DNA of 64,000 nucleotides from Planctomyces sp. (lineage in GTDB: Bacteria > Planctomycetota > Planctomycetia > Planctomycetales > Planctomycetaceae), in assembly GCA_016795105.1 (NCBI GenBank), contig JAEUIH010000041.1:1-64000 (forward strand), given 5' to 3'. Both the position numbers and the translations under genes were made by a program. Shown here piece after piece: positions 1-64,000 of this stretch. Numbering within the stretch: the stretch's first letter is position 1; every line of letters starts with the position of its first letter. A model generated the notes under the pieces. It was given only the letters and a program-made list of their open reading frames with translations, did not search any database and was not told the origin of the DNA.

Positions 1-96
1 GGTTGCTCAGGCTTTGATCTGCGATGGCGGTCAATGCCTGCTGGAAGAAAAGTCGCCGCCATCGAATTCCTCAGTCGCAGCTCCGGAATCATCGGA

Positions 97-1938
97 ATGA
101 AAACTGCTCCTATGAAATCGTTCAGTGTTTTGCTTTTGTTCCTGTCGATTGCCATTTCGGTCAGCACTCTCGAAGCCCGCGCAGCGGTCGGCAGCAACCA
201 TCCAATTTCGGTCACTGAAGCGAACATCTTCGTAACTCGAACACGAGCCATTGTGCGCATTCAGTTATTTGCAGAAGACCTGATGCTGTTTCATGACCTC
301 GAGCCCAACGAAAACGATATCATCTCGGCAGAAGACCTGCGTCGAGGCCTTCAGCTGCACACCAACTTTCTTCTCGAGAAGGTGACTCTCCGCAATTCTG
401 CCGGAGAACTCATACAGGGAAGCCAGACGGATTTGCAGCCGTTTGAAGTCCCGGAGACCGGGATTCCGACATCGGATCTGATGCTGCATTCGGCGACCTA
501 TCAGTTTGAGTTTCCCTTTGCAGAGCCCCCTGAATTTCTGACTCTGCAACAGGATATCAGCGACGCAAATTTCGTATTCCCAAGCGAAATGAAGCTTGCC
601 ATTCATCAATCGGGATCCGAACTAACCTATACGGATTCTCTGAAAGCCGGAAGCACTGTCACACTTCGCTTTGACTGGGAAAATCTGCCACTTGCCGACA
701 ATGCGACAGAGGAAGAGTGGAACAAGTGGTTCGAGAAACAGCGAGAAGCTACGCTCGGAATCACCAGCTACAGCAGTGTCTATTCGTTTATCTACATCGA
801 ACCTGCTGAAATTCGCCATGAGGTGCTCATCCCGCTTGCAAGCCTGAAGACGATCCTGCCGATGCAGCACAAGGATCCTGCATTCATTGAAGTTGCTGAA
901 CAGGAAGCTGTCCGCACATTAATTCGCGATTGGTTAAAGGATGCGAACCCAACGACAATCAACGGTTCGAAAGTCGCCCCGATATTTTCGAGCATCGATT
1001 TTTATGGCATCGATTTGAAGGACTTCGCAGCCCGCGCGGATGCTCGTCGAGTCAGTATGGCGAATGGTCGAGTTGGGATCATCATGACATATCGGGCCAG
1101 CGATGATTCTGTTCGGGACGCAACGGTCAGCTGGGACAAGTTTCATTCGTCGATCCGGAAGATTCAATCCGTCGTCTTTGCTTACCCGGATAAACTTGAT
1201 CGACATGAATTCTCTCGCTTCAGTACTCCGGAAGAGAATGTTTATCGCTGGAGTTGTCCCGCGGAGTTCCTGCCCCGACCGGCGAAGCCCGTAGAGGCTG
1301 AGATTGCCCCGAAACCAACCCTGTCGATCCCGGTGCTCACCTTCATCCTGATACCGGCTGCTGTCGGCGTTTGGTACGGCGGACGAAGTCGGGCCTCAGG
1401 GAGAATCGGTGTGATCCTGATGCTCGCAGGACTGGGATGCATTCCATTTGCACGCTGGACCATTCCTCATCCCTGGAAGTCACCGCCTGAAATCGCAGAG
1501 AACTCTGCCCGAGACATTTTTGAGGAACTTCACAACGGCACATACCGTGCCCTCGACTTCGGGACTGATGAACGCATCTACGATGTTCTGGAGAATACAG
1601 TCGACGGGCCATTGCTGGAGACTCTGTTCCTTCAGCTGAGAGAAGGCCTTGCGATGCGGGATCAGGGTGGCGCGGTTGCTCGAGTCAGAACAATCGAACA
1701 TTTGGCAACTGAGCCAATCCCGCGAGGCACCGGTGTGATCGACTGGCCTGGATTCCGTATTCGATCTGAATGGACGGTTGCCGGTACCGTGGAACACTGG
1801 GGGCACGTGCACGAACGGCGAAATCAGTTCGCGGCCCTTTTTTCCGTCGAACCCCGAAATGGAAAGTGGAAAATCACGTCCATGGAGATCGAGGATCAAA
1901 AACAGTTGTCGGCAAAGACGTCATTGCGAAAGTTCTGA
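97..1938 (+). CDS. Exported membrane-anchored protein of unknown function
   Basis: This 613-residue protein is not recognised. The frame is open to the window edge, but the ATG at 97 (or 112) starts a clear signal peptide: a hydrophobic stretch SVLLLFLSIAISV followed by an AxA-type site (EARAAVGS). A long polar, probably periplasmic, region follows to about residue 405. Then come two hydrophobic segments (around IPVLTFILIPAAVGVWYG and IGVILMLAGLGCIPFA) and a C-terminal domain of about 140 residues rich in charged and aromatic residues. The topology suggests an exported domain and a second domain on either side of the membrane. No catalytic motif is visible. It lies 117 bases before fabI on the same strand, with no obvious shared function. 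The gene itself is certain; its role is unknown. Confidence 0.8.
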   Translation: MKTAPMKSFSVLLLFLSIAISVSTLEARAAVGSNHPISVTEANIFVTRTRAIVRIQLFAEDLMLFHDLEPNENDIISAEDLRRGLQLHTNFLLEKVTLRNSAGELIQGSQTDLQPFEVPETGIPTSDLMLHSATYQFEFPFAEPPEFLTLQQDISDANFVFPSEMKLAIHQSGSELTYTDSLKAGSTVTLRFDWENLPLADNATEEEWNKWFEKQREATLGITSYSSVYSFIYIEPAEIRHEVLIPLASLKTILPMQHKDPAFIEVAEQEAVRTLIRDWLKDANPTTINGSKVAPIFSSIDFYGIDLKDFAARADARRVSMANGRVGIIMTYRASDDSVRDATVSWDKFHSSIRKIQSVVFAYPDKLDRHEFSRFSTPEENVYRWSCPAEFLPRPAKPVEAEIAPKPTLSIPVLTFILIPAAVGVWYGGRSRASGRIGVILMLAGLGCIPFARWTIPHPWKSPPEIAENSARDIFEELHNGTYRALDFGTDERIYDVLENTVDGPLLETLFLQLREGLAMRDQGGAVARVRTIEHLATEPIPRGTGVIDWPGFRIRSEWTVAGTVEHWGHVHERRNQFAALFSVEPRNGKWKITSMEIEDQKQLSAKTSLRKF

Positions 1939-2055
1939 AATCAGGGCCTTTCCGAGTGAATGCAGGCCGATTCCTTTTCCAACGACCGATTTCCACCTAT
2001 CATTCGCAGTCTGTTGAAATGTGTTTGTTCACTGAATTGAGAAGGTTTCGCAGCG

Positions 2056-2880
2056 ATGGGATTGTTTACGGGTAAGAAGGGTTTGGTTCTCGGGATTGCA
2101 AATGATCGTTCCATTGCTTGGGCGATCACAGAATATCTGCATCGCGAGGGCGCAGAAATCGGCTTTACCCACCTCCCGGATACCGGCGACCGCCCAAAGA
2201 ACCAGAACAAGGTTGCAAAGCTGGTTGAACCAATCGGTGCCAAATTTCTCGTCCCCTGCGATGTCTGCAACGATGAACATCTTGCGGCTGTCATGGATAA
2301 AGCTGCAGAAACCTTCGGAAAAATCGATTTCCTCGTCCACAGCATCGCATTTGCACCTCCGGAAGACCTGACAGGTCCGACCTGGGCCTGCAGCCGTAAC
2401 GGTTTCAAACTGGCAATGGAAATCAGCGCCTACAGCCTTCTTGCTCTTGCAGGTGCTGCGAAAAAGAAAGACATCTTCAGCAAAGAGGCCAGCGTTCTGA
2501 CGCTGTCCTACTTCGGCGGAGAAGAAGTCATCCCCGGCTACAACATCATGGGACTGTGTAAAGCCGCTCTTGAATGCGGCGTGCGTTACCTGGCAAGCGA
2601 ACTTGGTCCGGATGGTGTTCGAGTCAATGCCATCAGTGCGGGTCCAGTTCGTACAATCAGTGCGATGGGCGTCGGCGACTTCAAACAGATGCTGGACCTC
2701 TACGATGCGGTCGCACCAATGCGACGAAATATTACTGCGGATGAAGTTGGCAAGGCCGGCATGTTTCTTCTCAGTGACCTTGCCAGTGGCATCACGGCGG
2801 AAGTCCTGCATGTTGACTGCGGGTTCAGCAAGATGGGTGCACCTCCAGCAGATTTCGGCACCAAACCAGCAGCCGGCTAA
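2056..2880 (+). CDS. fabI: Enoyl-[acyl-carrier-protein] reductase (NADH), FabI type
   Basis: Catalyses the last step of each fatty-acid elongation round, reducing trans-2-enoyl-ACP with NAD(P)H in the cytosol. The 274-residue length is close to the usual 260. The N-terminal nucleotide-binding stretch [15 protein letters not shown] is the divergent FabI version of the SDR glycine motif. The catalytic pair is in [14 protein letters not shown], giving the Tyr-x6-Lys spacing typical of FabI, and the segment [18 protein letters not shown] matches the substrate-loop region. The start at 2056 gives the expected short FabI N-terminus ([13 protein letters not shown]). A Nudix gene follows after 9 bases, so the two are probably co-transcribed. 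No other FabI-type enzyme fits better. Confidence 0.95.
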
Positions 2881-2889
2881 GGTACACCC

Positions 2890-3285
2890 ATGGCAGATCG
2901 CAAAAGAATTGGAATCGCAGTCGTTGAATCCGCGGGACAATACCTCGTCGGGCTTCGTCCGGAAGGTGTACCTCTCGCGGGTCTTTCTGAATTCCCCGGA
3001 GGCAAATGCGAATCCGATGAAACTCCTCGAGCATGCGCTGTACGCGAGTGCCGAGAAGAAACCGGCTTGATGGTCGTCCCCAGCGAACAACTGGCCACGG
3101 TGGAGTATTCCTATCCGCACGGGGATGTAGAACTCCACTTCTGGCGCTGTGGCCTCGCACCCGGCATGCCCCCACAAGCACGCCCGACCGGCACGTTCCG
3201 CTGGGTCAGTATCGAAGAGATGAAATCACTGACCTTCCCCGAAGCAAACCGCTCCGTCTTAGAACATCTCATCCCCCAAATGTAG
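2890..3285 (+). CDS. Nudix hydrolase, MutT-like
   Basis: A 131-residue Nudix protein that probably hydrolyses an oxidised nucleoside triphosphate or another nucleoside-diphosphate derivative. The Nudix box is complete: GGKCESDETP continues into REC-REETGL, giving the G-x5-E-x7-REUxEExGU pattern with the metal-binding glutamates. The N-terminal strand KRIGIAVVESAGQYLVGLR and the GLSEFPGG run resemble MutT (8-oxo-dGTP pyrophosphatase), but substrate cannot be read from sequence. It lies 9 bases after fabI. Its last codons CAA ATG TAG are the first bases of a repeat unit that recurs downstream, so the repeat supplies its stop codon and the final residues may differ from relatives without the insertion. 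Confidence 0.88.
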   Translation: MADRKRIGIAVVESAGQYLVGLRPEGVPLAGLSEFPGGKCESDETPRACAVRECREETGLMVVPSEQLATVEYSYPHGDVELHFWRCGLAPGMPPQARPTGTFRWVSIEEMKSLTFPEANRSVLEHLIPQM

Positions 3286-3636
3286 GATGGGCATTCCTGC
3301 CCGTCCCGCACTGGTTCGAGTACTACCGCGGCGCACAAATGTAGGATGGGCATTCCTGCCCGTCCCGTGCTGGGTCGAGTACTGGCTCGCGGCGCAGGGG
3401 CGGCTCGGGCAGGAATCCCCAAGCTACGACTTGTCACGCACTGGGTCGAGCACTACTGCGGCGCACAAATGTAGGATGGGCATTCCTGCCCGTGCTGGGT
3501 CGAGTACTGGCTCGCGGCGCAGGGGCGGCTCGGGCAGGAATGCCCAAGCTACGATTTGTCCACACCCTGGTTCGAGTACTACAGCGGCGCAGGGAGGCTC
3601 GGGCAGGAATGCCCAAGCTACGACTCGTCACGACAG
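3279..3636. repeat. Intergenic repeat island, GTAGGATGGGCATTCC family (copy 1)
   Basis: The gap between two convergent genes is filled by alternating modules. Module A is GTAGGATGGGCATTCCTGCC (near 3284, 3342 and 3472). Module B is CGGGCAGGAATGCCCAAGC (near 3526 and 3600, with a variant near 3400) and is almost the reverse complement of A. Each carries a short dyad, GGGCA-4-TGCCC. They are joined by a spacer containing CTGGTTCGAGTACT and GCGGCGCAGG. The array starts at the stop codon of the Nudix gene and ends at the stop codon of the DUF1501 gene. A second array lies at 16,670-17,061. Short reading frames inside it (for example the peptide VGWAFLPV) are by-products of the repeat and not genes. 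Confidence 0.85.
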
Positions 3637-5022
3637 TATCTCCTGAACGACATTGCCGTACACATCCGTCAAACGGAAGTCACGGCCTGCGTAGCGATAC
3701 GTTAGCCGGGTATGATCGAGTCCCAATAGATGCATGACCGTGGCGTGCCAGTCGTGGATGTGGCACTTGTTTTCGACGGCTTCACGACCATGATCGTCGG
3801 TTGCGCCATAGCTCATTCCACCTTTGACTCCGCCTCCAGCCATCCAGATTGTATAACCCTTGTGATTGTGATCACGCCCATCTCCGTTCTGAGCATCCGG
3901 AGTTCTGCCAAACTCGCCACCCCAGATCACCAGCGTATCCTTCAGCAATCCTCGCTGATCGAGATCTTTCAGCAGACCGGCGATTGGTTTATCAATCTCA
4001 TTGCAGCGTTCCGGAAGATCGGTCTTCAGGCGGTTATGGTGATCCCAGTTTCCGTGAGTAATCTCAATGAAGCGTACGCCAGCCTCGGCGAATCGACGAG
4101 CCATCAAACACTGTCTGCCGAATGCATCAGTGTCCCCCTCATCGATACCATACATCGCCAGGGTCTTGTCAGACTCTTTGGAAAGATCCATCAGTTCCGG
4201 CAGAGCATCCTGCATACGAAACGCGAGTTCATAAGATTCAATGACACCTTCGACACCAGGCTGTTCCTTTTCTCTCGCCAGCTTCTGCTTATTCAACTTC
4301 TGGATAAAATCCAGCTGACGACGCTGAGCATTGTCTGCAAGCCGTGGATTGCTGATGTCAGGAAGAGACGGTCCGCTGTTTGAGTTGCCACGCTGAGCCG
4401 CACCGCCTCTTTGTTGATTTCTGCCCACCTTTGTCCCCTGGTAAATCGCCGGGAGAAAGGCGCTGCCGTAATTCTGAGCCGATGCCGCCGGCGCATTCAA
4501 TGCGACGAATCCAGGCATGCTGTCGTTTTCCGTTCCAAGACCATACAACGTCCACGCGCCGAGTGATGGACGGACGAACTGAGCATTGCCGGTGTGCATT
4601 TGAGTCATTGCCCGAGGATGGGTAGGCTGATCACAATGCATTGACCGCATCAGGCACAGTTCATCAGCATGCTTCGCCACCTCCGGAAACAGATCAGAAA
4701 TCCAAAGCCCACTCTTACCATGCTGGCGAAACTCCCATGGTGAAGCCATGAGACGACCACCGGAGCGTCCGCCTTTTCCGGCATCTGCCGCCAGTTGAGG
4801 CTTATAGTCAAAGGTATCCAGGTGCGACGGGCCCCCCTGCATGCACAGGAAGATGACTCGCTTTGCCTTCGGCGGAAAGTGAGGTTGCTTCGGCGCCAAA
4901 GGATTTGATGATTCACTTTCTGCAGCCTGAGTCGACAACCCGGCAAATGCCAAAAACCCAAACCCCGCCGACGCCGTCTGCAGCATAGCTCTGCGTGAGA
5001 ATCCGCTGAAGTCCGTATTCAT
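3628..5022 (-). CDS. DUF1501 domain protein, Tat-exported
   Basis: This 464-residue protein belongs to the planctomycete DUF1501 family, distantly related to alkaline-phosphatase-like sulfatases. The N-terminus FSRRAMLQTASAGFGFLAFAG is a twin-arginine signal, so it should be exported folded. Family motifs visible include FLCMQGGPSHLDTFDYKP, GDTDAFGRQCLMARRFAEAG, THGNWDHH, and LVIWGGEFGRTPDAQNGDGRDHN. It lies 59 bases downstream of the PSCyt1/DUF1549/DUF1553 gene on the same strand, the standard pairing in planctomycetes. The substrate is unknown. Its TGA stop lies at the edge of the neighbouring repeat array, within the sequence GTGACGAGTCGTAGC, which matches GTGACAAGTCGTAGC inside the repeats. 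Confidence 0.93.
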   Translation of the reverse strand: MNTDFSGFSRRAMLQTASAGFGFLAFAGLSTQAAESESSNPLAPKQPHFPPKAKRVIFLCMQGGPSHLDTFDYKPQLAADAGKGGRSGGRLMASPWEFRQHGKSGLWISDLFPEVAKHADELCLMRSMHCDQPTHPRAMTQMHTGNAQFVRPSLGAWTLYGLGTENDSMPGFVALNAPAASAQNYGSAFLPAIYQGTKVGRNQQRGGAAQRGNSNSGPSLPDISNPRLADNAQRRQLDFIQKLNKQKLAREKEQPGVEGVIESYELAFRMQDALPELMDLSKESDKTLAMYGIDEGDTDAFGRQCLMARRFAEAGVRFIEITHGNWDHHNRLKTDLPERCNEIDKPIAGLLKDLDQRGLLKDTLVIWGGEFGRTPDAQNGDGRDHNHKGYTIWMAGGGVKGGMSYGATDDHGREAVENKCHIHDWHATVMHLLGLDHTRLTYRYAGRDFRLTDVYGNVVQEILS

Positions 5023-5081
5023 GATTGTAAGTTCCTGTGCTCTGTGGAATTGCTTCCGGTGTTGACAGATGTATTCAGAAT

Positions 5082-7712
5082 CTAATTCGCGTAACGGTAT
5101 TCGGCAGATGCAAACAGTGACTGACAGAACTGGCTCAACCCTGCGAACGCCTGCTCATTGCGATCTCTGACCCCGCTGCCTCGAGTATCTCCCACGGCAG
5201 CCATTGCGCCTCGCAGAAACTGTTGAGACACCTTCACCTCATCCTCAGTTGGGGGGCGGTTGTAGACCAGCTGAAATGCCAGCCGAATCCTGTCCGTTGG
5301 TGTCTCTGCTTCCTTCAATAATCTTCGAGCAAGTGCATCACTCTGCTCGAGTACAAACACATTGTTCAGCATGTACAGAGCCTGCCCTGGAGTATTTGAA
5401 GATTCTCGCTCGCCGATCACCATACTCGGTTCCGCGAAATCGAAGACTTCAAGTGCACGAGGAAGCGAATTCCTCGCAATCGGCAGATACACCGAACGAT
5501 AGTACACTGTCGTATCAAGAAAGCTGGTCCCACTCTGGCGAGCTCGAGCCGCGGCAATCAGATTCTGAACACCCTGTCGACGAACCTCTCCTCGATCCGG
5601 ACCGCCGGGTGGAGTTTGTGGCAATGCCATCGCCGGACCCGTTTCTCTGATCATTCCCGATCCGAACCCTGAGATCATTGAACCACGAGGTCGCTTCAGA
5701 TCAATCTGACCACTTGCCGCCAGCATGCCATCGCGGATCACTTCCGCGTCAAGGCGTCGTGTGTTGCCGCGGGCGTGGTACAGGTTATCCGGGTCTTTTT
5801 CAAATCTTTCCACGTCGTATGCAGAAGACAACTGGTACACACGCGAACTGGCGATCTCCCGAATCATGGCTTTCACTGACCAGCCGGATTCAACAAACCT
5901 TACCGCAAGATAGTCCAGCAACTCGGCATGAGTTGGACCTGGCCCCGATGCTCCAAAATTCTCCGTCTCCCGAACAATGGCGTCACCAATCAAATGCTGC
6001 CAGATTCGGTTCACCATCACTCGAGCCGTCAGTGGGTGGTCCGGAGACGTCATCCAGCGAGAAAGTTCAAGTCGGCCGGATGTCTTTGAAGACAATTCTA
6101 CGTTCTCAGACGACAAGACCTGTACGAATCCACGTTTCACTTCCTGAGCCGGTTGATCAATCTCACCTCTCACAAGTACACGTGCATTTCGAATCTGAGC
6201 AGCATCCTGCACACCCATGCAGGCCGTAATTGGCTCTCCGTTGTCATCAACTGAGTTGATCTGATTGGTCAGTTGAGTCGCCTGCTGTTCAAGCAGGAAT
6301 TGATTGGCAAAGTTTCTTCTCTGGTCACCGTCTGTTTTCTGAGGCTGACGGGCTGCTCGTCGTGCTTCCAGTGCCTCCCGTTCCAGTTCGTCTCGCCGTC
6401 TTCGCATCTCCGCGAGTTCCTCACGAGAGAGAGACTTGACATTGGGATCCGGGTCATCAGTTGGCAGTATGATCAGATTACTTGGCTGACGATTCCTCTG
6501 AGTTCTCGCTCCTCCATACAAAGTTGCAGTGCTTTGAAAAATCCCTGCAACAGCGTAGTAGTCCGTTTGAGGGATCGGATCAAACTTGTGGTCATGACAT
6601 CGTGCACATGCAACGGAAACCCCCATGAAGACTCGAGTCGTCACGTCAACCTGTTCATCAATCAGGTCGGCCTGAAACTGTCGAGGGTTCTGTTCGATCA
6701 GAGCTTTCGGCCCAAGAGCAAGGAACCCAGTCGCAATCAAATGCTCGGCCCATTCTGCGTCATCCTTCGCCGGCAACAGGTCACCTGCAATCTGTTCTCT
6801 GACGAACTCATCATAAGGCTTATCCTGATTGAAGGACTCAATCACATAGTCTCGATATCGCCATGCATGAGGAAATGACAAATCAACTTCTTTGCCAGCG
6901 GACTCTGCATATCGAGCAACATCAAGCCAGTGACGACCCCAGCGCTCTCCAAACTGCGGAGTATCCAGCAGGCGGTCAATTTCCGATGCGATCGCATCTT
7001 CCCGATTCAGCTCCCATGACTTCACGAATCGGTCGATCGCCTGCGGAGACGGAGGCAATCCAACAAGATCAATACTGAGGCGTCGCAGAAGTGTATGCGC
7101 GTCCGCATCCGGATTCGGGGCCAGGTTCTGCTCCTGATACTTTGCAGAAACCAAACGATCGATATTCGTTCGTGCCCACTCTGTCTCCGCCGGAATTGAT
7201 GGACGAACAGGCTTCCTGAATGCCCAGAACTCGCGTCCCTTCTCGATGTCTTCCGGACCAACCCGAGACTTTAAAACCACACCCGTTGATGCTCGTGGAT
7301 CCGGTGCACCCATTTCAATCCACGTGCGAAAGTCTGCGATGACCGCTTCCGGAAGCTTCTGCTTCGGAGGCATGTTGAGATCCTGATGATTGATGGCATT
7401 CCACAGCAGACTTTGTTCGAGGTCGCCCGGAACAATCGCCGGCCCGGACTCACCCCCGGCAAGCAATGCGTCTCGGCTGTCAACCGCCAGGCCACCGCGA
7501 ATACCTGAACCATCGGCCGAGTGGCACCGGTAACAATGCTCAACCAATACCGGACGGATCTTCGCTTCAAAGAACCGCAGTCCTTCTTCTGTTGGTTTCG
7601 GCTGTTGTTCTTCATCCGCAGTCGCAGTGGCAGGACTGCCTACCAAAACGCAGGACAACAGAATCCCTGCTGAGCACCACCAACGCCCGAAATTTTCGCA
7701 TTTACCGTTCAT
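5082..7712 (-). CDS. PSCyt1 / DUF1549 / DUF1553 (PSD1) protein
   Basis: A planctomycete-specific exported protein of 876 residues from the ATG at 7712; the frame opens upstream, but this start gives a proper signal peptide (SAGILLSCVLVGSPATATA). Domains in order: a PSCyt1 cytochrome-c-like module with the haem-binding motif CYRCH, then DUF1549 (PSCyt2) from about residue 170 with LLRRLSIDLVGLPPSP, WGRHWLDVARYAES and a second CxxCH in CARCHDHKFDPI, and DUF1553 from about residue 530 to the end with LTARVMVNRIWQHLIG and LNNVFVLEQSDALARRLL. It is presumably periplasmic and may transfer electrons for the partner DUF1501 protein 59 bases downstream. The true reaction is not established. An 18-bp minisatellite begins 41 bases upstream of the start. 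Confidence 0.93.
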   Translation of the reverse strand: MNGKCENFGRWWCSAGILLSCVLVGSPATATADEEQQPKPTEEGLRFFEAKIRPVLVEHCYRCHSADGSGIRGGLAVDSRDALLAGGESGPAIVPGDLEQSLLWNAINHQDLNMPPKQKLPEAVIADFRTWIEMGAPDPRASTGVVLKSRVGPEDIEKGREFWAFRKPVRPSIPAETEWARTNIDRLVSAKYQEQNLAPNPDADAHTLLRRLSIDLVGLPPSPQAIDRFVKSWELNREDAIASEIDRLLDTPQFGERWGRHWLDVARYAESAGKEVDLSFPHAWRYRDYVIESFNQDKPYDEFVREQIAGDLLPAKDDAEWAEHLIATGFLALGPKALIEQNPRQFQADLIDEQVDVTTRVFMGVSVACARCHDHKFDPIPQTDYYAVAGIFQSTATLYGGARTQRNRQPSNLIILPTDDPDPNVKSLSREELAEMRRRRDELEREALEARRAARQPQKTDGDQRRNFANQFLLEQQATQLTNQINSVDDNGEPITACMGVQDAAQIRNARVLVRGEIDQPAQEVKRGFVQVLSSENVELSSKTSGRLELSRWMTSPDHPLTARVMVNRIWQHLIGDAIVRETENFGASGPGPTHAELLDYLAVRFVESGWSVKAMIREIASSRVYQLSSAYDVERFEKDPDNLYHARGNTRRLDAEVIRDGMLAASGQIDLKRPRGSMISGFGSGMIRETGPAMALPQTPPGGPDRGEVRRQGVQNLIAAARARQSGTSFLDTTVYYRSVYLPIARNSLPRALEVFDFAEPSMVIGERESSNTPGQALYMLNNVFVLEQSDALARRLLKEAETPTDRIRLAFQLVYNRPPTEDEVKVSQQFLRGAMAAVGDTRGSGVRDRNEQAFAGLSQFCQSLFASAEYRYAN

Positions 7713-7752
7713 GAGTGTTCTCTCTGCACTGGCTGTTTTTCCTGGCACTTGA

Positions 7753-7832
7753 CCGGTGCTCCGGCACTAACCGGTGCTCCGGCACTAACCGGTGCTCCGG
7801 CACTAACCGGTTCTCCGGCACTAACCGGTGCT
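7753..7832. repeat. 18-bp tandem repeat, about 4.5 copies
   Basis: The unit CCGGTGCTCCGGCACTAA is repeated head to tail at 7753, 7771, 7789 and 7807, with a partial fifth copy at 7825. The fourth copy has one change (TTCTCC for TGCTCC). Each unit contains the dyad GTGC-TCCG-GCAC, so each could form a small hairpin. The array lies in the 233-base gap between the EF-hand gene and the PSCyt1/DUF1553 gene, just upstream of the latter's start, in its likely promoter or leader. Confidence 0.95.
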
Positions 7833-7945
7833 CTGCATTCACTGGCGGGATGCTTGAGCTTGCACAATTCTATTCACACAACGAGTTGGTTCACTCGAAG
7901 TGGCTTCATCGAACACAGGCATCCTCAAAAGGATGCCCCCCGGAT

Positions 7946-8602
7946 TTACTCAACTGGTGGTCTCTTTGGGCGAACCCCGGAGCCATCTTTTCCTTCGTTT
8001 TCACCCCGTACGCCTCGCAATCCTCCTCGTTCCTCAAATCGAGCGGCTGCTTCAGACATTTCCTTTTCGGAAATGGAGCCATCACCGTCCGAATCGAGTC
8101 GCGATACCATCTGCTTCATCCGTTCAGGAATTTCATCGCCTGATAGCATTCCATCCCCATCCGCATCCTGGCGTTTAAACATCTGCAGCATCATGTCTTT
8201 GGACATCATTGGGCCTCCGGGACCTCCGGGTCCGGGTTGACCAGGCTGTCCCGGACGTCCTGGGCGACCGGGGCCGTTTTGCCCGTCACGTCCCATCGCT
8301 GCAAAATCAGGACGAAGTTCTTCCGGACTTAAAACACCATTGCCGTCCTTATCCAGAGTTGCCAGGGACTTCGAGGCGTTTTCCAGCTCGGGCGCAGACA
8401 ACTCACCATTTCCGTCGGTATCCAGAGCCGCCATCAGCGGCATCCGAGCCATCAAAGCTCCCATATCCGGGCGGCCGCCTTGTTCGCGCATCCCCTGAAG
8501 GCGGGGTCTTTCCCCGGCTCCTCGCTGCTCCTCCTGAGCAACTGCTCCGGTTGTCAAAATTGTAAAAGCCAGCAGGCTCGACAGTCGCATTGATCGTTTC
8601 AC
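7946..8602 (-). CDS. Secreted EF-hand calcium-binding protein with collagen-like stretch
   Basis: A 218-residue exported protein with four EF-hand loops: DTDGNGELSAPE, DKDGNGVLSPEE, DADGDGMLSGDE and DSDGDGSISEKE. These are arranged as two pairs separated by a Gly-Pro-Gln-rich stretch (GRPGQPGQPGPGGPGGP) that has a collagen-like Gly-x-x rhythm. The N-terminus MRLSSLLAFTILTTGAVAQE is a signal peptide. The start is probably the GTG at 8602, because AGGAG lies six bases upstream; an ATG at 8590 is the alternative. EF-hand proteins of this kind are common in planctomycetes and are thought to bind calcium outside the cell. The partner is unknown. The next downstream gene on the same strand is the PSCyt1/DUF1553 gene. 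Confidence 0.88.
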   Translation of the reverse strand: MKRSMRLSSLLAFTILTTGAVAQEEQRGAGERPRLQGMREQGGRPDMGALMARMPLMAALDTDGNGELSAPELENASKSLATLDKDGNGVLSPEELRPDFAAMGRDGQNGPGRPGRPGQPGQPGPGGPGGPMMSKDMMLQMFKRQDADGDGMLSGDEIPERMKQMVSRLDSDGDGSISEKEMSEAAARFEERGGLRGVRGENEGKDGSGVRPKRPPVE

Positions 8603-8845
8603 AGGAGACTCCTCGTGCTAAAGCCAGAACGGCAAAGTATTTACAGATGGATATTGGTTTCGCACCGGCGGTACGACAACCACTCTTTGACCAGTACCGC
8701 CAGTTCCGTTCGGAAATCCACAGCGACTTTCGAAAATCTCCTGGTGACTGTTATTTTCCAAAGCTCCTGATGTAAACGAATCAGGTTTGAGTCGAATAGA
8801 ATTGACAAGCCTGTAACCCGCATCCCTGTTTCGGCCAAATCGCAC

Positions 8846-9472
8846 ATGAGCGAACCTGATGACGACCGCAACCTTCTGAACAAAGAAGGCGAATCCGCGC
8901 TGGCCGGACTGTTCCTGAAATATCGTGATCGACTCGAACGGATTGTCTCGTTTCGAATCGATCCCAGAATCCGCGGACGACTCGATGCCTCTGATGTCCT
9001 TCAGGAAGCCTACCTGGACATTGCGTCTCGACTTCCGGTATTCATCGAGTCCACCGAAGTCAGCTTCTTTGTCTGGATTCGACAGCGAACGCTGCAGACG
9101 CTGATCGACATTCATCGTCGACACTTTCGACACAAAAGAGATGCTGGACGAGATATCCGATTTGCGTCTTCGCAGCCGACCGACGGAACCAGCCTGTCCA
9201 TTGCCAGCTTTCTTGTCGATCAGGCAACTTCACCCAGTCAGGCGATGCTTCGCGAAGAAGAAATGAAATGGCTGCAGGAAGCACTCAACGGGATGAATGA
9301 AGTCGACCGGGAAGTTCTGGCTCTCCGCCACTTCGAACAACTCGGCAATTCCCAGGTCGCCGAAATCCTCGGAATCACGCCAACCGCTGCCAGTAATCGA
9401 TACCTTCGAGCAGCAGCCAGACTTGGTGAGATAATGGCCCGTCTGAATAACCCCGATCACAGGAATGCCTGA
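8846..9472 (+). CDS. ECF-type RNA polymerase sigma factor
   Basis: A 208-residue sigma-70 family factor with only regions 2 and 4, as in extracytoplasmic-function sigma factors. Region 2 is seen in FLKYRDRLERIVSFRID, SDVLQEAYLDI and FVWIRQRTLQTLIDIHRR. Region 4 is seen in VLALRHFEQLGNSQVAEILG, followed by the recognition helix TPTAASNRYLRAAARL. There is no anti-sigma gene next to it. Instead a membrane Ser/Thr kinase starts 13 bases downstream, the arrangement found in planctomycete sigma-kinase pairs, so control by phosphorylation is a reasonable inference. Target promoters are not evident. Confidence 0.92.
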   Translation: MSEPDDDRNLLNKEGESALAGLFLKYRDRLERIVSFRIDPRIRGRLDASDVLQEAYLDIASRLPVFIESTEVSFFVWIRQRTLQTLIDIHRRHFRHKRDAGRDIRFASSQPTDGTSLSIASFLVDQATSPSQAMLREEEMKWLQEALNGMNEVDREVLALRHFEQLGNSQVAEILGITPTAASNRYLRAAARLGEIMARLNNPDHRNA

Positions 9473-9485
9473 CAGGACAGACTTC

Positions 9486-12400
9486 ATGACATCCGATGAT
9501 CGACACCCTGTGGACCAGCTTGCAGAAGAATTCGCTGGTCGAATTCGTGCCGGAGAAAATCCGGACCTTGAAGACTATTGTCGTTCGCACCCGGAATTTG
9601 CAGAACTCATCCGTGCCGTATTTCCTCCAATCGCGCTCGTTGAACGTGCCAGTGTCAAAGAGGATGAATCACGAAAATCACCAGGGACCTCGACCAGTCC
9701 TGCTCCGTCCCGGCGCCCCAATACGCCTCGCATTCTCGGTGATTTTGAAATCGTTCGCGAAATTGGACGAGGCGGAATGGGGGTTGTCTATAAAGCGATT
9801 CAGAGATCTCTCAATCGCGAAGTTGCCCTTAAAGTGATCGGTGCGTCGGTCGCAGGTTCTGAACGCCAGCTCCGCCGCTTCCGACGCGAGGCTGAATCGG
9901 CAGCAAGTCTCCATCACAGCAATATCGTCCCAGTGTACGGAATCGGAGAAGATCACGGTCTGCAGTACTACGCAATGCAACTTATCGAAGGTGTGACTCT
10001 TGCCGAAATTGTGAGACATCTTCAACTGGAGACAACCACTCGTCAGGTGCCCCAAGACGAACGACTGAAATCCGGCGCCTTCTGCACACACGATGCAGTC
10101 TCCCAGTTGTTCGGAAGTACTTTGTCCAGACCTCCCCAGAATAGCGATTCCACGACCACTGAATCTTCCGTCACTGAATCGTCCGTCGTTGCATCAGTAG
10201 TCACGCCAGCCAGGGATCAGGCGGCCACGCAACTCAATGCCTCAAAACCACGCGTCTCCCGCAGTCAGGAAGCGACTCTGCGACTCGCGTCGTTGAGTAA
10301 ACCAGGTCTTTCTGACGACGATGAACCGGATGAGCCTGGCTCACATGAGCCGACCAATATCAAACTTAGCCCAATCTACTTCCGCAACGTGGCTCGCCTG
10401 ACCGCCAATGTGGCGAATGCTCTTGAATACGCGCATCGACAGGGCATCCTGCATCGCGACGTTAAACCCGCAAATCTGATCCTCGATGGCAACGGAACAA
10501 TCTGGGTCGCCGACTTTGGCCTCGCACGCAAAGCAGAGATGGAAGGCGTCACTCAGACTGGGGAAATCGTCGGCACGCTTCGATATATGGCGCCCGAACA
10601 ACTGGAAGGCAAAGCCGATCGTCGCACTGATGTCTATGCACTCGGCATTACACTGTATGAACTTCTCGCACTCCATCCGGCTGTTGACTCTCCCCGACTG
10701 CTCAGTGGAAAGTTTCAGCACGCCTCCATCCCGAGTCCCAAAACACGACGCTCGGAAATACCATCCGATCTCGCGACGATTGTCATGAAGGCCTGCTCAG
10801 CGGATCCAGGCCATCGCTACACCACTGCACGGGAACTGGAGGATGATCTCAAACGCTTTCTGGATGATCGGCCGATTCACGCGCGCCATGTCACTCTGAT
10901 TGAACGATGCTGGAGATGGTCTCGTCGAAATCCTCTGATCGCCTCACTCGCTTCACTCGCGATCGGACTCCTGCTGCTCATTGCCATCATCCTCGGCGTC
11001 GGCAACTACAGAATGCAGAAGGTCCTGAATGATCGGCTTCAGGCATTGAACGATCGTGATGCACAGTTTCGGCGAGCAGAACAGAATCTCACAGAGAAAA
11101 CTGCCGCGCTGGAAGCAGCGACGCGAGAACAAAACCGGGCAGAAATGAATCTCGATCTGGCAATCAACGCCTTTGAAGAAGTCTTCAACAATATTGCCGC
11201 ACGAGGTCGATCGGAGAGTCTTCTCGACGAACTCAGCGAAGATGACTACGTTCCCGGAGCGGATGCGATTCTTACCTCTGCCGACGTCACTCTGCTGGAA
11301 ACCCTCCTGCAGTTCTTCGATCGGCTCGCTCAGCAGAATAGTAAAGACCTTGGAATCGAATCCGCAGTTGCTCAGCGGCGCGTTGGTGATATCCAGCAGC
11401 AACTCGGTCGACTGGCAGACGCTGAAGCAACCTACCGCGAAGCCGAAGCTCGACTGCAGTCGGCATCACTGAAGTCACCGGACTCCGCAGAACTCATACT
11501 GGCTCTGGCGACTGTGCACCAACAACTGATGAAGACAGCTGCAAAACGTGGTGACTACAATGCGACTATGAGAGCCTATCAACAGGTGAGAACGACTCTG
11601 CAGAGTTCTGCGTCTGTACAACAATCTGATGATGCTCAGTTTCTGCTGGCTACAACGATCAATCAGGCCGTTTCACTGAGCCTGAGGATCGCTGTTGAAC
11701 CACGCTTCCGCCCGCGAAATCCAATCCTGAACCGAATCCTTCCAAATCTCCCGGAAGAAGGTCCACCTCCTCCTCCGGGAATGGTACAGCGGATTCGAAG
11801 AGAGCTTGAAGCATCCAAAGAAGCAGCCGAGATTCTGAAAGCACTTTCTAAAAAGGCGCCGTCAAACGCGGCGTACCGAGTTGCCCTCGCAGAAGCTTTT
11901 CGAAACGAATCCCGGATTTCGCAGATACAGCGCGACTGGAGAACCGCCGACGAAAGCCTGAATCAGGCAATTCAGCTTCTTGAAGGTCTGATCAGCGAAT
12001 TTCCCGGCTCTCACCGCTTTCAGTATGAACTGGCAGATACACTCAGCAATGTGGTTTCATTTCGTCCGAACGACATGAAACAGCTCATGCGAAGTCAGCA
12101 GCTCTGCCGGGATCTCGTGAAGAATCATCCGGGCATTCCCGAATATCAAAGTCTGCTGGCAACGACACTTTGCCGCATCGCAGGTGTCCACTTCGCTCAG
12201 GGTCGCGCTGAACGCGCAGAAGCTGCCCTGAAAGAAGCAGTCGCCATCCAGGAATCTCTGATCAATCAGTACCCAGACGTCGTTGCCTACCAGTTCTCAC
12301 TCGCCCGCAGCCTGCAACAACTCGCGCAGGTTTACGTCAGTGATAATCGCATCGAACTGGCAAGACAAACGTACGACCAGGCGCTGAGCCGACTGGAGAT

Positions 12401-12491
12401 TCTTTCCGCAGACAATCGATTTCCAAACCTCCTCCAGCCGCTCCTCAGTCGCCTGAGAGAGAACCGGAAGAAGCTTGATAATCCTCGCTGA
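9486..12491 (+). CDS. Membrane Ser/Thr protein kinase with C-terminal TPR-like region
   Basis: A 1001-residue Hanks-type kinase. The frame can begin at 9465, inside the sigma gene, but the ATG at 9486 has AGGA eight bases upstream and is preferred. A short N-terminal region is followed by the kinase domain from about residue 80: glycine loop EIGRGGMGVVYKA, ATP lysine in VALKVIG, catalytic loop HRDVKPANLIL, metal motif DFGLA, and GTLRYMAPEQ. An unusual Ser/Thr-rich insert of about 110 residues separates the hinge from the catalytic loop. One transmembrane segment follows (LIASLASLAIGLLLLIAIIL), then a coiled coil and helical repeats that look like TPRs to the end. It is co-transcribed with the ECF sigma factor just upstream and probably controls it. 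Confidence 0.92.
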   Translation: MTSDDRHPVDQLAEEFAGRIRAGENPDLEDYCRSHPEFAELIRAVFPPIALVERASVKEDESRKSPGTSTSPAPSRRPNTPRILGDFEIVREIGRGGMGVVYKAIQRSLNREVALKVIGASVAGSERQLRRFRREAESAASLHHSNIVPVYGIGEDHGLQYYAMQLIEGVTLAEIVRHLQLETTTRQVPQDERLKSGAFCTHDAVSQLFGSTLSRPPQNSDSTTTESSVTESSVVASVVTPARDQAATQLNASKPRVSRSQEATLRLASLSKPGLSDDDEPDEPGSHEPTNIKLSPIYFRNVARLTANVANALEYAHRQGILHRDVKPANLILDGNGTIWVADFGLARKAEMEGVTQTGEIVGTLRYMAPEQLEGKADRRTDVYALGITLYELLALHPAVDSPRLLSGKFQHASIPSPKTRRSEIPSDLATIVMKACSADPGHRYTTARELEDDLKRFLDDRPIHARHVTLIERCWRWSRRNPLIASLASLAIGLLLLIAIILGVGNYRMQKVLNDRLQALNDRDAQFRRAEQNLTEKTAALEAATREQNRAEMNLDLAINAFEEVFNNIAARGRSESLLDELSEDDYVPGADAILTSADVTLLETLLQFFDRLAQQNSKDLGIESAVAQRRVGDIQQQLGRLADAEATYREAEARLQSASLKSPDSAELILALATVHQQLMKTAAKRGDYNATMRAYQQVRTTLQSSASVQQSDDAQFLLATTINQAVSLSLRIAVEPRFRPRNPILNRILPNLPEEGPPPPPGMVQRIRRELEASKEAAEILKALSKKAPSNAAYRVALAEAFRNESRISQIQRDWRTADESLNQAIQLLEGLISEFPGSHRFQYELADTLSNVVSFRPNDMKQLMRSQQLCRDLVKNHPGIPEYQSLLATTLCRIAGVHFAQGRAERAEAALKEAVAIQESLINQYPDVVAYQFSLARSLQQLAQVYVSDNRIELARQTYDQALSRLEILSADNRFPNLLQPLLSRLRENRKKLDNPR

Positions 12492-12519
12492 TCGTGAACC
12501 TCAACCAGCCTGCTCGCCT

Positions 12520-13797
12520 TCAAGCCGTGATCACGTCCTTACCAACCCAGGGTCGCAGAACTTCAGGAACAACTACACTGCCATCGGCCTGCTGATAGTT
12601 CTCCAGAACTGCGATGATCGCTCGAGCACAGGAAATCGCAGTACCGTTCAGGGTATGAACGAACTGAGTCCCCTTCCGGTCGGGACTGCGATATCGAATC
12701 CCAAGCCGTCGGGCCTGGTAGTCAGTGCAGTTCGACGCCGATGTGACTTCACCGTACTCGCCCGCTTCACCACGTCCCGGCATCCATGCTTCCAGGTCAT
12801 ACTTTCGATAAGCAGGTCCACCAAGATCACCGCTCGCGGTATCGATCAGCCGGTATGGAATTCCCAGAGCCTGAAAGATCTCTTCTTCAATCCGCACAAT
12901 CTCAGCGTGCAGCGCACCAGATGCTTCGACATCACCGGCCGTGAATCCAAACATCTCCACCTTTGTAAATTGGTGGACTCGGTAGATCCCCCGAGTCGCC
13001 CGCCCATGGGCACCGGCTTCTGTTCGAAAACAGTGTGACAGTCCACAAAACTTCATTGGCAGGCCTGCCAAATCGAGGGTCTGATCCTTGAGTGCACCGC
13101 CGAGCGTAATTTCAGCGGTGGCAACCAGACTCAGATCTGTGTTGGCGATTGAATAAATCTGAGTCTCGTCACCTCGAGGATTAAATCCAATTCCTTCGAG
13201 CACACTATCTCTGGCCAGGTCGGGAGTTGTGTAGAGGGTAAAGCCCTCAGAACGCAGCTTGGTCAGCGCAAACTGAACCAACGCCATTTCAAGCATCACG
13301 GCGTCGTTCTTCAGGTAATAGAAGCCATGCCCGGCAACGCGTGCACCGGCTTCGAAGTCGATCAGGTCGAGCTTCGCGGCGATATCCACATGGTCCAGAG
13401 CCTTAAAGTCAAACTTAGGCTTGGTTCCCCACGTCCGAATCTCCTTCGCATCGTTTTCGCCACCGATGGGTGCATCCGGGTGAGTCATGTTCGGAATTCG
13501 AATGACTTCGACTCGCAGATGCTCCTCGATCACCTTCTGCCGTTCTTCCGTTGCTGAAATCTGAGCACGCAGCTGCTTGCCCTGTTCTACGAGGGCACTG
13601 CGTTCATCGGCGGAGGCGTGCGGAATTTTTCCCGACACATCTTTCTGTCTGCGGCGAAGTTCATCACCCGAACTGATCAGTGAATTGCGTTCATCACGCA
13701 ATCGCACCACCGCAGCAACGTCGACCTGAACGCCTCGATTCCGACAGTTCTGCTCAACCTCATCGCGGTGTTCGCAGATAAACTGCAGATCCAGCAT
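12520..13797 (-). CDS. serS: Seryl-tRNA synthetase
   Basis: Charges tRNA-Ser (and tRNA-Sec if present) with serine in the cytosol. The 425-residue protein starts at the ATG at 13797, which gives the usual MLDLQFICEH start and has GAGGAG upstream; the earlier in-frame TTG is unlikely. The N-terminal coiled-coil arm spans about residues 30-100 (SSGDELRRRQKDVSGKI and onwards). Class II motif 2 is CFRTEAGAHGRATRGIYRVH with QFTKVEMF after it. Motif 3 is NGTAISCARAIIAVLENYQ. It is transcribed 12 bases downstream of the M20 peptidase gene and runs towards the kinase gene at 9486-12491. Confidence 0.96.
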   Translation of the reverse strand: MLDLQFICEHRDEVEQNCRNRGVQVDVAAVVRLRDERNSLISSGDELRRRQKDVSGKIPHASADERSALVEQGKQLRAQISATEERQKVIEEHLRVEVIRIPNMTHPDAPIGGENDAKEIRTWGTKPKFDFKALDHVDIAAKLDLIDFEAGARVAGHGFYYLKNDAVMLEMALVQFALTKLRSEGFTLYTTPDLARDSVLEGIGFNPRGDETQIYSIANTDLSLVATAEITLGGALKDQTLDLAGLPMKFCGLSHCFRTEAGAHGRATRGIYRVHQFTKVEMFGFTAGDVEASGALHAEIVRIEEEIFQALGIPYRLIDTASGDLGGPAYRKYDLEAWMPGRGEAGEYGEVTSASNCTDYQARRLGIRYRSPDRKGTQFVHTLNGTAISCARAIIAVLENYQQADGSVVVPEVLRPWVGKDVITA

Positions 13798-13809
13798 GAA
13801 CAATTCTCC

Positions 13810-15186
13810 TCAATTTGCCTTTTGAACGTGTGCCAGTTTTTCCCAGAGACACGCGCTTCCGAGCGTTCCCCGATGGAAGTCGTCCAGATGGATATGTTCG
13901 TCCGGACTATGGAGGTTATCTGTATTTCGCCCCCATCCGAGCAGGAGGGTATCGATTCCCAGAATCTGTTTGAAGGCGAGTACGACAGGAATTGAGCCAC
14001 CCTCACGAATGAAAACCGGTGGTTTCCCAAATGCTTCCTGAATCGCCTGGCTCGCAGCCGTAATCCAGACACTGGTTGGATCAAAGACAAACGCCTCACA
14101 TCCATGGAACCGCTGAAACTCGAATTTCAGGCCGGCCGGGCAAAGACCCTTCAGAAAGGCTTCCAGAGCATCCAGAATTTTGGCCGGTTTCTGCCCAGGA
14201 ACCAGTCGGCAGGTGATCTTTGCCATCGCCCGCGACGGAATAATCGTCTTCGGCCCCTGTCCCGTATAGCCACTCATCATGCCGTTGATATCACAGGTCG
14301 GTCGAGCCCAGCGGCGTTCCAGAGTGCTGTAGCCAGCTTCGCCAGCCGTGGCGCCACTGCCAACTTCCTTCAGAAACTCGGCCTCTGAGAACGGGAGCTG
14401 AGCAAACTGGGCTCGTTCTGCTGCGGTAAGTTCAAGTACATCGTCATAGAAGCCCGGAATTCGGATTCGACCATCCGGCCCAATCAACTGACCGCACATC
14501 TGAGTCAGCGCGTTGGCTGGATTCGTAATACTGCCACCAAAAATCCCGCTGTGCAAGTCCTTTGAGGGTCCGGTCAGCCTTAGTTCTGCTGCCACGATTC
14601 CACGCAATCCGTATGTGATCGCCGGAATCCCGTCCCCATACTGGCTCGTGTCGCTGACAACGGCGACATCTGCTTTGAGCTTCTGTTGATTCGCTTTCAG
14701 GAAGTGATCGAGGTTGTCACTGCCGACTTCCTCTTCGCCCTCGATCAGAAACTTGATGTTCACCGGGAACCGACCACGCAGTGCGAACCATGCCTGCAGG
14801 GCCTTCAGGTGAGTAAACACCTGGCCTTTGTCGTCGGTTGCACCCCGAGCAAACAACTTGCCGTCACGAATCTGCGGTTCGAAGGCCGGTGTTGTCCACA
14901 GATCCAACGGGTCCGGTGGCTGAACATCATAATGACCATAAACCAGAATCGTTGGCAGAGCAGGGTCTTCGATCCGCTCTCCATAAACAATCGGATGCCC
15001 CTTTGTTGGATGCAGCTCTGCCTTAAGGCCAGCTTTCTCCATCGCTGCCCGCACCCATTCCGCACAGCGTTTTACTTCGCCAGCGAATGCACTGTCGGCA
15101 CTCACACTCGGAATACGAAGGAACTCGCAAAGCTCCTCCAGAGTCTGTGCCTGCTGCTGACGCAGTTGTCCAAGAATGTCCTGCAT
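13810..15186 (-). CDS. M20 family metallo-dipeptidase
   Basis: A 458-residue zinc peptidase of the M20 family, closest to the dipeptidase/carnosinase-like group. The first metal ligands are in LVYGHYDVQPP, with the neighbouring GATDDKGQ aspartate bridging the two zincs. The catalytic glutamate and next ligand are in IEGEEEVGS. A dimerisation (lid) domain lies between, marked by HSGIFGGSITNPANAL, and a terminal histidine lies in LHSPDEHIHL near the C-terminus. It should cleave dipeptides or short peptides in the cytosol because no signal peptide is seen. Its stop is 12 bases from the serS start, so both are probably on one transcript. Exact substrate is unknown. Confidence 0.92.
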   Translation of the reverse strand: MQDILGQLRQQQAQTLEELCEFLRIPSVSADSAFAGEVKRCAEWVRAAMEKAGLKAELHPTKGHPIVYGERIEDPALPTILVYGHYDVQPPDPLDLWTTPAFEPQIRDGKLFARGATDDKGQVFTHLKALQAWFALRGRFPVNIKFLIEGEEEVGSDNLDHFLKANQQKLKADVAVVSDTSQYGDGIPAITYGLRGIVAAELRLTGPSKDLHSGIFGGSITNPANALTQMCGQLIGPDGRIRIPGFYDDVLELTAAERAQFAQLPFSEAEFLKEVGSGATAGEAGYSTLERRWARPTCDINGMMSGYTGQGPKTIIPSRAMAKITCRLVPGQKPAKILDALEAFLKGLCPAGLKFEFQRFHGCEAFVFDPTSVWITAASQAIQEAFGKPPVFIREGGSIPVVLAFKQILGIDTLLLGWGRNTDNLHSPDEHIHLDDFHRGTLGSACLWEKLAHVQKAN

Positions 15187-15295
15187 GTTCTGCTCGTTTC
15201 AAATTTCCAGAGGTGTTCTGTTCACTTACGCCAAATCATTCGCAAGGCAATCTGTCTACCAGTTGAGACGGAAATCAATGAGTGGATGATCTCAA

Positions 15296-16573
15296 TCACT
15301 GGCTGATGTCGTAGCAGCTAATGATTTCCTGATCGCGAAGGTACAGCTTCCCGTTGGCAACGACAGGATGAGTCCAGATCTTGCCTCGGTTGGAGCGTTT
15401 CGTGGTCTGAGGCTCCATCTTGAAACGACTGATTTCTTTCCAACCCTCGCTGGATGCCTCGGCCAGGATGCAGTTGCCGGTTTGTTCTTCGAGGCAAATC
15501 AGTTTTCCATCGGCAAACGTCAGACAGCCTTTGGAATCATTCTTGCCTTCATTGCTCCAGACCTTTTCGCCACTCTCCAGCTTCTGGCAAATCCATCCAT
15601 CTGCGTCGCTGTGACCGTAAAGATAATCACCAAGCAGGATGACACCGCCATGGTGGTTCTTCATGATCTTGTTTTCGTAGAGCTTTTGAACTTCGTTGTT
15701 GGGACTGATATTCAGGAGCATACAACCAGCTCCATAACCCGACGTCACATACACCTGTCCGTCTTTGTAGATCGGGGTTGGAATCACTGCGACAGAGCCA
15801 GTCCAGTCCGCCTGCCACTGCAGCTTTCCGTCGGCATCCACCCCGAAGACTTTCTTCTCGGTTAGCTGGATGTATTGCTTCTTTCCAAAGTGATCTACAA
15901 CGATGACAGAGGAATAGTGAGCATCCACCGTTACCTCACTCGATTGCCATCGTTTTTCTCCGGTCTTCAGGTCAAAACAAACCAGAGTTCCCTGAGCACC
16001 ACCGGGAGTACAGATGACCGCGTCACCGTCGATCAAGACCGATTCTGAAAATCCCCATTTGGGTACAGAGCCACCGAGTTCCGTGAAACTTGCTTTCCAT
16101 TTGACAGATCCATCGGCTGCCGAAACACAAACAACGTCGCCCTGACCACCAATTCCGACGACATGCCCGTCTGCATAGGTTGGTGTAGAACGAGGACCAT
16201 TTCCCCAGCCATTTTCAAGCAGGCTGCCAACCGGGGTCGACCAGATCTTCGTTCCATCTGCTGCCTTCAGAGCCAGCAATGACTCACCAGCCTCATCAGC
16301 TCCCATTGTATAGATCACGTCGCCAACAACTGCGAGTCCCGAATAACCGAGTCCGGCGTCAGACGATGTCCAGAGCTTTTTCGGCCCTTCCGACGGCCAG
16401 CTGGGGAGCAATCCGGTCTCTGTTGACACATCGTCTCGATTCGGTCCTCGCCACCCCGGCCAGTCACCGGCCGTCACTGACAATGTCAAAGCGTCTACAG
16501 AAACACACAGGCCAGAAATGATCAACCCAAAAATACCGAGTCGTCGAGCAGCAGCCATCGTCAATCGCAGCAT
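15296..16573 (-). CDS. Exported PQQ-like beta-propeller protein
   Basis: A 425-residue protein with an N-terminal signal (RLGIFGLIISGLCVSVDAL) and the planctomycete signature GDWPGWRGPNRDDVS, followed by repeated propeller blades with the pattern A-x-D-G-x-x-x-W (ALKAADGTKIWSTPVG, CVSAADGSVKWKASF, CFDLKTGEKRWQ). These blades resemble PQQ-dependent dehydrogenases, but the PQQ-binding and catalytic residues are not evident and many such planctomycete proteins are likely structural or binding proteins. It is probably periplasmic. A paralogue lies at 61,846-63,132. Upstream is the 69-bp tandem repeat array. Confidence 0.88.
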   Translation of the reverse strand: MLRLTMAAARRLGIFGLIISGLCVSVDALTLSVTAGDWPGWRGPNRDDVSTETGLLPSWPSEGPKKLWTSSDAGLGYSGLAVVGDVIYTMGADEAGESLLALKAADGTKIWSTPVGSLLENGWGNGPRSTPTYADGHVVGIGGQGDVVCVSAADGSVKWKASFTELGGSVPKWGFSESVLIDGDAVICTPGGAQGTLVCFDLKTGEKRWQSSEVTVDAHYSSVIVVDHFGKKQYIQLTEKKVFGVDADGKLQWQADWTGSVAVIPTPIYKDGQVYVTSGYGAGCMLLNISPNNEVQKLYENKIMKNHHGGVILLGDYLYGHSDADGWICQKLESGEKVWSNEGKNDSKGCLTFADGKLICLEEQTGNCILAEASSEGWKEISRFKMEPQTTKRSNRGKIWTHPVVANGKLYLRDQEIISCYDISQ

Positions 16574-16669
16574 GGTTCACCTTCAATCAATCACAATCAT
16601 TCGTCAAGCGTTCGTCAGGACTCGCCTACCGCTCATCGTAGCAAATTCCTCAACACTATAAAAACATAA

Positions 16670-17061
16670 GTAGGATGGGCATTCCTGCCCGTCTCGCACT
16701 GGTTCGAGTACTGCCAAATGTAGGATGGGCATTCCTGCCCGTCTCGCACTGGTTCGAGCACTGCAGCGGCGCAGGGAGCGGCTCGGGGAAGAATCCCCAA
16801 GCTACGACTTGTCACGCACTGGTTCGAGTACCGTCGCGGCGCAGGGACGGCTCGGCGAAGTATCCCCAAGCTACGACTTGTCCCGCACTGATTCGAGTAC
16901 CGTCGCGGCGCAGCGACGGCTCAGGGAAGAATCCCCAAGCTACGACTTGTCTCGCACTGGTTCTAGCACTGCAGCGGCGCAGCGACGGCTCGGGGAAGAA
17001 TCCCCAAGCTACGACTTGTCTCGCACTGGTTCTAGCACTGCAGCGCAGGGATCCCCAAGCA
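16670..17061. repeat. 69-bp tandem repeat array, GTAGGATGGGCATTCC family (copy 2)
   Basis: The array begins with two copies of GTAGGATGGGCATTCCTGCC (16670 and 16720). A unit of 69 bases then repeats; its internal start CGCACTGGTT recurs at 16745, 16815, 16884, 16953 and 17022, so four steps of 70, 69, 69 and 69 bases are seen. Each unit carries a hairpin module of the form GGGGAAGAATCCCC. This corresponds to GGGCAGGAATGCCC of the first island at 3279-3636, with matching changes in both stem arms. The array ends 9 bases from the stop codon of the 59-residue gene at 17,070-17,249. It lies upstream of the PQQ-like gene. Confidence 0.9.
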
Positions 17062-17069
17062 ATCCCATC

Positions 17070-17249
17070 TCAGCTGGAGAACATCCACAATACGCTGTAC
17101 AGCAGCACAAGTCCGCCGAGCGTTTTCACGAACATGACGAATGCCGACTTGAGGATCCGTTCAGGCAGTTCAAATCGGCTGGCGGTATAAGCGAGGCAGA
17201 TGAACGCGGTCAGTGGAATCGCGTAGAAAATGGCCGAAATCCCCATCAT
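17070..17249 (-). CDS. Small two-helix membrane protein (59 residues), overlapping start
   Basis: This short gene is easy to miss. The frame starts ATGATGGGG at 17249 and ends TGA at 17070-17072, giving 59 residues. It has two hydrophobic stretches, ISAIFYAIPLTAFICLAYTA and MFVKTLGGLVLLYSVLWMF, linked by a polar turn with the sequence SRFELPERILKSA. The start codon overlaps the stop codon of the upstream membrane-protein gene by four bases (ATGA), the classic sign of translational coupling. The product is probably a membrane partner of that protein. No family is recognised. Amino-acid composition and the tight overlap argue for a real gene rather than a chance frame. Confidence 0.7.
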   Translation of the reverse strand: MMGISAIFYAIPLTAFICLAYTASRFELPERILKSAFVMFVKTLGGLVLLYSVLWMFSS

Positions 17250-18211
17250 ACAGCACCTCCGGGAACGGGTTCCGGCTGTTTCGGATCCTTAACCTTGCCG
17301 GGCTCATCCTCATCGTCATCGTCTTCAGGCTTTTCATCCCCATAAGCGTATGCCGGACCTTCAAACGCATCCCAGATGGCCAGTAGATTCAGGAGTCCAG
17401 CAATCCATGTAAAGACACTTGCCAGGTCAAACGAACTTCCGAGCGTTCCATGAAGACGATCGAGTTCCAGATTATCGCGAGGCGCCTGGAACCAGTTGAT
17501 GAACGACCGAGCCACAGTCCCTTCAACGGCCCCCACCGGGTTCCGAGTATTTTCGGGATCCATAAAGGAGCAGACAATTTCACGTCGAGGCGAACCGAAG
17601 ACCTGTCGCCCCAGACGAATCTCGCCACCGAGATCAATCTTCGCATCGGTACCGTCATCGTATGTGCCTTCCAGAGTTCCGGTCACCAGGCTACTGCCGC
17701 CTTCTTTGACAGGCTTGAGCTGAATGGTTCCGGTGACAGCTCGAGTAATGCTTCCGGGGCGAGTTCCCCGGACCCGAATGACACCCTGAAAATCACTTTC
17801 GAGAGGCCCATCGAGACGCTCCACGACACCGGGATCCTGGCGGAAACGTTCCTGTTGAAGAATTGATGGAAAGGCAGGACCTCCGATCAATGCCTGAGCC
17901 ACAAAACCAACCGACAGACTCATCGTCGGCCGGCCTTTTTCCATCTGAACGGTGAACCCACGACTGGGATCTGCATGAGCCGTCTGACTGTAGACAGGCT
18001 GCAGGTTTCCAAGCACCATCCCCCAGATGAAGATGGCCAGAATACAGACTGTATAAATGGTCGCCTTGAAACGACGCCCCTGATACCAATGCCCGCCACC
18101 GGGAAAGAGTACGGCAAAGCCGAGTGCCACAAAGGGATTGCGGAAGGGAATCCGAGGATCTTTCATGGGGAGCCGGTTTCCAGGCGGGGACAACACAGAA
18201 AATTGAGCCAT
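17246..18211 (-). CDS. Membrane protein with TM2-like N-terminal segments (DUF6677-like)
   Basis: A protein of about 321 residues from the ATG at 18211; a GTG at 18238 and an ATG at 18166 are alternatives and no ribosome site decides. Near the N-terminus two membrane segments occur in the stretch VALGFAVLFPGGGHWYQGRR, then ATIYTVCILAIFIWGMVLG. The PGGGHWYQG turn resembles the TM2 family. A soluble region of about 200 residues follows, then a third segment (FTWIAGLLNLLAIWDAF) and a very acidic C-terminal tail (GDEKPEDDDDEDEPG). I recall similar planctomycete proteins under DUF6677, but that is from memory. Function is unknown. The 59-residue gene overlaps its stop codon. Confidence 0.75.
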   Translation of the reverse strand: MAQFSVLSPPGNRLPMKDPRIPFRNPFVALGFAVLFPGGGHWYQGRRFKATIYTVCILAIFIWGMVLGNLQPVYSQTAHADPSRGFTVQMEKGRPTMSLSVGFVAQALIGGPAFPSILQQERFRQDPGVVERLDGPLESDFQGVIRVRGTRPGSITRAVTGTIQLKPVKEGGSSLVTGTLEGTYDDGTDAKIDLGGEIRLGRQVFGSPRREIVCSFMDPENTRNPVGAVEGTVARSFINWFQAPRDNLELDRLHGTLGSSFDLASVFTWIAGLLNLLAIWDAFEGPAYAYGDEKPEDDDDEDEPGKVKDPKQPEPVPGGAV

Positions 18212-18425
18212 AGACGACGCAGGACGGTATCGTAACACATGCCGGAATTCGTGTCAGCGTGTGTCTGCATCGCCGGAATTTTCGATTTTTTCCCGAAAAC
18301 TGTCGAAGTCTACGCGTTCAGACCCAAAACTCAGACATCCCGAACCAAAACCGACTGAGTTTTGTCTTCAGGGTTGTTTCAACAAACGAATTTTGTAAAC
18401 TCCCCGCCCACGCAACCCTCCAAAA

Positions 18426-18499
<74 letters not shown>

Positions 18500-18533
18500 A
18501 TCGATAAAGCTTTGCAATCAAAGCGTTTACAAC

Positions 18534-18569
18534 AAAAAGCTCCACAGCCAAAAACTGTGGAGCTTTTTT
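18534..18569 (+). terminator. Rho-independent terminator after tRNA-Arg
   Basis: The stem AGCTCCACAG pairs with CTGTGGAGCT around the loop CCAAAAA, and the 3' arm runs into a T-tract (TTTTTT). The A-run before the stem would also pair with the T-tract, so the hairpin may act in both directions. Confidence 0.92.
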
Positions 18570-18630
18570 CGTTGATTTGCAGACAACAACACGCTTCAGC
18601 CGCCATCCGTTTCACTGAACGAATGCCGAA

Positions 18631-18930
18631 GACCCCTCTGGCCCTGTACCACCACGCAGAGACCCCTCTGGCCCTGTGCCAGAGGTGAATCGGATTGGCA
18701 ACTAGAACGAGAAAAACAACTCACTCTCTTCCCTCATCCGAGCGGATCGCGCAGCGATCCGCTCGGATGAGAGATGACGGTCAGGATCGTCGCATCGTGC
18801 GGCGGGTGGATTCCAACGGCAACGTGCCGTGCGTTTCTACCCGATACGGGTTACACAACACAGCCCAGGGGTCGCCGCAAACCGGCGCACCCACGCTGTG
18901 CTGTGTGACCTCGGTGGGGTCTTAGAGCCG
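18631..18930 (+). repeat. Palindromic repeat element, family B copy 1
   Basis: The element begins with two 30-bp subunits (18631 and 18661, starting GACCCCTCTGGCCCTGT). The second runs into the hairpin CCTCTGGC-5-GCCAGAGG. A perfect 18-bp inverted repeat with a three-base loop follows: CTCATCCGAGCGGATCGC at 18733-18750, GCA, and its complement at 18754-18771. Further on is a degenerate third dyad near 18873-18903 (GGGGTCGCCG / CGGCGCACCC). The same order of modules recurs at 22,328-23,100 and, inverted, at 24,482-24,600. From 18931 to the kinase gene at 19107 only a short motif (TGTCGGAGCGACCATG, near 18983) is shared with the island at 23,290; nothing else is seen there. Confidence 0.88.
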
Positions 18931-19106
18931 GGGTTCAATGAAGAGGTTCTTGTCATTGATGAACGGACCGATTATTCGGGCCCGGTGTCGGAGCGACCAT
19001 GCCCGGCCAGATTGCTCATCGATTTCTCAACGCCGCAATTGAAGATCAGTTGTTTGCAGACCAGACGGCAACTGCCACCGTACGAGATTCGACCGAAGTA
19101 CACAAT

Positions 19107-21857
19107 CTAAAACACGCCGAGCAAGAGCGCTTCCCCGGCGAGGTTTGTCGCGAGGACTTCACCACTTGGCATGAAACCCGCCTGTGTGATCAACCACTGA
19201 GAATCCCAGAGTCGGAGAATAACAGTGCCTTCCATATCCGTCAAAGATAATCTGTTGGTTCCAATGCCAACAATTTTCCGGCTGTCATGAATCGCGTTCG
19301 CATTCCGGAGTTCGGAATGCGTCCAGGAACTCTGAGGTATTTTCCACAAAAGACATTCGCCACTCGTATAGCCCGTGAAAGCGTACCAGTCTGTACCTGA
19401 AGGCCGAAAAGTTCGAACTGTCGACATCGATTTGAATGGCGAGTGCCTGCTGTGGCCGAGTCCTCCATAGTTGTCATGACGAGAGTCAAGAAACAGAAAT
19501 TGTGATGAGTCCGTTTCCCACAGAATTCCGTTCGCAGTGCCCCAAATCTTTTTCGGCGTTGGAAACCACGTGAGTCGTCTGCGAAGTTCGGACCTGCATT
19601 CCGCACGATCACCGTCTTTTTCAACGAACGTGAATGAGTAAAGACTGTAGGAACTCCGGTCCAACTGAGAAACATCGCGTACAACATATTCCGCTGAACT
19701 GAGCAACACCGGCGTTTTTGGAATACAATTCTCGTCGCATTTGAGAGACAGGGTTGCCTGTCCTGTCATGTAATTGACCTTAGAAAATGCAAACGTCTTA
19801 TCGTTCAGGAAACTCACTTCGCTGTCAGAGATTCCGATCACCTTCTGAGTGTACAAGACAGGTGGGGCCTGTCGCCTGTTTACCGCGAAGTCCTGACTGA
19901 CTCGAATAATATCTCCATCCGATGTCATCAGAAGGATCCCCTTCCAGATCTTCCCAAGAATTCGTGGAGGCTCTTCGGCAGTACCATTCAATGACATTCG
20001 GTACAGTTCATAGCCATTCGGAAAGCTGAGAACTACGAGTTCATTCTCTGTAATTGCTGCAAATCGACCTCCATCGTTGCCGAAAAACATTACTTCCAGA
20101 AATCCAGCATCCCCAGTTGCTCGCTTTGAAAAAAGAAGTTCTCCTAAATGGGTCGAACAATGCAATTGACCGTCCTGAGACACTGTCACGATGGACTTTC
20201 CGTCGTGCATATCAGCTGAGGTCACGACATCATCGTGACTCTTTAAGGTGACAGGTGCTTCGAGTGACAGCCGATATCTCAGATGCCGATACTCCCACTC
20301 GTGAAGAAGGTGCGGAGGTGCGGTTTCCAAACTGGATCGCGCTTCAGTGTATTTGCCTGAGTTCAGCTGCCACTGAATTCTCTCTGGCAGAAGCGCCTGT
20401 TCCTTCCGATCTACAAGGGCCTCCAGAGCTACGATCTTCGAATTCATCGAATTGCGCTGGTCATCTCCGACCTTCAAGGATTGATTGAGACCCAGTACCT
20501 TCGTTCGTTCCTGTTCAAGCTCCTTTGACAGTTCGACATTCCGTTGTTCCAGTTCTACCGATCGTCCTGAAGTGAATGCCAACCGCATTTCTGACTCATC
20601 CCTCTCCGCCTGTCGCTGCTGTTCACTCTGGAAGATCGCATTCCGTAGATCTGAATTCTGAAATACCTGAGTTGCTGCGAAGAGGAAAACCAGGAGAAGC
20701 AGGAAACCCATCGATGCCATCGACGTCAACAATTTATGATGCTTGGCAGTATCGAAACAGGTCCGCACCAGGCTTGGAGGTCGAGCTGAGACTGGTCTTC
20801 CCGACAAAAATGCCTCAAGGTCCCTCTGAAGGCCCACGATACTGGAATAGCGGCCAGAGAGATCGGGACTCATTGCGGTTTCACAAACTGCAATCAGATC
20901 TCCGGGAATATTTTCGTTTACGTTCCTGAGAGATGCCGGACGAACGCCCGATCCAACAAGCGAAACTACCTTGATCGTTGAACCGGAATGTGGAGGACAC
21001 CCAGCGAGACATTGGTAAAGGACTGCTCCCAGACTGTACTGATCACTTAGTGGACCAACTTTTGACAAGTCTCCCCGAGCCTGCTCAGGTGACATAAACG
21101 CAGGAGTGCCAAGAATTCCTTCCTGAGTTTTGAGAGGAGCATCAACGTCTTCGTCCAGCACCTTTGCCAAACCAAAGTCTGCGAGCTTTGGACGTCGATT
21201 TGCCGCGTCAATGATAATGTTGTCTGGTTTAATGTCCCGATGAACAACGCCTTCTGAATGTGCATATGCAAGTGCCTCGGCAAGATCGCGTATCCACCTG
21301 ACTCGCTCCGAAAGCGAAGGGTCCTCCAGAACCAGAATTTGCTTCAATGTTTGCCCGCTGACGTACTCTGAAGCAATATAGAGCTGCCCCTCAGGCGTTT
21401 CACCGTTCTCATACACCGCCACGATGTTCGGATGATGCAGACGAGCAGCACTCCGAGCCTCTGTAGTAAAACGACGGAGACGTCTCCTGTTGTCCCGAGC
21501 AAAGGAAGGAACCTTCAAAGCCACCGTTCTCTCAAGCTGAGGATCAAATGCTTCATAGACCGTACCGAAGCCACCGGAGCCTAGTTTCCTTCGAACTCGA
21601 AAACGACCGATGCTCACAGCTTCCGGAAGAACACGATCGTCAGCATCCGCGGCTTCCTGGTGAATGGCAGGTATTGGATGATGATCCTGGTCTCGCACAC
21701 CCAGCTCTCGTCCGACGTCGTCTGTGCTCTGGACCTCAATTGCTGCAAACGTGTCCTTCAAACACAATGGACAGCGGACGTCGGCTTCGAGCGTCTGCAC
21801 CGATACACGGAATTTCCGATGGCACTGTTGGCACCGAATCGCACGCTTTCTTGACAT
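19107..21857 (-). CDS. Ser/Thr protein kinase with zinc ribbon and C-terminal beta-propeller-like region
   Basis: A 916-residue membrane kinase. The N-terminus carries a small zinc ribbon with CxxC pairs (RCQQCHRKF and RCPLCLKD, Cys 9, 12, 29 and 32). The kinase domain starts near residue 82: glycine loop KLGSGGFGTVYEA, ATP lysine in VALKVPS, catalytic loop HRDIKPDNIII, DFGLA, and GTPAFMSPEQ. A transmembrane helix (LTSMASMGFLLLLVFLFAA) follows near residue 385, then a coiled coil rich in Glu, Gln and Arg, and a C-terminal region of about 380 residues with WD40-like strands (VTSADMHDGKSIVTVSQDGQ). The propeller would sit outside the cytosol and may sense ligand. No sigma factor gene adjoins it, unlike the other three kinases here. 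Confidence 0.9.
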   Translation of the reverse strand: MSRKRAIRCQQCHRKFRVSVQTLEADVRCPLCLKDTFAAIEVQSTDDVGRELGVRDQDHHPIPAIHQEAADADDRVLPEAVSIGRFRVRRKLGSGGFGTVYEAFDPQLERTVALKVPSFARDNRRRLRRFTTEARSAARLHHPNIVAVYENGETPEGQLYIASEYVSGQTLKQILVLEDPSLSERVRWIRDLAEALAYAHSEGVVHRDIKPDNIIIDAANRRPKLADFGLAKVLDEDVDAPLKTQEGILGTPAFMSPEQARGDLSKVGPLSDQYSLGAVLYQCLAGCPPHSGSTIKVVSLVGSGVRPASLRNVNENIPGDLIAVCETAMSPDLSGRYSSIVGLQRDLEAFLSGRPVSARPPSLVRTCFDTAKHHKLLTSMASMGFLLLLVFLFAATQVFQNSDLRNAIFQSEQQRQAERDESEMRLAFTSGRSVELEQRNVELSKELEQERTKVLGLNQSLKVGDDQRNSMNSKIVALEALVDRKEQALLPERIQWQLNSGKYTEARSSLETAPPHLLHEWEYRHLRYRLSLEAPVTLKSHDDVVTSADMHDGKSIVTVSQDGQLHCSTHLGELLFSKRATGDAGFLEVMFFGNDGGRFAAITENELVVLSFPNGYELYRMSLNGTAEEPPRILGKIWKGILLMTSDGDIIRVSQDFAVNRRQAPPVLYTQKVIGISDSEVSFLNDKTFAFSKVNYMTGQATLSLKCDENCIPKTPVLLSSAEYVVRDVSQLDRSSYSLYSFTFVEKDGDRAECRSELRRRLTWFPTPKKIWGTANGILWETDSSQFLFLDSRHDNYGGLGHSRHSPFKSMSTVRTFRPSGTDWYAFTGYTSGECLLWKIPQSSWTHSELRNANAIHDSRKIVGIGTNRLSLTDMEGTVILRLWDSQWLITQAGFMPSGEVLATNLAGEALLLGVF

Positions 21858-21898
21858 TCATCTCTGACCAGCAATGATTTAGTAAGGTATGTCCAGCC

Positions 21899-22087
21899 AT
21901 GTCACTGACCGTTTTACCAGCCACGCTGGTACTCGAAGTTCAGTTGATTGACTTTGCTGCTACAAGGCAAACATTGAGTTGTCCACACTGTGAAACTGCG
22001 TTTAATGCAGTCCATTCGACTCAGAATGGTAATCAAGTGGATAGATGTCAATTGAACCTGATTCAGCTCACCTCAGCAGGCGGCTGA
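21899..22087 (+). CDS. Possible small CxxC protein or gene remnant
   Basis: A 62-residue frame divergent from the kinase gene at 19107-21857. It contains a single CPHC pair (TLSCPHCETAF) and a later lone cysteine, reminiscent of the zinc ribbons at the front of planctomycete kinases. No ribosome site is convincing, the C-terminus runs into the repeat island, and there is no recognisable family. It may be the broken start of a lost kinase gene or a chance frame. Confidence 0.22.
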   Translation: MSLTVLPATLVLEVQLIDFAATRQTLSCPHCETAFNAVHSTQNGNQVDRCQLNLIQLTSAGG

Positions 22088-22327
22088 GGTCCCCAGCGAC
22101 CGACAATCTGATGAACAAGAAACGCCTGCCGAGAATCCTCGCAAGCTTTCTTTCCTGGGCAGTGTTTTCCCGCAACAGATCCGCCAGCCTCTCGGCGATG
22201 GGTGTCTGCCTGGCCATTGGGAGAACGCCAGTGGAGCTTGTTTCGCCGCCACCATCCGGCCATCTCCGGCGCCGCCCTCTCCGGCACACTGCATTCGTGA
22301 TGTGTGTGTTGCTCAGTGGAATTCAGT

Positions 22328-22696
22328 GACTGGCGGACCAATCTCTCAACAACGCTCCGGCACAGAATCGCGGTCTCACGCAAAGGCGCAAAGAGTTCAA
22401 CACATCGATCAAGAAGACCCCTCTGGCCCTGTACCACCACGCAGAGACCCCTCTGGCCCTGTGCCAGAGGTGAATCGGTTTGGCAACTAGAACGAGAAAA
22501 ACAACTCACTCTCTTCCCTCATCCGAGCGGATCGCGCAGCGATCCGCTCGGATGAGGAGATGACGGTCAGGATCGTCGCATCGTGCGGCGGGAGGATTTC
22601 AACGGCAACGTGCCGTCCGTTTCTACCCGGTACGGGTTCAACAATACAGCATGGGGTCGCCGCGAAGCGGCGCACCCCAGGTTACAGTGCGAAAGC
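22328..22696 (+). repeat. Family B repeat element, copy 2 (about 370 bp)
   Basis: A nearly complete element starting ACTGGCGGACCAATCTCTCA. It has two 30-bp subunits at 22416 and 22446, the hairpin CCTCTGGC-5-GCCAGAGG, and a perfect inverted repeat at 22518-22556 (arms CTCATCCGAGCGGATCGC, loop GCA). A second dyad lies near 22655-22680 (TGGGGTCGCCGC and its complement). The third copy follows directly, so the two form a tandem duplication. The stretch 22,088-22,327 before it holds no gene I can support. Confidence 0.9.
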
Positions 22697-23110
22697 CCAT
22701 GACTGGCGGACCAATCTCTCAACAACGCTCAGGCACAGAATCACGGTCTCACGCAAAGGCGCCAAGCCGCAAAGAGTTCAACACATCGATCACCAAGACC
22801 CCTCTAGCCCTGTACCACCATACAGAGACCCCTCTAACGCTGTGCCACCACGCAGAGACCCCTCTGGCCCTGTGCCAGAGGTGAATCGGTTTGGCAACTA
22901 GAACGAGAAAAACAACTCTCTCTTCCCTCATCCGAACGGATCGCGCAGCGATCCGTTCGGATGAGGAGATGACGGTCTGGATCGTCGCATCGTGCGGCGG
23001 GTAGATTCCAACGGCAACGTGCCATCCGTTTCTACCCGGTACGGGTTACACAACACAGCCTGGGGTCGCCGAGAAGCGGCGCACCCCAGGCTGTAGGAAC
23101 GCAGAAACCG
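22697..23110 (+). repeat. Family B repeat element, copy 3, with three 30-bp subunits
   Basis: Opens with the same ACTGGCGGACCAATCTCTCA as copy 2 but has three 30-bp subunits (22797, 22827 and 22857) instead of two. Its main inverted repeat, 22927-22965, reads CTCATCCGAACGGATCGC with complement GCGATCCGTTCGGATGAG. Both arms therefore changed together relative to copies 1 and 2. The GCCTGGGGTCGCCG / CGGCGCACCCCAGGC dyad near 23060-23093 is intact. Confidence 0.9.
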
Positions 23111-23390
23111 AACCCCGACGGGGTTCCACAATCGGCCAGGGGCGACGTTGCCCGTGATGTGGAACCCCGTCAATGTTCAATCGCGATTGGGCTTGATTCC
23201 TGGGGTGCGCCGTTCAGACGGCGACCCCAGGCTTTGTTGTGCGACCCCGTTGGGGTCAATCGCAGGCGAGCGACTCAATTCGAGTCCCAGTGTCGGAGCG
23301 ACCATGAAGCATATATAGTCAAACGCTCAAAACTCCCTGCCGGCTTGCCCATTCGAATCGACGTTGTTGCACCGGCGGGGTAGAGTCAGT
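23111..23390. repeat. Further palindromic repeats, partly inverted
   Basis: Contains another copy of the CCTGGGGTGCGCCGT / ACGGCGACCCCAGG dyad near 23200-23233, now in the opposite orientation, followed by TTGTTGTGCGACCCCGTTG and by the motif TGTCGGAGCGACCATG near 23291, which is also present near 18983. No gene is seen between here and the ATG at 23447. Confidence 0.75.
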
Positions 23391-23446
23391 TAACGACATC
23401 AGGGACAGGTGATCTTTTCATCCAGCATGATCGATAAGGAATCAAG

Positions 23447-24418
23447 ATGTTTGGACCATTTCGCGATGAACTAGAATTCTTCAGATTGCTCGAAGACAAA
23501 TATCATTCCGGAGCAGACGTTAGTGACGACTACCACATTACTGAAGTTGATTTGCGGGAACTCCTTTCCCCGCAAGACTTCGATCTTTTGGTCAGGCTTC
23601 CACAGCTCAGGCACGTGAACATTTTTTGCAATGACTACACGGAAAAGCATCTGCTCAGGCTGCCGAAGTTGTTGACCAGCCTCTCGTCCAGCTCGAATTC
23701 CATCAGCCTGCAGGCGATCGGAAAGTTCTGCGCGGAGCGACCCCTGACGGAATTGAGCATTAGTGGCTTCACCGGCGACTCCATGAACCCAGAAAACTGG
23801 AGCTTTCTGACTGAAATGCTTGTGCTGTCTGAGATGGATGTTGAGTGTCAATCACTTCCGGCGGCGTACTTTAGCAGCGCATCGAAAGCCCCTACACTGA
23901 GGAAGCTGACTCTTGCTCACGTTGAGCATTTCGATAGACAAGCTTTCGATGCGGTCAGCGGTGAATCACCGTTGCAGGAACTTGCCTTCTTTGACTGTCC
24001 CGGAGTTATGAAAAATGATCTGTCGGCGCTCTCTCGATTGAAGCAATTAAACGTTCTACTCTTCGTTCGTTGCGGCAATGTGGCTCGATGTCTGCAAAGT
24101 CTTAGGTACACCGATTTGACATACCTACTGATTGAAGATGACGAGTTCGTGTCTGCGGAACTGGAACTGCAAAACTTCCCTTCGCTCCGAACTCTGCAGT
24201 TGAATCGCTGCAAAGTTACGGACGCAGACCTGGAACGGTTTTCCAACCATGGTCCGCTCAGACATCTGACGGTGCACAACACTTCTGTTTCTATTTCTGC
24301 CATTGTTGCTGTGGTTGAAAAGAATAAGAAACTGATTATCTGTGGACCGGAGGACATTCTTTCCGCATGGGAGGGGCGACACCACAAAGACTGGGATCCG
24401 AAATATCTGAAGGAGTAG
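23447..24418 (+). CDS. Leucine-rich-repeat-like protein
   Basis: A 323-residue protein whose ATG is preceded by AAGGA at good spacing. The middle and C-terminal parts show irregular leucine-rich repeats of roughly 23-26 residues, for example LPQLRHVNIFCNDY, RPLTELSISGF, FPSLRTLQLNRCKVTDADL and GPLRHLTVHNTSV. The VTDADL pattern is typical of the cysteine-containing or planctomycete LRR class. There is no signal peptide or membrane segment, so it should be cytosolic and bind another protein. It stands alone between two repeat clusters, and its N-terminal 50 residues (acidic, with aromatic residues) are not recognised. Confidence 0.75.
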   Translation: MFGPFRDELEFFRLLEDKYHSGADVSDDYHITEVDLRELLSPQDFDLLVRLPQLRHVNIFCNDYTEKHLLRLPKLLTSLSSSSNSISLQAIGKFCAERPLTELSISGFTGDSMNPENWSFLTEMLVLSEMDVECQSLPAAYFSSASKAPTLRKLTLAHVEHFDRQAFDAVSGESPLQELAFFDCPGVMKNDLSALSRLKQLNVLLFVRCGNVARCLQSLRYTDLTYLLIEDDEFVSAELELQNFPSLRTLQLNRCKVTDADLERFSNHGPLRHLTVHNTSVSISAIVAVVEKNKKLIICGPEDILSAWEGRHHKDWDPKYLKE

Positions 24419-24481
24419 CGGCCGTTTCACATTCGCGTCCACACGAACAATACGGTCAACACCATCCCCACCGCGTTCTAC

Positions 24482-24600
24482 CCCCACATCCGGTCGGATC
24501 GCTGCGCGATCCGACCGGATGTGGGGATGAAAGTGTTTTTGTTTTTCTCGTTTAGTTGCCAAACCGATTCACCTCTGGCACAGGGCCAGAGGGGTCTTCA
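24482..24600 (-). repeat. Family B repeat element, copy 4, inverted orientation
   Basis: Read on the minus strand it has one 30-bp-type subunit with the hairpin CCTCTGGC-5-GCCAGAGG (24571-24597), the conserved spacer (GGTGAATCGGTTTGGCAACT), and the main inverted repeat at 24482-24526. Here the stem reads CACATCCGGTCGGATCGC with a fully matching complement, three bases longer than in the other copies. Sequence at 24,601-24,911 shows repeated GGGCCAGGGG-type fragments and the promoter region of the next gene, nothing more. Confidence 0.85.
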
Positions 24601-24911
24601 GGGCCAGGGGAGGGCTGCAGGGCCAAGGGGCTGTTGGTGCAACCGATGAGAGCGCGAAATCAGATTGCAGAAATTGATCCAGTACTGGTGATGTTCTCTA
24701 GCAGATTCACAGAGTCCAGCAGATGAATTCATCCCGGTCAGTGAGTTCAGGCGTGTCGTTCGCAACAGCACTGTGTGTTCAGGCCCTGCGGGCCGAGACA
24801 TCGTCAACAGATCTGACGATCTGACATTGTCCGTGCATTCCTCCGTCAGATAGAATCCCGGGGCGGTGATTGGTAGCGAAAGATCCGGATTCAGTGAATG
24901 GAGAATTGAAC

Positions 24912-25676
24912 ATGAGACGTCTTTTCGCATTAAGCCTGTGCTTCGCATCCATGTTTCCGGCGAGTGGAGATGAATTCGATGCCGGCCGCGATTCACGACC
25001 CGAGCAGGCCGCTGACACGAACGATACTCAGGTTCTGTTTGGCAATACCGAAGGGGAAAGTGGGGCAAAGGAGGAAGATGCCAGCAAGTGGTGTCCCCGT
25101 TTGCAGATCGTTTTGAACTCGAACGAAAACCTGTCTAAGATCAGTACCGCCAAAGAACGTGTCCGAGAACCGAACCCATTCGAATCCGAGCCGCAGCCGG
25201 GTGGATCAGTGGTTTATCGGGACGGCGATTTACATGTTTTCGCAGTAAGTCCGGCCGATATCACGACTCTCTACTGTGATAGCATTACGCTCAACGTAAC
25301 AGACGAAGGCGATGCCACGAATTACAGCATTGAGTGCAAATCGCGTGTTCGTATCAGACTCAACGGTATGGACATCGACGCCGAATCAGCCTCGCTGAAG
25401 GATGGAAAATGTGAGCTGGTGAATGCAAAGTTTACTCACGGCAAGACGACGGCAACGGCATCGCAACTGACACTCTCGTTGCCGATTCACGGCCTTTCAA
25501 CCAAATCGTTCGGACGCCCGGTGCCGGAGATTCCTCCTGCCGCAAATCTTAACGGTTCTCCAACTCCTTTCGATGGACCGTTTCGCCCCGTACCTGACCC
25601 GATTGGCGGCGGCCGGGGCAGTGACCTGAATCCCGATTTTGCTCCGAACGTCTCGGACTCTCCACGAACGTATTAG
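24912..25676 (+). CDS. Exported protein of unknown function, weakly LptA-like
   Basis: A 254-residue protein. The frame opens at 24870, but the ATG at 24912 gives a signal peptide (RRLFALSLCFASMFPASG). The central part, from about residue 100, has alternating beta strands: ITLNVTDEGDATNYSIECKS, VRIRLNGMDIDAESASL and KTTATASQLTLSLPI. This pattern of short strands with polar/hydrophobic alternation is reminiscent of the OstA/LptA beta-jellyroll, but the match is weak and made by eye. The C-terminus is proline- and glycine-rich. It probably acts in the periplasm. The metallophosphoesterase gene starts 57 bases downstream on the same strand. Confidence 0.7.
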   Translation: MRRLFALSLCFASMFPASGDEFDAGRDSRPEQAADTNDTQVLFGNTEGESGAKEEDASKWCPRLQIVLNSNENLSKISTAKERVREPNPFESEPQPGGSVVYRDGDLHVFAVSPADITTLYCDSITLNVTDEGDATNYSIECKSRVRIRLNGMDIDAESASLKDGKCELVNAKFTHGKTTATASQLTLSLPIHGLSTKSFGRPVPEIPPAANLNGSPTPFDGPFRPVPDPIGGGRGSDLNPDFAPNVSDSPRTY

Positions 25677-25733
25677 TCGGTGATGAAGAAACGTAGCCGG
25701 TTGCAATTGACGTTGCCGCTCAGACATTGAAGT

Positions 25734-26663
25734 ATGAACGATGACTCAAGCAGAGAACCCAACGTGAAGACTCAGGACAGCCATTCATACCATCCAGGGC
25801 GACGCGCCTTTCTTCAGCGTGGCACGCTGCTTCTGGCGGCGGCTGCGACCATAGACGCTTCGTCGCTGTTTGCCGATGAGAGCGAAGACCGTCTCTGCGT
25901 CGGGCTCATTACCGATCTCCACCATGCCGACAAATCACCAGCGGGTACTCGACACTATCGAGAAACGCTGGGCAAGCTGGCTGAGGCGGCGACGCAGTTT
26001 GAGAAGGACAAAGTGAACTTCGTTGTGGAACTGGGCGACCTGATTGATGCTGCCGACACGGTGGAGACCGAACAGCGATACCTCAGGACCATCTACCGGG
26101 AATATTCTGCCATCTCCAAAGACCGCCATTGCGTACTCGGCAATCACTGCGTCGACACACTCACAAAGGCAGAGTTCCTCGAGGGTGTTGAGCAAACGCA
26201 GTCGTACTATTCATTCGACCGCGGCGATTTCCATTTCGTAATTCTGGACGCCTGCTTCCGCAGCGATGGTAAGCCATATGGCCGGAAGAACTCATTGTGG
26301 ACCGATGCGAACATCCCGGCAGCTGAAGTGGAGTGGCTGAAAGACGATTTGAAATCAACCAGCAGGAAGACGATTGTATTCGCACACCAGCGATTAGACG
26401 TCAGCAACGACCATGGCATCAGGAATTGCCCCGAACTGCGAACGATCTTTGAAGACTCCGGCAAGGTCCTGGCCGTCTTTCAGGGCCATAGCCATCAGAA
26501 TGACCTGAAAGATATCGGAGGCATTCACTACTGCACACTGGTTGCAATGGTCGAAGGTTCTGGCGCCGAAAATAATGGATACTCGGTAATGGAGATCTCC
26601 AAAGACGGTTCAATTCGGCTCACCGGATTCCGAATGCAGAACAAATACCATTGGACCGCTTAA
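25734..26663 (+). CDS. Tat-exported calcineurin-like metallophosphoesterase
   Basis: A 309-residue phosphoesterase. The N-terminal HPGRRAFLQRGTLLLAAAAT is a twin-arginine signal. The calcineurin-like motifs are in order: GLITDLHHAD (Asp and His metal ligands), ELGDLID (bridging Asp), LGNHCVD (Asn-His), VFAHQRLD, and FQGHSHQND (final His pair). It should hydrolyse phosphomonoesters or diesters outside the cytosol; the substrate is unknown. The stop codon TAA overlaps the start of the short repeat TTAAAGGGGTCAGGACTCG, so the repeat meets the gene exactly at its end. Confidence 0.9.
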   Translation: MNDDSSREPNVKTQDSHSYHPGRRAFLQRGTLLLAAAATIDASSLFADESEDRLCVGLITDLHHADKSPAGTRHYRETLGKLAEAATQFEKDKVNFVVELGDLIDAADTVETEQRYLRTIYREYSAISKDRHCVLGNHCVDTLTKAEFLEGVEQTQSYYSFDRGDFHFVILDACFRSDGKPYGRKNSLWTDANIPAAEVEWLKDDLKSTSRKTIVFAHQRLDVSNDHGIRNCPELRTIFEDSGKVLAVFQGHSHQNDLKDIGGIHYCTLVAMVEGSGAENNGYSVMEISKDGSIRLTGFRMQNKYHWTA

Positions 26664-26712
26664 AGGGGTCAGGACTCGTTTTTGCCGCAAGCTGCGCAAG
26701 TTAGGAAAGCAC
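26660..26712 (+). repeat. Short repeat TTAAAGGGGTCAGGACTCG, copy 1
   Basis: About 50 bases beginning TTAAAGGGGTCAGGACTCG and continuing GCCGCAAGCTGCGCAAG. The initial TAA is the stop codon of the metallophosphoesterase gene. A close copy is at 32,788-32,835 and a shorter one, inverted, at 44,931-44,953. It resembles ends of IS200/REP-associated elements remembered from planctomycetes, but no transposase gene is present here. Confidence 0.85.
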
Positions 26713-26841
26713 ATAATCTTTCTTCCGTCGATCGCTGCGCAACTCAAATGTTGATTGGAATTCGCCGCAGTTTCGGAATTTCCAGGTGAGTGGTGATTAC
26801 GAACAATTTCGTCGAACTGAAATCGTCTCGAAAGAGATGTG

Positions 26842-27648
26842 CTAAACTCGAAGACTTTTCTTTCGCAGACGGCTGGCCGGCAGGCACAACAGCCCGACAC
26901 CAAACATTACCAGCGTGGACGGCTCAGGAACGGCGGCTACTGAAGTACCCACGATCTGAATGCCGGCGATCGGGAAGCGCTGGCTTGCTCCGGCTTCGAA
27001 ATCAAGTGTCAGAGAACTGCCGTACTGACCGCGAAACACGAGATACGAGCCTTGAGCTGTAAGGTTATCGAACGCATCCGTGTCGTTTGCCTCGGTATAG
27101 CCGAGGTTGGGCCTAGTGCTTGCGTGACGCAGTGATTTCCGTGCTCCAGTCAGAAAGCCGTTTAGCCAGACGTCACCACCACGGGTCGTAGATGAGCCGC
27201 CGACACTATAGACATACACATCGTAGGTGGCATATGTAATACCGGTCAGCGAAATGTTCAAATCCGACGAGGAAGCTTTAGGACCAATATCAAATCCACC
27301 TGAGAACATTTTCGTGGTACCAGTTCCGTACCCGGGAAACTGTTCGGGAAAGCTTGGCCCAGTGACAGAAAACGTGGTGCCATTGACAATGGCGCCGGTT
27401 TCATCGCGAATTGTTCCGGCCGAGAGCGTCGTACCACCGGTACTGGATGCCAGAACATCGTTCCAGTTGTCGTGGTATACCCCTGCCGCACCAGCTTGTT
27501 CCGTCGATGCCATGGCGGTCCCGGGAAGGGATACCTTGTTGGATCGAAGATTGAAGCTCATGACAGCGGCAGCCTCGGCTGTCGCTGTCAGCAACAAAGT
27601 CACGATTAAAGCACTAAGGACTCCACACTTTGAATGATAAGTAAACAT
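26842..27648 (-). CDS. PEP-CTERM sorting-domain protein
   Basis: A 268-residue secreted protein (ATG at 27648, with a GTG one codon earlier). It has a signal peptide (VLSALIVTLLLTATAEAAA) and at its C-terminus a PEP-CTERM tag: AAVPEPSTLVMFGVGLLCLP followed by the basic RLRKK. This tag directs processing by exosortase at the cell envelope. The body is rich in Gly, Ser and Thr with beta character (GITYATYDVYVYSVGGSSTT), as in other PEP-CTERM proteins. No exosortase gene is in the window. The stretch 27,652-27,993 upstream shows no further gene. Confidence 0.9.
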   Translation of the reverse strand: MFTYHSKCGVLSALIVTLLLTATAEAAAVMSFNLRSNKVSLPGTAMASTEQAGAAGVYHDNWNDVLASSTGGTTLSAGTIRDETGAIVNGTTFSVTGPSFPEQFPGYGTGTTKMFSGGFDIGPKASSSDLNISLTGITYATYDVYVYSVGGSSTTRGGDVWLNGFLTGARKSLRHASTRPNLGYTEANDTDAFDNLTAQGSYLVFRGQYGSSLTLDFEAGASQRFPIAGIQIVGTSVAAVPEPSTLVMFGVGLLCLPASRLRKKSLRV

Positions 27649-27993
27649 CACTGCTCTTCACCAGCGTTTAAAGGAACGTGAAACAGGTCGTCCACAGCAT
27701 TTGCAAAGCACGCTGCAACGCTGAAGAAGATCTTTGACGGCCGACAAGATGGGACAAAGAGGAGAGTCACTTCCTGCCACACATCCGCGTCATGTTGCGA
27801 ACCCACACGGGCCCTTCATTCTGTGAGAAGCAATACCCCGGAGGACATTGCGATCACGCTTTAAGACCAACGTATGCGGATGTTCTGCTTACAATGCGCC
27901 GAAACAACCGAGAACCCCTCAGCGAGTTCTTCAATTCAGAAACGATTCCTGAATCAGACACGATTCCCCATTTGGAGAAGTAAGTTGTTGATC

Positions 27994-30084
27994 TCACAGC
28001 GATCGGGCCACTCGAAGGCCAATACTATGAATTCGATCGGACGGCAACCGCATGGAGACATACGATGCCTCACAGTATCCGGGGTATCCGTCCCAGCTTC
28101 CCCCTCGGAATACACGCTGGGATAATCCGCGAGGATCCGTGGGGACGGCGGGAGATTCGTCGGCACACCACTCCCACACGTTTCCCTGCATGTCATAAAG
28201 TCCAAACGGGTTGGGTTTCTTCAATCCAACAGCATGTGTTTGGCTTTCGTTGATCCATGCATATGCCAGTAGATCCTGATCACTATCGCCAAAGTGGTAT
28301 TTCGTCGAAGTACTCGCCCGACTGGCATGGATCCATTGGGAATCCGTCGGGAGGTGATAGCTGCTGCCGCCCAGAATCTTCACCTCGGCTTCTTCGATGG
28401 CCGCGCCATTCCGCTTCGTCACCTTGAGTTCGTACCATGGCGGCAACCCCTCGCGTTCACTCAGTTTGTTACAAAATTCCACACCATCGAACCAACTGAT
28501 TCGTTCGACTGGAAAATTGCTGGTGTCAATTCCTGCCAAAAGCGGGTTCTCAGCCCCAAAACTGCTCGGGCGATCTGCCATCACCTGCTCCCACTGTCCT
28601 TGAGTTACCTCGTATTTTCCGAGGTAATAGGCAATGGGCGATTCCTGTCCCTGCGGAGGAATCAGGATCAACTTGATGCCGGCCTTGCTTGTCGACTCCA
28701 CCGGTACGCCCAAACGCCTCGCCCATGCCGCCTGAAGCTCCTGAGCCTGAGTGGCGTCCAGCGGGGCGTTGACCAGCAGCGGAATTTGCATCGAGTCCAT
28801 CGCATGGGGCGACTTCAAGAGGCGACTCTGAAACAACTGAGTCAACCCGACCAACTCTGTTACTGTCAGAACGAATATCGGCAGCAATATTGTGCCTGCC
28901 GCCATCCATTTTCTGCGTCGTGTCTGCAGCTGCTCGTACGTCGGCCTGGTCAGTCCGCTCCGACCGGGCCTGGCATCTTGAACTGGAACGGCATCCCGAA
29001 CTGACTGAGGGACGGGAAGTGAGAGGATGATTGAAATTTCCTGCTGCGTCTTGAGTTTGTTCTCGCAATCAGCAAGAAGGTCGGCGACCTCGCGTGCGGT
29101 CTGGAATCGAGCGGAGGGCTCTTTGTCGTGGAGTTTGCCGACGATACTGCATAACCACTCAGGGACCTCCGGAATCACCTCGCGAATCGGTCTCGGCTGA
29201 TCTTCGGCGACGCGTCTCAGGACCGCAGGCGCGTTGCTGGCTCGGAACGGAGGGCGGCCGGTGGTCATCACGTACATGACACTGCCAAGGCTGAACAAGT
29301 CTGCTCGATGATCGAACGATTCTCCTCGAGCTTGTTCGGGTGACATATACATGGGCGTGCCGACAACAGCACCGCTGCTGGATAGGCTCGCGTCATTTGC
29401 AGCGCGTGCCAGGCCAAAGTCAGTGATCTTAACGTTGTCGTGTGGGCTGTTTTCAATCAATATATTGGCAGGCTTAACGTCACGGTGAATGAGATCCATC
29501 GCGTGTGCTGCGGCTAAACCGCAGGCGATTTGCCGGCCGATTCGCAGGATCTCCGGCACTTCCAGAGGTCCATCGCGGTCGAGACGTTGCTGCAGAGTTT
29601 CCCCAGGTATGAATTCCATCGCCAGATACGGCAGAGGCTTTTCCTCGACTGCATAAACTTGCACCACGTTCTCGTGACGCACTCGGGCAGAAGCACGAGC
29701 TTCACGCAGAAATCGTTTGCGAGCCGGCGAAGTCGTGGCTAACAGCGGGGACAGAACTTTGATTGCAACCAGTCGCTGGAGTGAGTCATCCAGCGCTCTG
29801 TAGACAACTCCGAATCCCCCGCGTCCCAGCACATCCAGCACTTCAAAATGCCCCAATCTTCCGAGCGAATCCGGCCTTGTCGGAGGATCCAGAAATCCGA
29901 GCCCGTCATTCTCGTCGTCGCCTGTCTGCAGCGGCGCCTCAAGTAATTGCTCCGCCGCAGGTCGTTTGAGGAAGTCCCCCACTCTGGGATGGGCATCCAG
30001 CATCCTCTGCACCTGGCGCCGCAATTCAGCATCTTCGGCGCAAGCCGAATCCAGGAAGGCGGCACGTTGCCTCTCGCTGGCCAA
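27994..30084 (-). CDS. Ser/Thr protein kinase fused to a formylglycine-generating-enzyme-like (SUMF1) domain
   Basis: At least 696 residues. The kinase domain (VLGRGGFGVVYRALD, VAIKVLS, HRDVKPANILI, DFGLARA, GTPMYMSPEQ) is followed by a transmembrane helix (AGTILLPIFVLTVTELVGL). A C-terminal SUMF1-type domain then spans about residues 460-690 (GKYEVTQGQWEQVM, YHLPTDSQW, LYDMQGNVWEWCADE, FRGGSWDGYPGYC). The frame begins at a TTG at 30084, but conserved N-terminal coding (PSQLEALFFAALNLASERQR) continues upstream to about 30132, with no ATG, GTG or TTG. The start is therefore probably noncanonical (ATC at 30132) or damaged. The ECF sigma factor gene is just upstream on the same strand. Confidence 0.88.
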   Translation of the reverse strand: MASERQRAAFLDSACAEDAELRRQVQRMLDAHPRVGDFLKRPAAEQLLEAPLQTGDDENDGLGFLDPPTRPDSLGRLGHFEVLDVLGRGGFGVVYRALDDSLQRLVAIKVLSPLLATTSPARKRFLREARASARVRHENVVQVYAVEEKPLPYLAMEFIPGETLQQRLDRDGPLEVPEILRIGRQIACGLAAAHAMDLIHRDVKPANILIENSPHDNVKITDFGLARAANDASLSSSGAVVGTPMYMSPEQARGESFDHRADLFSLGSVMYVMTTGRPPFRASNAPAVLRRVAEDQPRPIREVIPEVPEWLCSIVGKLHDKEPSARFQTAREVADLLADCENKLKTQQEISIILSLPVPQSVRDAVPVQDARPGRSGLTRPTYEQLQTRRRKWMAAGTILLPIFVLTVTELVGLTQLFQSRLLKSPHAMDSMQIPLLVNAPLDATQAQELQAAWARRLGVPVESTSKAGIKLILIPPQGQESPIAYYLGKYEVTQGQWEQVMADRPSSFGAENPLLAGIDTSNFPVERISWFDGVEFCNKLSEREGLPPWYELKVTKRNGAAIEEAEVKILGGSSYHLPTDSQWIHASRASTSTKYHFGDSDQDLLAYAWINESQTHAVGLKKPNPFGLYDMQGNVWEWCADESPAVPTDPRGLSQRVFRGGSWDGYPGYCEASYVSMRLPSDRIHSIGLRVARSL

Positions 30085-30200
30085 ATTTAGTGCTGCAAAA
30101 AACAGGGCTTCTAATTGCGAAGGATTGACGATTGGAGTATTCCCGCGATGAGGTTGTTTGTCTGTTGATAACGCGCCGAAAGACCGAAAAACCCCTCACG

Positions 30201-30791
30201 TCAATCCGCATTTTCCTGAGAATCATCCCGATCAACGTCGGAAAGTTCGGCGTACAGCCAGGTGCGGGCATACGTCCAGTATCGTTCTGCTGTGGCCAAC
30301 GAAATATTCAGGGTCAGCGCGATCTGGGGCATCGTCAGGCCCGCAAAGAACCGAAGTTTCACTACTTCAGCCTTCATCGGACAATGGGCATTCAGTCGGT
30401 CCAATGCCTCATCGAGCGCAACGAGATCCTCGGACGGGGCCTGCACCATGGATTCCGCGGCTTCCAGCGAGATGCGTTGCTGTCCTCCGCCACGCTTAAT
30501 CCGTTGCCTGGAGCGAGCTTTCTCAACGAGCAGCCGTCGCATTGCCTCGGCTGCGGCGGCAAAAAAGTGTGCCCGACCATTCCAGACGTGCTCGACGCCA
30601 TCAGTTCCCGTCAGTCGCAGATAAGCCTCATGCACCAGAGCCGTTGGCTGAAGCGTTTGACCAGGCGCCTCGCTGGCAAGTCGCTGAGCTGCCAATTGGC
30701 GGAGTTCCTGATAGACCAGTGGCAGTAGCAGATCCGCTGCATTGGGATCGCCATGCGAGAGTCCTGATAAAAGGTTGGCTGCGTCATCCAT
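30201..30791 (-). CDS. ECF-type RNA polymerase sigma factor
   Basis: A 196-residue sigma factor from the ATG at 30791 (the frame opens earlier, at 30812). Region 2 is shown by LLPLVYQELRQLAAQRLAS, ALVHEAYLRLTG, and HFFAAAAEAMRRLLVEKARS. Region 4 is shown by EVVKLRFFAGLTMPQIALTL followed by SLATAERYWTYARTWLY. This pattern is the planctomycete ECF group that accompanies kinases. It ends about 70 bases before the apparent start region of the SUMF1-type kinase and is likely in an operon with it. No anti-sigma factor adjoins it. The gap 30,813-31,042 upstream holds nothing recognisable. Confidence 0.92.
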   Translation of the reverse strand: MDDAANLLSGLSHGDPNAADLLLPLVYQELRQLAAQRLASEAPGQTLQPTALVHEAYLRLTGTDGVEHVWNGRAHFFAAAAEAMRRLLVEKARSRQRIKRGGGQQRISLEAAESMVQAPSEDLVALDEALDRLNAHCPMKAEVVKLRFFAGLTMPQIALTLNISLATAERYWTYARTWLYAELSDVDRDDSQENAD

Positions 30792-31042
30792 GCATAGAAC
30801 CGAAACTCTCAAGCGACGCTAAATCAAACGAAAAATCTCGGGCCACATAGTTCCAGTCTGGAGATCGTAGCGACTTCGGCCAAAGTTTAGTGTCGCCACG
30901 TGGACTTATTCTTGGGCATTTTGTAAGTCGACAAATTCAACAAGTGGAGTAGTCGAGGAGCCTGTGGGATCCACGTCCTCAGTCCTGCTGTATAGAATGA
31001 ACGCAAAATTTTCAGCCGCTTTCGAAAGGAACGGGATCATCA

Positions 31043-32791
31043 ATGATCATTTTGAAACGGCTAATCGTTGGCTGCATCTGCATTGGAATTTGCATCCTCG
31101 GCTATTCAGGCTGGAAACTCTGGCGACATTCAGAATCGCGGAACGTGTGCCGAACGAATCTCAGCTTGATTGGGAAAGGCCTTCACGCTTACCACGACAT
31201 CAACGGCAGTTTTCCTTCGGCGTATTCCGGAGGCTCTGCCTCACACAGCTGGCGAGTGGAATTGTTGCCTTGGCTGAATGAACAAGCCCTCCATTCTCAA
31301 TACGACTTCGGACAATCCTGGGACGCAGTCAGCAATCGTGAAGTCCTGCCAATGCGACCGGCTGAATATGCATGTCCGGAGACTGCTGATCAGACGCGGA
31401 CTAGCTATCAGGCGGTGGTTGGCATTCAAACCGCGTGGCCATACGATCAAGCCGCCACGATCATGGATATCACGGATGGCACATCCAATACAGCGATGGT
31501 ACTCGATGTCCATTCTCCGGATGTTGAATGGACGAATCCTCGGGATCTCAGCTTTTCCGATGCCTTGAAAAGTCTCAGGCAGGGGCAGGCTCATCACCAT
31601 CCGGGCACAGGCGTGCAAGTGCTGTTCGCAGACGGGAGCGTGCGATACATCTCAACTCAGGTTGATCCGGACGTGGGTAAACACCTTCTCACCGCACGCA
31701 GTGGTGCAGCCATCGATCAGGGCCCTTTGTCGAAAGAGGCTGCAGCCCGTGCCTCGCAGGAGTTCCATCTGGAGACTTCGGCTTCATTCGCGAGTCCCGT
31801 TCTTGTGGATTCACTCCCGGCAACATCCCTGTCGCCGTTCGGCGACGTAAAGATTCCCGATGGTCACTCCATCGTCTACTGCCCAACAATGTCTTTGGCG
31901 TGGAGGCAGTACGTGAGCCTGATACCTCAGGTCGCGCTAACCGACACCGCCCGTAGGCTCATGGAAAACCCTTTCTCGGAAGGCGATATCGCCCCGAACG
32001 CCGTCGCCATTGTCGCTGGAAATTTTGGCAGTGATGAACTGCTGGACCTGTTACAGACTCGCAACAATTTCGTGGGCGCGGATGCAGGAGCCAGCAAGCT
32101 TGAAATGTTCTCCGAAACACCGCCGGACGGACCGACCGTTTGGTGTGGACTTCGAAAGCAACTTGCTTTCATCGCACGTTTCGAAGCTTTCAGTATTCCG
32201 TTGACATTCAACGATGGCTCAAACAATCACGCTGTGCGGGCGTTTGGAGTAACTTCGCACTGGGACGAGTGGCAACATGCCCTGTCTCAAATGCGTGTCA
32301 TTGACTACCGGTCTCCGGATGATTTCGTGGTGCAGATCGGAAATCTTAGCGGCGACGATTTGATCCTCGCGAAACTCCCACAGCCCGCGACGCTGGACGC
32401 TGGAATGAAGGACGTCGAAACACGCATTCAGGAATCCAATCTGCCCCTCAATGCACAATCGGTCGTCAGGAACGAGCAAGTAGTCGTTCCAATGCTGGAG
32501 TTGAGCCTCCTTGCCAGATTCACCGATCAACTCAACCATCCCGATCAACCCTCCGGCTCTCGCGTTCAATCTGCTGCTCAGGTGGTTCAATTCCGGCTGG
32601 ACGAAAAGGGTGCACTCCTGATTTCCGAAACCGAGGTCGTTGGCGAGAACGGTCACATCGAACATGCCGTCGGCACGCGAACCTTCATTCTTGACAAACC
32701 ATTCCTGATTATGCTTCGGGAATCACCTTCAAAGAACCCATACTTCGCTGCATGGATCGGGAACACCGACCTGATGGTCGAGTCCAATTAA
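31043..32791 (+). CDS. DUF1559-type protein with extra C-terminal domain
   Basis: A 582-residue protein. The N-terminus is a plain membrane segment (IILKRLIVGCICIGICILGY); the prepilin cleavage motif FTLIELLV usual in DUF1559 proteins is absent. The DUF1559 part runs through CRTNLSLIGKGLHAYHD, SWRVELLPWLNEQALH, the glycine-rich DITDGTSNTAMVLD and the closing motif HHPGTGVQVLFADGSVRYIS. A further 370 residues follow that I do not recognise, with beta-rich segments. It may be a large-pseudopilin-like surface protein or a membrane-tethered enzyme. The TAA stop is the start of the second TTAAAGGGG-type repeat. Confidence 0.85.
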   Translation: MIILKRLIVGCICIGICILGYSGWKLWRHSESRNVCRTNLSLIGKGLHAYHDINGSFPSAYSGGSASHSWRVELLPWLNEQALHSQYDFGQSWDAVSNREVLPMRPAEYACPETADQTRTSYQAVVGIQTAWPYDQAATIMDITDGTSNTAMVLDVHSPDVEWTNPRDLSFSDALKSLRQGQAHHHPGTGVQVLFADGSVRYISTQVDPDVGKHLLTARSGAAIDQGPLSKEAAARASQEFHLETSASFASPVLVDSLPATSLSPFGDVKIPDGHSIVYCPTMSLAWRQYVSLIPQVALTDTARRLMENPFSEGDIAPNAVAIVAGNFGSDELLDLLQTRNNFVGADAGASKLEMFSETPPDGPTVWCGLRKQLAFIARFEAFSIPLTFNDGSNNHAVRAFGVTSHWDEWQHALSQMRVIDYRSPDDFVVQIGNLSGDDLILAKLPQPATLDAGMKDVETRIQESNLPLNAQSVVRNEQVVVPMLELSLLARFTDQLNHPDQPSGSRVQSAAQVVQFRLDEKGALLISETEVVGENGHIEHAVGTRTFILDKPFLIMLRESPSKNPYFAAWIGNTDLMVESN

Positions 32792-32835
32792 AGGGGGCAG
32801 GACTCGTTTTCGCCGCAAGCTGCGCAAGATAGGAA
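32788..32835 (+). repeat. Short repeat TTAAAGGGGGCAGGACTCG, copy 2
   Basis: Starts exactly at the stop codon of the DUF1559-type gene: TTAAAGGGGGCAGGACTCG, then GCCGCAAGCTGCGCAAG and TAGGAAG, matching copy 1 at 26,660 in order and spacing. The remaining gap to the next gene at 33,039 has no other feature. Confidence 0.85.
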
Positions 32836-33038
32836 GACACATCTTCACTGGGAGTCACAGGGGATCAATGCTGAGGAGGTGATGTCGTTGTGGTCGGTCC
32901 CGGACGAGAACCCTATCAGCGTAAATGCAGATCTGGACGAACAGATTCCATGCAGCAACCTGATTGACAGGCTGCGGGATTCGTCCGTAGCATAGCTTGC
33001 GATCAAGTGTGTCATTTCTGTTTCGGGCTTCACCAATC

Positions 33039-33644
33039 ATGGATTCGGACCAGTCAATTGAGCTACAGGGACTGATCCACCGGATCCAGCAGGGTGACAC
33101 CGGTGCGAAGCGAATCCTGTTGGAACGGGCCTACGAACGACTGGCTCGCCTGACCGCAAAGATCCTCACCGGTTCGTTTCCGGCGATTCATACGCGTCAC
33201 GATCTGCACAGCATCGTACACGAAACGTGGTTTCGCCTGCTGCAGACGCTCGAAAATACTCAGCCGCCAACGGTCGCCGATTTTTTTCGGTTGGCTGCTC
33301 ACAAGATTCGTCAGGTCCTGCTGGATGTTGCCGAACGCGAGCGACGACTGGCGGTGCGAGAGGTGCCAGGACTTCTGGGAGAGGCATCTCTGGAAGGAAA
33401 TTCCGGAGATGGTCAGCAGACATATGACCCGGAAAAACTTGCAATGTGGACGGACTTTCATCGCAAAGTCGAACAATTAAATACGGATGAACGTTCGGTC
33501 TTTGAAATGCACTACTACCTTGAGATCCCTCAGGCAGAAATTGCTCAGGTCCTTGAACTGCATCCTCGAAAGGTCAGCTATCTTTGGGTGGCAGCGACGG
33601 AAAAACTGGCGGACGTGTTTGGTAATGATCTGGAGTCTGTCTAA
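33039..33644 (+). CDS. ECF-type RNA polymerase sigma factor
   Basis: A 201-residue sigma factor; the frame opens at 32997, but the ATG at 33039 starts the conserved part (DSDQSIELQGLIHRIQQGD). Region 2 is visible in YERLARLTAKILTGSF, HSIVHETWFRLLQTL and FRLAAHKIRQVLLDVA. Region 4 is visible in ERSVFEMHYYLEIPQAEIAQ and LELHPRKVSYLWVAATEKLA. It is followed two bases later by the start of a Ser/Thr kinase, so translation of the pair is tightly linked. As with the other two sigma genes here, no anti-sigma factor is present. Confidence 0.92.
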   Translation: MDSDQSIELQGLIHRIQQGDTGAKRILLERAYERLARLTAKILTGSFPAIHTRHDLHSIVHETWFRLLQTLENTQPPTVADFFRLAAHKIRQVLLDVAERERRLAVREVPGLLGEASLEGNSGDGQQTYDPEKLAMWTDFHRKVEQLNTDERSVFEMHYYLEIPQAEIAQVLELHPRKVSYLWVAATEKLADVFGNDLESV

Positions 33645-33646
33645 CG

Positions 33647-35281
33647 ATGGATGCCCCCCAGGACCGTATCATTGAATTGCTTGCGGAGTGGGAAGAGCAA
33701 TACAAACTCGGTAACGATTTGACGCCGGAAACGCTGTGTGCCGACGATGTGGATCTTCAGAACCATCTACGAGATCGAATCCAGCGGCGACTCAGGTTAC
33801 TCACTCAAATAGCTCCGGCCGTGGTGCGGGATGTCTCCGACGATTCCATGGCAGAACCCCCGCCTGCGATCCCTGGCTATGAGCTGTATGAAGTCCTTGG
33901 CTCTGGTGGTATGGGCGTTGTTTATAAAGCCAGACAAAAGGCCGTCAACCGTGTTGTTGCGCTCAAGGTGATTCTGGCCGGGCGACATTCATCTGCCTCG
34001 GACCTGGTGGGTTTCCGGAAGGAGGCAGAAACAATCGCGCGGCTCAAACATCAGAATATCGTCCAGATCTACGAAGTGGCCCAGTATGATGGACGACCCT
34101 TTCTTGCACTGGAATATGTCGATGGCGGGAGCCTGTCGCAGTCGCTGACGGGAAATCCGATTTCTCCGTCGAAGGCTGCGGCATTCATGCTGACGATTGC
34201 GAAGGCTGTTCAGTATCTCCATGAACATGGGGTAATCCATCGTGATCTCAAGCCGGCGAATATACTGATTGCCTCCGATGGAACACCGAAGATCACTGAC
34301 TTTGGTCTCGCAAAGCGTCTGGATGATGGAAGCGACCAGACTCGAACCGGAACGGTGAAGGGAACACCAAACTATATGGCGCCGGAACAGGCTTTGGGCC
34401 GCACCAGCGAGATTGGGCCAGCGACAGATGTTTACTCGCTGGGCGTCATAATGTATGAACTGCTGACTGGTCGTGTTCCATTTTCAGGCGCAACAATCCT
34501 CGAAACCCTGGATCAGGTGCGGACATTCGAACCTGTGGCCCCGAGGCAGCTTGTTCCGAAAGTTCCTCGCAGTCTGGAAATGATCGGTCTGAAATGCCTT
34601 GCGAAAGACCCGGCGCAGCGATACTCCTCGGCAGAGTCCCTGGCAGAGGATTTGCAGGCGTTTCTGAATGGCGAAATTGTTCAGGCACGTTCCGATTCGA
34701 TCGCACAGCAGATTGCAAGAACCGTCTCGCGAATCGATCCCCACCTGACGAACTTCGGCAAATGGGGATCGCTGTGTCTCACGCTTGCGCCGGTGCCTCC
34801 GTTTGTTCAGTTCCTGCAGGTGTTGCTGCTTCGGCACCATCCGGACTTTCCAAAGATCACGATCCTGATTTCGCTGGCGACGATCTTTCTGGTGCAGATG
34901 ACTCTGGAAGTTGCTGCGCGAGGCACTTTGAAGTTTGTTCCAACTTCACTGCGTCGGCGAGTCAGCATCATTCTTTGGGCCAACGTCGCGACTTCAGCAC
35001 TGATTGTTTTTTCCGTCTGGTGGAATTGTCCGGATGACCATCCGCAGCAACTCCTGCTCGTCATACCACTGCTGACTGCAGCCGTATCAGCGACGTTTCT
35101 GGCACTATCTGCGGATGTTGGGTTTCTGTTCATCACCGGGATAGCTGCACTGATCGTGTCCGTTCTGATGTCCATCTCGCTGACATGGTCACCACTTGGC
35201 CTCGGTATTCTGATGGCCTTCAACCTCACCGGAATGGGCCTTTTTACTCGATGGGTCAGGAAACATGCCGTTGAGCAGTAA
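33647..35281 (+). CDS. Ser/Thr protein kinase with C-terminal multi-pass membrane domain
   Basis: A 544-residue kinase. Its domain starts near residue 80: YEVLGSGGMGVVYKA, ATP lysine in VALKVILAGR, HRDLKPANILI, DFGLAKRL, GTPNYMAPEQ and DVYSLGVIMYELLTGR. The C-terminal 200 residues carry about six membrane segments, among them SLCLTLAPVPPFVQFLQVLL, ISLATIFLVQMTLEVA, VSIILWANVATSALIVF and FLFITGIAALIVSVLMSISL. There is no large external sensor region, so any signal would be sensed in the membrane. It starts two bases after an ECF sigma gene and is surely co-transcribed with it. Substrate unknown, but the sigma factor is the natural candidate. Confidence 0.92.
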   Translation: MDAPQDRIIELLAEWEEQYKLGNDLTPETLCADDVDLQNHLRDRIQRRLRLLTQIAPAVVRDVSDDSMAEPPPAIPGYELYEVLGSGGMGVVYKARQKAVNRVVALKVILAGRHSSASDLVGFRKEAETIARLKHQNIVQIYEVAQYDGRPFLALEYVDGGSLSQSLTGNPISPSKAAAFMLTIAKAVQYLHEHGVIHRDLKPANILIASDGTPKITDFGLAKRLDDGSDQTRTGTVKGTPNYMAPEQALGRTSEIGPATDVYSLGVIMYELLTGRVPFSGATILETLDQVRTFEPVAPRQLVPKVPRSLEMIGLKCLAKDPAQRYSSAESLAEDLQAFLNGEIVQARSDSIAQQIARTVSRIDPHLTNFGKWGSLCLTLAPVPPFVQFLQVLLLRHHPDFPKITILISLATIFLVQMTLEVAARGTLKFVPTSLRRRVSIILWANVATSALIVFSVWWNCPDDHPQQLLLVIPLLTAAVSATFLALSADVGFLFITGIAALIVSVLMSISLTWSPLGLGILMAFNLTGMGLFTRWVRKHAVEQ

Positions 35282-35483
35282 CTCGGCTGACAACCGCTGA
35301 ATCTCTGGACAACCCTCAACAGTTTTAAAAAAAGACAGAATTTCCTGTCTGAACGCCGTTCTGCCGCTGCTTGGCAGAGTGAGCAAACGCGGCGTTGAAT
35401 GTGTGATCGCTGTTGGCCACCCAGCCGCGGGCGGACCTGTGGATTCCTGCAGGTCTGATTCTCATATCTGCGAAGGTGCCCCT

Positions 35484-36683
35484 ATGACTCAGAACCATGA
35501 CGCTGACTATAATACCTCGACAGTTCTCTCCAACACGAGACGACTGGCACAGCTTGCAGAATCAACACCCGTTCAGCAGTTTGCAGCGGTGGCTCAGAAT
35601 CAGATGCCGGACGTCAATCCTGACGAGCTCAATCATCCCGGCCCCAGAGGGTTCCGAACTGCTGCCGATCAGGCAATGTCGCAGTTATCAACACCTGTGA
35701 ATGTCACAACTATCGATGCGACGATTCGTTCGTTTATTGTGAGAATGCCCTCAGGGCCAGTAAAAGTCCGACCCGTTGACAGAATTGGCAATCATCGTTC
35801 GACGGTTCCTCTATCGAACGGCAGGAACACCGGAACTACGGACTATACGCTGGAAAAGGATGACCCGAATCACCGTATGGCAATTCTCATTGAATTGTTT
35901 ATGCATGTGGCACCAAACGATCGAGGACTCTATGAGTGGATGAGCAGTCTTTCGTACTTTGAGGTCTGCAATCTGATGCGCAGACTTAATATGGATCATG
36001 AGTTTATTCGACAGTTCGCATTACCATTCATGCGTGGTGTCAAATACCTGGATGCTGCTTCTCGAATATCCTACCGGGTTGATTTCCAGAACGGAGTACT
36101 GCACTGGGCGAACAGGCAGCTGGATACAACGATTCAGAACCTGCAGACAGTATTCAGCGGAATCGGCTGGGGCATCTGGGTATTGAGCCCCGATGGAGAT
36201 TTCTACACAGGTTCTCACAAGATTGGAGAATTTCATCATTCCTCATTTCTTTCCGGAGAACCAGTGAAGGCTGCCGGGGAATGGCAGGTGAGCAACGGAC
36301 AAATCGACTATATTACCGGAAAAACAGGACATTACCGCTGCGACGTGAACGCTCTTCTGCTGGCACTCAGGCAGCTCGCCGGAATGAGGGCTTTGCACGC
36401 CAATACTAAAGTCATCATTTGGGAAAACAATGTCGCTGTTCCCGTTCCGGCCGTCGACTTTATGAAAAATGTGGCTCTTCAGGACCGTTGCCGGGCGGCT
36501 GGAAAAGCCCCATTATTTCCTGCTGAGAGAAACGCACCAAATCGCCTGCCAACTGCACCAAAAATTGGAGGCCACCGCGCCACATCTCAGCAAATGATAT
36601 CCACTACGGGTACTGGCTCACATCAGCAGAATTCTCATATCAGCTCTTTTCAGCCTCAGGGCAGTGACTATCAGACCGACTGA
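35484..36683 (+). CDS. Cytosolic protein of unknown function with HSSF/AAGE/SGHY motif
   Basis: A 399-residue protein (ATG at 35484; the frame opens at 35379). It has no signal peptide or membrane helix. The clearest feature is a C-terminal domain of about 90 residues: GIWVLSPDGDFYTGSHKIGE, then FHHSSFLSGEPVKAAGEWQ, then ITGKTGHYRCDVNALLLALR. I recall a short domain with the same order (HSSF, AAGE, SGHY) in several bacterial proteins, including some predicted effectors and toxins, but this is from memory. The N-terminal 150 residues are polar and low in hydrophobic content. It stands alone after a kinase gene, with no secretion genes nearby. The gap 36,684-37,287 carries an inverted-repeat element. 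Confidence 0.7.
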   Translation: MTQNHDADYNTSTVLSNTRRLAQLAESTPVQQFAAVAQNQMPDVNPDELNHPGPRGFRTAADQAMSQLSTPVNVTTIDATIRSFIVRMPSGPVKVRPVDRIGNHRSTVPLSNGRNTGTTDYTLEKDDPNHRMAILIELFMHVAPNDRGLYEWMSSLSYFEVCNLMRRLNMDHEFIRQFALPFMRGVKYLDAASRISYRVDFQNGVLHWANRQLDTTIQNLQTVFSGIGWGIWVLSPDGDFYTGSHKIGEFHHSSFLSGEPVKAAGEWQVSNGQIDYITGKTGHYRCDVNALLLALRQLAGMRALHANTKVIIWENNVAVPVPAVDFMKNVALQDRCRAAGKAPLFPAERNAPNRLPTAPKIGGHRATSQQMISTTGTGSHQQNSHISSFQPQGSDYQTD

Positions 36684-37013
36684 GTGCAGTGCGCCAGTGT
36701 TCCTCGACAGAGAGTTTCCTCGTTCCGCAAAAAGAGTCCACTCCGATCAAACTCCTCTGCGAGAACCACAGCAAGCCTTGTGAATCGACGGTTATCGAAC
36801 ATTCGAGTCAGCAACGCGGATCGCTGATTTGAATCTGCTCTCCACCAAACGCATTTCTGATTGCCGTTTGAGTTCACTGCTGCACGATAGACGCGAACAA
36901 TTGAGTGTATCAGGACTCTCTTCTGGCGACACGCCAGGCAAGATCGACAGACCAACCACCATCAGTTCTCCTGCTGCTGCATTTTTTCGGAATCGCAGAC
37001 GGGATTGGCAATT

Positions 37014-37283
37014 TAACCACGAAATACACGAACCACACGAAAGAATCGCAGGGGGCAAAAGTTCGGGATTTGGCAGAAGAATGGCGGCAGGAGAATGGCA
37101 GCGTCCGACATTCTTTTGCCCTCATTCTCTTGCCAATTGAGAAGTCTCCAGGACAGAGTTTGTGGCTTTGAACTCAAGTCGCAGGCGGGGCTGGCGTTTT
37201 GACCACGGAAGACGCGGAATAGACGGATGAATCGCGAAGTCCCCGATTGTGTTTTTTCCTGTCTTTCGTGTATTTCGTGGTTA
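37014..37283. mobile_element. Small inverted-repeat element (MITE-like), 270 bp
   Basis: The left end has TAACCACGAAATACACGAA, an extra block CCACACGAA, then AG (37014-37043). The right end at 37263-37283 is the complement, CTTTCGTGTATTTCGTGGTT. The two ends pair over about 20 bases and enclose 270 bases without a gene. The interior contains GACCACGGAAGACGCGGAAT, a related variant. Motifs of this type recur in planctomycete intergenic regions. No transposase or clear target-site duplication is seen. Peptides such as NHEIHERQE come from translating it and are not real. The part 36,684-37,013 has no recognisable feature. Confidence 0.65.
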
Positions 37284-37287
37284 CCTA

Positions 37288-37539
37288 TCACGGTGGCTGC
37301 GCGCTGGATGCAGTCGGAAACAACTCACTGCAATTCTCGCTTCCGCAGGGACAGGGATCGTTTCTGCCGACCCTCTGTTGTTTCACCGCATTTGACGGGG
37401 GAATCGGTTTCACAGCAACAGGAACGGGCTCTTTAGCCCTCGAGGCCTCCAAAATTCCTTTACAAGACATTTGCGACAGCAGCGTCGAGAATTGCAGCTT
37501 TGATATTGTCCTCTGGAAAACGCACGTCTGATTATACAT
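37288..37539 (-). pseudogene. Small SEC-C motif protein, probably truncated
   Basis: An 83-residue frame from the ATG at 37539, starting 49 bases downstream of the SNF2 helicase gene on the same strand. Its C-terminal half has the SEC-C zinc motif GRNDPCPCGS, normally followed by GKKxKxC or CCG. Here it continues with ENCSELFPTASSAQPP and stops, so the second part of the zinc site is damaged or lost. The stop lies four bases from the edge of the inverted-repeat element, suggesting the 3' end was altered by insertion or rearrangement. It could also be a genuine short SEC-C variant. Confidence 0.4.
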
Positions 37540-37587
37540 CAAGTGTCGATTGTGTGGCTGATCAATTCTTCGCTCAGGACCTTTCGG

Positions 37588-40299
37588 TCAATGAGAAATT
37601 TCCGGTGACCTCAGTGACAACAGTCTTGCGAGAGTCTCAGCGAACTGAGTCAGCGCTTCTTCTGACGGCAAATTGATCTTTAGGGATTTTTGCCCATGTT
37701 CATCAGTTTCCGCCACGGCAGATAACTGATCTCGCAATTCATTGACAGCTTCAGGCGAGGGACTTGACCCGGCTCTCGGGAACATCTGACCTAGAAATTC
37801 AAAGGTTGCGGTCAGCATCTGACCACCCGCATCTGCCATCCGCCTGCGTTGATCAGCCAGCTGTACAGCTTCCTTCTCCTTGTCACGTTTCTGGCTTGCA
37901 TCAAGGTGCCCTTCCGGCATTGCCCCCAGCAGGACTTCCAGTCGGGACTTCAATTCGTCCATTCCGCTCTGTAGATTGATTTCACTGATGTCCGATTCAG
38001 AATCCAGAGCGGCCATTGCCAGCTCTTTTTTCTGACTGATCGTCTTCAGAAGCTCCTCTTCCAGCGTCTTTTCGGTGACAAGCACATAAATGTTCACCGG
38101 TCTCTTCTGCCCCATCCGGTGCGCTCGCGCAATTCGCTGTTCGAGCACAGCGGGGTTCCATGGGAGGTCCACATTGATCACCGTGTCTGCGGCCTGAAGG
38201 TTCAGACCAGTGCTGCCGGCATTTGTCGACAAGAAAACTCTACAGTCCGGATTCGTCTGAAACTCGTGAACAATCTGCTGCCGTTTACTTTGCGGAATCT
38301 TCCCTTCCAGCCTGACGAATTGTACCCCGCGTTTCTTCAGCAGAGGCTCGATCAGATTCAGCATATTCGTCCACTCAGAGAACAGAACCGCTTTGTGTTC
38401 ACCTTCCACAAACAGTTGTTCAAAAAGTTCATCAAGTACCTGAAGTTTGGTGGAATATCCTGGCCCCTGTTTGTCACAAAGGTATGTGCTGTCGGCCGCC
38501 ATTCGGCACATCATGAGTGCCTGTCGCAGTCGTAACAGGTCCATTTCGCTGATGAATGACTTACGAGTGATCGAAGCCACGATCTGCATGTGGGCTCCAT
38601 GAAGTGTTCGCTGCTCCTCGGTCGGAGGAATATGAATGATCTCCATATTCCGAGTCGGCAGGTCTTTCATTACCATATCGCGAGTTCGGCGAAGCAGGAT
38701 CGGCTTGAGTTGTTCACGAAGCTCATTGAGTTTCTGGTACCCCAGCACAAACCCCTTGTCATCGGTAATACGATACTTGTTGAAGAACCGAAATCCAGGG
38801 CCCAGATGTCGACCATCCACGAACTGAACGACTGAATAGAGTTCGTCGAGCCGATTTTCCAGCGGAGTCCCCGACAGCACCAGGGCAAAGCGGGACTTAA
38901 GACTCTTAACAACGCGAGTTGTCTGGGCTTCCCAATTCTTGATCCGCTGCCCTTCATCAAGAATAATCAGATCCCATCGAGTCGACTCAATCGTCATGAT
39001 ATCCCGCAGGACCTGTTCGTAATTACAGACCGTAAAGAACGCAGGCTCGCGATACTGCCTGGCTCGCTCCGCCGCATTTCCCATCACCAGCTGAACGTCC
39101 CGATTTGAAAAACGCTGTATTTCGTTTCTCCACTGTGACTTCAGCGAAGTGGGACAGATCACGAGGACTCGATCAATCTGTGCTTCACGAGCCAGCAATT
39201 CGGCAACACCGACTCCCTGAATGGTCTTTCCCAGCCCCATATCATCCGCCAGTATTGCTCGACCTGCCCCGGCGGCAAATGCTATTCCATCGAGTTGGTA
39301 AGGAAGCAGTTCAACCTTCAGTAACGTTTTCCTCAACGCATTTCGAGCAGGGTCACGACGAATCTCTTCGACAAGGTTCGACAGCCGCTGCCGATGAAGC
39401 GCAAACTGAATGAACTCTTCAGCATCGGGATAGATCACAACCGGCTCACCAAGCCGTTCCAGAGAATCCACACGACGAATCAGATCATTGACATCACTGA
39501 TATCGACATCGCGAATTGGACCTATGACCCTTGCAGCTGAATCATTCACTCGGTCCGGTGCGGCAAGTCTCAGAGCGAGGTCGATCCCATAACGCAGGTA
39601 GACACACGTTTCCTTCTGCTTCGCCTTCTTTCGAAGTGCCGATGCGCCGTACTTTCGCTGCAGCTTGTTCAGGGCATTCAGAATATGCTTACAGGTCCCC
39701 AGTGTATTGGTCCGATAGTCCGGGCATGTGCAATACGATTCTCCCGGTTCGCTGCCGCGAAGTGCCAGCCGATATGCCTTTCCGCTCAGCTTGCTCGTAA
39801 TCACATAGTCGCCCCACGGTCTACCATTGGGGACGTCGACCGGTTCGAGCAACATTCGCTCCTCTTTAGCTCGAAGCGTTCGTTCCTCAAGGGCTCGTTC
39901 AATCAACTGTTCCTCAGTCAACGATTCCACAGGCTGTCGTTTTTCGGGCGCCCGAGCCAATCCAAGCAGGACTTTGCATTCCAGAATCGTCGAAAGAGTC
40001 ATCCCCATATGGACACAGACATCCGGACATTGGTCACATCTGATGAGCAGTCGGCTCACCTGATCCTGTCTCAGCGTGATCGTGACAACGGCGTTCTCAT
40101 GTGGCAACGAGAAACGAAACAGATCACCAATCAATACGGCATTTTCCCGAATCGTATCCGCAGGGATTTTTCCTCCCGCATAGAGCAACTTCTTTCCCTG
40201 GACAGGTCCGCCCAAAAGATCGCAGGCCTGAGTAAATGTGAGACGGGAAAGCTTATCAGCAAGTGTCAGATCCTTCGACTTCTTGACAACGACTGCCAT
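37588..40299 (-). CDS. SNF2-family ATP-dependent helicase with SWIM zinc finger
   Basis: A protein of 903 residues from the ATG at 40299, which has GGAG eight bases upstream; the frame is open to 40518 and an ATG at 40392 is possible. A SWIM finger lies near residue 190 (SYCTCPDYR, then LGTCKHIL). The SNF2 ATPase follows: ILADDMGLGKTIQG (Walker A), ICPTSLKSQW, LIILDEGQRIKNW (DEGQ box in place of DEAH), VLSGTPLENRLDELYSVVQ, then the second lobe with LFSEWTNM, STNAGSTGLNLQAADTVINV and RIARAHRMGQKRPVNIY. It translocates on double-stranded DNA and displaces proteins; the SWIM finger suggests DNA binding. A SEC-C fragment lies just downstream. A promoter shared with the divergent SDR gene is likely. 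Confidence 0.92.
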   Translation of the reverse strand: MAVVVKKSKDLTLADKLSRLTFTQACDLLGGPVQGKKLLYAGGKIPADTIRENAVLIGDLFRFSLPHENAVVTITLRQDQVSRLLIRCDQCPDVCVHMGMTLSTILECKVLLGLARAPEKRQPVESLTEEQLIERALEERTLRAKEERMLLEPVDVPNGRPWGDYVITSKLSGKAYRLALRGSEPGESYCTCPDYRTNTLGTCKHILNALNKLQRKYGASALRKKAKQKETCVYLRYGIDLALRLAAPDRVNDSAARVIGPIRDVDISDVNDLIRRVDSLERLGEPVVIYPDAEEFIQFALHRQRLSNLVEEIRRDPARNALRKTLLKVELLPYQLDGIAFAAGAGRAILADDMGLGKTIQGVGVAELLAREAQIDRVLVICPTSLKSQWRNEIQRFSNRDVQLVMGNAAERARQYREPAFFTVCNYEQVLRDIMTIESTRWDLIILDEGQRIKNWEAQTTRVVKSLKSRFALVLSGTPLENRLDELYSVVQFVDGRHLGPGFRFFNKYRITDDKGFVLGYQKLNELREQLKPILLRRTRDMVMKDLPTRNMEIIHIPPTEEQRTLHGAHMQIVASITRKSFISEMDLLRLRQALMMCRMAADSTYLCDKQGPGYSTKLQVLDELFEQLFVEGEHKAVLFSEWTNMLNLIEPLLKKRGVQFVRLEGKIPQSKRQQIVHEFQTNPDCRVFLSTNAGSTGLNLQAADTVINVDLPWNPAVLEQRIARAHRMGQKRPVNIYVLVTEKTLEEELLKTISQKKELAMAALDSESDISEINLQSGMDELKSRLEVLLGAMPEGHLDASQKRDKEKEAVQLADQRRRMADAGGQMLTATFEFLGQMFPRAGSSPSPEAVNELRDQLSAVAETDEHGQKSLKINLPSEEALTQFAETLARLLSLRSPEISH

Positions 40300-40584
40300 G
40301 GCGGGAACTCCGTGTCGCAGAAATAAAGTGTGTCCGGTTCGGGACTTTACCAGAATGATGCCGCAACGAAAGCAATGAGTCGCGAACTTCATTTTCGTGC
40401 AGTTGATCTGCGAGCAGGTACGGGTTACATGCAGCTTCGAATCGTTTATAGTCTGCGAAAACGGGTATGGAGGCCGTCTGAATTTTCGGAAGCATTGTTC
40501 ACGGCCTGTAGTATTCACGACCTGTAGTGCTCACAACGTACTTTGGGCACTACCCAAAGCGACTCCTTAAAGGATTTCCCATCA

Positions 40585-41415
40585 ATGGATCTGCAATTGT
40601 CTGGTAAGGTCGCACTTGTCACTGGCGGCTCAAAGGGAATTGGACTCGGCATTGTTCGCCGACTGATCGCCGAAGGTGTCAGGGTCGCCAACGTCAACCG
40701 AAGTGAAACGGAAGGTCGACAACTGGAGCATGAGTATGCTCAACAAGGCAAAGACTGCCTGTTTATCCAGGGTGATCTTGCCGACGTTGATGCCTGCCGG
40801 AATGCCGTTGAGAAGACTCTGGAACGATACAAGCGTCTGGATATTCTGGTGAACAACGCTGGTGTCAACGACGGTGTTGGACTCGAGGCCGGAGTTGACG
40901 AATTCCTTGGATCGCTCCGACGAAATCTGATTCACGTTTACGCACTCACCCATTATGCACTGGATGCGTTGAAGCAGACGCGAGGCGTGATCATCAATAT
41001 TGGATCCAAGGTCTGCGAAACAGGGCAGGGCGGTACCTCCGGCTATGCAGCATCCAAGGGAGCCATCAACGGGCTGACTCGCGAATGGGCCGTCGACCTC
41101 GCCCCACATGGCATCCGGGTCAATACCGTACTTCCAGCAGAAACGTGGACTCCACTTTACGAAAAATGCCTCGCAGCAATGCCCGACCCAATTGCCGCCA
41201 GAGCCAGTCTGGAGCGACTGATCCCCTTTGAGCGGCGTTTTACGACAATCGAAGAAATTGCAGATATGGCGGTGTTTCTCTCTTCGCCCCGCTCGAGTCA
41301 TACAACCGGTCAGATTATCTTTGTCGATGGCGGTTATACTCACCTTGACCGCAAGTGCACGTCACCAGACGTGTCCTCGTTTGGAGCGAGCGAATCAACG
41401 CGGCCGAAGAACTGA
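40585..41415 (+). CDS. Short-chain dehydrogenase/reductase, possibly L-fucose dehydrogenase-like
   Basis: A 276-residue classical SDR (ATG at 40585, preceded by AAGGA; the frame opens at 40543). The NAD(P)-binding glycine motif is TGGSKGIGLG, the structural motif NNAGVNDG and the catalytic Ser in INIGSKV, with Tyr-Lys in SGYAASKGA. The C-terminal part PAETWTPLYEKCLAAMPDP and the ending VDGGYTHLDR resemble sugar (L-fucose or similar) dehydrogenases from memory. It is cytosolic. The gene is divergent from the helicase gene. The next gene on the other strand, a response regulator, ends 58 bases from its stop. Confidence 0.88.
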   Translation: MDLQLSGKVALVTGGSKGIGLGIVRRLIAEGVRVANVNRSETEGRQLEHEYAQQGKDCLFIQGDLADVDACRNAVEKTLERYKRLDILVNNAGVNDGVGLEAGVDEFLGSLRRNLIHVYALTHYALDALKQTRGVIINIGSKVCETGQGGTSGYAASKGAINGLTREWAVDLAPHGIRVNTVLPAETWTPLYEKCLAAMPDPIAARASLERLIPFERRFTTIEEIADMAVFLSSPRSSHTTGQIIFVDGGYTHLDRKCTSPDVSSFGASESTRPKN

Positions 41416-41472
41416 CCGTCCTCTCTTCCGGATCAATCTGTTCAAGACTGCTGCGGAACGTGAATTCGAGGA

Positions 41473-42885
41473 TCAGCTTCGAAAGTCAGATGCATTGATT
41501 CCGTACCTGACGAGCATTTTGTGCATCCCCTGTCTGGAAACGCCGGCCTCGATTGCCGCCTTTGAAACGTTTCCACCACTGGCCTGCAGGAGTGAGATTA
41601 AATGACGGCGTTCAGCATCCTTTAGAGAACTCTGCCGACCCGAGAATTTCAGAGTGCCGACTCCTGCACCGTCGTCTGCAGCAGATTGACTGAGGGAGGC
41701 AGGCAAGTCGCTGATCACGATTCTGGGTGTTCGGGTAAAAGCAAGTGCACGCTCCACCACGTTCCGAAGTTCTCGAACATTCCCTGGCCATGCATATTTC
41801 AGAAAACAGGCCTCGACCTCGTCAGAGAATCCGGAAACATGCATTCCATTCGGTTGCAACTGCCTGAGGAAGTAATGTGCCAACAACATAACATCGGCCC
41901 CGCGATCGCGAAGCGGCGGCAATTCAATATGAACAACGGCCAGACGGTAGAACAAATCGCGGCGAAATTTTCCATGTCGGACTTCCATCGCCAGATCTCG
42001 ATTCGTGGCACATACGAATCGAGTGTCGAATGTTCTTAAGGCTGTCTGCCCGACGGGCGTAAACGTCTGCTCCTGAACTGTTCGCAGCAGTTTTGCCTGC
42101 AGCATCAGCGGCAGTTCCCCGATCTCGTCAAAGAATGCCGTCCCCTGATGGCATTCCGACAGCAATCCTTTCTGATCTCGGATCGCACCTGTGAACGCCC
42201 CCTTTGCATGCCCGAACAGAACGGATTCAAACAGACCTTCCGGAATCGCAGTACAGTCGATGATCTGAAAAGGATGCCTGCTTCTTGAACTCCGCTGATG
42301 AATGCTCTTGGCGACAACTTCTTTCCCGGTGCCGCTTTCACCTGTAATCAGTATGTTTGTATCTGAATTGCTGACTCTCTCCAGAACGCTGAAGAGCTCT
42401 TTCATACATGGACTTTCCCCGATGATCCCCGAGACTGGCGATTCCTGAAGGCACTCCTGACGAATTTGACCTGACGCAGCCGCTGCATCCGGGACTGATT
42501 GCTGCCCAATGAGTGCCTTTCTCACGGCAGCCAGCAAGTCTTCGTACTTCACCGGTTTGATGAGGTAGTCGACAATTCCCAGTCGCAGACTCTCAATTGC
42601 CGAAGGAAGCGAGGGCACTCCGGTGATCACGATCACCGGTGTATGAGGCCACTTCGCACGTCCATCATGGAGCAACTCCAGTCGGAGATTCCCGGGCATA
42701 TTCAGGTCTGACAAGATGAGATCAAACCTGCTCTGCTGGAGAGCACGCATCGCTGCGTCTGCGTCAGACACACACTCACATTCAAAGCCGGCCTTGCGCA
42801 ACAGGTCACGGGTTGTTCGCAAATAGAATGGCTCATCGTCAGCGATCAGAATCCGCTTCGACTGCACATCAGGCAATGAATTCAT
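41473..42885 (-). CDS. Sigma-54-dependent response regulator (NtrC family)
   Basis: A 470-residue activator. The receiver domain (about residues 10-125) has the acidic pair in [10 protein letters not shown], the phospho-acceptor in LILSDLNMP, and Lys in YLIKPVKY. The AAA+ domain (about 150-380) contains Walker [14 protein letters not shown], the sigma-54 contact loop [16 protein letters not shown] (Walker B) and the arginine-rich [12 protein letters not shown]. The Fis-type helix-turn-helix is at the C-terminus ([20 protein letters not shown]). It binds upstream sites, contacts sigma-54 polymerase and opens promoters with ATP. The histidine-kinase gene overlaps its start by 17 bases. A strong sigma-54 promoter 1.6 kb away (44,464-44,480) is the likely target. 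Confidence 0.94.
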
Positions 42886-44128
42886 TTGAAGACGACTCTA
42901 TGCGTACAGGAAAGACAGCAGTAAAACGACTGCCAAGGCCAGCTGTCGTCCTGACCAAAACAGAACCGCCCATTGATTCAATCAGACTCCGTGAGACGGA
43001 CAATCCAAGCCCCATCCCGCTTCCGGGCGAACCAGTCCGTGTTGTGAAGAATGGATCAAAAATCCGCGGCAGCACGTCTCCAGGAATTCCTGGCCCACAA
43101 TCCGAAACACTGATTTGAATCTGAGTACCCAGCCGCTCGAGACAAACTGACACCGCGGTATTTCTCGGTGCCGCGAGAATTGCGTTATGAATCAGGTTGT
43201 AAAGAATCTGTTTTACCGGCCCTTCCAGAAGGAAAACCGGTGTTGGCTGATCCAGCCCGGAGGTGGTGATAGTGACCCCCTCTTTCACTGAAATACACTC
43301 CAGCAGCCGAATAACCTCCCCAACTGTCTGATCCAGCATAAACTCGCCGGGCTCCTGTCGAGTCGGCCCATACAGTTGATACATCTGGAGAATGATCGAA
43401 CTGATCCGTTCAATCTCCCTGTCAATGAGCCCCATAAGCTCAAAGTGTTCGTGATCCGGAGACATCTCCGACTTTATCAATTCAAACGCATTACGAATAC
43501 CAGCCAATGGATTGTTGATTTCATGCGCCACGCCCGCTGCAAGTTGTCCAAGAGCTGCAAGCTTTTCCATCTGTCGCCGATGCTGTTCCAACTGACGAAT
43601 TCTCTCGGTTCTCTCCTGAACGAGTTCTTCCAGATGTGCTGCATGAAGTTGCAGCTGTTCGCGCAACTGATGCCGCTCCGTCATATCGCGAATACTGGTC
43701 CGAAATCCCAGATGACGAGAGTTCTCGTCATACATTGGTTGCCACGAAACTGCAGCTCGACGCCTCCCACCAGTTCGATCCAGTACTTCAAACTCCACAT
43801 CGTTTCGTGAAGCACCGCCAATCGCTTCTGACAGAATCTCCTGCATCTTAGGTCGACTCTCCGGCGCCGTCATGGGAAACGGGTAGTCAGACATCCTGAT
43901 ACACTCTTCGGGAGTGTAACCCGTCATTCGCTCAACGGCAGGATTCACCCAAAGCAATCGACCATCCGGACCATGCCAGCCCTCCCAGTCGTACGTGTAG
44001 TCAGCAACCGCTCGAAAGCAGGCCTCTCTAATGACCGTTTTTGAGTTCGGTTCAAAAGGCATATATGGCCGCCTCTGATACGTGGCCAACTGCACTAATC
44101 GCTGATGATCTGCAGATATTGCTGTCAT
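42869..44128 (-). CDS. PAS-domain sensor histidine kinase (NtrB-like)
   Basis: A 419-residue cytosolic kinase with no membrane segment. A PAS domain occupies about residues 45-160 ([20 protein letters not shown] and the PAC tail [16 protein letters not shown]). A coiled coil leads into the phospho-acceptor His in [20 protein letters not shown], then the ATPase part: N-box [14 protein letters not shown]1 box [19 protein letters not shown] and G2 region [13 protein letters not shown]. The order matches NtrB-type kinases that control NtrC activators. It ends 17 bases inside the start of the response regulator, so both come from one transcript. A second possible start is the ATG at 44062. A cluster of TTGTTCA motifs lies just upstream. 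Confidence 0.93.
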
Positions 44129-44463
44129 AGAAATTGTTCATGGAAGACCTCCGTCTACATCGTCGTTCAAAAGTCTCTACTGTTGTTCATCTCTATTGTT
44201 GTTCAGAAATCGACTTCGCTTCAACATCGATCCGGCACAGATATTCGCCCGTCGCAAATGCGACCACCCAGGTGACAACTCGCGTTGACAGTGACAATGC
44301 TGCCGTTAACCCGGAGCGACACTAAAACCCTGATCCACTGGCACGTTGATTGAACTTCTCGTTCGATAGCCAGCAACGAATTACTGCAATACTCTCTTCG
44401 CCGCCTGAGCTAATCCAATCAATTGACTCGGCGAGTCGTGCCAGCGTGATTCCAATGGTCAGC

Positions 44464-44480
44464 TGGCATGATGATTGCAT
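44464..44480 (+). promoter_or_regulatory. Sigma-54 promoter (-24/-12)
   Basis: The sequence TGGCATG-4-TTGCAT matches the consensus TGGCACG-N4-TTGCA/T closely: GG at -24 and GC at -12 are intact with correct spacing. It sits about 65 bases before the GTG start of the small secreted peptide and 340 bases from the divergent sigma-54 regulator operon. A weaker candidate, TGGCACG-4-TTGAA, is at 44,340-44,351. A dyad GACTC-GGC-GAGTC near 44,424-44,436 may be an activator site. Confidence 0.6.
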
Positions 44481-44546
44481 TCTCCACTTCCGGTCAGACA
44501 AATCGAACGGTCCACGTTTCATTAACTCATGGAATGGAGTTTAACT

Positions 44547-44798
44547 GTGAACAAGTTACGTCGCTTGCTGATGATCGCCGCTCTTGCCGTCTTCACCATT
44601 TCCTCGGGCCTTCAAAGCTCGGCAGAAGGAAGTGTGCTCCGAAAAATCGTCGTGCCCCGATCCTCGGCTTCCAGTAATTGCAGACCGTCCGGCCGAGTGT
44701 TCGAAAGCCGTCCAGTCAGTCCGGCAAGCTCATGGAGCCATCGACATCCGAAATGGCGATCGGATCGCAAGGCATCGGGCGCCGCGTTTCGTCCCTGA
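44547..44798 (+). CDS. Small secreted basic peptide behind a sigma-54 promoter
   Basis: An 83-residue protein from a GTG at 44547, with GGAG seven bases upstream; an ATG at 44529 in the same frame is the alternative. The N-terminus is a textbook signal peptide: NKLRRLLMIAALAVFTISSG with an SSA-type cleavage site at about residue 26. The mature part, about 57 residues, is rich in Arg, Lys and Ser with one cysteine (SVLRKIVVPRSS, HRHPKWRSDRKASG). It is not recognised. A sigma-54 promoter lies upstream and a hairpin downstream (44,838-44,874). Codon use is like that of its neighbours. The product may be a surface peptide, signal or antimicrobial; none can be claimed. Confidence 0.6.
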   Translation: MNKLRRLLMIAALAVFTISSGLQSSAEGSVLRKIVVPRSSASSNCRPSGRVFESRPVSPASSWSHRHPKWRSDRKASGAAFRP

Positions 44799-44837
44799 TG
44801 TCGCATTCACGTCAGGTGATGACATATTGACGCAGAC

Positions 44838-44874
44838 GAGGTAGTGACTCTTCGACCTCGAGAGTCACTACCTC
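44838..44874. terminator. Perfect 14-bp hairpin downstream of the small secreted peptide
   Basis: GAGGTAGTGACTCT at 44838 pairs perfectly with AGAGTCACTACCTC ending at 44874 around a nine-base loop. There is no T-run after it, so it may be a weak or Rho-assisted terminator, or an mRNA-stabilising hairpin. Confidence 0.45.
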
Positions 44875-44930
44875 ACCGTCATAAACTCGACATGCAACGC
44901 AAAAAAACACCCATTCCCCCCAGCCTGCGT

Positions 44931-44953
44931 GAAAAACGAGTCCTGACCCCTTA
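44931..44953 (-). repeat. Short repeat TTAAGGGGTCAGGACTCG, copy 3 (minus strand)
   Basis: On the minus strand TTAAGGGGTCAGGACTCG is followed by TTTTTCAC. It begins three bases after the stop codon of the metal ABC permease gene (44957), in the same orientation as that gene. The extension seen in copies 1 and 2 is missing. Confidence 0.75.
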
Positions 44954-44956
44954 ATG

Positions 44957-46294
44957 TTAAGATGGGTTGTTTTCGGCAGGGATGGGGCGGCCGTGGGGGT
45001 CGAGGGTGGGGGTGGCGGTTTGCTGGTCCAACCGGTCTCGAAGGTCGCGTCCTGTAAAGTGTTCCAGCTTCTCTGCCTGCTGGTGAATTCGCTCCGTGGA
45101 AACGCCCGCTTCGCTCACGAGGTATTGTTCCCAGAGTCTGTGCGATCGAACCAGCTCTGCGGCCTGTCGACGTCCTTTGTCGGTGAGCTGAAATCGACCT
45201 GAACCCGTCTGTCGAACAACGGTCCCGCTCATGCGATGATGACGCATTAGAAGCTGGGTCACGTAACGTCCAGACAGAAGGACGGTTCGCAGGTCATCTG
45301 TGGACGGGGCCAGATTGCCTGACCGCTCTTCCATGCGGTACATCAGAGCGATCAGATCCTCCGAGAGGATTCTCAACGACAACAGTTGCCGACGAACGAA
45401 CTGCGGAACGACGCCCTGATGTGGTGCAAAGAGCAGGGCGGTGACAAACAACAGGCCGGTTGTCAGTGCCATCATTCCTGAGGTACTCACGCTGCGATCG
45501 AAACCCAGCCATGGCGGAACTGCGATGGCGGAGATATGTCCAAGAGCTGCACCCACTGCTGCAATGACGCAACTCAGCAGGATCATCCGCCCAAGTCGGT
45601 CTGTCAGAAGTCTGGCTGTCGACGGAGGAACAACAAACATTGCTACGACAAGTATGTTTCCCACACTTTCAAACGAAGCAACAGCTGTCACCGCGACAAG
45701 AACCATCAGAAGGTAGTGCATGATCCATGCAGGAATTCCCTGAGTTGTGCCTAGTGCAGCGTCAAATGCACTCACCTGAAACTCCTTATAGAACACGCTG
45801 ACGGCGACAACGTTGACCATGAGCACGCCAGACAGCATCAGCACGACTCGGGGAATACGAAACTGACCAATACTCACCAAATCTTCCGGGATCGTCTCAA
45901 TTGATCCCGAAAGCACACACGACGGGTCAAGATCAACGTGGTCGGCCGCCTGAACAATCAGTATCAATCCAATGGCAAATAGTGTCGTGAAAACAACACC
46001 CATGGATGCGCCTTCGTCGACATCTCCAAACCCTCGAATCCACTCTGTAAACAAAGCCGTAAGCAATCCGGCAATGACTGCCCCGACGAGCATCGGAATG
46101 CTGCTGCGGCTGTTGCTGATAAAGAAAGCAATCGCGAGTCCAGGCAGAATTGCATGGCTGACCGCATCACCGAGCATGCTCATCCGTCGCAAGACAAGGA
46201 AGTTTCCAGGCAGTGCAGCCGCAACGGCACACAGTATTCCGGCGACGACAATCCAGCCATCCAGTGACGCATCCCATTTTGAGTACCAGTCCAT
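44957..46294 (-). CDS. Metal ABC transporter permease (ABC-3 type) fused to DtxR-like domain
   Basis: A 445-residue protein. The first 290 residues are a permease of the ABC-3 family for manganese, zinc or iron, with eight or so membrane segments and typical motifs (MLGDAVSHAILPGLAIAF, ATLLAI-type loop FTTLFAIGLILI, VGNILVVAMFVVPPSTARLL). After about residue 330 it continues as a soluble tail with a DtxR/MntR-like winged-helix and dimerisation pattern (GSGRFQLTDKGRRQAAELVR, HRLWEQYLVSEAGVS). This tail may sense metal and gate transport. It starts two bases after its paralogue. No ATP-binding or solute-binding partner gene is present in the window. Confidence 0.88.
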   Translation of the reverse strand: MDWYSKWDASLDGWIVVAGILCAVAAALPGNFLVLRRMSMLGDAVSHAILPGLAIAFFISNSRSSIPMLVGAVIAGLLTALFTEWIRGFGDVDEGASMGVVFTTLFAIGLILIVQAADHVDLDPSCVLSGSIETIPEDLVSIGQFRIPRVVLMLSGVLMVNVVAVSVFYKEFQVSAFDAALGTTQGIPAWIMHYLLMVLVAVTAVASFESVGNILVVAMFVVPPSTARLLTDRLGRMILLSCVIAAVGAALGHISAIAVPPWLGFDRSVSTSGMMALTTGLLFVTALLFAPHQGVVPQFVRRQLLSLRILSEDLIALMYRMEERSGNLAPSTDDLRTVLLSGRYVTQLLMRHHRMSGTVVRQTGSGRFQLTDKGRRQAAELVRSHRLWEQYLVSEAGVSTERIHQQAEKLEHFTGRDLRDRLDQQTATPTLDPHGRPIPAENNPS

Positions 46295-46296
46295 AG

Positions 46297-47841
46297 TTAC
46301 CTCAATGCATGCGGGCTGTTCGCCACGCCGTCAACAGACTGATGTTTTTCCAGCAATTGTTCGAGCTGTCGGACCATCTCCGGCCCGAGCACATGTTCAA
46401 TCGCGTCTGCTGCCTGATCGACTTTTGAAGGCGCAATCTCCGCATGTGTGATCAGGTACAATTCCCAGAGACGATGTTCATGGACAAGCCTTGCAGCCTC
46501 CACAAGCCCTGGTGCCGTCAGTGCGAACTGGGTGTCGGTTCCAATCAAATGACCTTCTCTGCGACTTCGAGCAATTTGCCGGCGCAGGCGGCGGGGTGTC
46601 CAGCTGCGGAGTTCCATCAGAGTGTCAAATGAAACATGTTCTGTTTCCCGACCGCGAGCAATTGTGACTTCGCCAATGCGAGTTTCCAGGACCTCGTAGA
46701 TGCCTCGCAGAAGATGCTGCCGATCAACCTCACGATTCAGCTTCCATTGTCGAATCCCTCGCTGCAGTATTCCTCTGGATGTCCCAAGCAGCATACTTGC
46801 GAAGAACAAAGCACTCGAAACGAGAACAATCATCGGACCACTTGGAAGCCCAGGAAATAATGCACTGATCACTGAACCAAGCCAGCCACTGACCAGCCCC
46901 ATAACAGAAGCAAGCCCAATCATAGATCGAATATTGTAAGTCCAGAAACGGGCTGCGGCAGCCGGTATGATTAACAGAGCAATCACAAGTACCAGCCCAA
47001 CAGCCTGCAATCCAACGACTGTCACAAGCAATACCAGCAACATCACGAGAACGTCGAGTATCAGGACCGGGTAACCTCGAGCTGCTGCAAAATCTTCGTC
47101 AAAGCAAAGCAGGACAAATTCTTTGAATAACAGCAACGAGATGCTGACACACACGACAGCGGTAATTCCAATGAGCCGGGCATCAGATGCAATCATCGAT
47201 GCCGTCTTGCCATAGATAAAGCCTTCCAAACCTGCCGCATTGCCGGAGGGAAGCTGCTGAATCACACTCAGCAGAACAACTCCCGCTCCAAAGAAGACAC
47301 TCAACACAATCCCAAGCGCCGCATCTTCGCGCAGGCGTGTCAGATGCCTGATCACCAGAATACAACTGGCTCCTGCGAGTCCACTCAGGGCCCCTCCGAT
47401 GAGCAGGACCGGAAGCGACTTTCCATCATAGCCGAGTGGTCCGGCAAGCAGAAATGCAACACAGACACCCGGTAATGATGCATGACTCAGAGCATCTCCC
47501 ATCAGGGCTCGACGACGGAGCAGTGCAAAGCTCCCAATCGTGCCGGCGGCCAGTCCCAGCAGCGAAGTGCCAATGACAACGACTCGAGTATTGTAATCCT
47601 TCAGCAACAGCACTCTGCTCCACTGTGTCCAGCTGGGCCACTCAACACTTCGGTCTGTCAGACTTCCCGAACGCTGATGATTCGAACGATATGCCTGTGG
47701 TGTTTCCGTCTGAACAGCCTCCGCCGCCACCAAGACTGCCGGAGCTGCAAACACCACCAGAATGAAAAAGACGTATGCTGCAAACCGAGTTGGCCGCAGA
47801 GGAACTTCCAGATATCCATTACTGAATCGCTGACCAGACAT
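46297..47841 (-). CDS. Metal ABC transporter permease (ABC-3 type) fused to DtxR-like domain
   Basis: A 514-residue paralogue of the permease at 44,957-46,294, with a longer N-terminus (a first membrane segment, FAAYVFFILVVFAAPAVLVA, that looks like a signal anchor). Permease motifs include RRALMGDALSHASLPGVCVA, SCILVIRHLTRLREDAALG and VGLVLVIALLIIPAAAARFW. The C-terminal tail (ALTAPGLVEAARLVHEHRLW, ELYLITHAEIAPSKVDQAAD) is again DtxR-like. The two may form a heterodimer. It follows hemB by eight bases, so haem synthesis and metal uptake may share a transcript. The ATPase and binding protein must be encoded elsewhere. Confidence 0.88.
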   Translation of the reverse strand: MSGQRFSNGYLEVPLRPTRFAAYVFFILVVFAAPAVLVAAEAVQTETPQAYRSNHQRSGSLTDRSVEWPSWTQWSRVLLLKDYNTRVVVIGTSLLGLAAGTIGSFALLRRRALMGDALSHASLPGVCVAFLLAGPLGYDGKSLPVLLIGGALSGLAGASCILVIRHLTRLREDAALGIVLSVFFGAGVVLLSVIQQLPSGNAAGLEGFIYGKTASMIASDARLIGITAVVCVSISLLLFKEFVLLCFDEDFAAARGYPVLILDVLVMLLVLLVTVVGLQAVGLVLVIALLIIPAAAARFWTYNIRSMIGLASVMGLVSGWLGSVISALFPGLPSGPMIVLVSSALFFASMLLGTSRGILQRGIRQWKLNREVDRQHLLRGIYEVLETRIGEVTIARGRETEHVSFDTLMELRSWTPRRLRRQIARSRREGHLIGTDTQFALTAPGLVEAARLVHEHRLWELYLITHAEIAPSKVDQAADAIEHVLGPEMVRQLEQLLEKHQSVDGVANSPHALR

Positions 47842-47849
47842 CGACGTCT

Positions 47850-48914
<1,065 letters not shown>

Positions 48915-48971
48915 CTAGCAGATTTCCGACGAATCACACACAGAACCTCTCAAACACAGGAAGAAGGGGGG

Positions 48972-49991
48972 TCAGCCTGCAGAAGTGCGAACGTTGAAAT
49001 CGGGATCGACTTCGCTGAGGGCCCCGGTCGTCCGACATCGAGGACACGTTGCTTCTCTGGGCAGAATTCGGGGAAGGCACATAATCGACCCACAACCACA
49101 GAACAGCATATATGGGTTTTCACAATGTGCACACGGAGGACTTCCCATCAAAAGCTGCACCGGTACATCGGGGACATCCACAAAACCGCTGGAGGCACCT
49201 CCATCGGAGAGTTTATGGGATTCGACCGGCAAATAGACCTCGGCTTCCCGATCAAACCGGTATCGCATCAGATATGGCTGTTTAGTCGCAATACACCAGG
49301 CCTTCAGGAATACCTGAAGCGGGCGCCCCTGCCACGGTCGGAATTCTCCCTTTCTAACAGAAGTCACTTCTGCCGGACGCTTGGTCATGTCCAGCCCGTT
49401 GTAGCTCTCCGTCATCCCAACTCCGACACTAGCGCTTCGAACAGACGCAGTCAGCCAGATGAAGAGTTTCCGGAGTGTCTCTGGAGTCATGTCAGCGAGG
49501 CGAAATGTCGCGTCGCTGACTTCAGACAGCATGTCAAAGTCCACATCGTCTCCGCAACCGATGGAATAGAAGTTGGCAACTTTGGGCTGAGTTAGTCGGT
49601 CGACAGCCTGCTTCACCTGTCGCCAATCGTCTGTTGCCTGCCCATCCGTAAGAAGAAAGACGAGAGGGCGGTAGTCACCGCGACGCTGAGCTGTTGTCGT
49701 GACAACCTCCCCCTGAATGCAGTTTCTTAGAACCCCAAGTGCCTTTCCGAGGCTCGTTCCGGGGCGAACCTGCAGCTCGGGAATCTGAACGTCTGCCAGT
49801 TCCGTGAGCGGCACGACCTGCCGAGCGTCACTGTCAAATGTGATGATGCTGATCCATGCGGTCTCCAGTGCATGAGGATCGGTTCGTAAAGTATTCAGCA
49901 ACAGGCTCAATCCACTGCGAACGGACTGTACCGCTGACCCAATCATAGATTCAGATGTATCCAGCAATATATAGACCGGCAATCTTCGCAC
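48972..49991 (-). CDS. TerY-like vWA protein with C-terminal zinc-binding (TerY-C) domain
   Basis: A 339-residue protein. The frame is open upstream into the kinase gene, but the GTG at 49991 has AGGAG seven bases before it and gives the family start RRLPVYILLDTSESM. The vWA domain has an intact MIDAS: DTSESM, the Thr in RPGTSLG and the Asp in LLTDGQATDD. After about residue 210 comes a long linker, then a zinc-binding module with CAHCENPYMLFCGCGS and CPRCRTTG. TerY-C proteins act with a PP2C phosphatase and a kinase in chemical-stress (Ter) systems. It is the last gene of the eight-gene Ter unit and starts 46 bases after the kinase gene. Confidence 0.87.
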   Translation of the reverse strand: MRRLPVYILLDTSESMIGSAVQSVRSGLSLLLNTLRTDPHALETAWISIITFDSDARQVVPLTELADVQIPELQVRPGTSLGKALGVLRNCIQGEVVTTTAQRRGDYRPLVFLLTDGQATDDWRQVKQAVDRLTQPKVANFYSIGCGDDVDFDMLSEVSDATFRLADMTPETLRKLFIWLTASVRSASVGVGMTESYNGLDMTKRPAEVTSVRKGEFRPWQGRPLQVFLKAWCIATKQPYLMRYRFDREAEVYLPVESHKLSDGGASSGFVDVPDVPVQLLMGSPPCAHCENPYMLFCGCGSIMCLPRILPREATCPRCRTTGALSEVDPDFNVRTSAG

Positions 49992-50037
49992 GACTGGTCT
50001 CCTGTCACAGAAATCGCAAGAACGAGCTACCTTCGAA

Positions 50038-51534
50038 TCAGGACTGAACCATTTGCACCTGCAGCAGTCGTCCACCTTCGTCCGGTGAAAGCAGGATCTG
50101 AAGATCCTGTTTCAGCTCGATCGCTGAGTTGACTGCAACATCCACACCATCTGTCAGGTTTCGCAGTGTGCTAAGTCTTTGATTGACGAATAACCACTTA
50201 CCGCCATGAAACTTGAAATAACCAACTGGCTTCCGATCTGAATCTGACAGCCTTTCGTTGGGAAAAATGGTCCGATTCACATGCCATGGATACAGATACT
50301 GGTCGTTGTAGACCATCAGTCTGTGGTTATCCGGCGTGAACTTTCCCTTACCACGACTCGAGTAGAGATTGAGAATCGGCAGGATTCCACGAAAGGGAGT
50401 GCCGCAAAACGGACATCGCGGAGCGGTTGTATTGTCAAACACGTACCATTTCTGCTCACAGGCTGAATTTGTACACGGCTGAAGCAAGTCAACTGTTTTC
50501 ACAAGTGCTCGCTCCCAGTTATCCGCCGTTGGCCTCAATTCCGGGCGATGCAGCCCTTCCACAAATGCCTTCAAAAACAGTTCCGTCAGGTATGGACCAG
50601 TAACTTTAAAGGGAACCTTTGAGATATCTGCCCACGGAAGTTCACTCTTGCGTATTTGTGACAGGTTTGGACGATTACTGACATCCGTCGGATGTTCGAT
50701 GAAGACCGCATTTCGTCCCATCGCGAGTTCTTCATCCACCTGTGGATCGGCGTCATGAACTTTTCCGCCCCGTAGAGGATGCCGGTACAAGAGGTACATA
50801 TAGATCAGAACAGACAACGCATGCTGGTCCGTTTCTCTCCGCGGCAATGCCCGATTTCTGTCATCTTTCGCGAGCTTCAAAGTCGCCATGACTTCCGGAG
50901 CGATAAAATCGGGCGTCCCGACAACATCAGGAGGATACTTTCCGGGTACCACAAGCCCGTCAATATCGATGATACATGCATCACCTCGGGATGGATCGAC
51001 AAGCACATTCTTGTAGGACAGATCACTGTGTGCAAGCCCGGCCGCATGCAGGCGTTTTACAGCTCGGCTGATTTTGATACACGTCGTTATATATGAACGC
51101 CAGTTACCGCGCTCTTTCGGGTCAAGGTATTTGGTTTGGTGTGTCGCGGATGCAAACCACTTGCCCTCTTTCTCTTTGCCTCGGATTCCCAGAAAATCGT
51201 TCTGGCGTGAACCAAATTCGAAGAAGAAGTTGCCTCGATAAGCAGGTGCAACGATACCGAGTCTCCCCTCATGCTCAACAAGTCGCTCAGGCCAACAGAA
51301 CAAGTCTTTCCAGTACCCGCCTCCCGGTTGATCAAAGATTCGCTCTCGATATGTTCCAACCAGGTTCTCAAGTCTCTGTCGAGCATTGAAATCCTGAGGA
51401 GTTCTGTAAAACGCCACAACGTAAGAACGATCCGGTGAGAAATAGACGTCCTTCATTGCTCCTGCGCCGACAAGATCATCCACGAACTGAATTTCAGTCC
51501 CATCGGTGGCTTTCAGCTGAACGATTCGTCCCAT
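50038..51534 (-). CDS. Atypical Ter-associated protein kinase with C-terminal zinc ribbon
   Basis: A 498-residue kinase of the TerY-P triad. The glycine loop is VGAGAMKDVYFS. The usual ATP-binding lysine (VAIK) is replaced by VVAFYR, but a lysine (Lys28) sits inside the glycine loop. The catalytic loop is HSDLSYKNVLVD (Asp171, Asn176) and the metal site is IIDIDGLV in place of DFG. APH-like kinases have similar catalytic loops. A zinc ribbon near residue 375 has CTNSACEQKW and CPFCGTPF. C-terminal to it is a region with PDNHRLMVYNDQYLYPWHVN. It starts 11 bases after the PP2C gene stop and is likely co-transcribed with it. Activity is probable, not shown. Confidence 0.85.
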   Translation of the reverse strand: MGRIVQLKATDGTEIQFVDDLVGAGAMKDVYFSPDRSYVVAFYRTPQDFNARQRLENLVGTYRERIFDQPGGGYWKDLFCWPERLVEHEGRLGIVAPAYRGNFFFEFGSRQNDFLGIRGKEKEGKWFASATHQTKYLDPKERGNWRSYITTCIKISRAVKRLHAAGLAHSDLSYKNVLVDPSRGDACIIDIDGLVVPGKYPPDVVGTPDFIAPEVMATLKLAKDDRNRALPRRETDQHALSVLIYMYLLYRHPLRGGKVHDADPQVDEELAMGRNAVFIEHPTDVSNRPNLSQIRKSELPWADISKVPFKVTGPYLTELFLKAFVEGLHRPELRPTADNWERALVKTVDLLQPCTNSACEQKWYVFDNTTAPRCPFCGTPFRGILPILNLYSSRGKGKFTPDNHRLMVYNDQYLYPWHVNRTIFPNERLSDSDRKPVGYFKFHGGKWLFVNQRLSTLRNLTDGVDVAVNSAIELKQDLQILLSPDEGGRLLQVQMVQS

Positions 51535-51545
51535 GGTGATTTATC

Positions 51546-53135
51546 TCATCGAGGCATTAAGATGGCGAGTGTTCGGTCGTCGTGGTTTCCTCGCGACCAG
51601 AAGTTCAGCCATTCCAACAACTGTTGCTCAGGTTTCTCTCCATTGAAGTCAATCTCCGTTCTTAACTCTTCCCACAATCCCGACCAATACGAGGAATCCC
51701 TGAAATTGTCGTCGGTTTGAAATTTCGGGTCCGAAACGCCGTCTGTCATCGACAATACGGCCGTAAATCGACCGACAATATCAAATCGAATTCTTCGAAG
51801 AATTTCATCTCCACTCACCCAGACATCTCGGGATGTGATAAATCTCGTCTGACCAGCATAAGCGCCTCCGTCCGGGACATTCAAGACGATTGTCTCGTGA
51901 GCATTACCATCATCTGAACCATCACAGTAGATACCGACGCCACCATCTCCAATACCAAACGTCGCAACAAACGTCCCAAACGCATACCGGCGCACGATTG
52001 TCAATAGTACTGTTGCTGCAAAGTCATTCTCAGAAGCCCCTTCTATTCTCCCTGCTTCTTCAGCAATTGCCCTTTGAGCAGTCTTTGCGGCAGGCGCGAG
52101 AGTTCGATACAGAGCACTCTGAAGTGATCGGAGGCTCTCTGCACGGTCATTGTTGAAATACCGTTCACAGTTTTTCTCGAAACTCCCATCTGCCTCAACC
52201 GCGACAAGTGCCGGGAGTATCGTTCGCCCCGCAGTCTCACAGACAAGTCTTGATCCCTGTCGGGAATACTTTGCTGACCCGGCACCGTCAGAGACGATCA
52301 TGACAGACCACCCGCTCGAAGAATCATGCACGACCTTAACATCATCTTCCCGAAACGTGCCGTCATGCGCATGAGATCTGCCGCGACGACTGGCAGCGAT
52401 TATCAAATGATCTTTCGCTTCTACACGTAGCGCGAGCGTGTGAGGCGTGCGGAATGGAAGTCCGTCCGCTGGTTCAATTTCTTTCCATAGTGCCCGAGGA
52501 TCGGGATTCACGAAGAGACTGATCGGCTTGTCTCTCCGAATCTCCGGCTTGGTGCGACGCCCCCCACTGGAGTCTTCGATTTCCTGAGCAGGATGGCAAA
52601 CCTCTACAATCAGTTGTTTCTGTCCGGATCCGACGAGTATTCCTTCGAACGTCAGTTGATCCCCGCTGTATGTCATCTGCAGCCCGGTACCGCAATTGTC
52701 CTTCAGATCGAAGTAGCCAAGCGGCGCGACCGAACCAAACAATGTCGATGCGGAAACAGTCTCGCGGTAAAGCTTCCCCTCGTTTCCGTTCGGGAGACTT
52801 CGTGATTCTGTCGAATGCAGACAGAATCTGTATCGTTGAGTTCTGTTGCCAAACGCCAGGACATCTCTGTCTTTCAGCCGAATGTCTCGAGCAGCAACTG
52901 GCTTGTCATTAACCCAGCTTTCGGCCCCCTCCAGCGGATGAAATCGCCAGAATTCTCCTTCGTGAATCAATTCGGCGTGTTTCCCTTTCACGCCGTCGCC
53001 CGAAATCTGCACCATGTTCTGTGAAGTACGACTCTCGGTCCCGACAATCACACGAACAGCACTCAGCTCGAAGTGATCGTCGGTACCTGAGACACCATTC
53101 AATTTCTCGAGGCGTGCCTTGATGATCACTTCCAT
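51546..53135 (-). CDS. FHA-PP2C protein phosphatase of the Ter triad
   Basis: A 529-residue protein (ATG at 53135; GAGGA upstream). The first 110 residues look like an FHA phosphothreonine-binding domain (SAVRVIVGTESRT, GKHAELIHEGEFWRFHPLEG, WVNDKPV, LKDRDVLAFG), although the usual SxxH motif reads KGKH. A linker of about 130 residues follows. The PP2C domain starts near residue 250 with GRSHAHDGTFREDDVKVV, then VIVSDGAGSAKYSRQGS (Asp metal ligands), FATFGIGDGGVGIYCDG, FTAVLSMTDGVSDPKFQ and the closing NHDDRTLAILMPR. It should reverse phosphorylation by the adjacent kinase. The FHA domain would target it to phosphorylated partners. Confidence 0.85.
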   Translation of the reverse strand: MEVIIKARLEKLNGVSGTDDHFELSAVRVIVGTESRTSQNMVQISGDGVKGKHAELIHEGEFWRFHPLEGAESWVNDKPVAARDIRLKDRDVLAFGNRTQRYRFCLHSTESRSLPNGNEGKLYRETVSASTLFGSVAPLGYFDLKDNCGTGLQMTYSGDQLTFEGILVGSGQKQLIVEVCHPAQEIEDSSGGRRTKPEIRRDKPISLFVNPDPRALWKEIEPADGLPFRTPHTLALRVEAKDHLIIAASRRGRSHAHDGTFREDDVKVVHDSSSGWSVMIVSDGAGSAKYSRQGSRLVCETAGRTILPALVAVEADGSFEKNCERYFNNDRAESLRSLQSALYRTLAPAAKTAQRAIAEEAGRIEGASENDFAATVLLTIVRRYAFGTFVATFGIGDGGVGIYCDGSDDGNAHETIVLNVPDGGAYAGQTRFITSRDVWVSGDEILRRIRFDIVGRFTAVLSMTDGVSDPKFQTDDNFRDSSYWSGLWEELRTEIDFNGEKPEQQLLEWLNFWSRGNHDDRTLAILMPR

Positions 53136-53196
53136 CACACAATCCTCAAATCAACATGTTTCATTGAAAACTTCGATCGAATTCACGGTGCCAGGC

Positions 53197-53832
53197 TCAC
53201 AGTACCGGATTCACGTCGACCGGAGGGGGCGGAAGAATCACCTCAGACGTGACTCCGATACTGGAGGAATTCACCTCTATCGATGAACTCACCCACCGAA
53301 ACAGTGATTCAAACGATGTGCTGTCCATCGTTTCAAGCGTGTACACACGATCTGTCAGGCGTCGAAGTTCATCAGGTTTTGCCTTCGCTCCCGCGGCACA
53401 CGCAATCACAACACCAAACTTCCTCCGCCGAACTTCTTCGATGGCTTCTTCAAACGCCTGCTTATCCGATGCGGCACCATCTGTCATAATGAACAAAATC
53501 GGCCGCCAGTCACCTTTTACCGACGCGTTCGACTTCTGAACTTCCCGATCAACCTGCCGGCACACGTCTTTTAACGCTCGCCCGAGATGAGTCGGTCCGG
53601 AATCCGGAGGAACCAACTCCGGCACCAGAAACTGCTCCACAGGAGTCAGGGGAACGAGTACTTTGACATAGGCATAAAATGTGATAATCGACAGGTGTAC
53701 GGAATCCAGAGCAAGTGGATCCTGTCTGAGCGAATCAACCATCGCCCTCAGACCCGCGCGAACCGATTCGATCGGTTCTCCTCGCATCGAACCCGATGTA
53801 TCGAGCAGTAAATAGACCGGCAGTCGACGCAT
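53197..53832 (-). CDS. TerY-like von Willebrand factor A protein
   Basis: A 211-residue vWA protein starting MRRLPVYLLLDTSGSM. The MIDAS is complete: DTSGSM, the Thr in SGPTHLG and the Asp in IMTDGAASD. No signal peptide is seen, so it should be cytosolic. The C-terminus is a proline-rich tail, LPPPPVDVNPVL, which parallels the tail of the next TerY gene (LPPPPPEIDVVGL). TerY proteins bind metal through MIDAS and are thought to assemble with TerD, kinase and phosphatase. It lies between the PP2C gene (61 bases) and its paralogue (48 bases). Confidence 0.88.
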   Translation of the reverse strand: MRRLPVYLLLDTSGSMRGEPIESVRAGLRAMVDSLRQDPLALDSVHLSIITFYAYVKVLVPLTPVEQFLVPELVPPDSGPTHLGRALKDVCRQVDREVQKSNASVKGDWRPILFIMTDGAASDKQAFEEAIEEVRRRKFGVVIACAAGAKAKPDELRRLTDRVYTLETMDSTSFESLFRWVSSSIEVNSSSIGVTSEVILPPPPVDVNPVL

Positions 53833-53880
53833 ATTGGTTGTCCATCTACATTCTTATGACATCTACCGTCCAAACGCTGC

Positions 53881-54522
53881 TCAAAGCCCCACAACGTCTA
53901 TTTCAGGAGGAGGTGGTGGAAGTTCACTCAGTCCCCCGACATCATTGTGTGATGTCTCAACTTTTTGACTTCCTGTACTGATGGACGCAGAGACCCATTT
54001 GAAGAATGCTGCGATTGCACCGGAATCGGCGGAATTCAGTCGAACAACGGCCTCACCGCAGACTTCAGCGAGCACCGCAGTGTCAGCGCTATCGACTGCA
54101 CATCCCACAACAATTCCCCATTTTTCCTGTCGGAATCTGCCCAGAGCCTTCTTCCAGTCGTCTGTTGGCTGTCCGTCAGTCATGATAAAGACCATCGGTT
54201 TCCAGTCACCTTTGACGGAAGCAGAGGATTTCGTCACTTCCTGCGATGCTCGTTCGGCGACGAGTTGAAGAGCTTCGCCAAAGGCCGTCGTGCCGCTTGC
54301 AGACAGTCCCGGCGGCTGAAATGCGGACAGCTCAGTTAGTGGGACCAGTTGAGTCGCCGAGTTTCCAAAACCGATCACACTTAAGTAGGCAGTTTCCAGT
54401 GCATAAGGATCCTGCCGCAACGCTGAGACCAGCATTTGAACGCCATTTTTCACCTGCTCAATCGGCTCTCCGGTCATTGAACCAGATGTATCAAGCACCA
54501 AATAAACCGGTAGTCTTCTCAT
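53881..54522 (-). CDS. TerY-like von Willebrand factor A protein
   Basis: A 213-residue protein from the ATG at 54522 (the frame opens at 54540, within terD). It starts MRRLPVYLVLDTSGSM. MIDAS residues are in DTSGSM, SGTTAFG and FIMTDGQPTDDWKK. It is close to its neighbour TerY (shared SASVKGDWKP/R core, proline-rich tail LPPPPPEIDVVGL). It begins seven bases after the terD stop, so translation is probably coupled. Cytosolic. As in other Ter systems, it likely forms a complex with TerD. Confidence 0.9.
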   Translation of the reverse strand: MRRLPVYLVLDTSGSMTGEPIEQVKNGVQMLVSALRQDPYALETAYLSVIGFGNSATQLVPLTELSAFQPPGLSASGTTAFGEALQLVAERASQEVTKSSASVKGDWKPMVFIMTDGQPTDDWKKALGRFRQEKWGIVVGCAVDSADTAVLAEVCGEAVVRLNSADSGAIAAFFKWVSASISTGSQKVETSHNDVGGLSELPPPPPEIDVVGL

Positions 54523-54529
54523 GAACAGG

Positions 54530-55093
54530 TTACCCCTCACTCACAGCATAATACTGATCAACGACGTACTGAAGCCCGCCATTAAAGGCCCGACCAACCG
54601 CCTCAAATCGCCATGTATCAGCTTTCCGATACAAACGCCCGAATTCAACAGCCGATTCAATGGAAAAGTCTTCGTCCAGTTCATATCGACACAACTCAGT
54701 GCCGTTCGATTCGTCAGTGATACGGATATATGAATTTCGGACCTGGCCAAAATTCTGTTTCCGTTCTTCATACTCGTGAATCGAAACGACCACCAGAATC
54801 TCTTCCACGCGCGACGCAACTTGCGTGAGGTCAACGTGGGCAACCTCGTCATCGCCGTCTCCTGCTCCGTCAAGGGAATCTCCCTCAAGTCGGACACTTC
54901 CATCCGGAGACGCAAGATTATTGTAGAAAATGAAATGACCGTCTTCGACCACTTTCCCACTCTGCAGCAGGCACAATGAGACATCAAGATCGAATGGAGC
55001 TCCCGACGTCGAGTTCGGATTCCAGCCTAACCCCAGACGCACCTTACGAAGTCCAACTTCAACACGCTGCCCTTTTTTGAGATTCAGTACCAT
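54530..55093 (-). CDS. TerD-family calcium-binding stress protein
   Basis: A 187-residue TerD protein from the ATG at 55093; the frame opens at 55117. Calcium-binding features are present: LGWNPNSTSGAPFDLDVSL, GAGDGDDEVAHVDL, and the conserved FGQVRNSYIRITDE and CRYELDEDFSIESAVEFGRL. The last part, YRKADTWRFEAVGRAFNGGL, is the usual TerD ending. TerD proteins bind calcium and are linked to tellurite, oxidative and other chemical stress. It starts 32 bases after its paralogue, terD at 55,126-55,677, and is followed seven bases later by a terY gene. Confidence 0.93.
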   Translation of the reverse strand: MVLNLKKGQRVEVGLRKVRLGLGWNPNSTSGAPFDLDVSLCLLQSGKVVEDGHFIFYNNLASPDGSVRLEGDSLDGAGDGDDEVAHVDLTQVASRVEEILVVVSIHEYEERKQNFGQVRNSYIRITDESNGTELCRYELDEDFSIESAVEFGRLYRKADTWRFEAVGRAFNGGLQYVVDQYYAVSEG

Positions 55094-55125
55094 TTCCGCT
55101 GATCTCCCCAGATGCAAGCTTGAGT

Positions 55126-55677
55126 TCAGGATACATACTTATCCACAAAATACTGCAACCCACCTTCATAACCTCGGCCAACAGCTTCGAATCGCCACGC
55201 GCTATTTCTTCTGTAGAGTCTCCCGAATTCGATCGCACTTTCTACTGAGAAGTCTTCATCGAGCTCATATTTACAGAGTTCATTACCCGAGATGATGTCA
55301 TAGATCCGAATGAAAGAGTTTCGAACCTGGCCGAAATTCTGGCGGCGTGTTTCGTACTCGTGAATCGTTACGACAATAATGATCTCATCAACCTCAGGAT
55401 CGACGGCCGACATATCCACCTGAATCGTCTCGTCATCACCGTCGCCAACACCGTCGAGCGCATCACCCATGTGCTGCACTGCGTGATCTGCAGACACCAG
55501 ATTGTTGTAGAAAACAAAATAGCCTTCTTCCGGGATCTTTCCGTTCCGCAGCATAAACGCAGAGGCATCAAGATCAAAGGCGGCCCCAGTTCCGTCGTTC
55601 GGATCCCATCCGAGTCCGACAGCTACCTTCTGAAGCCCAACTTCAACTCTCTGACCTTTCTTAAGATCAATCGCCAT
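55126..55677 (-). CDS. TerD-family calcium-binding stress protein
   Basis: A 183-residue TerD protein; the frame is open from 55776 but the ATG at 55677 has GAGGAG upstream and gives MAIDLKKGQRVEVGL, the standard family start. Key motifs are LGWDPNDGTGAAFDLDASAF, GVGDGDDETIQVDM and FGQVRNSFIRIYD, then CKYELDEDFSVESAIEFGRL. It is about 70 per cent identical to the next TerD by eye. It begins 47 bases after the P-type ATPase gene. The conserved Asp-rich stretches make calcium binding likely. Confidence 0.94.
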   Translation of the reverse strand: MAIDLKKGQRVEVGLQKVAVGLGWDPNDGTGAAFDLDASAFMLRNGKIPEEGYFVFYNNLVSADHAVQHMGDALDGVGDGDDETIQVDMSAVDPEVDEIIIVVTIHEYETRRQNFGQVRNSFIRIYDIISGNELCKYELDEDFSVESAIEFGRLYRRNSAWRFEAVGRGYEGGLQYFVDKYVS

Positions 55678-55724
55678 CTCTCTGCTCCTCGATGTCTCGT
55701 TGTTTTGACCCGGTTCATGAACCC

Positions 55725-58700
55725 CTATGGCGTTCCCGAAGATCGTTTCAGAAAGCGGATAACTTCTCCGACCCAAAGTACGGTTGATGTGGATGCGGTG
55801 ATGATCAGCCAGTCTTTCAGATCCAGTGGAACCGTTCGAAACAAAGAACCGCCGAACTGAACGATGAGGACCTGCCCAATGAAAATCGCGGCTGCAATCA
55901 TGACAAATCCGCGGTTATGCCAGAATCCGGAGAGGGCGGATCGAGTCATTCCGAGGCAGCGTGCGTTGAACATATTCCAGAACTGCAGCAAAACGAAGAC
56001 CGAGAAGAAGATCGAGTGATATCGATTCGGTGCTTCATCTTTCCCCAGATTCAGTTCATCACTCCACGCCAGCAGCAGCCCAATCAAAACCACAACAAAC
56101 ACTGCCGCCGTGGAAAAGATCCCGGTGGCCATCGGCTTTGTGACAATGAAGGCCTGCGGGTGTCGGGGGGGACGATTCAGGACGCCTTCGTGAGGTGGTT
56201 CCGTCGCGAGGGCAAGCGCTGCAAACGTGTCCATGATGAGATTCACCCACAACATCTGAATCACCGTCAGGGGCAGCTCCACTCCAATAAACGGACCAAG
56301 CAAAGCAATGACAAGGGCCGCTACGTTAATTGTCAACTGGAACAAAATGAATCGCTGAATATTTTCGTACAGGGACCGTCCCCACATCACGGCCTTCACA
56401 ATGGTCGCAAACGAATCATCCAGAAGAATAATATCACTGGCTTCCTTTGCCGCCGCTTTTCCGGTCTTGCCCATTGCCAGCCCAACATCGGCATAATTCA
56501 GAGCACCGCAGTCATTAATCCCATCACCCGTCACGGCAACCACTTCACCCTGCTTCTGCAGTGATCGAACGAGTCGCACTTTATCCATCGGCTTGGCTCG
56601 CGAGAGTACACTCAACGCGGATGCCGCAGGTCCAACAGCTTCATCTGACAAATCCTGAAAGGCCGCTCCGGCGAGATGCTGTTGTGTACCGCCGGACGGG
56701 TTGTAGAGTCCAATCTGCCGCCCAATTTCCTGGGCAGTGTCGGCGTTGTCTCCAGTGACCATTTTGACCTGAATTCCCGCTCGACGGCACGATTCCATCG
56801 CTGCCGGAACATCCGATCGAATCGGATCGGCAATCGCAAAGAAACCCAGCCACGTCAGATTTGTCGCGGCCGTCTCAATGTTCATTCCCTCGGCGTACGG
56901 CAGGTCTTCATGCACAGCAATTCCCAGGGTTCTCATTCCTCGAGCCTGGAAATCAACCATCCGAGCACGAATTGCATTCAGCTCCCCGTCAATGGCTTTG
57001 TCGCCGGACGTGGTTCGCACTTTGGAACACCTCTGCAGGACAATCTCTGGTGCGCCTTTCACATGGAACACCGGCCTGCCGGATCTTGATGAGACCCCCA
57101 TGGTCCCCATCCACTTACGTTCCGTGGAAAATGTCAGCTGATATGTCACATTGAAGGAATCGCGTTCCTTCACGTAATCAATTCCGTCCTTTGCCAACCA
57201 GAACAGAAGGGCACCTTCTGTTGGATTTCCAAGCACCTGAAGATCACCTTTTTCATTGTGTGACAAGTGGGCAGTCGTGTTGGTGCTCACGCTCTCCACA
57301 ATCGTCCGTGCTGCATCAGATGCTGCGGATGGTTTCCCGTCCGGCAGCGATGGGAATACAGCTTCAAAGACCCGCATCTCATTCATCGTCAGGGTGCCGG
57401 TCTTGTCAGAGCAGATGACAGTCGCAGCTCCGATGGTCTCGCAGGCGTGCATCTTGCGAACCAGCGTATTGGCGGCCGTCATTTTACGCATACTGTATGC
57501 AAGACTCAGAGTCACACTCATCGCAAGTCCTTCAGGGACCGCAACCACGATGATTGTCACAGCGATCATGAAGTATGACAGAAACTTCCCAAGCGCACCT
57601 TCCGGAAGCCAGTTGCCTGGCGCTGACGGAATCCATCCGGAGGCAACTCCTCCGCCAAGTCCCACGGCCATCAACAAAGCGCCTCCACCAATCAGCATCA
57701 GCCATTGACGAAGCTCACTGCTGCCACCACTTTCACTGCCTCCATCAGTCTTCGCAGCCGCGTCTGCTTCTCCCTCGTCATCATCGTCACCGCCCAGCCA
57801 TGCAGGCGCTTCAATACCGAATGCCAGTTCCAGACCGTCGTAGACCATCGGCAGCCATACTTTGCAAAGTGCCACAGCAAGGCCCACGGCAACAATCCCA
57901 AAGACGCCCCATTGAGACGATGTCAGCGTCAGATCTCCGAGTACAACGCCTCGGACGATCAGCGCCACAAATGTGGCCACTGCCATGAACAAGCCCACAA
58001 CTCCGATCACTTTGCTGAGAGCTGCCAGCTGTCGATTGAGTGGAGTTTCTTCACCTGTATCTTCTGATGCTGCGCGGGCCGTCTTTCCGATTTCGCTTCC
58101 ATCGCCAACTGCAGATGCTTCGAACAAGCCGTGACCATCCAGGACCATTGCACCGCGAAGCACAAAGTCGCACGGATAAGTGGTCTTTCTCATGGTCGCC
58201 TTCTTCGGGCTGTTTCTGGCAACCTTGTCCGCCGGCTCAGATTCTCCTGTCAGGCCGGATTCATTGATCTGAAGTCCGACGGCTTCAAACAGATTTCCGT
58301 CTGCCGGTACTTCTTCTCCGGCTTCGATCAGAACAAGGTCTCCGACAACGATGTCCTTCCGGGGAATGGACGTGAACTTGCCATCTCGAATGACACGAAT
58401 GGGCACATCATCGCTGACCTGATTCAGCACATCAAATTCTTTGTTCGCTTTAAATTCGTTGGCGAAGGCCAGCACAGTTGCCAGGAGAACTGCGGTAATG
58501 ATCCCGATACCTTCGAGATATTCACCATGGACTGATCCAGCCGCAATTGCGATGACGGCAGCGATCAGAAGAATTCGAATCACAGGGTCGTCAAATTTCT
58601 CCAGAAACAGCTTCCACCATGGGTCACGTGCCGGTGGAGTGATCACGTTTGCTCCGTGAAGCGACCGGCTTTTCAGTACCTCGTCGGCTGTCAATCCCTG

Positions 58701-58739
58701 ACGATTGGTTTCGGACGAATCAATTCCACTGGGTGACAT
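55725..58739 (-). CDS. P-type ATPase, calcium-transporting type
   Basis: A 1004-residue P-type ATPase resembling PMCA/SERCA-type calcium pumps. Actuator motif: LTGESEPADK. Phosphorylation site: CSDKTGTLT (Asp445). Nucleotide and hinge motifs: KGAPE, VTGDNADTAQEIG and VAVTGDGINDCGAL. Ion site: VPEGLAM in M4 and the NLIMDTFAALALAT stretch in M6. Between M3 and M4 is an unusual insertion (about residues 270-385) with two extra hydrophobic segments and the acidic loop GGDDDDEGEADAAAKTDGG. It should expel Ca2+ (or a similar ion) from the cytosol. It leads the unit terD-terD-terY-terY-PP2C-kinase-terYC. The membrane part of this Ter locus is therefore an ion pump rather than TerC. Confidence 0.9.
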   Translation of the reverse strand: MSPSGIDSSETNRQGLTADEVLKSRSLHGANVITPPARDPWWKLFLEKFDDPVIRILLIAAVIAIAAGSVHGEYLEGIGIITAVLLATVLAFANEFKANKEFDVLNQVSDDVPIRVIRDGKFTSIPRKDIVVGDLVLIEAGEEVPADGNLFEAVGLQINESGLTGESEPADKVARNSPKKATMRKTTYPCDFVLRGAMVLDGHGLFEASAVGDGSEIGKTARAASEDTGEETPLNRQLAALSKVIGVVGLFMAVATFVALIVRGVVLGDLTLTSSQWGVFGIVAVGLAVALCKVWLPMVYDGLELAFGIEAPAWLGGDDDDEGEADAAAKTDGGSESGGSSELRQWLMLIGGGALLMAVGLGGGVASGWIPSAPGNWLPEGALGKFLSYFMIAVTIIVVAVPEGLAMSVTLSLAYSMRKMTAANTLVRKMHACETIGAATVICSDKTGTLTMNEMRVFEAVFPSLPDGKPSAASDAARTIVESVSTNTTAHLSHNEKGDLQVLGNPTEGALLFWLAKDGIDYVKERDSFNVTYQLTFSTERKWMGTMGVSSRSGRPVFHVKGAPEIVLQRCSKVRTTSGDKAIDGELNAIRARMVDFQARGMRTLGIAVHEDLPYAEGMNIETAATNLTWLGFFAIADPIRSDVPAAMESCRRAGIQVKMVTGDNADTAQEIGRQIGLYNPSGGTQQHLAGAAFQDLSDEAVGPAASALSVLSRAKPMDKVRLVRSLQKQGEVVAVTGDGINDCGALNYADVGLAMGKTGKAAAKEASDIILLDDSFATIVKAVMWGRSLYENIQRFILFQLTINVAALVIALLGPFIGVELPLTVIQMLWVNLIMDTFAALALATEPPHEGVLNRPPRHPQAFIVTKPMATGIFSTAAVFVVVLIGLLLAWSDELNLGKDEAPNRYHSIFFSVFVLLQFWNMFNARCLGMTRSALSGFWHNRGFVMIAAAIFIGQVLIVQFGGSLFRTVPLDLKDWLIITASTSTVLWVGEVIRFLKRSSGTP

Positions 58740-58850
58740 GGAGAATTCCTGTGCAGATACAGTGCCTGCATCTCAAAAAGGCGGGATCAATGCGGAGTTG
58801 TTGAGAAACCTGAAGTTTCAGCAGCAGATCAAGAGGACCTGAAGGTAAAT

Positions 58851-58886
58851 AAAAAATCCCGATTCCCGTGAAGTTCAGGAATCGGG
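58851..58886 (-). terminator. Rho-independent terminator between terB pair and ATPase
   Basis: On the minus strand the arms CCCGATTCC (58886-58878) and GGAATCGGG (58866-58858) pair perfectly and are followed by ATTTTTTATTT. It lies 20 bases after the stop of the second terB gene. The two terB genes therefore form a unit of their own, or read through only in part. Confidence 0.8.
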
Positions 58887-58905
58887 GCCTGTCCGATACG
58901 CCCAA

Positions 58906-59349
58906 TCAACCTCTGTTCTTAATGACCATCACACGGATGATCTTGAGGCACTGGTCTTTGTCGAGATTCAGTTTGTTCATCAGGTTGCCAAGAAATTCTC
59001 GTTCATCCTGCTCAACTGTCCCATCGGCCAGCACAATATTACATGCGTTTGCAAACACACATTCATTGAGTTCGGGTGGAACCACTGGAGCCACTTCTTC
59101 CAGGAGCTTCTCCGGACCACCACGTTTCAGAATCCCCATCAGTCGATCCATCATCGAATTAAACTGTTGAGGAGTTGTACGCTGATAGAGCTTCATTCTT
59201 CCGAGCGCTACCATCAGGCTCTGAACTTCTTCGTCGGCAATATGACCATCACACGCTGATGCACAAAGCAGAACACCGGCGACACCTTCATGAGGTCCCA
59301 TCGGCCGTTTATCTGAAAATGAACCAAATGCTTCATCAAAAATATCCAC
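58906..59349 (-). CDS. TerB-family stress protein
   Basis: A 147-residue protein. The frame starts at an ATG at 59364, but the GTG at 59349 has GGAGA six bases upstream and gives the same length as its paralogue, so it is preferred (first residues VDIFDEAFGSF). TerB core motifs are present: GVAGVLLCASACDGHIADEE, VQSLMVALGRMKLYQRT and ACNIVLADGTVEQDEREF. TerB is an all-helical cytosolic protein, possibly a metal sensor, that works with TerD. It ends 20 bases before a terminator. Confidence 0.9.
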   Translation of the reverse strand: MDIFDEAFGSFSDKRPMGPHEGVAGVLLCASACDGHIADEEVQSLMVALGRMKLYQRTTPQQFNSMMDRLMGILKRGGPEKLLEEVAPVVPPELNECVFANACNIVLADGTVEQDEREFLGNLMNKLNLDKDQCLKIIRVMVIKNRG

Positions 59350-59444
59350 AGAGGCTCTCCTCATTGTTGCTGAAAACTGAAGATTGATGCGAAGACAAAT
59401 CTGAAAACACGGTCAGGGAGATTTCGGGACATGGCCTCCAGACC

Positions 59445-59888
59445 CTAGCCTCGGTTCTTTGAAACCATCACCTGAACAATTTCCAGAGCTTGTTCTTTGC
59501 TGATGCGGAGCCGATTACGAACGAGTTCAATAAACTCCTTCTCGTCCTGCTCAACAACGCCATCTGCAAGGACAATGTCACACGCATTGGCAAAGGCAGT
59601 TTCGCGAAGATTGTCCGGCATTGATTCGACGCACTTGTCGATTAGATGTTCAACGCCCTTCTTCTTAATGATACCGACCAGTTTGTTCAGCATCTGACCA
59701 AACTGTTTGCCATCAAAACGGCGAAACATCTTCATGCGAACGAGAGTCGTAATGAGATTGTCGACTTCGTCTTCGGCGATGTGACCATCGCACGCACTGG
59801 CCCCGAGCAGTACTCCGGCAAACGCTTCATGCTCTGAAAATTTGCCGGAAGCTTCCATTCCGCCAAACAGGGAATCAAACAGCCCCAT
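59445..59888 (-). CDS. TerB-family stress protein
   Basis: A 147-residue TerB protein, first gene of the Ter cluster. It begins MGLFDSLFGGMEASGKF. The TerB core is AFAGVLLGASACDGHIAEDE, LITTLVRMKMFRRFDGKQFG, and ACDIVLADGVVEQDEKEF, the same layout as its neighbour and with the same ending VMVSKNRG. The Asp/Glu-rich segments (DGHIAEDEVD and DGVVEQDEKE) form two symmetrical acidic sites consistent with metal binding. It is 95 bases from the other terB gene. The 164-base gap upstream, shared with the divergent amidase gene, should hold the promoter. Confidence 0.93.
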   Translation of the reverse strand: MGLFDSLFGGMEASGKFSEHEAFAGVLLGASACDGHIAEDEVDNLITTLVRMKMFRRFDGKQFGQMLNKLVGIIKKKGVEHLIDKCVESMPDNLRETAFANACDIVLADGVVEQDEKEFIELVRNRLRISKEQALEIVQVMVSKNRG

Positions 59889-60052
59889 GGGTTACCTTTC
59901 TTTGGGAATCGACGTGCCGAGGCCAACAATAAAGGAGTCCATTCCGCTGTAAAATCCGGATTTTCCAGAATTCGCAGCGTCGCGTCTCACGGAGGCAGAG
60001 CGTACACTCACGGTGGTATCGTTTCAACTCGTACATATTCTGAGGTCACCGA

Positions 60053-61789
60053 ATGTTTGCGGATCAGGATGACTTTCCCCTTAAGCGTCGCCACGTACTC
60101 GGGGTCCTCACCGCATTAGGAGTCGGAAGTCGTGTTTTCCGGAGGGCACTGGCCGATGAGGTCGCCAAGGCCGGAGGAATCACAGCAGATGCCATCGCGA
60201 GTGCTGAATGGGTCGCCGGCTTGACGCTCGACGACGATGCTCGAACTGCCACCGCCGCAGCCATGGCCGGAGTCACCCGCCAACTTGGAACTCTCAGGAA
60301 TATTGATGTCGGCTACGATGCAATCCCGGCTGTCCGATTCGATCCGGAACTTGTTGATCCGGAGAGTCCGCACCGTTCCCGACTCTGTCCGCCATATCTG
60401 ATCCCTTCCGCAGAGAGCATCCCCTCAGCGACGGATTCCTCAGTTGCCCCGACACAAACTCCAGCGAACTCCACCGAGGTCAACACGACCAACCTGCCGC
60501 ATCCATTTGCTTTCATGACAATTCGGCAGCTTGCAAAGGGACTCCGGGATCGACAATGGACAAGTACCGATCTCACGCGGGCCTCCATAGAAGGTCTTCG
60601 AGCCGCCGACCCGAAACTGCTGAACGTGGTCAACATCACCGAGGAACTTGCTCTCCGACAGGCAGCGGAGGCGGATCGTCAGTTACAGGCGGGTGAAGAT
60701 CGAGGATTGCTGCATGGGATTCCGTGGGGAGCAAAAGATCTTATTGCTGTGGAAGGGTATCCAACAACCTGGGGGGCTTCGCAGTTTCGTGACCGCACTC
60801 TTGCAGAAACCGCAACAGTCGCAAAGCGACTATCTGAACGTGGTGCAGTGCTGGTGGCTAAACTTTCGTTGGGCGCTCTGGCAATGGGAGACCAGTGGTT
60901 TGGTGGCATGACAAGGAATCCCTGGAATCCTGAGCAGGGTTCCAGTGGATCGTCCGCGGGTTCCGCATCAGCCGTGGCCGCAGGCCTCGTGCCATTCGCA
61001 ATCGGCAGCGAAACACTCGGCAGCATCGTGTCACCGGCTCGACGCTGCGGGGTTACGGCACTTCGTCCTACGTTTGGAAGGATCAGCCGAGCTGGCTGCA
61101 TGACTCTGTCGTGGACCATGGACAAACTTGGCCCAATCGCTCGCACAATTGACGATTGCGGACTTGTGTTTGAAGCCATTCACGGATCAGATCCCGCAGA
61201 TCCCACAACCGTGGATCGATGGTTCAACTGGCCGGTTGCCGCCGACCTCACACAGGTACGAATTGGACATGTACAGAACCGAAACTCCGCAACCGCAGAC
61301 CAGGTACTTCTCGAAGTCCTCAGGGAACACAAAGCTCAGATTGTCCCGATTGAACTGCCATCAGAAATCGATGAGTGGTCACTCGCTATGATGCTCGATG
61401 TTGAAGCTGCCACCGTCTTCCATCAGCTGACCGTCGAAAACAATCTTGAGGGTCTGAATGCATGGCCAGCCATCTTCCGTAAGTCGCATTTTGTCTCCGC
61501 AATCGACTTCCTTCACGCGGCTCGCGTCAGAACCATGCTCATGCGGCAAATGGCAGAAGTATTCCGGGGAATCGACATGTATGTCGGTGGTGGAGACCTC
61601 GGTATTACGAATCTCACCGGACATCCAACAGCCGTTGTGCCTGTTATGCTCAACGATAATGCGGAACATCAACAACCGATTTGCGGAACAATCACCGGGA
61701 GGCTTTATGATGAAGCCGGGTTGCTGGCGATTGGTTTGAAAGTAGAAAAGTCAGTCGGTCTGGGACATCATGTTCCGAAACTCGGCTGA
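60053..61789 (+). CDS. Exported amidase (amidase-signature family)
   Basis: A 578-residue amidase. The N-terminus has paired arginines (PLKRRHVLGVLTALGVGSRV), suggesting Tat export, although the hydrophobic part is short. The amidase-signature domain begins near residue 160. The Ser-cisSer-Lys triad is visible: Lys in GIPWGAKDLIAVEG, and the two serines in GSSGSSAGSASAVAAG. The signature continues with FAIGSETLGSIVSPARRCGV. It would hydrolyse an amide bond of an unknown substrate; it is not the tRNA amidotransferase subunit, because it lacks the companion subunits and has an export signal. It is divergent from the Ter cluster and followed by a PQQ-like gene 56 bases on. Confidence 0.88.
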   Translation: MFADQDDFPLKRRHVLGVLTALGVGSRVFRRALADEVAKAGGITADAIASAEWVAGLTLDDDARTATAAAMAGVTRQLGTLRNIDVGYDAIPAVRFDPELVDPESPHRSRLCPPYLIPSAESIPSATDSSVAPTQTPANSTEVNTTNLPHPFAFMTIRQLAKGLRDRQWTSTDLTRASIEGLRAADPKLLNVVNITEELALRQAAEADRQLQAGEDRGLLHGIPWGAKDLIAVEGYPTTWGASQFRDRTLAETATVAKRLSERGAVLVAKLSLGALAMGDQWFGGMTRNPWNPEQGSSGSSAGSASAVAAGLVPFAIGSETLGSIVSPARRCGVTALRPTFGRISRAGCMTLSWTMDKLGPIARTIDDCGLVFEAIHGSDPADPTTVDRWFNWPVAADLTQVRIGHVQNRNSATADQVLLEVLREHKAQIVPIELPSEIDEWSLAMMLDVEAATVFHQLTVENNLEGLNAWPAIFRKSHFVSAIDFLHAARVRTMLMRQMAEVFRGIDMYVGGGDLGITNLTGHPTAVVPVMLNDNAEHQQPICGTITGRLYDEAGLLAIGLKVEKSVGLGHHVPKLG

Positions 61790-61845
61790 CCTCGATTTGT
61801 ATCCAGCGTTCAAGGTCAGTCCAGTACTTATCAGCTGATTCCTCA

Positions 61846-63132
61846 GTGTCCGGGAGTGCCGTTGTGTCTCGTCAAATCATTCAGCGTTTACCACTTCTTT
61901 TCGGACTGGTTCTCGGACTGGCTGAAGCTACAACCGCGTCTTCGTCACATGCCGGCGACTGGCCGCAGATTCTGGGCCCACATCGCAACGGGTTTGCGGC
62001 AAACGAAACAATCCCGAACTCCTGGGGACCAGGTGGACCAAAGGAAGTCTGGAAAGTTGAAGTCGGAAGTGGATTTGCCGGAGTCGCCGTGAAAAGTAAT
62101 CACGTGATCCTGTTTCATCGGATCGACGAGGAAGAGATTGTGGAATGCCTCAACGCTGACACCGGCGTCAGAATCTGGAAACATACGTCCGCCTGTAGTT
62201 ATGCGGGCGGAGTTTCCAGCGATACCGGACCACGCTGTGTTCCACTTATTTCAGAAACGCAGGTCATTACGCTTGGCGTTGAAGGCCTTCTGCAATGTCT
62301 CGATCTGGCTTCCGGTCAACTGATATGGAAGAAAGATCTGGATCAGGACTATTCGCTCCGAGACAGCTATTTCGGCGTTGGGAGTACTCCGGCTCTCTGG
62401 AAAAACGTATTGATCGTGAATGTCGGTGGCAGGGGGACGTCCGGGATTGTTGGCTTTGACATCAAAACCGGCAATGAGCTTTGGAAGTCCATCGATGATG
62501 CGGCCAGCTATTCATCGCCGGTCGTGACTTCCATTCATGGTGAAGATCACGCAATCGCGGTCACTCGGATGAATGTGGTTTCACTGGATCCGAAGAACGG
62601 AAAAGAACGATTCCGGTTTCCGTTTGGGAAACGGGGCCCAACCGTCAACGGGGCGACTCCCGTCGTGATGGAGGAGCGAATCTTTCTGACCTCCAGCTAT
62701 GGACTTGGCTCATTGCTGGTTACCGCGAACAAGTCTGAAGCAAGTGAGACGTGGCGAGAACCGAATTTGCTCGCCTCGCAGTATGCAACTCCCATAGCAT
62801 TCGGTAATCATCTGTTTGCTGTAGAAGGGCGTCAGGATGCAGGAGCCGGATCCGCGTCTTTGAAATGTATCGATACCGCAGGTCCGGAAGTCGTCTGGGA
62901 AGAATCCGGCTTTGACTACGGGACTCTGATCGCCGTTCAGAACGACCTGTTCTTTCTGACGTGTGGCGGAGACCTGCTGAGAATTCGAGCGAACGTGAAT
63001 AAGTTTGAACTGATCGAAAAGGCTCACGTCCTCAATCGCACAGACAGCGGCTACCGGCTTCCGGCATTGGCTGCGGGCAGGTTATATGTGAGGGATGACA
63101 ACTCCCTGAAAGCTCTCAGCCTGATACCTTGA
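61846..63132 (+). CDS. Exported PQQ-like beta-propeller protein
   Basis: A 428-residue protein starting at a GTG at 61846 (a GTG at 61864 is equally possible). A signal peptide is visible (IIQRLPLLFGLVLGLAEATTA), followed by GDWPQILGPHRNGFAANE, the planctomycete propeller signature. Blades of the type CLNADTGVRIWKHTS, CLDLASGQLIWKKDLD, GFDIKTGNELWKS and SLDPKNGKERFRF follow. Like its paralogue at 15,296-16,573 it lacks obvious catalytic residues of PQQ dehydrogenases. It probably acts in the periplasm. The weak hairpin CTGAAC-GGAA-GTTCAG (63,185-63,200) lies between it and motB and may end both transcripts. Confidence 0.87.
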   Translation: MSGSAVVSRQIIQRLPLLFGLVLGLAEATTASSSHAGDWPQILGPHRNGFAANETIPNSWGPGGPKEVWKVEVGSGFAGVAVKSNHVILFHRIDEEEIVECLNADTGVRIWKHTSACSYAGGVSSDTGPRCVPLISETQVITLGVEGLLQCLDLASGQLIWKKDLDQDYSLRDSYFGVGSTPALWKNVLIVNVGGRGTSGIVGFDIKTGNELWKSIDDAASYSSPVVTSIHGEDHAIAVTRMNVVSLDPKNGKERFRFPFGKRGPTVNGATPVVMEERIFLTSSYGLGSLLVTANKSEASETWREPNLLASQYATPIAFGNHLFAVEGRQDAGAGSASLKCIDTAGPEVVWEESGFDYGTLIAVQNDLFFLTCGGDLLRIRANVNKFELIEKAHVLNRTDSGYRLPALAAGRLYVRDDNSLKALSLIP

Positions 63133-63203
63133 ACACAGTCACAGCAAATCTCAGAGACGCCTGAGACAATCGTGCTGCAAAAATCTGAACGGAAGTTCAG
63201 TAA

Positions 63204-63794
63204 CTATTTGCGATTGTTGCTCTCAGCCAGGCATTCGCCGGCGATGGCATTCCACTGAACTTTGGTCAGAGCTGCCGCCAGGATATCCTGGCTCATCCCT
63301 TTTGTCTCTGACAACATCGTTGTTGTAATTTCCTGTCGCATTTTCTTTGACAGCGATGCGATTGCTCGTTCTTCGATTTCAGCACGGCTGGATTTCACGG
63401 GCAATTCACGTTTTGCTTTGAGTAGTTCGTCTTTCGCCTGGGTAATCCAGCGTTCGCTCAGGTGAGTATCCTGAAGGACCCATTCGGCAACGACCATGGT
63501 CTCCGATTCCTGATCTTCGGGAGCCGGAAGACTGCCGAGACCACGTCCTGATTTTCGATTGGAACCGCCCGGTACAGAGCCTGCAAATTCTTCTGCGAAC
63601 ATCGACCCGCTGGCAGACGGCGTCATCGAACTTCCCTGAAGTGCGACGCCGACGGGGTCCACAAAGTACCGGGCAATCGCGTCCTTCACCTTCTGGTTCT
63701 GTGACGTAAGCCACATCACCATAAAGAACGCCATCATGGCTGTCACGAAGTCAGCATACGCCACTTTCCATGCACCACCGCCTTTGCCCGCCAT
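63204..63794 (-). CDS. motB: Flagellar stator protein MotB, short form without OmpA domain
   Basis: A 196-residue protein. The N-terminus GGGAWKVAYADFVTAMMAFF with MVMWLTS is the MotB transmembrane helix, with the conserved proton-binding Asp (Asp15) and the plug segment after it (QNQKVKDAIARYFVDPVGVA). Normally MotB continues with an OmpA-like peptidoglycan-binding domain; here the remaining 130 residues are helical and Ser/Lys-rich and the OmpA motif is absent. The gene starts 32 bases after motA on the same strand. It would form the proton channel with MotA, but how it is anchored is unclear. Confidence 0.9.
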   Translation of the reverse strand: MAGKGGGAWKVAYADFVTAMMAFFMVMWLTSQNQKVKDAIARYFVDPVGVALQGSSMTPSASGSMFAEEFAGSVPGGSNRKSGRGLGSLPAPEDQESETMVVAEWVLQDTHLSERWITQAKDELLKAKRELPVKSSRAEIEERAIASLSKKMRQEITTTMLSETKGMSQDILAAALTKVQWNAIAGECLAESNNRK

Positions 63795-63826
63795 CGCTGG
63801 TTCTCCCGACTAATCTTTCGATGACA

Positions 63827-64000
63827 CTAACTGCCTGGTGCTTTGAAAATTTCTTCCATGTCTTTGACAGTGGGACGACGGTCAGACGCGATACCGCGTC
63901 GAGTTGATTCAAGGACAACTCGGGCAGATCCACCACCAATGAAGCCAACGAATGCTTTGGAGATCGTGCGGAGCATTGCAGTTTCGGCATCCCCCTGAGC
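63827..64000 (-). CDS. motA: Flagellar stator protein MotA (C-terminal end)
   Basis: Only the last 57 residues lie in the window; the gene continues beyond the right edge. The visible part is MLRTISKAFVGFIGGGSA followed by RRGIASDRRPTVKDMEEIF. The RPTVKDMEE stretch matches the C-terminal cytosolic end of MotA (family RPSFDEMEE). It is followed by motB 32 bases later, in the usual motA-motB order. Confidence 0.85.
   Translation of the reverse strand, partial: AQGDAETAMLRTISKAFVGFIGGGSARVVLESTRRGIASDRRPTVKDMEEIFKAPGS

Follow-up and report, generated by a model that had tools for sequence, protein, structure and literature searches.

Background

Tellurite is hardly a natural substrate for Ter systems. 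Ter/TerY-P stress modules were reportedly described by Anantharaman et al. in 2012. In K. pneumoniae, TerC confers resistance to Te(IV), Zn(II) and Mn(II), and Zn and Mn induce ter (PMC12054061); the Ca2+ sites of K. pneumoniae TerD are D40, D42, D78, D88 and E89 (PMC8779313). The terC and terD genes of Ter operons have also been tied to phage inhibition (PMC12054061), jumbo phages carry Ter operons (PMC7824862), and Jug phages encode terD as well as a Ca2+ P-type ATPase (PMC12363816). Here we analysed a Ter locus in a 64,000-nt stretch of Planctomyces sp. contig JAEUIH010000041.1 (positions 1-64,000), hereafter the window.

Genetic organisation of the locus

Profile searches of the window (TerB, TerD, VWA, TerY_C, PP2C_2, FHA, Pkinase and TIGR01517) assigned families to ten ORFs on the minus strand between 48972 and 59888, in agreement with the first-pass annotation, which had placed ten genes of these families there. 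The features, in the direction of transcription, are:

59445-59888, minus strand: terB1, TerB-like, 147 aa (PF05099, 4.5e-8)
58906-59364, minus strand: terB2, TerB-like, 152 aa (PF05099, 6e-5; 50% identity to its paralogue terB1)
58858-58886, minus strand: intrinsic terminator-like hairpin between terB2 and the ATPase gene (11-bp GC-rich stem with 7 GC pairs, T-rich tail)
55725-58739, minus strand: predicted PMCA-type Ca2+-translocating P-type ATPase, 1004 aa (TIGR01517; motifs)
55126-55677, minus strand: terD1, 183 aa (PF02342, 1e-65; Ca2+-ligand positions kept)
54530-55093, minus strand: terD2, 187 aa (PF02342, 5e-68; same Ca2+-ligand motifs)
53881-54522, minus strand: vwa1, TerY-type vWA with intact MIDAS, 213 aa (PF00092, 3e-14)
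53197-53832, minus strand: vwa2, TerY-type vWA, 211 aa (PF00092, 8e-14)
51546-53135, minus strand: FHA-PP2C protein phosphatase, 529 aa (PF13672, PP2C_2, 8e-32; PF00498, FHA, 2.5e-5)
50038-51534, minus strand: atypical protein kinase with C-terminal zinc ribbon, 498 aa (PF00069, Pkinase, 1e-9)
48972-49991, minus strand: vWA and TerY_C zinc-binding protein, 339 aa (PF00092, 1.7e-13; PF15616, 6e-12)

Eight of the genes form an operon-like run (58739-48972, minus strand) headed by the Ca2+-ATPase gene, which bears out the earlier placing of a calcium pump at the head of the main unit. The starts of terD1, terD2, vwa1 and the vWA-TerY_C gene (GTG) were revised to those listed; because better starts were chosen, the genes do not overlap, and the successive gaps are 47, 32, 7, 48, 61, 11 and 46 bp, none exceeding 61 bp. 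The vWA, PP2C and kinase genes lie side by side on one strand, which is the arrangement of the TerY-P triad, and the run contains TerD paralogues, a trait of the classic Ter operon. No TerC gene was found in the eight-gene run; the reported lack of TerC is correct for the locus but not for the genome, whose single TerC gene is on another contig. A search for Rfam elements found none.

The terB pair probably constitutes its own transcription unit, since a hairpin with a T-run and a 166-bp gap separate terB2 from the ATPase gene. As for its family, terB1 is a clear TerB match and terB2, at 23.8 bits, falls slightly under the Pfam cut-off of 24.4 bits yet is a 50%-identical paralogue. The tandem pair is kept in four other planctomycetes, it occurs free-standing in relatives without TerD, and in two other planctomycetes it adjoins a Na+/Ca2+ exchanger gene. 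The predicted terminator and these free-standing pairs speak against a single ten-gene transcription unit, and the original 'ten-gene locus' is not supported as one unit. The upstream terB unit may also serve a Ca2+ exporter.

Residues of likely functional importance are intact throughout the run. The Ca2+ ligands of K. pneumoniae TerD are unchanged in both terD1 and terD2 by sequence comparison. In vwa1, the MIDAS residues D17, S19, S21, T85 and D122 (numbered on an ORF 6 aa longer) are kept in relatives, as are the MIDAS residues of vwa2 and the Cys residues of the vWA-TerY_C protein. The catalytic Asp residues of the FHA-PP2C protein are kept across 88 relatives, and H169-S-D171-L-S-Y-K-N176, D190/D192 and C354/C359/C374/C377 of the kinase across 89.

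The predicted Ca2+-ATPase

The pump is predicted to be a PMCA-type Ca2+-ATPase and hence a Ca2+ exporter: it scored 683 bits against TIGR01517, above the cut-off of 507, and carries PEGL in M4, DKTGT, and NLIMDT in M6. Hydropathy analysis found an M3-M4 insert of about 120 residues with two extra hydrophobic segments, and an unreliable AlphaFold model (mean pLDDT 51) has insert helices at 274-307 and 340-366. Members of this ATPase family are also found by themselves, both in further Planctomycetota and on plasmids of cyanobacteria, and the pump therefore appears to be a recruited general Ca2+-ATPase. The ATPase tree requires at least six changes between Ter-linked and unlinked states; linked and unlinked ATPases are intermingled in it, ruling out one co-inherited Ter-specific clade.

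Distribution and gene order

Of 392 Planctomycetota, about 6 had a close homologue of the kinase; the sampled genomes of the window's own family had none. This patchy occurrence rules out a conserved planctomycete operon and leaves the notion of a planctomycete system unsupported; the eight-gene run has probably moved horizontally. There is no clean empty insertion site at hemB, because relatives retain hemB but have no other tested flanking gene beside it. A role in phage defence or in another biological conflict, in which the membrane would respond by ion efflux, is compatible with a patchy distribution by transfer and draws on the phage inhibition, jumbo-phage ter and Jug-phage reports cited above. 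However, PADLOC gave only weak kinase-domain matches and a profile search recognised no defence gene among the scanned flanking genes, and we regard such a role as improbable.

The run is not a planctomycete trait. Bacteroidota, Verrucomicrobiota and Pseudomonadota share the order terD-terD-vWA-vWA-PP2C-kinase-vWA, and the core terD-terD-vWA-vWA-(vWA)-PP2C-kinase-(vWA) is kept in these phyla and also in Myxococcota and on enterobacterial plasmids. The loci compared were picked by kinase similarity (one search matched 372 TerY-P kinase loci, of which 80 were listed) and many are MAG contigs. This conserved core order is the already known TerY-P triad. It is what would be expected of an ordinary Ter/TerY-P stress module whose Ca2+-ATPase is one of many passenger transporters with no Ca2+-specific meaning, as are a kinase whose counterparts on thousands of plasmids from enterobacteria share about 61% identity with it, and an ATPase family common outside Ter loci.

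Exporters at related loci

Among 93 loci, TerC was present at 33, a Ca2+-ATPase at 14, a Na+/Ca2+ exchanger at 5 (including one weakly linked case) and TerC with a decayed ATPase at 1. A Ca2+-ATPase immediately precedes terD in the window and in genomes G260 and G032, the G032 pump being a separate lineage, and follows the kinase in Bacteroidales loci and one Verrucomicrobiota genome; the Ter-linked ATPases represent at least two lineages in two positions. At four loci the exporter slot holds a Na+/Ca2+ exchanger (CaCA). The locus whose kinase is nearest to the window's, among the matches listed, retains a disrupted remnant of the window's ATPase before TerC-terD. No Ca2+ exporter was found within reach of two Dysgonomonas loci, and the pump lies elsewhere in those genomes. 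By raw counts the mutual exclusivity of TerC and Ca2+ exporters is strong; with phylogenetic control it was not significant, the independent pairs being too few.

An unbiased Pfam tally covering 108 non-core neighbours matched Ca2+-ATPase 10 times, TerC 8 and Na_Ca_ex 4, and no other transporter class more than twice. Other transporters thus lack comparable enrichment, and the same slot is filled by Ca2+ exporters of unrelated origin, namely two lineages of PMCA as well as CaCA; against these observations, a passenger role for the pump in an ordinary module seems unlikely. Ca2+ exporters are the recurrent alternative to TerC, which appears to be new here. The calcium link suggested by the first-pass annotation gained support from the PMCA-type pump, the intact TerD ligands and the recurrence of Ca2+-ATPases or Na+/Ca2+ exchangers at related loci lacking TerC in several phyla. 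Because relatives in other phyla swap TerC for pumps or Na+/Ca2+ exchangers, calcium may be what the Ter system really acts on.

The slot might instead serve divalent cations generally (Mn2+/Zn2+ with TerC, Ca2+ here), metal or redox stress being sensed and any exporter sufficing. TerC is the commonest partner (33 of the 93 loci), and its Te(IV), Zn(II) and Mn(II) phenotype in K. pneumoniae and the induction of ter by Zn and Mn fit this explanation, but all non-TerC partners are of Ca2+ type, and CDF, ZIP, P1B-ATPase and MntP were absent among the recurrent neighbours of the tally. We consider it a doubtful, though serious, alternative.

Proposed function

On balance we lean towards regarding the eight genes as a horizontally scattered Ter/TerY-P signalling operon, in which a Ca2+-exporting ATPase replaces the usual TerC as membrane effector. 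It is best read as a phospho-switch that senses Ca2+ and is coupled to a divalent-cation exporter of interchangeable type, for which we infer the following mechanism. By binding Ca2+, the two TerD proteins would signal that cytosolic Ca2+ is rising, or that a stress is making it rise; the kinase and the FHA-PP2C phosphatase would control the phosphorylation of at least one target; the three vWA/TerY proteins may serve at the membrane as adaptor scaffolds that use the MIDAS metal; and the output would be Ca2+ extrusion by the pump. The operon would then answer a sensed Ca2+ change with export and homeostasis under phospho-control. What is shown is the gene linkage of an exporter, which is not regulation of that exporter; Ca2+ sensing by these TerD proteins, control of the pump, the signalling direction and the triggering stress are putative, like the labels 'stress response' and 'calcium-linked phosphosignalling' first given to the locus.

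The repeated swap of TerC for dedicated Ca2+ exporters of unrelated families points to a specific, testable Ter role, Ca2+ efflux under phospho-control. It is conceivable, if rather unlikely, that Ter/TerY-P is at root bacterial Ca2+ signalling, with TerD as sensor, kinase/PP2C/vWA as switch and, as effector, any one of several interchangeable exporters (TerC, a Ca2+-ATPase or a Na+/Ca2+ exchanger), tellurite resistance being a side effect. To our knowledge, few Ca2+ signalling systems are known in bacteria, and a kinase/phosphatase-coupled Ca2+ pathway would, if real, join them.

Comparison with known systems

The locus shares adjacent TerD, vWA/TerY, TerY_C, PP2C and kinase genes with the TerY-P triad and Ter systems of Anantharaman, Iyer and Aravind (2012); it differs from them, as known through citing papers, in having a PMCA-type Ca2+-ATPase and in lacking TerC at the locus and the HAD/PRTase_3 metabolite module. 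The block vWA-TerD-vWA-TerY_C-PP2C-kinase of the enterobacterial plasmid ter cluster of pKP-14-2-131-NDM-1 (NZ_MZ836808) matches that of the window, with a kinase identity of about 61% to such plasmid clusters; unlike in the window, no Ca2+-ATPase is listed within 16 kb of the plasmid kinase. With the solved PMCA1/PMCA2, plant plasma-membrane Ca2+-ATPase 8 and Listeria lmo0841 (PMCA-type, TIGR01517) the pump has DKTGT, M4 PEGL and M6 NLIMDT in common, whereas its long M3-M4 stretch with two added hydrophobic segments and its encoding inside a Ter operon set it apart from PMCA-type Ca2+-ATPases. The Jug huge phages, like the window, combine terD genes with a Ca2+ P-type ATPase in the same genomes, but there the two are reported as separate co-transcribed regions and were not interpreted jointly (PMC12363816).

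Gene content and transcription units

Analysis of the window confirmed that the ten minus-strand ORFs at 48972–59888 are real, and profile searches placed each of them in the family named by the first-pass annotation; terB2 had a marginal profile score, yet is a clear paralogue of terB1. Overlaps between genes vanished once better start codons were chosen. The eight genes from the Ca2+-ATPase to vWA-TerY_C are separated by only 7–61 bp and are read as one operon. The gap between terB2 and the ATPase gene is 166 bp, and the following feature was found there:

58886–58858, between terB2 and the Ca2+-ATPase gene: intrinsic terminator, 11-bp GC-rich stem with T-tail

The number of sites in the terminator scan overall was not above that in shuffled sequences, and this site is distinguished only by its stem, T-tail and intergenic place. 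The gap and the terminator argue for regarding the terB pair as a unit of its own, and the earlier view of all ten genes as a single unit is not upheld. The region just beyond hemB (44957–47841) encodes two ABC-3 metal-transporter permeases in succession; both carry, as a fusion, an iron-dependent-repressor (DtxR/MntR-type) metal-binding domain.

Tandem terB pairs were also found in genomes G121, G024, G205 and G1059. A search for TerD in G024 gave nothing, and the five TerD-bearing Planctomycetota genomes do not include G121. In planctomycetes G205 and G024 the pair adjoins a Na+/Ca2+ exchanger:

L238, 6533–9077: terB pair and Na+/Ca2+ exchanger
L239, 7874–10711: terB pair and Na+/Ca2+ exchanger

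These few cases suggest that a TerB pair may likewise act for a Ca2+ exporter.

Conserved gene order and functional residues

Mapping of the window proteins over related loci revealed the order terD-terD-vWA-vWA-(vWA_TerY_C)-PP2C-kinase-(vWA_TerY_C) almost everywhere, with a plasmid version of vWA-TerD-vWA-TerY_C-PP2C-kinase. The TerY-P module with TerD is already known from other bacteria, and the window run has the same arrangement. Catalytic and metal-site residues of the kinase, PP2C, vWA and TerY_C proteins are kept in the window and its relatives. The kinase retains HxDxxxxN and the following Asp residues, and has Arg/Lys where a strict beta-3 lysine is expected, so that the label "atypical" is fair. 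Alignment places the Ca2+ sites of K. pneumoniae TerD (residues 40–42, 78, 79, 89 and 29, 82, 84, 88; PMC8779313) at FDLD and GD...GDGDDE in each of the two window TerD proteins, positions that rank with the best conserved across 184 TerD sequences.

Ca2+ exporters in Ter loci

The window pump scored above the PMCA-type cut-off, its closest solved structures are plant and animal plasma-membrane Ca2+-ATPases, and it carries PEGL in M4, the phosphorylation motif DKTGT and NLIMDT in M6. Between M3 and M4 (residues ~263–382) the ATPase (55725–58739) holds an additional pair of hydrophobic segments, joined by an acidic linker, GGDDDDEGEAD, found in the window copy only. The insert is common to most Ter-linked Bacteroidales pumps and to unlinked Planctomycetota pumps, and is absent from those of L033, L059 and L139. 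Since this pump family also works alone, outside Ter loci, Ter loci recruit existing Ca2+ exporters and carry no dedicated one.

Among 93 mapped loci (some genomes contributing more than one contig), TerC was present in 33, a Ca2+-ATPase in 14, a Na+/Ca2+ exchanger in 5 and TerC with an ATPase fragment in 1; 19, mostly from Enterobacteria and Chromatiaceae, had no exporter, and 21 were cut by a contig end. Exchangers (PF01699) occupy the exporter slot in L016, L018, L043 and L086; the fifth, in L098, lies 2.7 kb off on the other strand and is to be discounted. Raw counts show strong mutual exclusion between TerC and Ca2+ exporters, but phylogenetic correction leaves too few independent pairs for significance.

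The ATPase gene precedes terD in the window, G260 and G032, directly follows the kinase gene in Verrucomicrobiota genome G1004, and in Bacteroidales follows the kinase gene, usually with a HAD gene and a PRTase_3 gene between. A HAD phosphatase and PRTase_3 pair, a proposed Ter metabolite module, occupies this interval in Bacteroidales L021, L025, L035 and L069 and is absent from the window locus. The ATPase tree requires six changes between Ter-linked and unlinked states; the G032 pump falls outside the remaining ATPases on a long branch, its exact place unsure. Ca2+-ATPases have probably joined Ter loci by independent recruitment. In L014, a Pedosphaera MAG contig, a decayed Ca2+-ATPase remnant (236–1928), ~60% identical to the window pump over residues 9–53 and 72–172, lies immediately before TerC-terD. 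It is possibly a fossil of one exporter exchanged for another, or the broken gene could be an assembly fault.

A tally was made of 108 non-core same-strand neighbours, chosen regardless of function from loci of Bacteroidota, Planctomycetota and Verrucomicrobiota and from a single Myxococcota locus, leaving out very long ORFs and near-duplicate loci. Recurrent Pfam families were P-type Ca2+-ATPase (10), PRTase_3 (10), TerC (8, with a further 4 for DUF475), TelA (5), AIM24 (4) and Na_Ca_ex (4). In the families shown, every remaining transporter class had at most two members. A rough estimate from assumed exporter-gene numbers per genome makes the linkage very unlikely by chance; the loci are related, and the estimate is only a guide.

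Distribution

The idea of a planctomycete system was not borne out. Kinase matches occurred in 10 of 392 Planctomycetota genomes (about six of them close), with none in the other sampled genomes of the window's own family, and TerD in 5 of 392; the kinase is similarly rare in Bacteroidota (4/248) and Verrucomicrobiota (4/241). It has 372 relatives in species-level genomes, the best 80 of which (60–68% identity) come from Bacteroidota, Verrucomicrobiota, Pseudomonadota and Myxococcota, and matches in 2344 plasmid records, mostly enterobacterial. The nearest relative is a copy from a Verrucomicrobiota MAG. This patchy occurrence across phyla and plasmids is what one would expect of a module spread by horizontal transfer rather than of a planctomycete trait.

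Proposed function and comparison with known systems

The Ter locus is most likely a putative Ca2+-responsive phospho-switch coupled to Ca2+ extrusion, in which the switch would act on extrusion by the linked exporter. TerC and TerD have been described as a minimal functional unit, with Zn2+/Mn2+ handled by TerC (PMC12054061), and PMC8123226 cites a Streptomyces TerD-domain gene as affecting Ca2+ homeostasis. No description of the recurrent Ca2+-exporter variant was found in the literature searched, to which Anantharaman et al. 2012, the key paper, did not belong; an earlier description, for example in that paper, is possible. The nearest report concerns huge gut phages (PMC12363816), in which terD and a Ca2+-ATPase gene are found in one genome, but in separate regions.
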